This document shows, piece after piece, positions 1-64,000 of a stretch of DNA of 64,000 nucleotides. Under the pieces are notes generated by a model. The model was not told the DNA's origin, made no database searches, and saw nothing but the letters and a program-made list of their open reading frames with translations. How positions within the stretch are numbered: the first letter of the stretch is position 1; every line of letters begins with the position of its first letter. Both the position numbers and the translations under genes were made by a program. The DNA comes from Hydractinia symbiolongicarpus (lineage: Eukaryota; Cnidaria; Hydrozoa; Anthoathecata; Hydractiniidae): positions 10,106,001-10,170,000 of the forward strand of contig NC_079887.1 of assembly GCF_029227915.1 (NCBI RefSeq). The letters run 5' to 3'.

Positions 1-1624
1 GTTTACATTTTTTAAAGCAATTAATCGACTCGTGTATCGCCGCCTTAACTCGTCTTCCTTCGCATGCTCGGAACAGGCCTAGGCTTTGTTCTGGTCTCGG
101 AATTTCGTTTTCAAGTTGTTTAAATTCTTGATATAAAGATGGGAAATCTTAAAAATATTAACTTTGCCAATTCGGAGAATCTGTTTAACATACGTTGGTA
201 TTTGTATCCACGAACCAATCTTTCGGAACCTGATCTATCCGTTCCGTTTGTACCATTACGGAATGTCGTATTTTTTACTTGCGGATGTTTCGTTAAAAGA
301 ATTTCGCGGGAGTAAACTTCACAAATGAGCTTGTCTATTAGTCAGCAAAACTGGGCCATGCTAAACCACGCACAAAACTTCAAAGCTACAATCGATTTTA
401 ACGCATCTTCGTACCAAGAGTCTCTTGATCCCTTAAGCCGTTATTGGAGAGCCGCTATTAAATAATCAAAAAGGCAAAAGGGTAAATTAAGATTTAATTT
501 TATCGAATCAATCGAAAATTTTTTCACAACTATTATCATCAATGCAAGTTTTTAATTGGTTTATTGAAAAAAATTTAGGAAACCTGGGACGGCAAAGAAA
601 GTGTCATTCTGGCATAATTTCTATGTTTTTTGTTGAATGCATATCCCCCAGGACACAGAAACCGACGCTAATTTCTATTCTTCAAAACTGACGATCGACA
701 CCCTGCCTATTAGAGTTCACACAGTCTTCGTTTTGTGAGACAACAGATCCAAAACTACCAAAGACTCTTAAATTATCAAAATTTGCTGTACCTTATCAAA
801 ACACGACTTCATAACCCTTTCTTAACAAGTAAGAACAAAAGAGTTTTTTAAAAAAATAAGACTTTTTAAACAACTTTTTAAATTCTATAATTATGTGGTG
901 GTGGACCAACAGTTCACCACAGGTTAATTGCAGTTGCTGCAGTAAGCACTTATTACCTTGTTAAGTAGCTTGGCTTTGATTGCATTCAGTATTCAAGTGC
1001 AAACAAAGATGGCTACTATCATCATTAAAGGATATACTTTAGAAACCCAATGCTCTTCCGAATCTAGAATGGTAGACTAGTGAATAGGGTGGTCACAGGG
1101 CATGAACACTAGGATGCTCCTTATTTCAGGCCCTCAAGGTAACTAACCAATACTGTTGTAGATCCAGGCCCCTAAGATTGCCTTGCCAAACCATAAAAGT
1201 CAACTAGTTTCCTTTATTACATTTTGCTAATAGTTGGTTTGCCCACCCACCCACCCTTTATTATATATTTTTTCTTTTTCATTAATGTCCACAACTGTCA
1301 CCATATTAACTAATTCTACAATCAACCACGACCCAAATCTCGATAATCGCACCATCATCTGACACATGACCAGTAAATACGATACCAATTTCTGTAGCCC
1401 CTGAGGTTCTTCTTCAACAAACTCCAACACGCAACGAACACAAAATAGAGGAATCAATTGGCATGAAAGACGCGCGCTCGCTTGCACCAGTGCTCTTGCC
1501 TCAAGGTTTTCTTGGTGATCCAAATTTGGCTACTTGCGATGGCCAAGTTTTTTGTCCAGAGGTAGAAACACTGTTGACCCGCGCCGGTGGGAATGATGCG
1601 TTTGTTGTCTTAACAAATGAGTTG

Positions 1625-1905
1625 CGTTTTCGCGAGATACACCATAGCAGGTAGTAGGCATTTCCACGAGATTTGCTGAGGTGTGGGCGATTCCACCAGA
1701 TTCGCTGAGATGTATGCAATTTTCAAGCGAGCTGCTGAGATGTAGACATTTCCACGGGATTTGCTGAGATGTAGGCATTTCCACGAGATTTGCTGAGATG
1801 TATGCATTTCCACGAGATTAGTTGAGATGTAAGCGTTTCTACGAGATTCGCTAAGAGGGTTGCGTTTACACGAGATACGCCGATGTTTCTACGAGATGCA
1901 TCTTA
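1625..1905. repeat. 29-bp minisatellite, about 8-9 degenerate copies
   Basis: A unit of about 29 bp, approximately TGTAGGCATTTCCACGAG followed by ATTTGCTGAGA, is repeated head to tail. The copies differ by substitutions and small indels, for example GATTCGCTGAGA or GATTAGTTGAGA in place of GATTTGCTGAGA. The overlapping minus-strand frames that begin MEMPTSQQIPW are translations of this repeat and are not genes. Confidence 0.85.
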
Positions 1906-2569
1906 CTACTGGTAAGGATGGAAACACACGCATCTGGTTTTCGACTTGCTAAAATTATCTTTGCCAGAATCAACCTTTACACCGGGGCTTCAAACGGCGC
2001 AGCCCTCTCTTAACATTTCTGTTCTGCAACAAGCGTTCCCTGTGTGTGTGCTGACGGACGGGTCGCAAAAGTCAATCAATAATCCCAAAAATGGAAGGGA
2101 GAATGGAAATGGCGGCTGAGAAGAATGTACACACAAACTGTTGAGGTCACATTATAGCATGTCTCTTTTTGCTGAAGATCAAATGTTTAGGACTGTTTTA
2201 TCTAGAGGGAAGTTTGGCCAGCTATTTTATTCTTCTTGTGGCTATTCTTAGATCCGGGTAACATCATTTTAAAAAAGAAAACAAAAAATATCATAAGATG
2301 AGAAGTGATTACCATATGATTTTTAGAACAGCATTATTGTAAATTTAAGTTATTAAATAACTAATAAAAGTTTGGTGACCATAATATACAACTGCAGTTA
2401 AACATTTTCACTGCAGTTGGTTTGAGTGGTAGTTTCATTTGCAAAATAAACTTGATCATGTTGTGTAGACATTCGTTCTAGAGACCACTTTGCTTGAAAA
2501 ACACTATGGTGCAATAGGATGGGCTAAACTTTAGAATACCATCACAAAAAATGATCTACACAAGAATGA

Positions 2570-2850
2570 GAACCTACGAGCCAACGACCAATTTTTCAGA
2601 TTACCTAGAATAAATTCACCAACGAGCCAACGATCCAATGACTCCTAGTCCCCCCTATCCCCTCCTACATGTGGTAGACACCAACCTACCGCGGAAGAAT
2701 ACAACACGAAATCACTAAACATAACGTTAGGGTTAGGGCTCGTTGTCTATGTTGGTTTGTTAACTATGTTGGCTTGTTGGCTAAGTTGGTTTGTTGTGTC
2801 GTTGGCTATGTTGGGTCGTTGACTCGTTGGCTCATTGCATTGTTGGCCAC
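2570..2850. repeat. GTTGG-rich block with inverted CCAAC copies
   Basis: The left part (about 2575-2640) has repeated GAGCCAACGA and CCAACGAGCC words. The right part (about 2735-2845) has repeated GTTGGCTATGTTGG and CGTTGGCTC words, so the two parts are complementary and could fold back on each other. A GTTAGGGTTAGGG stretch near 2725 resembles two telomere-like units but is too short to mean anything. Confidence 0.55.
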
Positions 2851-4708
2851 AAATTTAAAAGCTGCAATAGTATTCTTAAGCTGCTCCATAAGATGTCCTG
2901 GTGCTACTTTCATGGAGAATTCTTTGACCAGAGTGTGCACGTTATTGTGTGTCAATTTTGGAGAAAAATAAAATATATAACTGTAAAAAAGAACAGAATA
3001 TTATTATGTAATGATTTTCATCAACGTTGTCAACACTTTGTATCATTTATTTTACATTTTTTTTTGTTCCACAAGAATTTACAAAGTTTAATGAATGAGT
3101 CCAGATACAATATTATCATACATGGGTTGAAATTCTCAGCTGTAAACATAACTGGAACTTATGTTTGTTTCCAACGTCAAACCAACAACCTCTGTGCCGT
3201 GTACAGGGACAAAGGAATTTTGTCAATTATTTTTCTTAATTTATGTATTTTATTGCGCTTTTAAAATGAGTGCTTTTTGCTTGTTTAATAAAACTGGTGC
3301 AGTATGTTTTTTAACAAAGTCTTGTTTTTTTATAAAAAAAATAGCTAGCAATACATTAATAAGTTGGAAAAGGTTAGTATGTATATTTTTGTTTGATCTA
3401 AACGCTACAACAAAATTTTGCCGTTGTCAGGTTTTACTTCGAGGACAATCATACCATCAAAAGCTAATTGCTGTTGTAAATTCCAATTTTGATCATGGCT
3501 GAGAATTTCAACATAATGGTAGTTTTAAAGAGAGCAGCTAACTTTTAATCATGTTTAATAACCAGCACCAGGAGTTTTGTTTTCTTGTGACAGGTGTCAT
3601 TGTTTGTATTTGGGTTTGACAGAGACTCAAATATGTGTTCCTTATTGCTGAAGATAATGTTTTCGTTGACACTAAATTATAAAATAAAAATGGATAATAA
3701 ATATGTAAAATAATAAAAAAAACCCATCCAAACTTCATTGTTACAGATACACTGTTATGGTTATTATTTAAGGTCAATCAACATTGCATTATGACTTTCA
3801 TTTGTTGTTTCTTATTCATATATTTAACAAAAATAACTGCATTTATTTACTTTATGGTAATAAGGCTAGTCTTAACTTACTATTGATGTGTGATTAGAAG
3901 AGTAAAAGCTTATTTATAAACTGTGTCACATGATTGCAAAATCTCACAAGGAACCAAGTATTGTTAATAAATTTTATTAACATAACTTTCAACAAATTTA
4001 TAAAAACACATGCTTAATAGGAAAATTCAGGCCTTATATTCTACTGCACTTAACCCATCACTTATATATGGAGTCAAAAAAGAAGGGTTATTATGCCCCC
4101 CATCCCCCATCTGGTGTAAGCCATTGAATGTAAAAACAGAAGTGATACCTTACCTTCTGTTAACTCTAAAGAGTATAGTTTCTCAAAATGACCCATACAA
4201 GACCAAAATAGTCTCTTCTTATTGCATTTAGTCCCAATGTTGAATTTCTATCTGGTCACATTGTCAAAAAATATAGGTAAAATTTCAATACAAGTGAAAG
4301 CAAGTTTAGTCTTGAAATTAGGTATGCCTATGGCTTTGAAAGCCGTTAATGGCTTTGAAGCCGTTATTTAATACATATTCAGATCTGTGATAAAAAAGTT
4401 TTTTTTGATATATATATTTTTTTGCAAAAGTTATGAAATAAACCATTTTATTAACAGCTGCTCCTGTAAAACAATTTCTAAAATTTTTGATTGCTTTTTT
4501 TCGATTTTTAAGACTTTGATTTTAATTATTAATTATATAGCTTTTAGCAGTATAGGAAATAAGGAAATATCTATATGTTGTGTTTTTTTATTATTTTAAA
4601 ATTACTATGTATAACTTTGTAGCTATGTAAAAGAAATTTTATTTTAATGATCCCCAAGAATTTACTGGTGTTTAGAAATAAAGACACAAAAATTTAAGGA
4701 CTGCAACA

Positions 4709-7700
4709 ATGTCTTCTTCATTGCGAGTTGGAGTTGTACCACAGCGATTGCCAGGAACATTATGGGAAGAATTTTGCACTGAATGTGGCACTATGGCCGC
4801 AATAGAATTTGCACGAAAATCTGCTGGGTTTGTTTCACAAAATGAGGTTTATAATAGTAGTACATTTTTTAACAAGGCTCCACGAAAATTTGTAGATACG
4901 TTTTATGTTGAATATGAACGCGAATTGCAACGTATTGCTCAGGAAACTGAGGAACGAGCAAAAAGGGAAAATGCGCAGAACAAGAAAGCAAGTAATAGAA
5001 AACTGTCTCTTCGTGTCAAAAACATGTTTAAAAGAACTGCAGCAATTGATAAAGAGAATAAAGAACCCAACCAAAATGGCCATGTTGAGGCAGGGAAACC
5101 AGTAAACCCTGTAGAAACATTAACTGATAAAAACAGTGCTGGTCACGACATTGTAAAAGAAGGATTGATGCATGAGCTGGCTAATATTGAGGGTCGAGGT
5201 GATGATGGTTTAACATGGCAAAAATGCAGATTGGTTATGTCAAAAGCTCCAGGTGGATTTATGCTAGAGTTTTATGTCCCCCCAAAGGTTTGTTAAATGT
5301 ATTCTTCTTCTGACTTTACATTCTAAGAATGTTTTATATAGAGCATTAGTGACTAAATAAGTATACTTGCTCATATAAAGCAAATTGAAATTAAAAATAG
5401 AATTATACGTTTGCAGTGGCTTATTGCTGATAATGTGATTTTCAGGATATGCTTTTTATAAAAACTGGAAACCCCATTTTTAAAGAAACGGAAGTTTTTT
5501 CTTTCCATGTTCTTAAAACTTAACAATCTTTATAAGGGTAAAAAAAAAACAGTCAATTATAGCTTGTAATAAGCTGTTTACAGCCTTTTTTTAGTCCTGA
5601 CTGTACAGCAAAAAATAAAATAATTTTTGTTATATGTGATTTAGTAGAATGCGGCATAAACTACCTTTTTTTGTAAATGCTTAAAAATTTGATGGAGGCT
5701 TAAAATCGAGATTATTTGGGGCACAGTTAAACCAGTCATGACAATATCCAATTTATTAATATTATTAATACTTTGCTTACTTTTTCCATAGGCTTCAAAA
5801 CCGAGAACTGGAGTATTTTGTTTTTTAATCCACGAAGCGAGGAAGGCATCTCTTTTGGAAATGCCAGACTCTGACTGTGTTTTTATCATAAAGGTATGAA
5901 AATATAGTATTATATGTTTTTAATACAGGTCAGGCATGCACTTAATTTGTATGCAAAATATTTTGCACATAATTCCAGTTCTAATTTAATTAAAAGGCAA
6001 TTTAATATTTTTTGGGTCAGTCAGTATGCAAAATAAAATAAGTAAAGAAAAGTGACAGTATGTCAGGAATTTAGGGTTTAGATGGTCAATCAGAACTATC
6101 ATTATTTTCCAAAATAATAGCAGTGATTAAATTTTAAAAATTAAGAGCAATCATTTTTAACCAATCTGTTCAATAAATACGTTTATATTACATTTTTTAA
6201 ATCCAAGGTAGGAAATTTCCATAGTTGGAAAAGTGCAAAAATAGCTGGAAAAGTGCAAAAAATGTCAGAAATGCTGTTGTGGTTTGAAGAACACACAAAA
6301 TGTGAGTTTGAAGTTCAATTGAGAATGCAACAGGCCTGTAGAACAACTAATTAAATTGCCTTCGCCTGATAAACTATCCACAAAAATTAGTATGTACGAA
6401 AAATAAGTACAAATAACTACAACTATTCATATTTTTTACTGTTTAATTTTTCAAGGCTGTTAACAACAAAGAATATATGCTCGCAGCTTCTTATGAAGAA
6501 GAGATGAATGAGTGGCTTCAACTTATACATAAATGCATGGAAGAAGATTCATCTGCTCCTAAGTAAGTTGCAAACTATTCCTTGTATGCTTACACTGTAC
6601 TTAATTCATTGACTTTTATGTGCACTAGTTTTTGCAAAAATCCATTGGTATTTAACGTATCTTTTTTTTCTGGTAAGCATATAGGGTAATAAATTACTAT
6701 ATGGGGTGGGTGGAAGGGCGGGGATTAAGCTGTGCACAACCATACTTAACACACAAAATATGACTATTGAAAAATCTGCAGGAGTTTGCCCATCACAGTA
6801 AAGTCAATGAAACAACATCAAATTTGTTGTTTGTAGCTTCAAGATTTTATGCGTCATTTGTAGTTGACCCAGGTTTTTACCGACAGACAGCAAATGGTAC
6901 AAATCATAATCCCTGTATTTTCACCTATTGTACATTTCCCAGACATCACTATTTTCACCCATTGTACATATCCCACACATCACAATTTTCACCCATTGTA
7001 CATTTCCCAGACATCACTATTTTCACCCATCATACATTTCCCAGACATTACTATTTTCACCCATTGTACATTTCCCAGACATCACTATTTTCACCCATTG
7101 TATACATTTCCCAGACATCACTATTTTCACCCATTGTACATATCCCACACATCACAATTTTCACCCATTGTAATCCCACACATCACAATTTTCACCTATT
7201 GTACATTTCCCAGACATCACTATTTTGTGCATCCTAAACACAAAATGTCACTTTGGCTACCATTTTGAGCAGAAAATTGGTATTATTATAGAAAATGTGC
7301 ATCCATTTGTGTGTATGGTAAAGGCCTTTGAAAAACATGTCTTGATTTCTTTTAGCACACCAAATAATCCAGCCCCCGATCCTTCACCAGCATTTTCATT
7401 TGACAGCAAAAAAATTCAACAATCACTGATACAATTTGAAGAGCAAGGTAAGAAACAATCAAATCTATCAAACTCGATTTTATGTTGTTTGTGATTTGTA
7501 ATTTCTTAAAATTTTAAATAAACTTGACAAAGTAGACATTGCTAACTCTTTGTACATTTTATATATCATCGCTTGAGAACAAGACTGTGCTATGTCCATT
7601 TTTGTGAAAATTGAGAATTCATTGGGAAAATTTTCTCTGCATTGAAAGCTGTATTCTGAACAATGCTATGTCCACAATAGGCTATTAAACATTGCCAAAT

Positions 7701-10700
7701 GCCCAAATAACTGGCCTTATTTGCTATAACTATATATAACTGTATGTAAATTTCTGGACACCAAAACAGTCCTAGTTCCAAGTAGTTGGACATAGACAGT
7801 TTCATGCTTTTACTATACCTTACACTAGACTCAATACTTCTGGCAAACTAAAAAATCCAAAATTATGATGAAGTGGACAAACACCTGAAAAACCAATAAA
7901 AGTGATGACTGGAGTCAGTGAAATTGCTATAATTAAGTTACCTAACAAGTGGAAACTATTTCTGTGGCTAAACAAAATTTTCAATGTGATTTTTCTCAGT
8001 TTTGTATTTTCGGACATAGCATAGTCTTGTTCTCCAGCGATATGTACGTAAAATATTTTGATAAGCATACTTCAGAGCTCAATAACTTTTACTAATTTTA
8101 TTGAAAAAACATTGTATAGAACAAAACATAAGTTAATTTACAAAAATTAAAAAATCTACAAATCGATATGTAAAGAAACAGCATAATAAAATGTGGTTTA
8201 ATGAAAAAACTGAGTTAAAGAAGGATTCTAAAAAGTGCTTAGAATGCATTAGTGGCACTAACTAATATGCTGGAATTACGATCCTATGAAGTGCCGAATT
8301 GTCATAAAAGAGAATGAGCATTCTCGGTTGAGAATGAAATACAGAAAAACTATCTGAGTTCATTGCTAACATATTGCCGCACGTAGTGTAGTGGGTTCGT
8401 CTGCGGCTCTCACTTCTGGTTGGCAGTATGTTAGTGATGAACAAAGTAGTTCTTCTTCAATGTAAATTCAATATAGAAATAGCCTAAATTTCTATTTGTG
8501 GGAACGGTCATGTAAAAAAAATTTTTTCAGAGGTTATAGATCCATAAGTTTTCTTTATATTTACATCTAAGCTTGTATGCTGGTACGCAGTATCAAATAT
8601 GTTCTATATGCTTTTTTCTCAGAAACTACTGCAAACAACACAACTGCATCTAACCAAAGAATGAAAATTTCACGACAACTATCTGAACCTCTGGCAGTAC
8701 AAAGAGTAGCGCTTACATCACCTACTTGCAGTGCTGATTTGACCGGTGTGTGTTACCTACTTATTATCTACCATATGAGTTTTTCACCTTGATCTGTTAT
8801 GTGCTCCCTTGCAAAATTATGTTTATCATTGTTCCTGGTTGTTTTTGTTCTTTAAGAATAGGAAGGTAATTTCTTGCCCTTTTTTAAAAAAAGTTATGAC
8901 ATTCTGCAATATCAAACTTTATATTATTAAATACTTTATATATGCTCGCATGTACCAAAAAATAAAAAAGAAAGTCCGAATACATTTATTTTATTTGAAT
9001 CTCTTTAACCTGTAGGAATTTGCATCACTATTTCGTGCATCCTTGCCACCTGTTTACATGAAATGCGGCAATTTGATTAGACCAGTGTTTTTACTATAAT
9101 TATAAGGGCGAAAAATAACGACGTTTTCGATTACAAAACCGCCGGCTGTTACAAATAGCGGGTATTTAATTAATTCAGACTCTTTTCTTTTTAAATTCTC
9201 GTATTGCCTAAAATTTTCGCATATACAAAATTAAAACGATTACAGCTGCAGCAATATTTGATTTGAATAAGAGTTTGATTTTTTCCAAGTTATGATGGAT
9301 AATGCTGTGATCATCTTATGATTTAACGAGTCAATAGGATTCATATAATGGTAATTCAATAAGTATATTTTCGTTGTTCTTAAGAGTAACAAGGATACTG
9401 GGAAACTAAATGTCTTTATAAAAATATCTCAAAGTCAAAGCAGACTCTAAATTTAATTTATTTAATTTTTAGAGGAAACTGGAGCAAAATTTTTAGACTC
9501 AAATCTCCTTGGTTGGGTAAAAATGGATCCTTTGCATCAGTCTCCTCATATTAAGCACGGTCGACAAAAATGTTTTGTTAGAGTGCTATGTCCTTTTATT
9601 TTGTTCTAAAGAAGATGTTAAAATTAAACAGATCAACTTGACCACTTAAAACATATACCAGTTGTTGAGAAGACTAGCTACGGTTTTTTTTATCAAATAT
9701 CTAAATTTTTGTAAATTTCTTGCAGATCCGAACTTAATGATCGTCCAAACTCCGCCTGAGGTTGTTGAAGAAGAAGATGAAGGTGTAATTTCGCCTAGTT
9801 TTGAAAACCGTGAAACAGCTTTTGATAATACTCCCACAGAGACAGGTACTTGCTTGTTATTAGCATTTAAAACGTTTTAGAAAATTAAATACAGGGGACT
9901 CGGTTCTCACTAAGTCAGAAACTCAACTCAGTGACCGTTTAGGACCGACATTACCGCGTGCGTGAGATGTAGGAAGGAAAATACACATGTTTATATGTTG
10001 TTTTTAAGAAATTCACCTGTTAATGAGTGAACTAATTTATGTACTGTAACCACATAATTTATCTGATTGGTTCACCTGCTTTTCCGTTTCAATGTAGTTT
10101 AAAAATTTCACGATCAACTTAAAATTCTATATTTTATTTAAAGAAGTATCTAGAAGAGTTGTTAAGTAAAGGTTTGGATAGCAAATTTGTAACCAACTTA
10201 TGCGAATAAGTGGGTTACAAATTTGCTAAGAAATCTTAGATCGTATAACCTTATTTACACTTTCGGAAATATTTCTCAATAAAAGTGTGTACATAAACAC
10301 GTAAGTAACTTCCATGATGTTGTTGTGTTTGTTGCTTGTCGCTGTTGTTTTTGCTATTGTTTTTGCTATTGTTGCTGTTGTTGTTTTTGTTGTTGTTGTT
10401 GTTTTTGTTGTTGTTGTTGTTGTTGTTGCTGTTTTTGCAAGCGCAGCAATGTTCACGCAGCTTTTAGGCAAAAGCTAAAACTCTTACATCCGTGTGCAAC
10501 TTGGAATACTAGATCCTGCCCTTAGTTGCTAATGAAAAAGAAAAAAGTATGACTTCAGAGCTGTGATTAACCAGGACATTTGTTAAGTCAAACTGTTTTC
10601 CTATGTTTCTGGAGAGTGCGACCAATTGGTTCAACTGTACTTTCCATTTTACTTTTAGACGATGGAACAATTTCTTCATTGGACTGGACGAATATATCAA

Positions 10701-11680
10701 ATGAAGATCATCCATTAAGCGTCTATCCGTGGTTTCATGGTACAATTACACGAATACAAGCATCAATGTTGGTGCTTAATGGTGGTCAATCGTGGGATGG
10801 CGTCTTCTTAATTCGTCAAAGTGAAACACGTCGTGGTGAATATGTGCTAACGTTTAATTTGCAAGCTCGATCGAAGGTAAGTAAATAATGTTTGGGTGTT
10901 GTCTTGTAGAAGGGTCTGGTTAATAACGTGTTATACATTCTAGAAGGTGAGCCTGGTGTTGTTTTGTAGTGTAGATTTATTAGTTTGTGATTTTAGATGC
11001 TTGCCTTTTTTATCTGTTTACAAATTTTTGCAGTACAAAAAACGACGTTACTGTGTATTTCTTTTCAAAAATAATTTTAAATATTGCAAATTGTTGAAAT
11101 TAGAAGTTTAGAAAAAATTAAAATTATTCTTGACGTCAGCGGTAAGTGTTTCGTGTACTTTGAAAAAAAAATCGTTGTCACCAACCGAAAGCAAAAAACA
11201 TACTACAAGACTACCCATTCTTTTGCGAAAACTTAGGGAGGGATTAACCTACTCCTACTATTCGCGACCGAAATAAATAGTGATTGTCAACAATCCTAAC
11301 CAACTTTCTTTTCCTGTTTATTTTTATAGCATTTACGGTTATCACTGAATCCAGAAGGGAATTGTCGCGTGCAACATTTAAATTTTCAAAGCATCTTCGA
11401 TATGCTGGAGCATTTCCGTACTCATCCCATACCTTTAGAGAACGCCGCTGCAGGGGATGTTTTCTTAACAAACTTTGTTGTCTGCGATGAAGTGTTACCG
11501 GAAACGGTGAGACCAAATCCGGAAGAGATTAGTCGAATGCGCAGAGCAAACACTATAAATACTGGTGCAATGAGTAGAATTGCCCAAAATGCGAGAATAC
11601 AAACTGGTTCAGTAAGACAACCTCGCAGTGATACAGACAACAGACCGAAGGCTGTGAGCAATCAATACGCTATGATTTAG
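4709..11680 (+). CDS. SH2B-family adaptor protein (dimerisation domain, PH, SH2)
   Basis: The eight coding exons are 4709-5287, 5792-5893, 6456-6562, 7356-7447, 8623-8745, 9726-9845, 10659-10876 and 11330-11680. All junctions are GT-AG, the phases agree, and the product is 563 residues. Residues 16-80 match the phenylalanine-zipper dimerisation domain (LWEEFC...AAIEFARK). Residues about 148-258 form the PH domain, with [20 protein letters not shown] and ALEMPD-like LLEMPDSD. Residues about 399-495 form the SH2 domain, with [18 protein letters not shown] (phosphotyrosine-binding Arg427) and [19 protein letters not shown], which is diagnostic for SH2B1/2/3 and insect Lnk. Family members dimerise and link activated receptor tyrosine kinases and JAKs to downstream signalling at the membrane. 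The start is the first Met, directly before the dimerisation domain. The protein ends NQYAMI, with a tyrosine near the C terminus. A single gene of this type fits an invertebrate. Orthology to one vertebrate paralogue is not implied. Confidence 0.95.
6919..7226. repeat. 34-bp tandem array in SH2B intron 3
   Basis: About nine head-to-tail copies of a 34-bp unit fill this part of intron 3, just upstream of exon 4. There are two variants: CCCAGACATCACTATTTTC and CCCACACATCACAATTTTC, each followed by ACCCATTGTACATTT or ACATAT. Because 34 is not a multiple of three, all three forward frames stay open and read alike. The resulting 81-156 residue frames are repeat artefacts. Confidence 0.9.
7565..8044. 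mobile_element. Inverted-repeat (MITE-like) element in SH2B intron 4
   Basis: The left end, about 7565-7597, reads ATCGCTTGAGAACAAGACT then GTGCTATGTCC. The right end, about 8012-8044, is its near reverse complement (GGACATAGCATAGTCTTGTT then CTCCAGCGAT). Similarity continues inward for some 30 further bases. The element is about 480 bp with no coding capacity, which fits a non-autonomous DNA element. I could not settle the exact ends or a target-site duplication, so the superfamily is unassigned. Confidence 0.7.
9473..9609 (+). other. Possible alternative terminal exon of the SH2B gene
   Basis: Between the exons at 8623-8745 and 9726-9845 there is a good acceptor (TTTAATTTTTAG) followed by an open stretch. 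Spliced onto the phase-1 donor at 8745, it reads [19 protein letters not shown] and continues to [15 protein letters not shown] before a TAA at 9607-9609. The flanking exons also join each other in phase, so this segment is not required. If used, it would end the protein before the SH2 domain. No transcript evidence is available here. Confidence 0.3.
10179..10228. repeat. Near-perfect 50-bp palindrome in the intron before the SH2 exon
   Basis: TAGCAAATTTGTAACC at the left and GGTTACAAATTTGCTA at the right are exact reverse complements. The pairing continues through ACTTAT/ATAAGT with one mismatch, leaving a loop of about four bases. In RNA it would form a strong hairpin. It may be the remnant of a small palindromic element, and I see no protein-related role. 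Confidence 0.8.
10318..10437. repeat. (TTG)n-type microsatellite
   Basis: An impure GTT/GCT/TTT trinucleotide run lies in the same SH2B intron. It yields cysteine-rich and threonine-rich frames on the two strands that are not genes. Confidence 0.9.
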
Positions 11681-13768
11681 TATAGCACAGCAAGAAGAAA
11701 CGTTTACATTATGCTTTCATTATGCGTACCTTTGATAATGCAGAAATGTGTATCTAATTTCCGTCTTACGGTCTGAATAGTGGTGCGATTTAAAGCACTG
11801 AATTTATGTCTTTCCAATATAAATTCAACCCCATAGAAGCAGAAATGACCCCATATGGTAGTTGCGTACCATTTCGTTTAAAAATGGCAATTCTTTGAAG
11901 TTTTGTATCTTTGTAATTGTAATTTTATTTTTTTAGTGCTGCATGTTTGTGTTGATTCCGGCCCTATGTTCTAAAAATATTTCTTAAATCCGAATCTTGT
12001 GTTTTAACAACTTTTGTGTAACAACCATGGAAATCTAAATTTGCCGCTATTACTATTTTTAAATTTTATCTTTTTGTTTTTCAAAATGCATTGAACAAAC
12101 TTTTATTTTTTAATCATATCTCTTTTTTACTATTTTTTATCAAAATTGTGACCGGATTTTGCCCCAGTGCTTTTAACAATGACACGGTAACCGAACTGTA
12201 ACACTTGTGATAACCAACCTCGTTTCCATCTCTTTTATTTCACCCAAGTCACCGGCATAGGAAAGGCAAAAAAGAAAGACCGGAGAAGAAGATTGTTGTT
12301 CTTTCCTGTTTTAAAACGGAGCAGCCTTTATACTAATACGGGTTTTAATAAGAAATAAGACGTGCGTCACACACAGTTTTTCTAATCTTAATTTCTTTTG
12401 ACTTTACTAGGAGACCTGACTCTGTTAGAGATGAAGTATCCGTGCAGTTAGCTTAAAATTATTTTCTCGCCTGTTAACATGGATCTTATAAAATGTGTTT
12501 TGTTTAGAGTTTAGATCGATAGATTGTAGATAGGAATATGTATATTAAAAATAATTTTTAACGGAATTGATATTCCATTTACATAATCTTTTTTACTTGT
12601 TTGCTTGGCGTTCGCCCACTTTTTGGTCAACCTCGTATCAAGTGCAGTGTCAAGCAGGGAAGAACCTGAAACCAAGGAACCAGAGTCCCTAAATGATTAT
12701 TAGTATTGTGTTTTTAGCTTCTTTTTTTATTAGAAACAGAGGTTTTCGCCATGAATTGCATTTTTACCGTTTTGCGCCAATTGTGTCAAATTTCCTCTAA
12801 ATAAGGTATACTTTTATTTACTCAAACTTTTTCAATGCACTGCTAGTGGAGAACCGTCTTTAAGCCTTGCGTTAATGTTACGCATATAGCTAATCTTATT
12901 CTAGCCTCCCGCATCATTTGTTGTTTAGACATAATAATTTATCACCTGAATACACAGAAAACTTAAGGCTGTTTAGTCCTGTCGCCTTGTTAAAAGGAGA
13001 CGGGTAAAGTGGCTCCCTCGTTCTAAAACAACGTGTGTTTGACATTCGTTGCTGGAATGCCTGTTTTTTCCTTATTTTGTATATCTGATGATGGGAAGAA
13101 CTTGTCGTCAATATTGACAGGTCTAAGCGCAGCGCTGGCGAGAGTAAAAAAACAGGGACTATTTGAGAAATGAATTTAATGTTGATTATAAATGTCGCAA
13201 CGAGAATATGAATCTGTGAAGAAAGAAAGAGAGCCTGTCCAGCATTGTGAATTCAAAACAAGCTGCGGCTTAAAGATTTCCGCCAATAGCAATAATCTGA
13301 AAAAGTACTGAACTATAAAGAGGCTGAGTAATATAGGGGAACAAAATCATTGAATATTCTAAAATTTTAAAATTCAATTTTTGATTATTATTGTAACTGT
13401 AAATCATAGCTAACTTAACTTAAATAAACTTTTAAAAGAAAAACAATAAACCTGAAAATTGATGAACAATAAAAACAAAATAAGAACAACGACAAGGCTG
13501 AAAATTTATCTATTTTCTCTTTTTCTCTGAAAAACAACTTGGAAAATATCTTTAAAGGTGGCAGCAATTTTTTTCACATAATCAGTTACGAAAGGTTATT
13601 TTCAGACTAAATATTCTTCTTATTTTTTTTTATAACACACTTGTCACGGTTTTTTTAGCTATAATACATTATCTTTCACCAAAAACATTCAGCCTCAACA
13701 ATTCCTCTTTAAATTAAAATTCATAAATGATTAATTAGTTCTGCGGAATACAGCTTTAGTGTACGTGC
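11681..13768. other. SH2B 3' region and intergenic DNA
   Basis: The first part should be the SH2B 3' untranslated region, but I did not find a convincing polyadenylation signal close to the stop. Around 12950-13130 the text resembles the tail of a retroelement: CTGATGATGGG followed by TGTCGTCAATATTGAC recalls the hammerhead-like motifs described at 43459 and 62290, but in degraded form. Nothing else stands out. Confidence 0.4.
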
Positions 13769-14020
13769 TTGCGAAATTGTGCAAAAGGAAATGACGTAGT
13801 TATTAAAGGGAATCAACGTCTTGCTGAGTTGATAGCAGATAAACGTGGTATACCAACGTCTATCGCTACGACGTTTGTCCGAACGAAAATTTGCTTTTCG
13901 TTACTCCGATCGACATTGCTATGCCTGCGTGGATCAAGATCATTGCGGTGGGATGTTAACATATCTGATATCGACATGTCTTTGACCAACACACTATCGG
14001 AAATAAGGGAATTCCGATAG
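13769..14020 (+). pseudogene. C-terminal remnant of a retroelement-type ORF
   Basis: The frame contains NQRLAELIADKRGIPTS and then FVRTKICFSLLRSTLLCLRG-SRS, followed by DINISDID-like residues and a stop at 14018-14020. The K-x-x-F-S-L-L-R-S-x-L-x-C-L-R-G-S-R pattern recalls the C-terminal end of reverse-transcriptase-related ORFs scattered through cnidarian and fish genomes. That comparison is from memory and the exact family is uncertain. No N-terminal or catalytic part is present upstream, so this is a fragment. The DNA transposon that follows begins eight bases after the stop, so the insertion sits at the end of this remnant. Confidence 0.55.
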
Positions 14021-14021
14021 C

Positions 14022-14027
14022 CGAAAT
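14022..14027. repeat. Left target-site duplication (CGAAAT)
   Basis: CGAAAT directly precedes the left terminal inverted repeat and is repeated exactly at 18691-18696, directly after the right one. An exact 6-bp match at both ends of an exact inverted repeat marks the insertion boundaries. Confidence 0.9.
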
Positions 14028-14087
14028 TACGATGGCCCACAAGGGTCACAGTGCGAGAATTTTTTATACACTGCGCGAGAATTCTAA
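14028..14087 (+). repeat. Left terminal inverted repeat (60 bp)
   Basis: It is identical, base for base, to the reverse complement of 18631-18690. It includes GGGTCACAGTGCGAGAAT and the first GCGCGAGAATTC subterminal motif. Similarity stops abruptly after GAATTCTAA. Further GCGAGAATTT-type motifs follow to about 14125 without exact pairing. Confidence 0.95.
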
Positions 14088-14253
14088 CTGCTGTGCACGA
14101 GAATTTCGAAACTGTGCGCGAGAATTTATATTTGTGTTAGAAAGTTTCTTATGAAAATCAAATTTATGCTATTTTACAGACCTTGGTCTGAAGTTTATCT
14201 GCAGTATCCTGGAACCGAGGTTGAACTCCACCACAGCGCCTCCCATACCATTT

Positions 14254-16633
14254 ATGGAGGATTTATTTAGGTATCTCGGGGTGAGAGCAAAGTTGTTCTG
14301 TTTGTTTTCCAAATTCAAAATGAAGAAGTCAGGAAAGAGGTGAAAGAAGAAATTGAAAGAAGTATTTTGTCAAAACAAGACCAAGACCAAGCTTGTAATG
14401 GAGAATCCAGTGATATCAAGAACGAACAGAAGAGACATGGAAACATCACTACCAGATTAAACACTTTGTTGACAAAGATAACCAAAAAAAGTGTTCGTGC
14501 TGCTGGCAATGCTTCAACAAATAAAAAGGATATTAGAATCCAAGTAAGGTGGATGAGAGAGGTTGGAGGAAATTGGATAAATGTGAAACAAGCAGAGGGA
14601 GGAGGAAGCCGTTTCATTGCTTTAAATCAGGAGAATCAAACTTTCAAACATTTATTGACCAAAAGTCTGGATGTTTATTTTGGTGTGTGTGGAAAGAACT
14701 GTTTCAATGAAGACCGACTAGAAGTAAGTGACTGCAAAACTGGAAGATGTTACCGGTACTACAGTCAACTTACGGGACAGTATTCCAGATTATCTTAAAG
14801 AAAGGGGTTTGTTTCAATCAAAAACATGGTTTGTTTTGAGAACTAGTTTAAATGATAATGGTCCAGAGCTTAAAAATTATTTTGATTATGATTACAATGT
14901 TGATTGTATGTCACTCTCTGATTCTGAGCCTATTACTGCTGCTGGTCCTGCTTTGAAAAGAAAAAATTGTGACACATGCTCGGGCACTTACTTCAGGTTT
15001 TACATCAGATGTAAGCAAGATAAGGAGTTTGAACAGTCATTGCAGAAAGATAGTCAAAAGAATTCATTTGACTCTGAAGGTGGATCAACATCCGAAGAAC
15101 CATCCAATGAAAATATTACTGACAGATCTATCGAAAATTTGCGAGAACAACGTATTAAAGCTTTATCTAGTAATTCACCAAAATTAAACTTGGAGAAGGA
15201 ATGTTTTGTCAGCGAAGTTCATGAAAAAAAGTAAAGTAACTTTTAATATCAGAAGAAGATGTGTATTTAATGATGTTATGCAAAAAATGGAGGTGTTTTT
15301 TTCAGATGCTGAATTGTCTCCTTTCAAGGTAGAATTCACCAGTATGGGTGGTAAGGAAGCTGGTGTAGACACAGGTGGTCCTACTCGTGAGTTAATATCG
15401 CTATTTTATCAAAGCACGATTGGTAAACTTACATATGGCCTTCAAAATAATGAATTTTTCATCCATGATCTGCAAAAGTTAACAGAAGATCAATATATGT
15501 TTTTTGGAAAATTTGTGTCATTATCTTTATTACATGGTTGCAATCCACCATACTTCAGTGCTGGTCTCAGTGGCTTTATAGTGGGTGAGTTCTTTAAAAA
15601 CGAAAACCTATTTTTGCCTTCATGTCATTTTACTGCTTCATGAAATATGTACATTTCGACATTGTTTGGGGGGGGATATGGTTTCAAAGGTTCAGGGTCG
15701 GTGAGTCTAAGGATTAACTAACATGTGATTTCCAAGGTGGCGTTTGGTTTACATTAGTGTTGATGTATTGAAGCTTTATAAAAGGCCTTGTTTGCATGTG
15801 TTTCAGTGAATTATTTGGCAAATTTTGATATTGACTTCTTGTTTATGCCTAAGATTATTTAATCTATTTCAGGGCATAAAGACTGTTTATGTTGCATTGA
15901 TGACATACCCAGCATTGACCTCAAAATTAAACTTGAAAATATCAGATATTGTGATAAAGAAGCAGAATTTCAGTCTCAAGTTCAACGTTTCCATGAACGA
16001 TTTGACTATGGTTACAACAAACCATGTCCGAAACTAGCAGACAAAACTGATTTATTGCAAAAGGTTGCTCACCACATCATAATATCTATGCAATTAGAGG
16101 AAATTCAGCAATTTTTAAAGGGACTTGAAGCTTTTGGTGTTCTTGATCTGCTTAGAAAGCATCCTTTGGAAGCCATGAAGTTATTCACTTACAACCAAGA
16201 TCTTGTTGATCCTGAGGTTATCAAGTCCTGTTTTGATGTAACATATTCGAACGAAAGTGATAAAGCTGCCCTAGAGGAATATATTTTTTACAATTGGAAA
16301 AACTTCCTCGATGAATTGGGTCACGGTAAGTCTATCACTGTTAAAACTTTCACCGTATCTGATGTCGAGAATGAAAAAACAGAAGAGAGTGCTAAATCAG
16401 AGAAAAAACTTTCACTAGGCGATGTTATGATGTTTCTCACAGGCTCTACTGTTGTACCTAATAACGAAAAAATCAAAGTTCTTTTTGATCATATGACTAG
16501 AAAGGGAAGAATCAGTGTTTCGACATGTCAGTATCAGCTCACTTTTCCGGTTGTACCAAGATATACTGGGTCAAAATTTTCTAGAAACATTACCGAAGAT
16601 ATTATTAATTCGCCGGGCTTTGGCATTGTTTAA
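14254..16633 (+). CDS. HECT-domain E3 ubiquitin ligase carried by the transposon (two frame breaks)
   Basis: A HECT N lobe and C lobe are clear: VEFTSMGGKEAGVDTGGPTR at about 15332-15395, then ISLFYQ, then a C lobe with TGSTVVP, GRISVSTCQYQLTFPVVPRY and a C-terminal INSPGFGIV. The Cys in VSTCQYQL sits where HECT ligases carry the thioester cysteine, so catalysis is possible. One intron (15585-15872, GTGAGT donor) joins in phase. An upstream intron (14271-14332) with a start at 14254 is tentative. The frame breaks twice: at the A run 14736-14739 and at the A7 run 15224-15230. Each is consistent with one surplus A, so the copy is mutated, mis-assembled, or slips. The N-terminal 250 residues are charged and unrecognised. 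Family role: transfers ubiquitin from E2 to substrate; substrate unknown. Confidence 0.8.
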
Positions 16634-17044
16634 AAATACTTGTTGTTTGATAAGTATATTTTATCAGTGGTATTCTATTGTTTTTTGAATTAGCATATTT
16701 TTTAAAACATCATTCAGCTTCGCAAATATTGGCCACGACAATGCTTGAATTGTGTTTCTCATAGCCGTTGACACGGGGGGGGGGTGTCTTTTGTTTTGTC
16801 TTCTGTTTTTGTTGTGTTTTAATTCTGAATGACACAGATTTTCTTTCCTCTATTTTGTTCTGTATTTTATTTTTAATGAAGATGAATCAGTGCTTTTTAT
16901 CATTGATAATGGACCATTCTTCTATTTTGTTTTTTATTTTAACTTTTAATACAGCTGTTTCAAATGTATTAAACATTTTGTTTCAAGATTGAAGATTTCA
17001 AGATTACATCTGTATTTTTCAACACCAACTTGTTACATTGTTAT

Positions 17045-18367
17045 CTACATAAATTCTGCTACAGCATCAAGTAAAAGAAAGTATATTTCTAAGGCTTGCT
17101 GAATTGTACTTGGACGTCCATTTGGGTGTCCTTTCATTGCAAGGACTGTGTCTGCAAATTCAATAAACTCAGGCTCGTTGTCTGCAACAGCAATAGCAAA
17201 TGTAGGATCGTTGAATTCGCTGATGTCACTAATGTCAACAAATTTCTTGTATGATTTGCTATTGTATAGCTCTGGTATAAAATGTAAGGTATCTGGACGT
17301 CCGCGTGGTAGGGTTGAACCTCTGCTCGGTGCAATGATATGTTGATTCCAGCGCACCGCCATATCATCTAAATCTTTTCGAATCAAGTGCATGAAACAAA
17401 AACGAGCGCATTGAGCAATCAATACATTGCCACCATCCAAAGAGCCCATCCCAGAAAGCTCTGCAAAGAACTCTCTCCACCACATTGGTCTATCCTTGGC
17501 CAACTGCGACCAAAAACATTCAATCCTTTGATTGTTCGGAGAGGATCCCACGATGAAACTGCCGAGACCAGCATACTCATCCGTGTGATCAGCCCTCATG
17601 CATATCTGAATGGCCTCGATTATGCTGTTCTCGGTCCCGTCATCGCTTCTTATTCTAGTAGGTAGTCTGTTCAACTGGGTTACAGCTTCTAAGAAATAGT
17701 TGGCAACAACTTCTGGTCGTTTATTTGTGGGTCCAACTTCGAGCCAAATTAATCGGCGGGAAAACCCGTCAATACAACCGTGTATACTGAAACCGTAGGG
17801 CTTCAGTTTGTCATGCCCGTCCAAGTGCCATAAAAAATCTGGCCCAGGTACGCTGTAGATTCGGCGCCTCAACCGTTTCTTTGCGCGACTTTCAACTCCT
17901 ACTGGATCCAACTCTCTTAAAATTTCCATGACAGATGATCTTCTGGCTGGTATTCCGTTTGCCTTTATGGCCTTCCACAGCTTTCTGTAGCCTAAAAAAA
18001 GTAAACAACTGTAATAACAGTTTTCACGCCTGGTAGAAAATGCTTGGGAACAAGACATTAAAAAATTTAAGTCCTGTTCGTATACTCATGCTATAATACC
18101 TAGTGACTTTCCACTTTCAGTCAATTCACTTGAAATCGCTTGAATCACTTCCTCTCTGGACTCGTACTGACCAATGCGTCGTCTCAAGCCCATTTTTCTG
18201 AAACTTCTTTTCAATGTTGACAAACTTATGTAAATACTGTGATGAATTGCAAGAAAAGATATTATTTCAAGATTTGTCATGTCTTGAGAGAAGTATTGCG
18301 ATATCAAAGAATCACGATCACTGTTAACACTCACTGAAATGCATGGCAAGTGCGTTGGTATAGGCAT
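17045..18367 (-). CDS. IS3-like DDE integrase/transposase (rve core), intron-containing
   Basis: Two minus-strand exons, 18367-18100 and 17991-17045, join in phase across a 108-bp GT-AG intron and restore SGKSLGYRKLWKAIKANGI, giving 404 residues. The N-terminal part (residues about 20-125) looks like helix-turn-helix DNA-binding modules, and GYRKLWKAIKANGI matches the pre-integrase segment of bacterial IS3 transposases. The catalytic core has D147 in WHLDGHDK, D207 in RSDDGTEN and E247 in NNQRIECFW, with 39 residues between the second Asp and the Glu, which is a complete DDE triad. Its role is cut-and-paste transposition in the nucleus by binding the terminal repeats. The spliceosomal intron excludes bacterial contamination. 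The frame is intact, so the product could still be active. Confidence 0.9.
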
Positions 18368-18519
18368 TATGGCTTCGAGCTATGCTTTCGAAAGTCCATG
18401 CTGTTTCCATTAAAAGAGAAAAAAAGCGCGAAAGAAAATTAATTTTAAAGACCAGATCGATGATATGTAGGCCTGCGATATTTAAAATATTTTTTCGTCC
18501 AGTCTATATAAATTTTCTC

Positions 18520-18630
18520 GCAATATTTGGAAATTCTCGCGCATTGTTGAATATTCTCGCGCAGTGTACAAAAAAATTCTCGCATAGTTTATAAGCTCTC
18601 GCGCAGTGTAGTGGAAAATTCTCGCACATT
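18520..18630. repeat. Subterminal TTCTCGCGCAGTGT repeats at the right end
   Basis: Between the transposase start and the right inverted repeat, a motif of the form (A)TTCTCGC-GCA-GTGT recurs about six times with 18-25 bp spacing. Single-base variants include CTCGCATAGTTTA and CTCGCACATTTTA. Weaker copies in the opposite orientation lie inside the left end. Arrays like this commonly bind transposase in cut-and-paste elements. That function is inferred here. Confidence 0.75.
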
Positions 18631-18690
18631 TTAGAATTCTCGCGCAGTGTATAAAAAATTCTCGCACTGTGACCCTTGTGGGCCATCGTA
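18631..18690 (-). repeat. Right terminal inverted repeat (60 bp)
   Basis: It is the exact reverse complement of 14028-14087 and ends ...CCCTTGTGGGCCATCGTA. It is followed at once by the duplicated target CGAAAT at 18691-18696. Confidence 0.95.
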
Positions 18691-18696
18691 CGAAAT

Positions 18697-19568
18697 AGTA
18701 TTATATATATATTATATATTTTGAGCGGCGGTCTCTCGCTATAGAAATAGACCAAAACAAAATTATATAAAATAATGTATGTTTGAATTTTCAAGGTATC
18801 AAGCCGAATAAACGGATGATACTATGTAATTTTATAATTTCTAAATATAATAAAAAAAAAAAAAAAAAATAAAGTTATTAAAGGGAAACGGTAATAACAC
18901 TAAAGATGGCGCATTATAAGACGATCTTCATTATGCTACACTGCACACGAGCTTGAACTTTCGATAGCATATAAACTTTAAAATAAAGTATTGTTCATTG
19001 GATAAAAAACAATTTGTTGCACTGTTAGGATTCTTATTTATTGGCTTAAAAGACATTTTAGCCTCTTTCTCAAAAAAAATCGGTTAAAGCGAGGATTTGG
19101 GCCTTTAGCCTGGATAAATTTCAGGCGTCCAGCCTAGCTGCGCTGTCTTTATCTATCTATCTCCTCACGCGATTTTAAAGATTTTGCCCTCGCTGGCAGA
19201 AATCAATAATTTTCTCGCGACATGCTAAGGGTTAAGGGTCTACTATAGCAATCAAGCATAGCGTACATACATTTAAATATAAAATTCCAATCAGGCCAAT
19301 AAAATTAAATCAAGGGGTTTTGAATTTAGTTTTCTTCCCAGCAGGAATTTTTCCCTTTTTACTATGTGGTCCCTGGGGATACAAGAGGGGGTGCAGGAAG
19401 AGAGGGGCGAGAGATAAGTTAACTCAATAGTGGTGTACTACGCCTGAAAGATGGTGGTTGTAAACGTTGGAAAAGCGAAGCGCGAAGAAACGAAACAGAC
19501 TGGATTAATGACAGAGAAACAGAAAACCTCTACCTATATCGCTATTTAGCTAGCTAAAAGTAACCGGA
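18697..19568. other. Intergenic region upstream of CD2BP2
   Basis: AT-rich DNA with an (AT)n stretch near 18702-18720, a poly-A run near 18852-18870 and no open frame of note. The 5' leader of CD2BP2 probably lies in the last 100-150 bases, but no promoter motif is obvious. Confidence 0.4.
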
Positions 19569-22500
19569 ATGACAAAAAGGAAAGTTACATTCAAGGAGGA
19601 AGATCAAGATGCTGTTTATGAAGATTCAAGTGAACCAAAAGCAAGGCGTTTTAAGGTTATTTTTGTAGCTATTTTTACAATTTTTATGTGCCAATTCGGC
19701 GATTCAGTTTGACATCATAACAATTTTTTTGGAGGTGAAAAGTTTCCGTATTTTAGGTGAAGATAGTGCAGAGCTGGACATATTGTGGAGTTTTAAGAAC
19801 AATGTTAGGAAGTTTGAGCAAAGATAATTTTTTGAAGCAAAATCTAGCTAGATGATGGCTAAGCATCTGTTCCGTACGATGTCATTCACTGTACGAAGTT
19901 GGTTCGAGTCAGAAAAATTCAAGTTAAAAAATGAGGTTAATCAAACCTCGTACACAGTTATCCCAGTTGTAAGAAGTTGGTATTGTTAAAAAAAATCAAG
20001 TTAAGTAGAAGAAGTGGAGTAGTAGGCCCAACCTAGTACACGGTTATCTCAGTTGTACGAAGTTGGTATTGTTCATAAAAATTAAAGTTGAGTAGGAGAA
20101 ATGACGTTGGCCCAACCTCGTACACGGTTATTTAAGTTGTACGAAGTTAGTATTGTTAAAGAAAATTCCACCTAAGTAGAAGAAGTGAAGTAGGCCCAAC
20201 CTTGTACAAAGTTATCTCAGTTGTATGAAGTTGGTTCGAATCAGAAAAATTCAAATAAATTAGAAGAAGTTAAATAGGCCCAACCTCGTATATAGTATTT
20301 GAAGTCGTACGAAGTTGGAATGGATAAAAAGAATCTAGTTTTCGGTGGGAGCAATGACGTTGCCCAACCTCGTACACAGTTATTTAGGTTGTACGAAGTT
20401 GGTACAATCATTAAATAATAATGGTCAAAAATTAACGTTTAGAGAATATTTAAGATATTACATATAGGGCTTATACAAACCCAGGGTCTGTTTGTGCCGT
20501 ACATGTGACAAATGACCATAATGGTGCACGAACATACCTGTACTTATCAGGACCAGCTGATAGTTTTTTATCATAGCCGTTAACAAGTTTCAAAGGTAGA
20601 TTTAAACACTGGCCGTATATGGCGTATATGGCGAACCCACTCTAGTTAAAAAAAAATCAAAATTATTGTACAGAAATATTGTAGCTAGCTAGCGTATACT
20701 GACAAAATTCCTTGAACGTCTATCTGGATGTTACATGCAAGGTTAAGTTTAAAAGGTTTATTATAACCTTAGTTTGCACAGAAGTTGTAATTATTTGTTT
20801 ATATGCAGGAAAATCATTCGTTGGATAGTGATGATGAGGCTGAACAAAAAAGCAATGAAGCCGAAGATGAGGATATTTTAGATGAAGATGATATTGAAGG
20901 ACAGGAAGAAGAAACCATCAGGAATGATGAAGGGATCACAGTTACTCCGTTCAACTTGAGGGATGAGCTTGAAGAAGGTAGTTTGAATTTTGATTGGACA
21001 GTTTTAACCAGTTTGGTTATTTTCCCCTTATTTTATCTAAGGTATCTGGTACATATGAAATAGTGATATGAGCTTTAAAGCATGAAAATGACAAATGTAT
21101 AGTTCACAGCATGTGATGAATATTACCATTGGAAATAATATATACAAACTTTCTTAAATATATACAAACTTTTTATAATAATTACAATTTCCTTCTTTGT
21201 TATTATTCTTGTTATTGATAACATGCACATAGCTTCATATATTGAAAATTTTAATTGATAAATTCGTCCTGGTAACGCTAATGTTTATTATATTTCCTGC
21301 GTAAATACGTTGTGTCCTACCATAAGAAAAGGGTGTGTGGTGAAAAACGACCACCCAGGAGGAGAACTGTGTCCCAATTATTAGAGTTCGTGCGTAGAAA
21401 ATCTTTAATTTAAGCTTGTTTTAAAACCTTAACAAAACCTGGAAAAAAAGGCAAAACTTGTAGTGGGAAGGTTAAACCAAGTTTGTGGTTTCTAATGATC
21501 TACAATGGATTTGCTACTGTAATCAGGATATATAATATATCGTTTATCAACTTTCATTTACATATTGTTTTGAATTAGACAAACTGGCATTGTATTGTTT
21601 CGCAAAGGCATAAAATTTTTTCAGAAAAAATGATTTTAGGAAAGAAACGTACAACCTTACAAATAATATTTGGGAAATTGTTTTTAAGCTCTTTCTCGAA
21701 GGTGGTATAAACAGCACCACTTGGCCAGTACTCTGCAGCGGACAGCAGAAGTTATACTTTGGCAGGTGTTAAGGTTAAGTAACCAACGATGAAAATGCGC
21801 TAGCTGCACTTTCTACGCATTATCACACAACCAGTTCCAAAACCTGGAAAGGAATTAAGGCGTTGTGACGTTAGCAAAAATTAGTACTGTTTATTATTTT
21901 AAGTCTAACCAAATAGCGAAATATCCCAATTCCCAAGTTCGCTGCTAACGTAAAAGTAAATTAATGGGTGTTACTTAGATGGAAACAGCGTTTTTCATTG
22001 CTTGTAGTTGCAATCTTTGAAATTTCACCCTCTTTACTGATATATATTGTCTGGAGTTGTAGTATTTGTAAAAAAATAATGAATAAATTCGTAAAAATTT
22101 AATTTCCCTGTTGCTTTCTGCCAAATTTTAAATAAACTGATGCAATCCCACATTCCAATACAACAACGCACATCCTTTTTGCTTTTTTAGGTCATTTCGA
22201 TGCCCAAGGGAATTACATTGCAAATAAAACTGATGAGAATGTTACTGACGAGTGGCTAGATTCGGTGGACTGGAACAAAGTAAAATATGTATCACGTGAC
22301 CAAGATAAACCAATGGAGGAGGATGAACCAGCGTTAGATGTTATGAATGTTAAAACTCAAATGGTAGCTTTAATGAAGCCAGGTATGTTACTATCTTAAC
22401 CTACTCCAAGTATGAAGTTTGATGCCAAAAATTTTTCTCTTAACGTCTTTGACAGAGTTTATATGTGAAAGAAGACGTACAATGAAGCCTCATTAGTCTG

Positions 22501-24426
22501 ATATACGTCTTTTCAATCATTGGCGCCGTAGATTAGTGGTTATAGCTCTTGTACTCTGTGCGGGAGACCGGGGTTCGATTCCTCTTGACGGCGATTCAAC
22601 ATGGGCGAGTGAATGTTACCATAGCCCCGGGTTAACCCAAGCCATGTGAGAGAAATTGGGAAGATGGCACACTGTGTGGGCCGTTGGATGTTGCCGGGAG
22701 TTGTCTAGTAGAGCGCGGGCCCTAATTGGGTCTGCGTCGCTCAAAATGAGCATTAAATACTCTAGGACTCTCCATCTAAGCCATGGCCCCTCCTGGAAAT
22801 AATAGACAGGGTATATCCCTCGATATTTGTGAGGCTAGCCATGTAAATATGCACATCTATCTATCTATCTATTTTGCTTGTATAAGCTTTGTTCTACTTC
22901 TCCTCTTTACACCACTTTCATTGTAATCAACAAAGCTAAAAATTATCTTTTCATTTTATATTCCTTTAGTCTTATTTCAATTTTCGTAAAGTCTTAGTCG
23001 AAATAATTATTTTTTTTAATAACTGTGATTTATTTCTGGGTCATCACTTCAAAAGAAATGGATCCTTTTGAAGTGAATTGTGTAGTTTTTAGACGATTAA
23101 ATCAAAACAAATTTTGCGTCTATTTATTTTCCTAATTTTGCACACACTGAAAATCATTAACCTTATGACGTGTACTAACTGAAGGCGATAGAAATTTTTT
23201 GATTTGCTAAAATTTGAATGCCCTTTCACTGGACACAAATTAATGTCTATTGCTAAGTTCAATCGCTTTTTAATTCTATTTTTTAAAATTCTAAGTTTAT
23301 TTTAAAAAAGAAATGTTTTTTATTTCTTCTACCGCTTTAAAATACCCTCTATCGCTAGAATCAAAGAAATCTATTTAAGTACACCAGCTGAAAACCTGCT
23401 GAAAACCTACGAAAACCATTCGAAAATGGATGTACATTACTTCTGTGCAAAATCATAGCGAAAATATCTTATGCTGTTCCATTAGGTTTGTGCAAATAAT
23501 ATTTTATTTTTTTGTAAATCAGGTTCAGGTTCTTTTCGCGAGATTTAGTTTTCGCGCCATTCTCGCGCTCTTTTTCTCGCGCCTTTTTTACACTTTGGGG
23601 AAAGCTAGTGTAAATTTACAAGTATGTCATAGAACAATGTGGATAATCGCGTCCACTTCTGCGTATATTAGGTAAGGTTAGAAGGGAACTGGACTAAGAT
23701 ATCTCTGTATTAAATCGTACAGAGACTCCAGATATAAAATTTGTTAGACCTTACGTTTAGAATTTATAATATATTTTTAACTGTGCTGTATTGCTGAAGA
23801 TGACGCGCACAATTAAAGAAGACATGAGATGATGTAACTCGGGTTTGCTAAATTTTATTCTATTTCTATTACCAGGTGAAAACGTGCTAAAGGCGTTACG
23901 GAGACTTGGTGGAAATAAAAAGCCAATAAGTTCAGCCGATCGATGGAAAAAAAAGAAAACTGCTAATCAAGCTGAGAGTGAAGAAACGAAAAAAAGCAAA
24001 GTAGATTTATTGAAACTGACTGGTTTGGCTGATGATTTGTTGCAAAATGGCGACTTTCAAATTTACGAAAAAACATTTGAGAAATTAAATTTCGAAATAA
24101 AAGAAAGAGCAGCACAGTTTGAAGATGCAGTGGAGGACGAGGATGATGAGTTAGAGGCTGCTTTTAAGGTGGCTAAAAAAGCCTCTGAGGAGGAGAAAAA
24201 TGTAGAAGAACCTAAAAAGTCTATTGAAAAAGAAGAGGAAGAAGTCAGATGGTTTTATAAAATAGAGGATACAGAGCAAAGTAAGTTGTTAGGACCGTTT
24301 CCAAACTCACAAATGCTTACATGGTCAGAAGAAGGACGCTTCAAGAAAGGCGTTTATTGCCGAAAGGAAGGAAGCGAAGGGAGTTTTTACAATTCGCGCA
24401 GAATTGATTTTGATTTGTACTCGTGA
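19569..24426 (+). CDS. CD2BP2: CD2 antigen cytoplasmic tail-binding protein 2 (GYF-domain spliceosomal protein)
   Basis: The four exons 19569-19655, 20809-20977, 22191-22382 and 23876-24426 join in phase to give 332 residues. The N terminus MTKRKVTF matches the conserved start of the family. HSLDSD, DIEGQE, ITVTPFNL and the FDAQGNYI/WLDSVDW segments follow in the same order as in vertebrate CD2BP2. The GYF domain occupies residues about 272-332 (W-F-Y, LLGPFPNSQML, W, GVYCRK, FYNSRRIDFDLYS). Family role: the yeast Lin1/human U5-52K subunit of the U5 snRNP and tri-snRNP, binding proline-rich ligands in the nucleus. Oddity: the eponymous Gly-Tyr-Phe reads Gly-Arg-Phe here, while the rest of the domain is conserved. 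The length is close to the human 341. Confidence 0.95.
19880..20410. repeat. 84-bp tandem array in CD2BP2 intron 1
   Basis: About six degenerate copies of a unit of about 84 bp are present. Each contains CCCAACCTCGTACACRGTTA, then TTGTACGAAGTTGG, then an A-rich stretch and a GTAGAAGAAGT-like segment. The CCTCGTA words recur near 19945, 20030, 20115, 20200, 20285 and 20368. No frame is conserved across the units, so this is non-coding satellite-type DNA. Confidence 0.85.
22522..22872 (+). mobile_element. tRNA-derived SINE (best-preserved copy) in CD2BP2 intron 3
   Basis: The head folds like a tRNA: GCGCCGT at the start pairs with ACGGCGA about 70 bases on, with an A-box-like TAGATTAGTGG and a B-box GGTTCGATTCC. 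A tRNA-unrelated body follows (AACATGGGCGAGTGAATG, CCATGTGAGAGAAATTGG, GAGCATTAAATA), then a (CTAT)n tail. RNA polymerase III would start near 22522. Diverged copies lie at about 33900 and 47150. Confidence 0.88.
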
Positions 24427-25959
24427 CGACTTCACATGAACACGTCACAGATGTAAACACGATACTGAAACCCTTTGTTGACGTCGCGACGCACGGAAAG
24501 TTGTCATAATGAGGACAGTCACAATGAGACGATGTTGTGAAGTGATGCAGCTACTGCTCCCTTAAGAGGTTGGATCTCGGACTGCTTATATGTATGCTTC
24601 ATATAAGATAGGCATGTAAATATCCCTTTATTTTTCTCTTGTTTTCAATTTTCATAATTTGACTCTCATCCTTACTGCAGGGTTGTGTTTGTTGACGCAT
24701 TACGTGTGCAAATTTTGGTTTTAATTTCACGTCAGACAGTACTACATAAATACTTCTGTTAAACTGTTGGTTTGGGAAAGCGAGTATCATTTCTTAAGAA
24801 AACAGAGACAAGGGAAAATCTTAAAATAATGAATTTGCGAAAGACAAAAAACATCCATCCGTTAAGTTTTTGACCAAAATTTCCGAATCTATCTTTATCA
24901 GAAAAGATATCCATTTGTCCGACATTTTCTTTTCACGTTTGTCCTTTTTACAACGGAATTTTTAATTTCCCCGGCAAACGTCAATAGACGAGAGACAAGC
25001 TTCAAAAGACCGATAAATGTTTTTGACTGTTAAGAAAAAAATTCGTACGTGTTTTAAAAAATTGAATGAGATGGCGTGAGAGCAGATATTTTAAAAATGG
25101 TGCAGAAGTCATGTCCAGCATATTTGGTCAATTTTAAAAGTTTATTTTTTTGCAAAGCTGTCACTTGTTATTCCTGCATTCCACATGTACATCACCCGCA
25201 TTTTTCTTCGTAACGTTATGTTATTTCAGACCATAGCAAAACAACAACGACGAAGTCAGGGGTCTTGTTATGTATTTTCCGTTTCATGTTGTTTTATTGT
25301 TTTCTTTTGGATATGTTAATTTTAATTTTTGTCTTCAGCTAGGTCGACTGACATTATGAGAAGTTTTAAAATATCTATAGGGATGTTTTATTTCATAAAT
25401 AAGTCAATTATTTTGTCAATTATTGAAAAGTAAAACGTGCAGAGGCGTTGTAAATAAACACGTTGTCAAAAAAAAAAATACAATATGGCGGCGTTTATGT
25501 GATAGAAATGACAAGCAAATTAAAAAGTCAAAAACATTTTCAAAAGCTTTTGTTTTGAACAAACATATTGTTGTTCAACACCCATGCATTAAAATTGGCG
25601 TATGACGTAAGAAGGAGAAAGTCAATATGACTTACACGGATTATACTCGCCCGTCATGATCAGAGGTCTGATCGGGGTGAAGCATTCTCAGGATGTGCTA
25701 TGATAAATATTCATCTATAAGGAGAATCCCATTGTAAAAAAAGAATATGTGTGTATTTCGATCAAGTCATGTCATGTCTACTATACACGATGCGGAAATA
25801 GCTCAGCGAACTGTGATTGGTTAATTCAACGCAACCATTAATAGCCGTATTTTGTCTGTGTGTTTGCGAAAGCCGCGTCCCGTAACGGAAACACGAAATT
25901 TTAAAAATGCGCACCAATACCAAATGCGATATACTTTTGTCCACTTTGTTGCGACCATT

Positions 25960-26010
25960 AAATTTAAAAGACGGGCGAACCCGTGGATTTTTCTACGGGC
26001 TAACGACTAG
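25960..26010 (+). mobile_element. Helitron-like 3' end (copy 1)
   Basis: ACCCGTGGA-TTTTT-CTACGGG forms a short hairpin followed by CTAACGACTAG and then T. A hairpin some ten bases before a terminal CTAG, inserted next to T, is the Helitron 3' signature. The body probably extends left from about 25740, but I could not fix its 5' end. Confidence 0.6.
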
Positions 26011-26155
26011 TCAAATTATAATACCCGTATACGTCTGTCCGTCCGTGTGTCTGTCACGCAAAATCGTAGCTTAGCTGCGCAGGTAGCGAGCAGCACGCAA
26101 TGCGGTATAAAAAGGACGAACGAACCCGTGGTTTTTTCCACGGGCTAACGAATAG
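26011..26155 (+). mobile_element. Short Helitron-like element (copy 2)
   Basis: It begins TCAAATTATAATACCCG directly after copy 1 and runs through ATACGTCTGTCCG and CACGCAA to a hairpin (CCCGTGG/CCACGGG) and CTAACGAATAG. It is about 145 bp, shares its whole length with the copy at 60851-60984, and has no coding capacity. The TC start fits Helitrons. The final CTAG is mutated to ATAG. Confidence 0.6.
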
Positions 26156-26644
26156 TTAATCAAATTAGTTCATGTAAGGGGTCTTGAAGTGCTGTGTATT
26201 TATTTTCTGGCTTTGAAACATGACTGATAAAAATATTGACTCTTGTCTACTATTTAGTTTTGATTCCTTTTTGCATTGTAATAAATTAAAATCGGATAGC
26301 TTTTATCCTTTAAAAGATGGCGCCTGTCAAAGTGTAAATGTGTTGATTCGATTGTCTTTTGAGAAGTCGGTCAATAAGATGCATAATCGCATTTTTGACA
26401 GGTCGGAATATTTTTAGGGATTATAGAGCTTCGGTTACTATAACAAAGATGTTTGTTTGATACAAAAACATTAAAGATTAAAGCTTTAGGGTTTGTAATT
26501 TACCAAGAGTAAATTTTTCCGCCCACATTACGTATTTGACATTGCGTTCGTGAAGCCCAAAAGTGCCACCCAAGCAATCAAGTTAGAAAGTAAAAAGTTC
26601 AACAGAAACTGAAATGTTTTCACGTTTTTATAATAGAACGTTGG

Positions 26645-26923
26645 GGCCAACTAACTCAGAAATGAGGTAATGACGTCATTATTTTTCACCACCCAGGTAA
26701 CTAGGGATACCCTGGGAGCAAATTGGGTAAGTTTCTTAAACCCCAATATCTCTGTAATCGTTCGTCAAAAGTCCATGATCTTATACATACCCTTAATTAG
26801 CGTTTGAAGATCTACGATGAAGGCAACAGGTATGTAAAAAAATGTGTGTATCGACGGGTCATTACGGATCTTCTTTAGTGTTCTTTTGCCAATGTGGTTT
26901 TTTTCACGGACCTTATCGATTAG
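26645..26923 (+). mobile_element. Diverged Helitron-like repeat, second subfamily
   Basis: It shares ATTTTTCACC, GGTAACTAGGGA and AATTGGGTAAGTTTC with 50590-51086, and ends CACGGACCTTATCGATTAG. The terminal hairpin is decayed. Non-coding. Confidence 0.5.
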
Positions 26924-29900
26924 TTCGTATACTAAAAAAATTATTTAGTTAAATAAGAAAATTTGTATTGCTTGTTTCTATTAATGAAATTTCACTGGAA
27001 AACAAAACGACTATATTATGACGTTACCAAGCGTTTATCACGTTTTTACAGTGAATTAGGATGAATTTTGTTAGGCGGTTTTCGAAGCATTTGACCAGGT
27101 TTTAAAAATTAAATACTTACAGTTTAATCAACCTCACAACCAGGTATTTTATCTTTTTTTTAACATTTTTGAATAGTTGAGAAAAAGATCTGGTAACTAA
27201 ATTTGGTTTATTATCTAAACAACGAAGCCTACTTTCTGCGTCATCGGCCAACAAGCAAAACTTCCGCCAACAATCAAGAAAAATGTTATATATTTTGAAA
27301 CACAATTTTGCCTCTAAAAATTAGCTTTTAAATAACAAAAAAAAAATGCAAAAATAATTGTCAGTATTTTTGAGTACCATGCTAAAACCGCCGGCCTTAG
27401 CTTTTTTAAAGCCCTTGTTCTGGCCAATGCAGCTGGACTTTTCCCACTGGTTTCAACATTTTCTTATTATTTTGTACAAGGTAAAATTATGGTTGAGGAA
27501 GGAATAATATTTACAAAAGCTTTTTTCCCGCGCTTTTACAGGAATCGAGTACTAAGGATTTTGAGAAAATAACCATAATTAGCGCTTTTTTATCAGAAAA
27601 ATTAATAAGAACTACGAGCGCTTGATTCTATTATCTATTAATTAATTCAGTAAGGATTGTGGAGAGGATTAGTCCTTCACTGAAGCTTCGGTAGTAATCT
27701 TCATCACTTCCGCTCAATTTTGTTACTGCGATGAGCCAACAAAAATTGGGCCAATGAATAACCTTTGTCGTTATTAATTTTTCTGCTTTTTACTCTCTTT
27801 GTGAAAAAGCTTGGTACAATTAATTATCTTCTTCAACTGTGCAGCACATGGCAAATTTCTGAAACAGTGTGTTACGACATGTTAAATCTCTTGAAATAGG
27901 ATTTCTTCGTAACAAACCGCAAATCGTCAATTTCTTGGCATTTGAATTACATTTTCTTGTTTTATGTTTTTTTTTTCAATAATAAGTGTAAATTGAGAAG
28001 TGGTAATGATGTTGAGTGACTGTCAACTTATGCGCTTGTTACAGAAATGCAATCACTCCGGATGTTACAAGCATCATTAGGATTAAGAGCAACTGTTATC
28101 AAACACTCTCAGCAATAAATTGTAAAAATACATTGTTACTGTTCTATTTGTCTGCGAGTAGACTTCCTGGGGACTCTTCCACAGCCAACGACTAGTTTAC
28201 AAATATTAGCGCTATGTTGTTTTCGGTGAAAACACAGGTCTGTTTTTGCACAACTTTTCGTATATGTGAAATGACACCAATCCTTTTTTAATATGCCAAA
28301 AAAAAGGTCATGGAGCAATTACGCAATAACCAAAGCCCTGACTGTGAAATCGTTATTCTTATTGTCGTTATGTCAAATATGACAACGCCTACGAGGAGTG
28401 TGTTTGTTATAAAAACTTCCGTTGAACTTAAATCTGGATTTTTCAGAAGTGGATTATCGTTGATCATAAGCCCACTGGTGACTGCAGCTAACGGTAAGGT
28501 TTATATAATTTTCTACCTAAGGGCCGGTTCTCACGTGAAAAAAATTACATTTATCAATAATCTGGGGACTGGGTAGAAGGATTCTTGTATCGCAATTTTA
28601 ATTGTGCCCTTAAAATACCTAACTTGAAATAGAGTAGAAGTCTTTAAATAAGGTAATCCGTTGTCGAAAATGCAAAAAGCTTTTAAGAAATTACTTGGCT
28701 GGTATTTTCAGAAGGAAGTTCCAACAATGATTATAAAACCGCTACTTAACGATCTCGACAAACCGATAGTACAAGCGGTTTATTCCTATCTGGTAAAAAT
28801 GGGGTAAGATGTGACCAACTTTCGCCGAAGTGACTAGTTTTTGTTGACTTTTTAAACGGCTTTTTTAACAGACTTTTTTACTAAAGCTGGTCCCTTTTAT
28901 AAATTTGTTGTAAATTCTCCTCCACAAACTGCCTAAAAAGTCTGAATAAAAATACGGACCGCAGTCCCAAGGGACAAAAGAAATATTGTTCCCTATCATT
29001 TTTAAATAATGTTTTCAAGTAAAAAATTGTGTCATCTTTTATGACTTGAAAACCACTGAGAAATCAGTTATCTGAGAACGTTCTAGTAAAACAAATTGTC
29101 TTTCCAGGTCATTTTCCGATAGTTGTTTTTCTTGCAGGCTAAAATAGCTTCCATGCTTTCATTTGATCCCTTACATTGAACTTCATGCAGCGAGTTTAGC
29201 GATTCATATAAAAATGTTTGAGCTGCAACAAAATTATCAAAAGAAATATGATGGGCTTAATTTCTTAAAAGTAAGGGTTTTTGACCTTTTTTTTAAAATA
29301 ATTCCGTACGTTGCCACTGAATATCTCAGATTCGCAAATTCACTTACAATACACTTCTTAAAAAGAAATTCCAAAAATGAACCAATGCAAAATGCATTAA
29401 AAGGGCGTCGCCAAAAAATCTTAAGTTTTGTTGACGTACGAACTTAAATTTTTCTAAAATTTTTCCAATTTTGCAAAAAAATTATGCAAATGACGTTAAT
29501 CTTATTCGCATAAAATTATGACACGGGATACTATAATGGATTAATATAAACACAGGTATAATACCAATTGAGTTTTTGTCATCCAACTTCATAAAACCCA
29601 AACTATTTTTAGCGCGTGACACAACATGTAGTTGCACCACCCGCCCATTGGGAATTCAAAAGACCACCCTGTCCAAAATTTTGTTGGTTATATGTATTTT
29701 ATGTGCTGTGAAGTTGCCAGAACAAAATAGAGGTGCAGAAAAATTTTTAACGTAAATAAAACTGAAATTTATTTTACACGGTTATTTAAAAATAAATTCC
29801 ATAGCAAAAGTAAATGAAAATGCATGGGTTGCATTTCCTAAATTTTAAATGCAAATTGGAAGAAATTGAGAATTTAAAATATATATATTACGTAACAACA

Positions 29901-30571
29901 GGGCCGTAATAGTTTCTGGGATGCTTCAAATGCTTACCTACTAATCTATGGAAAGCGCTATTGCAATATGATCATTTCATCAAGCGTTGATACAATACAT
30001 AAAGCCTTTTTTTCCATTAATTTAATGTTTTGTTTTGTTTCTTTCTTTATTTGGATAAAAATTCTGCATCATCAAAATTATATAAACAAAAATTTAACTT
30101 GTCACCAATTGGATTTACATATTTTATGTTTCGAATTTCTAGCACTGTGACTTGGTAACTCAGTTTGTAAACAACTATATGTTTACTTTTCAGGTCTTAA
30201 TGGTAAAATAAATGTAAAAAATAATAGTGTGACTTGACAGATGCACTTCAGATAATCAGGAACTTCATTACCCTTGAGAGGAAAGTAATTTCATACCCAA
30301 ACTCCATGATGTTGTATGATTGTTTCAGCGGAGGATTAGGCGACCCTTATTAACATAGTCCTCTACAAAGATAATTTTTGTGCGAAAATGTAGGTCATGT
30401 AAACTAGCCCTTTAATTTATGACCTGACATACACATGGTAGATTTGTTGTTTATTTGTCAGTCTTCTGTCAATCAAAAAACGTGTTAAGCTAAATAAACA
30501 AAATAGGAACAAGCTGTATAAATATATTTGTTAATCACTTTTTTTAGTACATTTGCGATCCTTGTAGCGTG

Positions 30572-33500
30572 ATGATGATGACAAAAATATTTCTGACACT
30601 TTTGGTTATCTGCTGGGTTGGAATATGCTCGTCTCAACCAACCAAACAAAAAGACATCGAGGTAATAATCTACCAGCATTTTGACATTTTTTGGAATGTT
30701 TTCTTTACCCTTACAAAAGAACGCCTTTTTTTATAAAAACAAATTTATATGAATACGATTTTAATGTCAGGAACAAAATAAGAATCAGTTTAAAATCATC
30801 ATTTTCAAATAAAGAACAACCCGATTGGAATAGCACCATAAAATAAGAATAATATAAGAAGTGAATTCTTAATTTTTGGTTTTGTCGTTTCTTTTCCTGT
30901 AGACTAAAATTATAGAGTTCCAACAAAAAGCACCTATTTTTTATGTAAACATATAAATTTCCACGAAATTCGAGAAAAAAAAATGAAATGAGTGTTCTTA
31001 TTATTAAAAACAAAGTAAGAACTAAAAGGCTAAAGATATTCTAGAAATACGAACAGCCAGCCTATGGTATATTTGACTGGTTCGTAAAAAAAGCGAATTT
31101 ATTATCAACTTCGTTCTCAAGGCCGCTTACCTAAAGAGGTGCCCTCAATCGATTTATGAAATTCAAATATCCCTAGTAAATTTTCCACTAAGCGAAATGG
31201 TAATGCAACTTCTATCCCGAAAAAATTAAGTGCGCTTTTTTTTCTTATCTAACAGAATTTAAAGGAGAGGCGAACTGCTCTGCGGCACGGCTGCTGAATA
31301 AAAGTTTATGATAAGTGTTGATTTTAAAGACCAGACTGATTGGCTTTCTCGCCTGCTCCATGAACTATAACTATAAACCGTACATCATTTTGTTTACATT
31401 TTTGTGAGTGCTGAATTATTTATAATTGAGTATTTTTACACATTTGTCAAACGGGTAGCTAAATTAAAAAACAATAGGATATGTTTCTCTTCATCGTGAT
31501 GATCACGGAGTCAATGTACACAGTGATTTAACAGGAAAAAGTTGAAGATCAAAATAGAAAAAATGTTTAACAATATGTAAAGAACATATTTTTATTACTT
31601 TGTACTACTTAGCTTGCGAATAAAATAGCGAGTAAAGATAAAGAAAGTAAATAACCAAGGAAGAAAGAAGAAGCCATCATATTGCACGTTCGATTTGCTA
31701 TTGAAGGTTTCCGGTCTGTATATTTATTCAAATTTGGCGCCATCTAATGATAACAAATTTTATCGTTCGAAGTTGGTAGTGTGTTGTGGAAAAGGAACTC
31801 AAAACATTAAAAAATATTGTTGTTGGTTTTGACGGATATTTCTTTAGTTCAGAGAAGTTTAAACAAAGGTTATAAAAAGCTGTTACTACTATAGTACGTA
31901 AAATATTCTTGGTTATCTTAAGCAAAAGATGTTATTTTTGATGTTTATTAAAAAGTACGTTAAAAACCTACTTATTTTCACCCCATACAGCCATGGAATT
32001 TCTGTAAAAATATTGTTAGAAAGATATATAGGTAGTTAGTCGTGAAATATAGTTTTTTATTTGGTATTATAGTAATTATCTTAGCAGATTTTAGGATTTA
32101 GAACTCTATATATATTTTTCTCTCGCTTAAAATTTATTTTCTGGCTGTCACAAAATAGTTTCTTACTTGCCTGTTCTTTAACAACGCGTTTCTTTTGTTT
32201 GATTTTACAGGTTTGCGAGAGAGAATTTTTTAAGTGTTTTAAAGACAGCAAGACTCCAGATGTTTGTCGCTCTACATTCATAACTTGCGTTGACACTTCT
32301 AAACAAAACGAACACGATACAATACCAGTTAGCAAAGAAGTATTTATGTTAAATTTTAAGGTAAGTTTGTTCTTTATATACACCATGTTCACACGTACTT
32401 AAAGAATTTAGAAATTAACATTTATGAAGCTGAAAAACTAAAGCGAAAATCAACACTTGGGTCGAATTGATTGATTTTGGGTATAACATTTAAGGTTTGT
32501 TTCAAATTGACTGTATTTTTCGCCTTTTGTTAGCGTGTTCGCACTTTGATAAGATCAGCTCATGAGCTTTTTCCACTAAAAAAAACCCTCTTTCATAGAA
32601 TTATTAAAATTCTAACTACGGTGTTCATTATTTCTATTCCTCTACTGTTCTAAACTATAGAACTATTGTTTTTTAAGCTAAAATCCTAGCCTCATTTTCT
32701 TATAAAGCATCTTCTTATAAAAAGAAAAAGCGTTAACAAAAAAAATGAAAACGAGCCTGTAGACAAATCCCACCGTAGAAATAACTTGGAGAACGCGTTG
32801 ACGCTTGGAGATGGTATTGACGCTTGGAGAACGCGTTGACGCTTAGAGAAGGCGTTGACGCTTGGAGAAGGCATTGATGCATAAAGAGGGCGTTGATATA
32901 TCAATAAAGCTAGCCCATAAACTTTGACACATGAATAGGTCCTTAACGATTGAAATGGACGTGACATAAGCTCGCGCGTTTTTTGTTTCGATAAAAGAAA
33001 AGTCAATAAATAAATAAAATTAAAAGATAAGATTTTCACGCCCTCAGTAAAAGTTCCTGTTAGTTGCTTTAAGATTAAGTTTTTGCAGAGTTGTTTTTTA
33101 CAGCGTATAACCTCCTTCCCTTATTTTCAACATTCACTTAATAAAATATAAACATGTGTTAACGACGTTAAAATTAGGGGAGGAAAAGGGGGTGTTGGGA
33201 GTAGCCGGACTCCCAGAATCACTTATAAGTTGTTTAGGCTAATTGCTTTAACTGCTAACATAAAAACAAGTGTTTCTAGTTTCCAATGATTAAAAAATGT
33301 TTGCTCTAAACAATGTTTCTTTAATTTTTATTTTGCTTAGAACTATATTTTAATCCCTTTTTATAATCGCGCAAGAGATTTACTTTGTTTGTAAGACTTC
33401 AACGGCGAACGTTTTGAAGAATAACGCCAGTAAGAATCGGTGTACACCAGTAAGAACCGGTGTAAAAAGCCTCCAGTTTAAACCAAGATGGTGTTATCAC

Positions 33501-36500
33501 TAGTCCGGTGTCCAATCAATCTCTCATTTATTTCTTCATTTTAGTGTTGTTTCAAAGATCTCACAAGCTGTTTAAAGGTAGCTGGTACAAACAAAACAGG
33601 TGTTAGAATTTGTAAACTTCAAATGTTTGGGTGTACGTTGCGCCATGGAAAATATTTACAACAGTCTTCGCCAAAATCAGCTTGGTTGGGCGATGCTCCG
33701 CGTGCTATACAGGTAAAGTATGTGTTTTTCAAAACATAATAGAATAACTATTCATTTGTCTATTGAAAATTCGCTATTTGCAGCTAACATCTTTAACTCA
33801 CAGACAGATCTGTGGTTACCATAAGTGGAAATACTATAAGTTGGAATACCATAAGTTGGAAACGCCACGAAGTAGCAACTAGCAGCTCGTGCGTATTGAC
33901 GTGTGGCCTTGTGGTTATGGAGTTCGCTTCGTAATCACAATATCCGTGATTTAGTCCACAGCGCGTACATGTTTAGCAAGCTTTACCACAGTTACGGGTC
34001 AAGCCATGCCATGTGAGGAAAATTGGATAGGCAATGCCGATGCAAATGTATGCATTAGGAACACACGATCCACAATAATAACATTGTTTCAACACTGAAG
34101 GGGCTATACCCAGTATAAATATTCGGAAGAAGAATAATAATTTTTACTGCTCATATATTTACTTTCTGTTATACTACACTTATCTCACCAAACAGCCTCA
34201 TTCCGAGGACCTTTTGGTATCAGGAATAGAGAATGTAAAAAGGACCCTGGAAACGATGTTGCTCATCAAAGTGAGAATTTCTTCCCTAATGTCTCTAACG
34301 TGTATCCAAAAGGTTAGCATTATTTTGTTCTGTGGAGATGTTTGCGACATTTTCTTGTACTATACTTTCCAGGTAGCAGTTACAAATCATGTCAAGTGTT
34401 ACACGAAACTCAACGAATATTGTTGCACGTTAGAATATCACAAAGAAGTTGAGGTTATGTTGGTTAGGGTAAGTTATCTTAGGTGAAGTCTGGTGCGAGT
34501 TTGTTCGACGAATGTGGACTGGTGTATACTTCGTTCTCAGGCCTCTTACTAATTGCTGAAGTATTTGGTATTATCTCTGGTAACTTAACTTAAAATGACG
34601 TAAATTGAAAGCTTCTTGCATAGTTCCACGTCTTTTCGTTTTGCCCTACCAAATTGGTAAAAAGGGAAATAAAACCGTGGGAACGAGTTTGTGTCATATG
34701 GAAGTAGGTCGGCGCGAGTTTATGTTATGTTTACACAACTAAATAAATAAAATCACTATTTTAACTTCCAGTCCAGCGTTGCTAGCTTTTCTCATTTTGT
34801 CCATGTATCATTTAAATAATCTCTTGTTTTTCTTCTTCAACTTAGGATTGTTTTCATAAATTGCTTCATTGCCGACGTGAAGGAAGCACCGATGAATTTT
34901 GTAAAAATGCTTGGAATAAGTGCTTCGAGCCAGATTGCACGCGATGCACAGAATGTAATAGAGCCTACTACAGCAAAGTACCATTACTATTCCGAACACA
35001 TGATCTACAGAATGTGCAGGTAACAAAATAATCATGCCCTAACCACGTCAGACCCGGTTCTCGTACGGCGGTAATACATTAGGAACGGAAGTTTCGGACG
35101 GAAAAACTTTTGGATTTTTTTTATCCAAAAATTTTTCCGTCCGAAATTTGTGTCTGCTGAAAGTTTTTTGTCCGGAAATTTTGGTTTCTCTAATTTTTTA
35201 AACTGTTATTTTCGTTATTTTCGCACTTTGCTGAGGCTCTATCTATAAAGTTGAATCCTGAAGATCTTGATTAAATATATGTACACTACCTACAAATGCT
35301 TCTAGCCTTCTCCTTGTGTCATTTCCCGTAATCATTAATTTTAAAATTGTGTCCGAAAGTTTTTCCGCCGAAACATTATTCACCAAAAAATTTAGTTCTT
35401 AATATAACCACCATTCGTGGTTAAATTTTATAGTAAACAAACTAGTTGTTATCACAGTTATTGTAAATCATCAAAAACACTTACAACTCGAATATTAGCT
35501 AGGAATTATTCTTTTTCTTTCAGATTTTAGACATTTTTTCTGTGTTTTGAACCTAAGGTAATAAAGATTGATTATTTTTTAGGCATGTGATGGAAAAAGT
35601 GACATCAATCAATTTATACAGTGCGTGTTGGACCTTCGCTTGGCTGATCTCCCTTCACCTAATGACAGAAAAAAGGTATCTATCTTTAGCAACTACATCA
35701 TAAGTAGAGAAGGACATATCACTTTACTTTTACAAACAAAAATTTACGAAATAGTAAATTAAAACTTCAATAACAATGTTCTCCCTACATAGAGGTTCTC
35801 ATTTGCTTTATGGAACTGTTGTTGACACGGCAAGTAACAATCAAATACACGCTCTTCTTAATAAGCAACAGATAATTTCTATCTTTGGGCTTGATATTAG
35901 TTGACTGTTGACATCCATCATTTGCTTATTAATGTATTATAGATTTGTTGTTTGTACGTTGCTTTGTTTTTATGATAGATTTAAGGCTCATGTTGCTTTC
36001 AGAAAGGCGTTAGTAAGAAACAGCTCTTTAACAATAATACAAAACATTTGAAGAGAAACAGTAGAACTAAGGTGACACCACATCTTAAAATGAGAAGAAT
36101 ACGTTGTGGGTAATACTTCCTTGTTAAAAAAATCTCATACGACATAAATATATGTTTTCGTGACATGCACAGTGTTACTAGGTAGCCCCTCTATAACCGG
36201 TCCCCTTTTATTGACGAAACATTTATGGAATGTTGACACAAAAAAACAAAAACGTCTAGTAATAGCAATACGAAAAGTTTGAATTTCCCCCCAAAAATAA
36301 AAAGATTTAGGGTGGTGTCAATCAGTTTTGCTTCTTGAAAAAAGTATATCCCCGCGTATTTTATTCTGTACTAAAGTTCGCGCATCAACGATCTCTGCGC
36401 GACCGCTGACCACTGAATGATAAATTTACTTTGCTATTAATAATTTTTTAGGAGTGTTTCGAAATCTTACGCAAAAGCAAGTTGGACGTGAAGAAAGCTA

Positions 36501-36598
36501 TTGCCAATTACCAAACTTGTGTCGGATCAAACTCGAGAGCAAGTAGTCCAAAAGTTGATTGTCTGAAGATAAAGCATACAGTCAGAAGTGGCAGATAA
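30572..36598 (+). CDS. Secreted cysteine-rich repeat protein, family not recognised
   Basis: The nine exons are 30572-30661, 32211-32360, 33545-33712, 34196-34270, 34373-34468, 34846-35019, 35583-35675, 36003-36071 and 36452-36598, giving 353 residues. Every exon is a multiple of three and every intron is phase 0. Exon 1 encodes a clear signal peptide (MMMTKIFLTLLVICWVGICS). Exons 2, 3 and 6 repeat a unit C-x6-C-x9 to 13-C-x6-C (CEREFFKC...CRSTFITC; CFKDLTSC...CKLQMFGC; CFHKLLHC...CKNAWNKC). Exons 5, 7 and 9 keep partial versions. This suggests paired helices joined by disulphides, arising by exon duplication. I do not recognise the family and assign no function. Exon 4 (no Cys) and the donor chosen for exon 8 (36071) are the least certain parts. 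AATAAA at 36743 may be the poly(A) signal. Confidence 0.75.
32785..32895. repeat. 19-bp minisatellite in intron 2 of the secreted-protein gene
   Basis: About six head-to-tail copies of GCGTTGACGCTTGGAGAAG with few substitutions. The minus-strand frame that reads PSPSVNAFSK repeatedly is a translation of this array. Confidence 0.85.
33900..34125 (+). mobile_element. Degraded copy of the tRNA-derived SINE
   Basis: GTGGCCTTGTGGTTATGG at the left recalls the A-box region. ACGGGTCAAGCCATGCCATG followed by TGAGGAAAATTGG matches the body of the copy at 22522-22872. The B box is decayed (GATTTAGTCC). It lies in intron 3 of the secreted-protein gene. Confidence 0.7.
35092..35146. repeat. Inverted repeat with 24-bp arms
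   Basis: TTTCGGACGGAAAAACTTTT-GGAT at the left and its reverse complement at 35123-35146 differ at one position and are separated by seven T. Related words (GTCCGAAAGTTTTTCCG) recur at about 35351. This suggests a small dispersed inverted-repeat element within an intron of the secreted-protein gene. Confidence 0.75.
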
Positions 36599-38215
36599 AT
36601 TTCCTGCGGTTCCGTCTATAACTGTTCTTTCTTTAAATATACACATTTTACAACTTGACGTGATAGGACGCCAAATCAGTTTAAATCACAATAGCTTTCA
36701 ATTTAAAAGTTAATACTGTGAAAATGATTATATAAAAAATTTAATAAATTCTAATTTTTACTCGATAAGTCTTTTTCTTACCCATTGCATTCATCAATAC
36801 TTCTAAAGACAACACGGGGCGTGTCTACACAGTATTTACTTAAAATAGCCTTTTCATTTCTTATTGGTACTACAATGAGTGTCCCGTAAAGGGGGTGAAG
36901 GGGGTCCTAGTTCTATCTGCGATATTCATAAGACACGAGTTTATCGTTATCGTCTCTATATATTCTAACATCAAATATTTTGTACAAGTAAAGTATAGGA
37001 TGATCTTCATCGTAGATGTTCTGTATGTCGTAACACCATCATATTTGAAACTTCCACTTGAGCTACGAAAACCGTGCAACCACTCGATCAACTAGACAAT
37101 CAATCCCATTTTCATGCTGACTACCAAGCAGAAAGGAGTTTTCCTTTTGCACTAAAGGCTTACGTTTTATCACAAAGCCATCATTCAGTCAGTATCGCGG
37201 GAAATAATTTTGTTAATCGAGTTGTTGTTAATTTTACTAAAAATTATTGGAAAACTCGCTATTCGCAAAAATGAATTTCCGCGAAATTTGGATATTTTTA
37301 AAAACCGATTTCACAATGCCTCTTTTGTTCGTCCCAGGTCCTCTTAAACATTTGCCAATAACCATAAATCTTGGGTTACACATTGGTTTGTCATAAAATT
37401 AAGGTTTAAGGCGAATTTCTGCCAACATAATTCTTGACTCGGAACGTGCATCTTTTTGCGCATGCGAGAAGACATTTTTGAACACTGATACTTATCAAAT
37501 TAATTTTTTGACGCTGAACGAAGGAAACATAAATCTTGAAAATAAAACAAACAAAAGAAAACACGAATCGTTGAAACTTTGAGTGTGAATTAAACTTTCG
37601 CCCGTGAGAAAAAATATAAGCGCTTACGATACCATCTTTAATGTAAAGAAAAGATGGTATCGTTTCCGGAATATTTATTGGCTGTTTAAAAAGCGCTTGG
37701 AGGTCGACCCGCCCCAATAACTGACAAATTAAATGCGTTGCAAGTAGAAAGCAAATTTTGCTGCGCTTGTCAACGTACAAAACACTTGAAAATGGCGGCC
37801 AAAAAGCTTCAATGATCGACAGTCGTAAGACTATTGTAAGACTGTAGCCATGACAACTGCTGTTGACACAATCAATAAATCAATTGAATCAAGAAGGGGA
37901 CATATCAACAATAAAACATTTTTGTACGCACACAAAATGGTCCGCAGAATAAACTACTTTAGATTTCTTTCAAATTCTTTTCACATAGAAATAAAATTAT
38001 TTTTTATCAATAAATACATCTTCTGTCACCTATCGCATCACATGTCTATTCTTCGTAAGCATAAAATGACTAACGTCTCAGCTGGTTTCAACACAGCAAA
38101 AACACACGCGAATGTTTTCTTAATGAATCAAAGAGTTGAGACTTGAAGTTAATTCAGATAAAAAATTGTCATTAGTCGTTGTTGTGTGGGGCGTTCCATC
38201 AAATCAATCAATCTT
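36599..38215. other. Intergenic stretch between the secreted-protein gene and CDK2AP
   Basis: The left part holds the 3' end of the secreted-protein gene (AATAAA at 36743-36748). The right part, up to 38215, should include the 3' untranslated region of CDK2AP on the minus strand. Two overlapping frames of 98 and 124 residues (37850-38146 plus, 37406-37780 minus) are unrecognised and have no supporting splice partners. Confidence 0.4.
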
Positions 38216-41200
38216 CTATTGTCTTGCACTCTTCTCCACTTCTGCTAAACATTCTCGCACTAAGGCTCGAGCATGCATGATACCTAAATAGAAAAAAACA
38301 ATGATTGTGTAAACAATTGTGTGTTAAAACTAAAAACCATATTTTAAAACAACACGCTGCTTCTGGATAAACCCCTCTCCTTTTTAACAACGCACCAAAA
38401 TGCGATGAAATTACTTGATTTAATATTTTAAGCTTGCCAATATGAAAACAAAGTGGACCAAAAAAACATGTCGTGTTAAAAATTGGAGAATGGCAAAGTA
38501 AAGCTAACGGTTATAATTTTATTAAAAACTTTGTTTTTGGTAGATTTTATGTGGAAAATTATACAACTTAATATTTCGAGGATGTTCTGCACGTACTTAT
38601 TATTTTCATGTGGTTTATCTAATGTTTGTGTGCGATGTGATATCATATGATACAATCATAAAACATTTCCAGGGAGATTTTTAGTATCCATACAAGTGTT
38701 GAAGGCGTGCTTTTAAGCGTGCTGTATAAGGTAACTTTTTAAAATTTGGTCATTTGCATGTTGTATCAATAACACTCCTTATCACCTTGAGTGCGGGTAC
38801 GTGCCTCTTTACAAAAATGTCATATCACCCACAAAGAAGAATTTTCTGCAACTTTGTAGGTTTTTATTAAAAAGGTAAATCAAAAAATCACGGAACAAGA
38901 AGCATGCAGTTACTTGTCAATGTAAACACCCATCAGAAGTCCTTTAACCCCTTTAGGGCTTTACGGCGAAAAAAGTTATAGCCTGACGCGATCTCCAACT
39001 ATTATTTACCATAAAGGGTCCCCCACCAATAATTCCCGACAATTCTGGTCCCCTAAATGTAGCAATTTGTAATTATTCACCCCCCAATAGTATTGAAGGT
39101 TGGATGAACCGCACATTCTAATAAGTATGAGTAGCTTTTTAGGGTTATGATTTGAGGTGGATACAATTACCTATTATTCTGCATGGAAGTTGTCTGGAGG
39201 GAAGGTGGGGGATACAAGGTATATTTCTAAGGGAAATTGCCCAGGACGGTGGGGGTAATAACACAGGGAGAATTTTTCAGTCATATATTTAGCGTTTCAA
39301 AAACCCGTGTAGAAAGATCAGATTTTTAAGCTGCAAAATAATTTTACTGATAAACTCGATGTACGCTCTCTAACAGACAAAGCTTATAGGTTAAAGGAAC
39401 AAATAGAAAACTAGCAGCATTGGAATAAAACAAATAAAAATTATACGGAAATAACAAGACTTTCTTGCAATCAAACAATACCACTTTCACTTTTTACTAA
39501 GTTAGGCCCATCATGAATAATTTAAAATTGATGAAAAAGCAACAAATAATTCATAAATGAAGATGAATTTAATAGAAAAATAATTAGAGTAGTTAAAAAA
39601 TTTCCCTTATTTAAAAAAGTTGGAGTTACCTTTCTTTAATCTCTCTTGTGCCATCTTACTTCCAGCATAAGTTGGTTTTATTTCACGTCCCAAATCTTCA
39701 ATGACATTCAGTAATTCACCGTATTTGCTTTGGTAAGACATAGATGACGAGAGCATACCAGCTGGAGGTCTAACATCTGTAAATAAAATTCCAAAAACCA
39801 TTGATTAAAATAAAAGGATAGCATGGAAGGAAATAAAGGGTAACATGAAAGACTATATTGCAGCATTTTAATCTTAAATCTTTTAACGTAAAAGCAAAAA
39901 AATGCTAATAGGTAGGCATTTGCATCGGTATGTGCCAACGTAAATTAAACGGGGTATTGTTTGTTCTGAAATGCCTGCAACTTTTTCTTACAATCTTCAC
40001 CCTATTTGGCATAAGTATTTCCAACATATTATGACCAGGGGGCGCTGAATCTGTCCACTCCCTCAACCTCCATAACTTTTGATCGACTTCTTCAAATTAA
40101 TCTTATAGTACGTCATAAATGGAACATAATGACAGCAATAATTTTTTGCTTATGTCAGCATTTTTTAGCGAATATTAGAGAGAATTTTAACACCCTGTTA
40201 ATGATAGCCAAATAAAACTTATTTAATATATTTTCCAGTTTTTAAATTATTTGCATGAAAAACTCCAAAAACTGCCTGAAAATCCAATTTAAAAAATATA
40301 CAAGAAAGCCTGTCGGTTTGAACAAATCTTCTCACAACTTTTGAAACAAGAAAGTTTTCAACTGTCTAAGCTTTTGTGCAAATGTTCTATCATAAGGGGT
40401 AGCAGCAGTACTTGCATATAGAGGGTGATGTCACATTAAAAAAAACGCTGTAAAGTACTTTTAGAATAACAAAGATAATAATATTTTCTTTTTCTTTCAA
40501 AAAATTATTTTCAGAAACCATGAATAGAAAAAGAAAATACCCAATTGACATTTCCCTGGGTTTAGCAAAAAAGGAATCAGCTGAAACGTCCTAATTTCGT
40601 GATTCACGTCTTAATTCTGTGATGTGTTTTTTCCAATGTGAGATGCACTGGAATTATTGCCAAAGTCTATTTTACTAATGATCTAATAAGGATTTTATAC
40701 GCTAGAGCTGTTTGTTTGTTTGTTTGTTCGGTACACATGCTAGGCTCTATACTAAATAATAAAAAAGCAGCTATGCAGGTTACTTCACTTCGATTTAAAA
40801 AATCTCAATAACATAACTTGTGTTTACAATTATATATATATATAATTGATGTCAACACTGTGGGGTGAAGAATCATCTGAAATGACAAATTTTAAGATGT
40901 TTCTATCATCATAATGAAGATACAAAACCATTTGCAACACTGGTATAAACTTTAAACTTTATAGAATAAAAGAATAGAATAAAAGTCCGCAGAATGAATT
41001 TCCAAAATGCAAATGATTTAGCTAGCTAGCTAGCTATAAGTTCTTTAAATGATGCAATCAAAATGACTCAAAAAAAGCTTCAAGATGATATGAAATCAAT
41101 GTAAAACCATAGTTGAAAGACTAAGATAAGGACTAAATACATATACATGAAAATCCACAACAAGTAACAAGTAACCAGTGTACAACAAGTAACACATGTC

Positions 41201-42219
41201 ATGTGCAATAAGACTCAAAGTGGCAGAAAAAATCAGCCAAACTTTTCTACGGAAAGCAAAAGAAGCGCCTTTTGGGCAAAAATAAAGAAACAGCATGTCA
41301 TCAAACAACTTTTCGTTCCTGAAGTTGCGTTTCAAACACTCTAAGGTGTGAGTCAATAACTACAGGAATATGAAATAGGTTTATCTTAAACTAAACTTGA
41401 CTACACTATAATAAATACAACATTATGAGTACTAGATATTAAAACATTCTTTTGAAAATCAATGTCGACCCGCCTTATAAATAAAAATTTTAACGCCTCG
41501 GCTAGTTTTTTATGTAATCTCACACCTGAATTGGCTCTGCGTAAAAGATTCACCAATGTGTTTATTTTTTTCAGGAGAAGAAGGAAGGCTAAACCAAACA
41601 CACATTCCTGAAGATTGTGTGAATTAGGAAATCAGGTTATTCATTTTTCCAAACTTCATAGAATGATTTAAAATGAAGAAATAAATCTGATTTTTTTATT
41701 ATAAGGATTTCATAGAATTTTAACTGGAAGTTTCAGGTAGAGGCTCATGGGGCCTGAAAATTCTTAAAAATCAAGGCCATGGACCATAGCAAGAAAGGTT
41801 GAACCGAATTGGTAGAAATAAACAAATTATTTGCAAAAGAAATCAAATTTGTGAATTATATCTTATATCTTATGCCATTAAATTCTTTGTTGTTCCTTCA
41901 AAAATAACTTTTTTTTAAAAGCTATGCTAGACAAATACTAATTTTACTAAATTATTGAATTTTCAGCTTCTGAAAAAATAATTTAAAAAGTTGTTTCAGC
42001 TAGAGAATGACGGATATTTATTTACTGATAACGTATTTATTAGCCACCAAAATCATACTTACTTTGTGGAGGAGGCGGAGGTAGTGTTGATGAGGCAGGT
42101 CTTGTGACTTGTGCAGGTGTAGCATAATGAACAGGAGATGCTGTACGTTGGTGTCCTTGTAACATGGGTTTGTAAGTTAATGGCACGTTCTGTAACACTA
42201 TATTTTGTTCGGTTGACAT
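38216..42219 (-). CDS. CDK2AP1: CDK2-associated protein 1/2 (DOC-1), NuRD subunit
   Basis: The minus-strand exons 42219-42063, 39776-39630 and 38283-38216 join in phase to 123 residues, against 115 and 126 for human CDK2AP1 and CDK2AP2. The conserved C-terminal domain is unmistakable: QSKYGELLNVIEDLGREIKP, then TYAGSKMAQERLKKG, then across the last junction IMHARALVRECLAEVEKSAR. The N-terminal exon is Pro/Gln-rich and disordered (MSTEQNIVLQ ... STLPPPPPQ), as in the family. Vertebrate members bind CDK2 and are small stoichiometric subunits of the NuRD chromatin-remodelling complex. Invertebrates usually have one gene, so the symbol means the CDK2AP1/2 ancestor. Introns of 1.3 and 2.3 kb carry dispersed repeats only. 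Confidence 0.95.
41685..41800. repeat. Copy of a dispersed repeat (ATAAGGATTTCATAGA family)
   Basis: ATTATAAGGATTTCATAGA and the following 100 bases resemble the segments at 51655-51800 and, inverted, at 53040-53180. It lies in CDK2AP intron 1. No coding capacity. Confidence 0.5.
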
Positions 42220-42836
42220 TGCTTTCTAAACCATATGGAACAACAAGTATAATATATACATAATAAATATTTAAATAATAGTAATGAACACTACTGCTAA
42301 CGAGAATAATACATGCAAGTATGATACAATTTTTTTAGAGATAGTCTTAAATTACCTCTCCTTGGCATGCATAAACATTGTTTTAAATGTTGGTAATTCT
42401 TATTTTTTCTAAATTTATTTATTGTTCAGGTATGGGAGCTATCAGTTGCAAAACAAAATATATATTGCTGATGTGAAACCTATGTTTGCCAATGTGAGGT
42501 GGGTAAATGGCATTTCACATTGGCAGTTTTTGTAGATGTGAAATAAATTAAATTAGAAAGGCTGAAATTGATATGAACAGTCATCAGAGAAATTCATGCC
42601 CAACTAACCAATAAATGCATACTGATTAACTTTTTACACTATAACATTTTTCCTGTTGTGTGGGTTTTTTATTAAAAGAACTCTGCAGGAAGTAAAAATG
42701 TTATGACACAACCATTTTGACTGAACTGACAGAATGGGGCCATCAAGATAATGAAATTAATAACAACAAAAAGACTTATGCTTTCAAAAATCTGTAGGAA
42801 AAGAAACTATGATGTAACCTACCTGAGCCTTAAAGC

Positions 42837-43826
42837 TTGGTTTGCACTAGTGGTTTAAGTGAGTTTGGTGGGTATGAAGTTAAATGAGTTTAAATTTGAA
42901 CTTTAACTTGTGTATATGCACTATAAGTTAAAACTATTTTAATCTTAAATCAGTTAAAAAACAGAGTAGCACAAAACTGGTTTTAGGCTACACTGATTTT
43001 TATTAAAAGAAGGATCTCAGAGCTTTCAATAATCGAGTGTAAAAGAAAACATCACCAGTTTCATCAGTTAAATATATTGACGACATTTCTGCTGTATTAT
43101 CAAGTCATTTACAAATACTATTACGTAAAAGATTATTTAATCATTACGATTGTACGATACAATTATCATACGACATATTAATCAGCAAATATTAATAACA
43201 GAAAAGTAGCAATATTTCTATTCAAAGCAGGTTTATCCCTATGGATTAATTAACTCTCCTTCAGTTCTAGATCGTAATTGTTCCTACCGATGGAGAGTAT
43301 CGAGAGGCCTAGAATGATAGTATAAAACATATTAGGATGGGGCTAAAAAATAAAGACCTTGGTCGTTTTTCTGGTTCAAGCTGAGATCCCCATGTGTTCA
43401 TGGGCTCTTACTTTCAAATGTCAAGAATATTTTTTTTAAAGGAGTCCAGAGTCTCAGTGATATATTCCCCAGAAAAGGCCATACAATAATAAGTATACGG
43501 CCGAAACGTCGTCAATATATTTAATTGATGAAACTGGTGATGTTTTCTTTTACAGTCAATTATATCTATACAAACCAACATCTTTTAATAATCCTTCCAT
43601 AAACTCTACAATATTTTTCTTTATGATTTACAAATATCTGAAGAAAGACTTTTTACATCATCTGTTGACATTTTTAAAAATATTTTCTTTTGTCAAATTA
43701 TTTGAGGCATTGTCAGTATCTTTGAATTTATGCCGCAAATTTTAAACTCATACACACTAGGATTTTAATTTTAAAACAACCAGATAAATCGAGTTAAACT
43801 TACTTAAAACCCTAGTGTGAACTAAG
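42837..43826. mobile_element. Inverted-repeat element of about 990 bp containing a second inverted pair
   Basis: The outer ends, 42837-42867 (CTTGGTTTGCACTAG...) and 43796-43826, are reverse complements at about 25 of 31 positions. Inside lies a second pair, 43038-43089 and 43503-43554, matching at 50 of 52 positions. The outer ends suggest a non-autonomous DNA element. The inner pair carries a hammerhead-like motif and looks like retroelement tails in opposite orientation, inserted into the first. No transposase is present. Confidence 0.6.
43459..43525 (+). ncRNA. Hammerhead-ribozyme-like motif (Penelope-type retroelement tail)
   Basis: The order is a stem-I strand (GATATATT), a CAGAAAA segment where CUGANGA is expected, a stem-II hairpin (GGCCATAC ... 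GTATACGGCC), the invariant GAAAC, then GTCGTC and the second stem-I strand (AATATATT). This is the plan of hammerheads described in Penelope-like elements. The first core box is not canonical, so this copy is probably inactive. Confidence 0.45.
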
Positions 43827-45225
43827 TGTTATAGTTCAATATACATGAAAAATGAAAAAAACAGACATAAAAAGTAAAAGAATTTAAATTAGGTACTGTA
43901 CCTAAAGTAACAAGCTATAGACCACCTTGTGAGTACTATGTCACATAATTTCATAAACATGTGCGCGCAACTTGGTAGGTAAACAAACGTTATTTACAAA
44001 AGCTTTACAGCAAAACAGAAAAAATTCCCAGACCATTTTGAAAGGTCAAACTAAATGCATACCATTTATCTGTGGCCTTGTTCAAAAAAACGTTTATTCC
44101 ACGTTAACGATCTGAACAAATTATCCTTTGTTAAATCTTAGGTTTGTACTAATGTTATTTAGATGCCACAAGCATACTTTAACTTAATAGCACAACTTAA
44201 AAAATCTTGCCTTATTAAAATTTCTCGCACAGTTACAAACAAAATTAGTGCTCAGTGTGAATATATATTTCAATTTTGGCCTAAAATGCATATTTAGGTG
44301 AAAAAACATTTACTGTCACCAATTTTGTTCAAGCCAGGTCCAATGCTTCATGCAACACAAAGTAAGTAAACATTACAATCTTATGACGACACAGAGGAGT
44401 CTATTTAAATATTTCACTCTCTTTCAGTATGATTTACCAACATATTTCTCTTTGTTATTAAGAATATTTTTAGGGAAAGTAAACATAATTTTTAAATTAC
44501 AATATCTTCTTACCATTAATTTGATATATAAATATTTTAAAAGAACTCAACTTTCTCTATAGGCTGGAATAAGTATTTTGTATGAAAATGAATAATACAA
44601 GGATTTTTAAGGAGGGAAAAATTTGACAAAGACAGACAAAAATTTGAAGCTTCTTTATATCTGAGGTCTGTTTTACAAAGTTTTTTTTATATATATTTTA
44701 TCTAGAAGTTTTGTATAAATTTGCTTTTTGTTATTCATATTTTTTATAACTTACATCATAGCTTTCATCAGCGCTATAGGAAACCAAAAAAAAAAAAATC
44801 AATTTTAAACCATGCAGAAGTTACCTGGTTAAGTAAAAAAACTTCAAATGTAGGCACTACTTTACAAAAAAATAAACACAAAAAAAAAGAGCTTAACAAT
44901 TTTTAAATGATAAATAACTTGTGGCATAACTCTGCTAAAATCACCATTGTGAATCTCACTTTAAGTGCGCTGCTTGCAGTCTTATTTTATGATAATGATA
45001 AGAACTTCATTTTTTCCTTTTTGTACCATTTATAAATAAAAAATGTTTACCTATTTAAGGTTATTACATATATTGCAGCAGTCTCTAAATTAAAGCATTT
45101 AAAAAAATAGCTTTTTGAAATTAAGGCAAGTAAAACTAAAATCTACAATATTTTTACACAAACATGTTCAAATAATGAACAATTCTCTGTATTTAAAAAA
45201 AATTTTTAATGGTGAAAAAACATAC

Positions 45226-45857
45226 AGAAAGATAACCATCTGACTCAGCATGATTAAAGACAGTTGGTGCCCAGTCAACATTTTCTGGGTCATCTGATCT
45301 TTTACCTAAAAAGAGAAAACATGTTTTATTTACAATATACAGTTAACAAACAACTAACAATTAATAACAAAATTAAAAGTTAAATTACTCATTAGAGTGT
45401 AAATATGCCTTTTTTATTTTTATAAACATTGGTTCTTGAGAGTTTTATAGTTGAAGGCATACCATGGTTGACACCATGACACAGATGAAATAAAACAAAA
45501 AATGCCATTGTACTCTTTTTCAGATTGAACAATACTTCCAATTTTGTTGACTATTGCAAAAAAATATTAGGCATTCCTTACTTAAATTAGACTTTAATAC
45601 ACTGCTAATCAGCAGGTCAAATTAATAGTTTCCCCAGACAGTTAAATACCTGACACAAAATGGGCACCACATATTCTTTCCTTGGATATCATTTCGGGTG
45701 TCCAGGAGTCCCAATCTTTCCGGTTGATAGCACGAATCCAATCTCTGCGTCTTCGTGCTTCAAAAGGAGTTTTTCTAGCTGGAATTTTGTAAAAAGAAAG
45801 GTCTACGTCCTTCGAGTGCTTATTTGTACAGCCCACAGCACAGCAACTTGTTGGCAT
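45226..45857 (-). CDS. THAP-domain zinc-finger protein, 5' part
   Basis: Exon 1 (45857-45650) encodes a complete THAP-type C2CH zinc finger from the first Met: MPTSCCAVGCTNKH, FYKIPA, RRDWIRAINRKDW, then ERICGAHF. The spacing of the two N-terminal Cys and the C-x2-H near the end fits the family. Exon 2 (45305-about 45226) continues in phase with GKRSDDPENVDWAPTVFN, the usual short block just after a THAP domain (HF..G..S.DP....DWVPT). THAP proteins bind DNA in a sequence-specific way and include transcription factors and P-element transposases. The rest is not found: after SDGYLS there is a GTATGT donor but no downstream exon I can defend. I therefore cannot say whether this is a host regulator or a transposon gene. 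Confidence 0.8.
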
Positions 45858-48800
45858 GATAAAAAATATGGCTAGCTAAACGTTTATTATAGATATATAC
45901 TTCTTTCCAACTCCACTTCCTTGTGCTATGTTTTACCTCCTTAACACGGCACACAGCACAAACCTACCAAGATGCGCGCGCTTGTGTTCTCTACTACGAC
46001 CGCCGTCAGTCATCAAGAATAATAATTTGTTGGTCCGTTTATTTTTATTTCTTAGTCAGTGATCATATAAACCTTAGCTACAAAAGTGTGCTTAACAAAA
46101 CCTAATTGCATAAACGATAACTCTACCATATTATTGAATATAAAAAAAGGTGAAAGGAAGAGGCCCTGTTAAAATCGAGCAACCAAAATTGAAAACAAAG
46201 CCGCCATCTCTGCCTTTTATTTTTCCTCTGACTAGAAAAAAGCATATGAGATATAACACCCTCTTAGATTTCCTAAAAATACTTTAGAACTTAACTTTTT
46301 TTCGCTTAAATCACTCAAATATTTTCAACTTTTATTTGTATCATTTTTTTTATTCTGGGTTATATATAATAATTCTTTTAAACAGGTTAAAATAGTGCCA
46401 TTTTCAATAAAACTTATTTATTTATCCACTTTAACCTATTCGGCAGACTATTAGCATGCAATTCTCAGAAATCCAAGGATCAAAGTAAACAGATCAGGTT
46501 GGATTTTCGGAAGAAATTCTGGTATTGCTTATTGTACTCACTGTTCATTTAGGTAGGATAAATTTTGTATGCTTGTGGGTGGGGTTTGTTTTGCCTCTAC
46601 ATTTTCATCATATGTGAAGCGATTGCTTACTAGCTATGTCTTGTTTATTTGTGCTATGGATTTATTTCATTATTAAAATAAATATATTGGCACATTATTG
46701 ATTAGTTGAAAGCCCGTTCCTGACAAATTTCACAGGGGATTGCCCGTCAAACATATTTCATAACATAAAGTAATAAAATTTGGACAAGGGGTATATATTT
46801 TACTATTTTTGCGTAAAATAGGATCTCTATTTTCCATAATTACAATATCCTGCTATTAAAGAGGACTGATTGTGTACTGCATTACTGATTGTTTTACTAT
46901 ATTTTTTTAGTAAACATACAAATTTTAAACATAGAATAATCATGATTTTTAAGAGTTTCATAATCAAACTTGTTTTTTCTTCCATAGTGAGTTGGGAATA
47001 AGATCATAAAATAGCTTCAACTCTCTTGTTTTACACATAAATTATTGTTCTTATTGTTCTCATCAAGCATGTCTCAAACATGTTGTTTAAAAAACTCAGT
47101 TTTTACTTCAGATCTTTTTTTATTTCACTGTACAACATTGCAACCAGTGACGCCATAGCTTAGTATTTATTAACTCTTGCATTTTGTGTTGAAGATCAGG
47201 GTTCTATTACCTTTGGCAATGATTCAATATGGGTGAGTGATTGATACAATAGCCACTGGGTAATCTTATGCATGTGAGGGAAATAGGGGAAATGAAACAC
47301 TTTGTTAGCTGAGGAATGTTGCAGGAAGTTGTCTCGTAAAGTGTAGCTTAAAATAAGCATTAAATAAACAAGATATTTTGAGGTTTTATAGGTTTATATG
47401 TAAATAAATTAAGTACATAAAGCAAGAGAAATGATGTTTATTTAAACTAAAAAAAATTGATAAACTGACTGGCCATGATGTAAAGAATGGTTTATAGGAT
47501 CCAATCTATTAAAATTAAAAGAGAAATCATATAATTTGTGATGTTAAGTATTGCACACTTATCTGATATCTCATTTGTGGCTTGCAATAATAAAAAAAAA
47601 TCAATTGGTGTGCTAGATATCGCTGAGTCCTCCTATTGGCTTTGATTTAATAGCATCGCAATAACTAATAATTATTAAATAAAATTAATAATGAAACAAA
47701 AGAAATTAAAATGTTGTAACAGAAAAAAATATATATATGTCCACGTCTTCAGCATAGTCTGAATTTAAATCGTGTGTCTCATTTTTTTCTTAACTTTAAT
47801 CGTTTTGAAAATATGCCGTAAAACATCTATAAGATCATAAAAATAACACTCAATTTTTTTCCCTTTTTCTTTCAATCACTCTTGCATCCAAATTAGCTGA
47901 CCAAAAATTAAAATGAGACACGCGAGTAGAGATCAAACACTCCTAAAGCCGAAAAAGAAAGTTTCAGGATTTCATCTAATGTATTTTTAAGACAGATCCC
48001 TTTTAAGAAGAGTTGGCAGCCGAAAATTTTACAAAAAAATTATTCAGAGGTATTCATTAGCAAAGTTTTTTCTTTCGACCTGTGATTGTTTACAAGAAAT
48101 TGAAAAGAGAATATTTAATTATTCATTAGTTATTTAAAGTGAACTTGTGGAACTCTTATTCAACAATTTTTTTGCATAAGAATACCCCCATCATAATAAA
48201 GCAAAATAAATAATTCTGAAAGCATTTGTTTCTAATATGATGATATTTTTTCTCATGGCAGGGAGTTTTAGGGTGAAATATGGATATGAATGTTTGAAAA
48301 CAGGAAATGTAATCGAGAAAATGATTCTGTTCAACTTTCATTTTTGTTTTGTGAAAATATTAGTTACAATAAGAATATAAAAATGCCAAAAGCAAATAAA
48401 ACACTGTAGAAAAAGAAACAACTATATTATATAATTTAACTTTTTCTCCAGTGCTTTTTGACTCACGTAAATCTCAAACTTTATGCATAAATAGAAAATT
48501 CTCAATGCTGAAGGTCAGATTATTTTTAGTAAACTTGAGTCATAACTCACTTCGTGCACAGAAATATTTGATCGCCAAAACAACGACATATGGATTGGAA
48601 CATTTTGTAACGCTAAATCCTTCAATTTTTAGGAAACATTTTGGAACAAAAATTAGTTCATTGGAAAGAGCAGTTTTTAAAGTAAAATGTTCCTTAAAGA
48701 AAAAAATAAAAAAGTAATTATTTACCATACCACTACCTTAATATACAAGTCAAGAAGCATACTAGGATAATCATTCTTAGACAAGATCTTCTTTAAATAC

Positions 48801-49499
48801 TTTACCTTAACATAACGTTTATACCATACAAATTTAAAGTCTGCAGGACAAGTATTAATCCACTTTTTCTCATGATAACACAGAAATACATTGGCTAAAG
48901 TGGGTCATGGGTAATGTATTGGTTGTATATGATGAAATAATGGTGTACATAGTTTGTACAAACAATGTCAGGGTGTAATCTAGAAATTTCCAATTGGGGC
49001 CATCAGACCCCTATTGTTCCAGAGGTTGCCTCGAAAAGATTGCTGACTTTGTGCTTCGTACTGTGATTATGATCTGTTTGTCCTGACTTTTTTTTAGTAT
49101 TATGTAAAATTCTATTATTATTTTATTGTATTGGGAAATTCAGAGATAAACTTCGATGGGGAAACCGTTAAACGGCTATTAGCAATGCTGGATTACACCC
49201 AGACTGTTTTGTTGATGAATTAGATGGATTTGTTGATGGACCCAGTCTACATGTTTTTACCTAGCTTGTTAACAAAAAAAAATTTTGCTAGATAAAAAGA
49301 ATTCCTATTATTCAGGTAAAAAGAGGCATATTTACTGAAATATATTACCACCCAATTTTGAGAGTTATATCAGAGTGTGTAATCAGACTTGCAAGTGTTT
49401 GATTTTAAAAAATGTTTTTGTAATTTTATTGTAATGTTATTGATACCTTTTTCCCACAGTTTGACAGTTAACACAGTTGATGACACAATAATTAACAAA
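45858..49499. other. Intergenic stretch between THAP and receptor genes
   Basis: The left end should contain the THAP promoter. A degraded SINE lies at about 47150-47370. The 5' untranslated exons of the receptor gene may lie toward the right end. A minus-strand frame of 61 residues (48156) and a plus-strand frame of 88 residues (48451) are unrecognised and not supported. Confidence 0.4.
47150..47370 (+). mobile_element. Degraded copy of the tRNA-derived SINE
   Basis: GACGCCATAGCTTAGTATT (A-box region), CAGGGTTCTATTACC (decayed B box), then CAATATGGGTGAGTGATTG, CATGTGAGGGAAATAGGGG and AAAATAAGCATTAAATAA follow the order of the copy at 22522-22872 over about 220 bp. Confidence 0.75.
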
Positions 49500-59221
<9,722 letters not shown>

Positions 59222-59484
59222 TTAAACGCTGAAATGGAACTACTTTTTCATTCATTTTTGTGCACAAAAATAAAAATGTAAAGTTTTTGAATCACATAAT
59301 ATAAATATGCAAAATATTTTGTATTGACACAATGTCAACAGTGCGAAGTAAAGAAGTATTGTAAATATATAAAGTGTAAATTATGTCAGTTTAACTTTTT
59401 ATTATTTTTATTCACTTGTTTTAATTTTTTGGTCAAATGTTCCTCCCTTTGTCCAAACAGGTTTAAACCTCCTTGCTTTGTTTA

Positions 59485-59519
59485 AAAAAACAAGATGCAG
59501 GTACTGCATCTTGTTTTTT
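59485..59519. repeat. Perfect hairpin with 16-bp arms
   Basis: AAAAAACAAGATGCAG and CTGCATCTTGTTTTTT are exact reverse complements separated by GTA. The hairpin followed by T6 lies about 265 bases after the receptor stop, so it falls in or just after the 3' untranslated region. Confidence 0.9.
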
Positions 59520-59636
59520 GCTATTCGCTATTAAAAATGCACAACTTCTACGAAAAAATGGACAACTTCTGCGAAACATCGACAATACGACCCAATTCTT
59601 TTAAAAGTCGCGCGATTGAAACGTTTATGGTCTTAA

Positions 59637-59880
59637 ACGGCATTTAGCTGACAAAGAATCAAGATTTTGATGTCACAATCATGTTCAGCATACTCTTTTG
59701 TTAACTGTCCCAATTTTCGTCGAAAATAAAGTAGCTTTAATTTTTGGACCAATTTTATCCTAAAATGACATTTAGTTGACAAACAATTAAAAATTTGATG
59801 TCACCATCATGTTCAGCATACTTTATTTGTTAACTGGGTCAAATTTTGTTGAAAACAAATACTAATTTTGGCCTGAAACG
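59637..59880. repeat. Tandem duplication, about 127-bp period
   Basis: GGCATTTAGCTGACAAAGAA starts copy 1 and GACATTTAGTTGACAAACAA starts copy 2. Both continue with GATGTCAC, ATCATGTTCAGCATACT and GTTAACTG, with about 15-20 percent divergence. Confidence 0.8.
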
Positions 59881-60850
59881 TCATTTTTAGACGACTTCTA
59901 AGTACTTAGAGAGTCTAGGTACGAAGTTTACATCTGTGACGTTGAAATGGACCATTTAGGACAGGGTTAGTTTGTTAGTTAGTTAGGAATTGGAAACAAA
60001 TACTATCCTCAGAGGCGAGTTAGAAACAAAACAGAAGAAGTTATACGATCGATGTTACTGCAATCGTTAGCATGAAACATTTTTGATAGAGTGTAGTATT
60101 GTAAAGAAAATGAAATCGTATCTTCTCGTCGTCCGAGATTGTGAAAAAGAGCCCAGAGGCTAAGGTTAATATGCTTCTAATTTAACGGCAGCTGCGTTGG
60201 CGAATTATGGTGACATTCCGAAACTCCGATATTTCCTATCTGAAAATGACAATTTTAACCCTTTCTGTGTTTTTAGTCAACACATAGTCAGCTCCAGGAA
60301 ATTTGACTGAGGACAATACCTAGGTTCTTGTTTTAGTATCATTTGGTAGTCCAATACATCCTTTTTCTAAAACACGGGGCGAACGTTTCAACAATCTTCT
60401 CTTCAGGAGTTACATGCTCCAAATGTGAGACTAATTCCACTTCTTAAGTATTTTTACCAAGATCAGTTAAAATGAACATCAAGCCTCTTTTTCACCTTTT
60501 AAAAGAACAGGGTACGAGGATACATGGACCTAGCATCAACTATTTTTTTTGCACCTATAACTATTACGTATTACTGTACATTGATGTTTTGGATGCATAT
60601 TTACGAAAAAAACATGACATTCAGTTAATTAGTTATATTTTTTCATGATAAGATTACTTGACTAAAAATAATTTTTGGGTAAACCTCCTCTAAGCAGCGA
60701 TTGAAAAAAAAATTTACAACACTAATTTGGTGATCTACTTTCTTTTATTCCCTTACTATCAGGAAGCAAGAACTCTATCTCGTTTTCACGGATTCTTTAG
60801 CGCTTTCTGATATGTGGTTAGCACTAAAACTATCAGTAGGTCTAGGAATA

Positions 60851-60984
60851 TCTACATTAAAATACTCGTATACGTCTGTCCGTCACGCAAAATGGTAGCT
60901 TAGCTGCTAAAGTAGCGAGAAACACGCAATGCAGTATTAAAAGGACGGGTCAACCCGTGGATTTTTCTACGGGCTAACGACTAG
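60851..60984 (+). mobile_element. Short Helitron-like element (copy 3)
   Basis: It starts TCTACATTAAAATACTCG, shares ATACGTCTGTCCGTCACGC and AGCGAGAAACACGCAATG with 26011-26155, and ends with the hairpin CCCGTGGATTTTTCTACGGG and CTAACGACTAG followed by T. It is 134 bp and non-coding. Confidence 0.65.
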
Positions 60985-61396
60985 TTTAGTATATTAACTT
61001 GGCGAGGTAGACTAGAAATGGAATTCAGAAACGAACTGTGAATAAAACAGTAATGGGATTTAAGTAAAATATTGTTTATTGAAAAGAGAATTCAAGTAAA
61101 AAATGGTTTACAAAGAAAGATTAATATTAAACAAATAGTGATTGTGTAAGTTAAATACTATTTGTGCTGCGTTTACACCAGTGCATTTTTGTGTGTTGTT
61201 CACATCACTCTCATCGATTTTCGTCTAGCGTCTTTTTTCTAAAACGATTTAAAAAAGTTTTTCATATTTGCGTAAAAAAATACACTGTATCATGAAACGA
61301 CCTGGTCCCCAGGCCTTTTGACTCTTTATAATAAGACCTAAGAAGTCTTGGTGATCAGGTTGTTAACGAAATGAACTTTTTTGTAATAGTAATATT

Positions 61397-63642
61397 TTAA
61401 CCAACCTCTGGAGCGCTCATCACTTCCCAGCAGATCGAGATGCAACCCAGGATGAGGCCCATAATGACCATGAGTGTTGAGAAACACAAAAATATGAGAA
61501 TGGAAAGCCATAAATCCTCACCAAATGAGAACAACAAGCAGTTTGATACTAGAAAAGAAAAATATGTTGACATCAAGAAATATAAAAAGTGTCTTAATGA
61601 GAAAGATGTCTGTAAAACAAATAAAAGAGGCCTAAATAATAGATACTATCTACTGCTATTTTGAAATATTACACGCCAAACGACGTACTTCAGAGCAAGG
61701 CTGAAATATCAACATGCAATCTATTGGCCGTAACCCGTGAAACCAATGGGTTAAAGAAATGAAAAAAAAAATTCGATTGCCGTCAAATCGGGATCAGCCT
61801 CTAAATCGCGAAATTTTAATACCGCGAATTTTCTCTTTTAATTTTTTGTGTTACAAAAGATGTTTCTATCTTACTACTGATCCCCTGAGAATAGAAAGTT
61901 TGGGTTTCACGGATATTGGAAAACACGTTTTGTCATTTTAAAGATTTTTGTATCTCTTATAATAATATGGAACTTCTGTCTGTTTGTGTGTGACGTTTCC
62001 AAAGTGGACACACGATTCTATACTTTTTATTTAGACCAGCGTTTCAACCTCTACTTATTACAGGCAGCGAATGAACTAATCTTTACCAAATGTTTTTTGT
62101 ATCTTTACTGCTGACGTAAGCAAAAAATCTAAAACAGCCTATTTTTCTAGTGTTCTTTTGTCTACGAGGATTTTTCCATGGGCTTTATCGACTAGCTTAC
62201 GTATAATTACGTGCATAAAAACACTTGTGTCAATTGTACAAACGAAAGCTTTGCAATTACTGTGGAAAGTTTATCATTTCTTGAACATGATAGTTTAGTA
62301 GGCGACGTTTCGGGAGATCCTTCTCCCATCATCGGGCAAAGTAAAATGATGTTGAGCATGTATTTATATAATTGCAGAGGATCGAGATTCATAAAAATTA
62401 ACCAATCAGAAACGGGCTGGTAATTACAAAAACGTGCCACGAAAACGTTTTTTTGGAAAAAACAAAACAAAAAAAACAATATTTTAAGCAAAATTCGAAT
62501 TAAGGCTCAGAAAAATAGCTTACCAGAATAACCATCTTTGAAGGACTTAGGCTGACCATTGACCGTGCAAACACATTGTGACGTTAAAGTTGGTAGAGAA
62601 CACACTCCTCCGTTCTTTTTTTCGTGGTACTCTCTGAACGCTTTGAAATCATCATAGTAGTCATAACTGATGAAAATGCCGTAAACGTTGAGACCAAGAC
62701 AAACTATATTCACCAAGATGTAAATTGCAGCCTGGAAGAGAAGTGGTGAATATCTTACGCAGTGATTAATTATTAGACATGAGTTGACATGGAGGACATT
62801 TTTTCCAACCTTGACCCGAATATCTTTGAGGTCTTTTATTATGAGGATGAAAGAGAAGACGTAAGTTTAATTACTTGACCTTATAAGGACTATATACAAT
62901 CTTCGTCCCAAGGGTTTGTCGAACAGTTTAATTTCGGGGGTCAGTTTTACAGATATCTGTACTTTTTTTAACTCTCAACAAGAGACCACATTATGTGCTC
63001 AACTGTATGTTTTGTAAAACTCAATAATACGACCACCCTAAAATTAACCCTTCCCTAAATGGATGGTTCTTAAAGAAAAACATCACAAATACGATCTTGC
63101 TTTCCCTTCTGGTTTGAATCACAACACGCCCAGGGCGTTAATTCCACCCTTTATAGTCTCTATTTTAACATACTAGTTGTATCTGTCTCTGTGTGATTAC
63201 ATATTTGAGTTAATACACACAATATGGATATATTGGAAATGACAAATGCATTGTAAAAAAGCGACCCGCGGACTTACAACATCGTGTCCAGGGCTTTTTG
63301 TCTCTCATCGGCGCGCACCGTCTCGTCGTCCGATATACGATAAGAGAAAACAGGTCCCAGGATCGAGGTTGGCGGATTTATAAAACTACCAGTCGTTAGC
63401 CCATTAAATATCTGTAAAAATTCTACCACAGCTACTCGTAGCTACTATTTTTCGCTTACACACGAAAAGTTGCAACCTCGTTCCCAAGGCATTTCTACCC
63501 ACTTTGTAATACAACTAAGGGATCACAAAACCCTGGGGACGAGGTTGAATAAGTTAGGTATAGATTAAATTAAAACTACTCTTACCGTGTACATATGTCT
63601 TGTCCCCATCATCATCAATCCCATAAAAACATGTACAAACAT
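61397..63642 (-). CDS. Multi-pass membrane protein, 3' exons (runs off the window)
   Basis: Three minus-strand exons join in phase: 63642-63586 (MFVHVFMGLMMMGTRHMYT), 62731-62524 (AAIYILVNIVCLGLNVYGIF and a loop with Cys) and 61548-61397 (ending EVMSAPEVG). They encode 138 C-terminal residues. Visible are two adjacent hydrophobic segments, an extracellular-type loop of about 50 residues with several Cys (GVCSLPTLTSQCVC), and a last long membrane span (LSILIFLCFSTLMVIMGLI) followed by a short tail. This fits a four-span protein of the MS4A or MARVEL type, but no family signature is decisive and I do not name one. The first exon begins at an acceptor, so earlier exons lie beyond 64000 or were missed. 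Confidence 0.6.
62000..62195 (+). mobile_element. Helitron-like 3' end (copy 6)
   Basis: GGATTTTTCCATGGGCTTTA-TCGACTAG at the right end matches the terminus at 51086. The left boundary is unclear, and GTGTGACGTTTCC near 61990 may belong to it. It lies in the last intron of the minus-strand membrane-protein gene. Confidence 0.5.
62290..62372 (-). ncRNA. Hammerhead-ribozyme-like motif, minus strand
   Basis: Read on minus: a stem-I strand (AACATCATTTTACTTTG), CCGATGA (consensus CUGANGA with one change), a stem-II hairpin (GGGAGA-AGGA-TCTCCC), GAAACGTC, and a second stem-I strand (TAGTTT... ATGTT in complement) that pairs imperfectly over about 18 bases. This is the architecture of Penelope-like element hammerheads. 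One core substitution makes activity doubtful. Confidence 0.5.
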
Positions 63643-64000
63643 CTATAAAAAAACAAGATAGGAGTTCTACTTTGTCGTGCAAATTCTTAACTCGAGGATT
63701 TGTGCAAGCTCGAACCCAGCACTATTTACCGTTGCGGCAAGCAAATAGTCCTGGGGACGAGTTTGAGATTTGTGAATACTGAGACAAAGTTGAATATCAT
63801 TCTTCTCGACACATTCGTTTCTTAAACCACTGGAGGTGCTTAAACTTTCTAAATAATAATTTATCACGTTGTCACACAGGAAAAGTCCCCAAGGATTTTT
63901 TATTTTTTTATTTCGCAAACCATTACCAACTGTTACGTTAAGAACAATTTTGTGAATGATGTGATGTGTTAATTTAAATATGAAATATACCATTTTGTTT
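63643..64000. other. Right edge, probably intron of the minus-strand membrane-protein gene
   Basis: It contains short repeated words such as CCTGGGGACGAGTTTGAG (also near 63535 and, diverged, 14210), which belong to a dispersed repeat. The 108-residue minus-strand frame here is unrecognised and overlaps that repeat. Confidence 0.4.

Follow-up and report, generated by a model that had tools for sequence, protein, structure and literature searches.

A HECT ubiquitin ligase gene as the probable long-term partner of the transposase in an IS3EU-type transposon of Hydractinia symbiolongicarpus

The window analysed here, a stretch of 64,000 nucleotides from the Hydractinia symbiolongicarpus genome (contig NC_079887.1, positions 10,106,001 to 10,170,000), contains a 4,663 bp IS3EU-type transposon spanning positions 14028-18690, in which a DDE transposase gene faces a convergent gene with a HECT domain at its end. 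We put at about 0.8 the probability that this is a two-gene element of the IS3EU/GingerRoot type whose predicted HECT ligase is a long-term partner inherited with the transposase, rather than a recent capture of a host gene. The element is bounded by 60 bp inverted repeats at 14028-14087 (plus strand, starting TACGATGG) and 18631-18690 (minus strand), and has TA..TA ends (TACGATGG..CCATCGTA). The preliminary description had claimed that these repeats were perfect and that they were flanked by an exact duplication of CGAAAT: they are complementary at 60/60 positions, and the 6 bp target-site duplication is present at both 14022-14027 and 18691-18696. Its assignment of the element to the IS3EU type also holds, as the TA..TA ends, 6 bp duplications and an IS3/IS481-like DDE transposase were all found. 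The possibility that the repeats arose by chance was rejected, since the next longest exact inverted repeat in the whole window, with arms up to 12 kb apart, is 29 bp, and a repeat-plus-duplication pair of the kind seen in divergent relatives was obtained in 0 of 30 single-base shuffles.

Between the left repeat and the first gene lies a subterminal region (14088-14270) with degenerate copies of the motif GCGAGAATT, which occurs on the plus strand at 14053, 14075 and 14118 and on the minus strand at five sites between 18532 and 18657. The right subterminal region (18368-18630) contains the direct repeats D1 and D2 as well as copies of this motif. These regions are probably the 5' flanks, with a putative promoter role, of the cargo and transposase genes respectively. 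The two genes are arranged tail to tail, their stop codons separated by a short spacer (16634-17044). The element as a whole sits among host genes, with an ORF encoding a Phe_ZIP domain on one side and an ORF encoding a GYF domain on the other.

The transposase gene, on the minus strand, consists of two exons encoding 404 aa with no internal stops. Exon 1 (18100-18367) encodes a helix-turn-helix-like N terminus with a weak Clr5-type match (E = 0.031), and exon 2 (17045-17991) the DDE catalytic core; removal of the intervening 108 bp predicted intron (17992-18099; GTATTATA..TTTTTTAG, GT..AG) gives the single frame. The protein matches the Pfam rva_4 integrase core with an E value of 2.4e-33, in agreement with the earlier claim of an intact, intron-containing DDE transposase, and has the motifs WHLDG, DDGTEN and NQRIE, with a spacing of 40 between the second D and the E. 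Matches to the NCBIfam IS3 (E = 2.6e-9; 36.8 bits, cut-off 160) and IS481 (E = 1.2e-6; 28.3 bits, cut-off 224) families were below the curated cut-offs, as was a match to HTH_21 in the relatives L064-L066. The transposase would cut the element at its 60 bp repeats and integrate it elsewhere, producing the 6 bp target duplication.

The cargo gene is on the plus strand. Its first half (14271-15234), encoding an N-terminal beta-grasp-like domain that recurs across families and a region with a CxxC zinc knuckle, lies in two successive frames in the window copy (14271-14798 and 14728-15234), yet forms one 509 aa frame in a second copy, whose HECT gene has no deletion. An intron at the first frame change was considered and dropped, the candidate introns being shorter than about 45 bp. 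Downstream are an exon encoding part of the HECT N lobe (15221-15584, with an in-frame ATG at 15221), a putative phase 1 intron (15585-15872, GT..AG) placed from the frame and splice signals, and an exon encoding the remaining N lobe and the C lobe (15873-16633), with the catalytic Cys codon at 16526 and the stop at 16633. The ligase gene of the window copy is therefore not one open frame, but is split over shifted frames. The product would have the beta-grasp-like N terminus, the zinc knuckle and a C-terminal HECT domain with its catalytic Cys; we infer that both genes are spliced as modelled and that the ligase is produced and active.

On its own, the window protein gives a weak HECT assignment, which becomes firm only once relatives are added. 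A Pfam scan of the window cargo protein gave no HECT match, nor did a search with its C lobe by itself; against the PDB, the window HECT protein had a best E value of 0.017, with all 7 of its 7 matches being HECT ligases. With regard to the bilobal fold, AlphaFold2 returned a pLDDT of 32 for the last HECT exon modelled without relatives. Against the PDB, a five-row profile of element HECT sequences performed far better, 52/52 among the matches listed being HECT ligases with a best E value of 2.1e-14. This profile aligns the catalytic Cys of the elements with that of E6AP, although, taken separately, the part of the E6AP match covering the C lobe is weak (i-Evalue 12). Among eight divergent cargo loci, PF00632 is matched above the cut-off in four (L060, the first copy in L063, L065 and L066) and below it in three (L062, the second copy in L063, and L064), with no match in L059. 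Of the HECT gene with an N lobe, a C lobe and a catalytic Cys seen in the preliminary description, the HECT identity, by way of relatives, and the Cys stand, with the split of the window gene over several frames as a qualification. That the window protein resembles Pfam HECT weakly, and that the match in L064-L066 is restricted to the C-terminal part of the domain, might be taken to mean that a HECT-like fold has lost its ligase activity and serves as a binding module; this seems improbable to us, given the persistence of the Cys, kept in 9/9 loci compared from eight families, and of the C-lobe motifs surrounding it.

Thirteen copies with both ends are present in the host genome, distributed over nine contigs, and 12 of them have exact 6 bp target duplications, the sequence of which varies from site to site. 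The cargo gene might nonetheless be a local host HECT gene that happens to lie between repeat ends. This was rejected and carries next to no probability: the 13 copies share both ends and cargo, and a HECT gene that is multicopy inside inverted repeats with differing target duplications is not a single local host gene. The preliminary description had asked whether all copies hold both genes, and had regarded same-ended copies without the HECT gene as evidence against cargo status. Cargo sequence is found inside every two-ended copy, but only eight of the 13 have both genes along their length, the five that lack a complete HECT gene being internal deletions. L028, a copy in which the right end alone is present, contains the transposase but lacks HECT sequence.

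Both genes are unbroken in 0/13 copies, and pN/pS pooled within the window family reaches 1.62 in the last HECT exon, on few changes, compared with 0.58 in the N-lobe exon, 0.37 in the segment from the cargo gene's first half and 0.66 in the transposase. Five pairs among L049, L050, L051 and L056 had too few changes, with dN approximately equal to dS. The broken genes, a last-exon ratio that is not below 1, and the absence of the HECT domain from L028 and from two further transposase loci (L067 and L068) are as expected if a HECT gene was captured once and has hitch-hiked ever since without gain to the element. Comparison between families speaks against this account, which we regard as having a low probability: synonymous change is saturated, yet the HECT proteins remain around 46% identical (for the last HECT exon of the window and L059, pS is 0.83 and pN 0.39), HECT being constrained between families, and the catalytic Cys is retained although the partner transposases are only 34-61% identical to that of the window.

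The probable lasting partnership of the two genes shows in these divergent families. A listed transposase lies convergently within 8 kb of 58 of the 97 listed HECT loci, and 60 of the 100 listed transposase loci have a convergent HECT gene, where 0.32 convergent pairs are expected; the second HECT query was derived from a transposase locus, so the pairs counted with it do not form an independent sample. No listed convergent partner exists at 39 of these HECT loci, some of which may be ordinary host genes, and at 40 of the transposase loci. When five transposase loci for which no HECT gene was then listed were inspected, three (L064-L066) proved to have one, whilst no HECT catalytic domain was found in L067 and L068. 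Ten of 11 divergent HECT loci examined adjoin a transposase, and six of nine HECT-bearing divergent stretches (L059, L060, L062 and L064-L066) have their own inverted repeats with exact 6 bp duplications; no such pair was found in L061 and L063. These six and L068, which also has an exact 6 bp duplication, end in TA, a feature that formed part of the search criteria for divergent elements. The divergence of the HECT proteins correlates with that of the transposases (r = 0.87, p = 0.0002, n = 9 loci; r = 0.73, p = 0.001, n = 8 loci with a near-duplicate removed), with L066 differently placed in the two trees. The occurrence of the same gene pair in divergent relatives makes the ligase look like a lasting partner and not a one-off stowaway, and its presence in distant IS3EU families, which goes beyond what the preliminary description proposed, suggests a partner gene more than cargo that was captured.

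Outside these families, matches to the HECT pattern in viral contigs (L002-L006) are likely to be due to chance, there being no HECT alignment at E = 1e-3 and the ORFs appearing unrelated by eye; the same is likely of a match to the transposase pattern (L001). A search of the viral contigs for relatives of either protein found none. By contrast, L007, on a contig recorded under the name of a bacterial sponge symbiont, encodes a real relative of the transposase (35% identical); neither a HECT sequence nor a long inverted repeat was found in its 3.4 kb.

As to what the ligase might do, we tentatively suggest that it is recruited to the site of the transposase and ubiquitinates proteins there, allowing the element to escape silencing or transposition to be completed; its substrates could be factors of host chromatin or host defence located on the element, or else the transposase complex. 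A diffusible HECT protein could instead mark host defence proteins, with small-RNA, heterochromatin or methylation factors as candidate targets, for destruction, and so aid all IS3EU copies in the cell. The long association of ligase and transposase fits such a role, as does the likely contribution of transposon-encoded TET/JBP proteins in fungi, including those of IS3EU, to escape from methylation-based silencing (PMC12730594); selection would, however, be acting on a benefit in trans, which usually decays in single copies, and we hold this account as no firmer than tentative. It is rather unlikely, in our assessment, that the ligase acts within the transposition cycle by ubiquitinating its own transposase or strand-transfer complex, either limiting activity or removing the complex from the new insertion. 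The tail-to-tail layout has been retained, and in the L060/L062 group both proteins have a zinc ribbon at the N terminus, which suggests a common binding site and also supports the joint targeting proposed above, but Pfam scans of the window proteins detected no zinc ribbon.

To our knowledge, few eukaryotic cut-and-paste transposons have a lasting second enzyme. Those transposons that do carry one, such as fungal TET/JBP or plant Ulp1, have raised questions over how host silencing is handled. The retention of a ligase beside transposases 34-61% identical to that of the window makes testable which protein is tagged, and with what effect on transposition or silencing. Transposon copies may also lie behind HECT 'gene family expansions' in genomes. 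We lean slightly towards the view that, in animals, IS3EU transposons ancestrally had two core genes, the second encoding a HECT ligase and corresponding to the alpha-kinase gene of the fungal elements. If so, IS3EU would be a superfamily composed of a transposase and a protein-modifying partner enzyme.

The element can be set against several known systems. Prokaryotic IS3 and IS481 elements are linked to it by NCBIfam matches far under the cut-offs, and differ in that the Hydractinia element has a spliced eukaryotic gene, a partner gene and long repeats. The element HECT profile aligns to the HECT domains of cellular ligases (E6AP/UBE3A, Itch, WWP1, Rsp5 and HUWE1); unlike these, the element HECT is of low identity, has its own N-terminal domain and zinc knuckle, and is mobile and multicopy. 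Ulp1 proteases, carried by plant MULEs and other transposons, are another ubiquitin-pathway-type enzyme on a DNA transposon. They are proteases that remove SUMO-like tags, whereas the enzyme here is a predicted ligase adding ubiquitin, and the superfamily is unrelated. G2E3 is also of the HECT type. In Cottus fish, unclassified repeats have blastx matches to G2E3, termed ubiquitin-protein ligase, with neither a transposon structure nor a link to IS3EU given in the accessible text (PMC5638112). Were the HECT gene ancestral to animal IS3EU, numerous HECT genes annotated in fishes and invertebrates, multicopy and labelled 'uncharacterised' or resembling G2E3, would be IS3EU cargo, a suggestion drawn in part from the Cottus repeats (PMC5638112). 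Within the open-access literature as covered, no account of a DNA transposon with a HECT gene was found; a prior description is possible, for instance in Repbase notes or subscription papers. Published IS3EU/GingerRoot elements share the TA..TA ends, the 6 bp duplications and an IS3/IS481-like DDE transposase, which lacks the HHCC motif; the paper describing them has 0 mentions of HECT and 0 of ubiquitin in its main text, and the HECT partner gene is an addition here (PMC10045372). Pfam scans of the element proteins detected no TET and no kinase domain. The nearest parallel is the TET+ IS3EU of fungi, which has 6 bp duplications, TAYGG..CCRTA ends resembling those of L060 and L062, TET/JBP, and an alpha-kinase gene opposite in orientation to the transposase, as described in the accessible text (PMC12730594). 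Both have a gene for a protein-modifying enzyme on the strand opposite the transposase, an alpha-kinase in the fungal elements (PMC12730594) and a predicted HECT ligase in those described here.

The element at window positions 14028-18690 has ends complementary at 60 of 60 positions and is flanked by the duplication CGAAAT, as expected of the IS3-like transposon with perfect 60-bp inverted repeats proposed in the preliminary description. All other exact inverted repeats found by scanning the window (at least 20 bp, arms within 12 kb) are 20-29 bp long. The claimed intron-containing DDE transposase was likewise recovered, as a 404 aa protein encoded by two exons on the minus strand, matching the Pfam integrase core rva_4 (E=2.4e-33) and, under their curated cut-offs, the NCBIfam models for IS3 (E=2.6e-9) and IS481 (E=1.2e-6). 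Convergent with it is the plus strand cargo gene, the 3' end of which encodes the HECT domain (15221-15584 and 15873-16633).

Elsewhere in the window, a 29-bp exact inverted repeat beginning TGTAAAAG (43038-43066 and 43526-43554, around 460 bp between the arms), with no obvious duplication at its flanks, is possibly a small non-autonomous element or a hairpin. Upstream of the transposon, plus strand open reading frames with a phenylalanine-zipper domain (4682-5293; Phe_ZIP, E=9.1e-7), a domain associated with SH2B adaptors and suggestive of an animal host, and with an SH2-like sequence by our own reading, lacking a Pfam match (11330-11677), probably represent an SH2B-type adaptor gene; downstream is a plus strand GYF-domain exon (23833-24423, E=7.5e-12), presumably resembling CD2BP2.

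The window protein alone gives a weak HECT call: all seven of its PDB matches are HECT ligases, the best at an E value of only 0.017, while Pfam reported no HECT for the protein and none was found with the C lobe alone. Once relatives are added, the predicted identity becomes firm. Among eight divergent cargo loci scanned, PF00632 scored above its curated cut-off in four (L060, the first copy in L063, L065 and L066) and matched under it in three (the second copy in L063, L062 and L064), with no match to the two exons of L059. A profile built from five HECTs of these elements (window, L059, two from L063, and L066) retrieved 52 PDB sequences at E<=0.01, every one a HECT ligase (best 2.1e-14), and placed the window Cys on that of E6AP, the second segment by itself being weak (i-Evalue 12). 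This Cys is retained in all nine loci compared, representing eight families, with L062 and the second copy in L063 97-98% identical. The convergent HECT gene with its Cys stands as regards the domain and with the aid of relatives; the first half of the cargo gene in the window copy is spread over shifted reading frames.

Searching the 480.9 Mb genome (76 contigs) with a 273-bp query from the element end revealed the left end in 13 copies, each of which also has the right end; exact 6-bp duplications surround 12, the exception (L023) having an altered left terminus. When these were checked for both genes, as the preliminary description had suggested, eight (window, L016, L018, L019, L020, L025, L026 and L027) held them along their length; the other five (L017 and L021-L024) have internal deletions, yet each retains the beginning of the cargo gene, and four of them some HECT sequence. 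L027 has approximately 2.7 kb of additional sequence inside the cargo gene, and a further place with the right end only (L028) has a transposase and no HECT sequence. In L025 (contig C14, 14851690-14861043), a tandem duplication of part of the element copy together with its right flank has produced two right ends, both with the same flank. Five copies (window, L016, L017, L019 and L026) have an unbroken frame in each of the two transposase exons, and five (window, L016, L018, L025 and L027) in the last HECT exon; the long exon that opens the cargo gene forms a single 509-aa frame to the N lobe in one copy whose HECT gene is undeleted. None of the 13 has both genes unbroken; recent copies may therefore owe their movement to transposase made by other members of the family.

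The pairing of these genes extends throughout the genome. The first HECT protein search gave at least 69 matches and the transposase search at least 120 (103 of 861 candidates scored). The former clustered into 43 loci, 25 of them with a transposase among the matches listed within 8 kb, convergent at 24; by this query only, no HECT was among the matches listed within that distance of 75 of 100 transposase loci. A second query, taken from one of the latter loci (L065), gave at least 72 matches (63 of 1107 candidates scored) at 54 loci, 35 near a transposase and 34 convergent. With both queries, a transposase is among the matches listed no more than 8 kb from 60 of 97 HECT loci (58 convergent, median gap 583 bp), and a convergent HECT is among the matches listed at 60 of 100 transposase loci, against a chance expectation of 0.32. 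In these counts L059 and L062 figure among the HECT loci lacking a partner, and L066 among the transposase loci lacking one, although each of them contains both genes; the unpaired HECT loci may partly be ordinary host genes. In 11 divergent HECT loci fetched (L046, L047, L049-L051 and L053-L058), tblastn placed a transposase beside ten, the listed match for L047 being 5.3 kb away. The interpretation of the HECT gene as cargo was upheld overall, and in our judgement had been too modest. One region (L063; contig C4, 22109000-22118999) contains two different IS3EU-HECT pairs side by side in opposite orientation.

Nine divergent HECT-bearing stretches were examined (L059, L060, L061, L062, two in L063, L064, L065 and L066), and six proved to be bounded by inverted repeats plus an exact 6-bp duplication: L059 (4,600 bp, TTTTAT), L060 (4,152 bp, TCAAAC), L062 (4,467 bp, CAAATC), L064 (3,528 bp, GGAATT), L065 (5,076 bp, TCATTC) and L066 (4,440 bp, GTTATC). 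No such pair was found in L061 or either L063 stretch, nor in any of 30 single-base shuffles. As potential counter-examples, five transposase loci without a then-listed HECT were fetched (L064-L068); three (L064-L066) turned out to have one. No HECT domain was detectable in L067, where the transposase frame is short and a gene resembling reverse transcriptase has been inserted, or in L068, where the cargo remnant looks like the N-terminal domain only. L067 belongs to a set of short transposase matches covering approximately query residues 199-404, which includes C11:24511283, C4:4879039 and C6:31032148. A 35% identical IS3EU-like transposase (L007, 1032-2357, minus strand) lies on a contig assigned to the genome of a bacterial sponge symbiont, Cycloclasticus; the DNA is probably that of the sponge, placed in the bin of its symbiont.

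Transposase identity correlates with HECT identity, with r=0.87 (p=0.0002) for nine loci and r=0.73 (p=0.001) for the eight that remain when the near-duplicate is left out. Two groupings occur in both trees, one of L064 and L065 and another of L060, L062 and the second copy in L063; the trees differ in the placement of L066, and support is weak for the branching order of the window, L059 and L061. The suggested check for selection on the HECT gave a divided answer. Comparison of the window with L059 gives a pS of 0.83 and a pN of 0.39 in the last HECT exon, so amino acid change has been restrained. Comparisons inside families point both ways: the window family has a pooled pN/pS of 1.62 in the last HECT exon, 0.58 in the N-lobe exon, 0.37 in a segment of the first half and 0.66 in the transposase; L060 and the first copy in L063 differ by dN 0.015 and dS 0.027; L062 and the second copy in L063 by dN 0.039 and dS 0.052 in HECT, and 0.012 and 0.031 in a transposase segment; and L049, L050, L051 and L056 supply five further pairs, none with more than 11 changes, in which dN roughly equals dS. 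This pattern would fit decay of copies after insertion, with a constrained source lineage.

The cargo proteins have an N-terminal domain of around 100 residues common to families, which to us looks beta-grasp-like from its strand-helix pattern. A CxxC..CxxC-type knuckle precedes the HECT domain in L059, L065 and the proteins of the window family; of its four cysteines, all kept in the eight other window-family copies compared, one is missing from the window copy. In the L060, L062 and L063 group, a zinc ribbon of one general type opens the transposase as well as the HECT protein (regions of both proteins: L060 4735-5196 and 1584-1700; L062 2072-2395 and 5423-6022; L063 5980-6486). It scores over the cut-off in the L060 transposase (Zn_Ribbon_1, E=1.9e-7), and under it in the HECT proteins of L062 (4.6e-5) and L060 (0.0015) and the L062 transposase (Zn_ribbon_3, 3.8e-4). 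Its presence on both proteins is the best structural hint that they may share one destination. The role of DDE transposases is well established, and this one would act as its family does; the predicted ligase would be recruited together with it, and would tag proteins at the element. To such local action of a predicted activity we assign a probability of about one in three. It might take either of two rival forms, anti-silencing or turnover of the transposase complex.

Full-text searches of open-access papers turned up no description of a HECT-IS3EU association, and neither HECT nor ubiquitin occurs in the main texts of two papers on IS3EU (PMC10045372 and PMC12730594). A study of fish repeats includes G2E3 among the blastx matches of unclassified repeats (PMC5638112), which may be a lead to similar elements in fish. 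IS3EU elements are described as having TA..TA ends and, as a rule, 6-bp duplications (PMC10045372). The fungal TET+ IS3EU elements are described as having a TET/JBP gene between oppositely oriented transposase and alpha-kinase genes (PMC12730594). The window element is of this known IS3EU type; what appears to be new is its predicted HECT partner enzyme.
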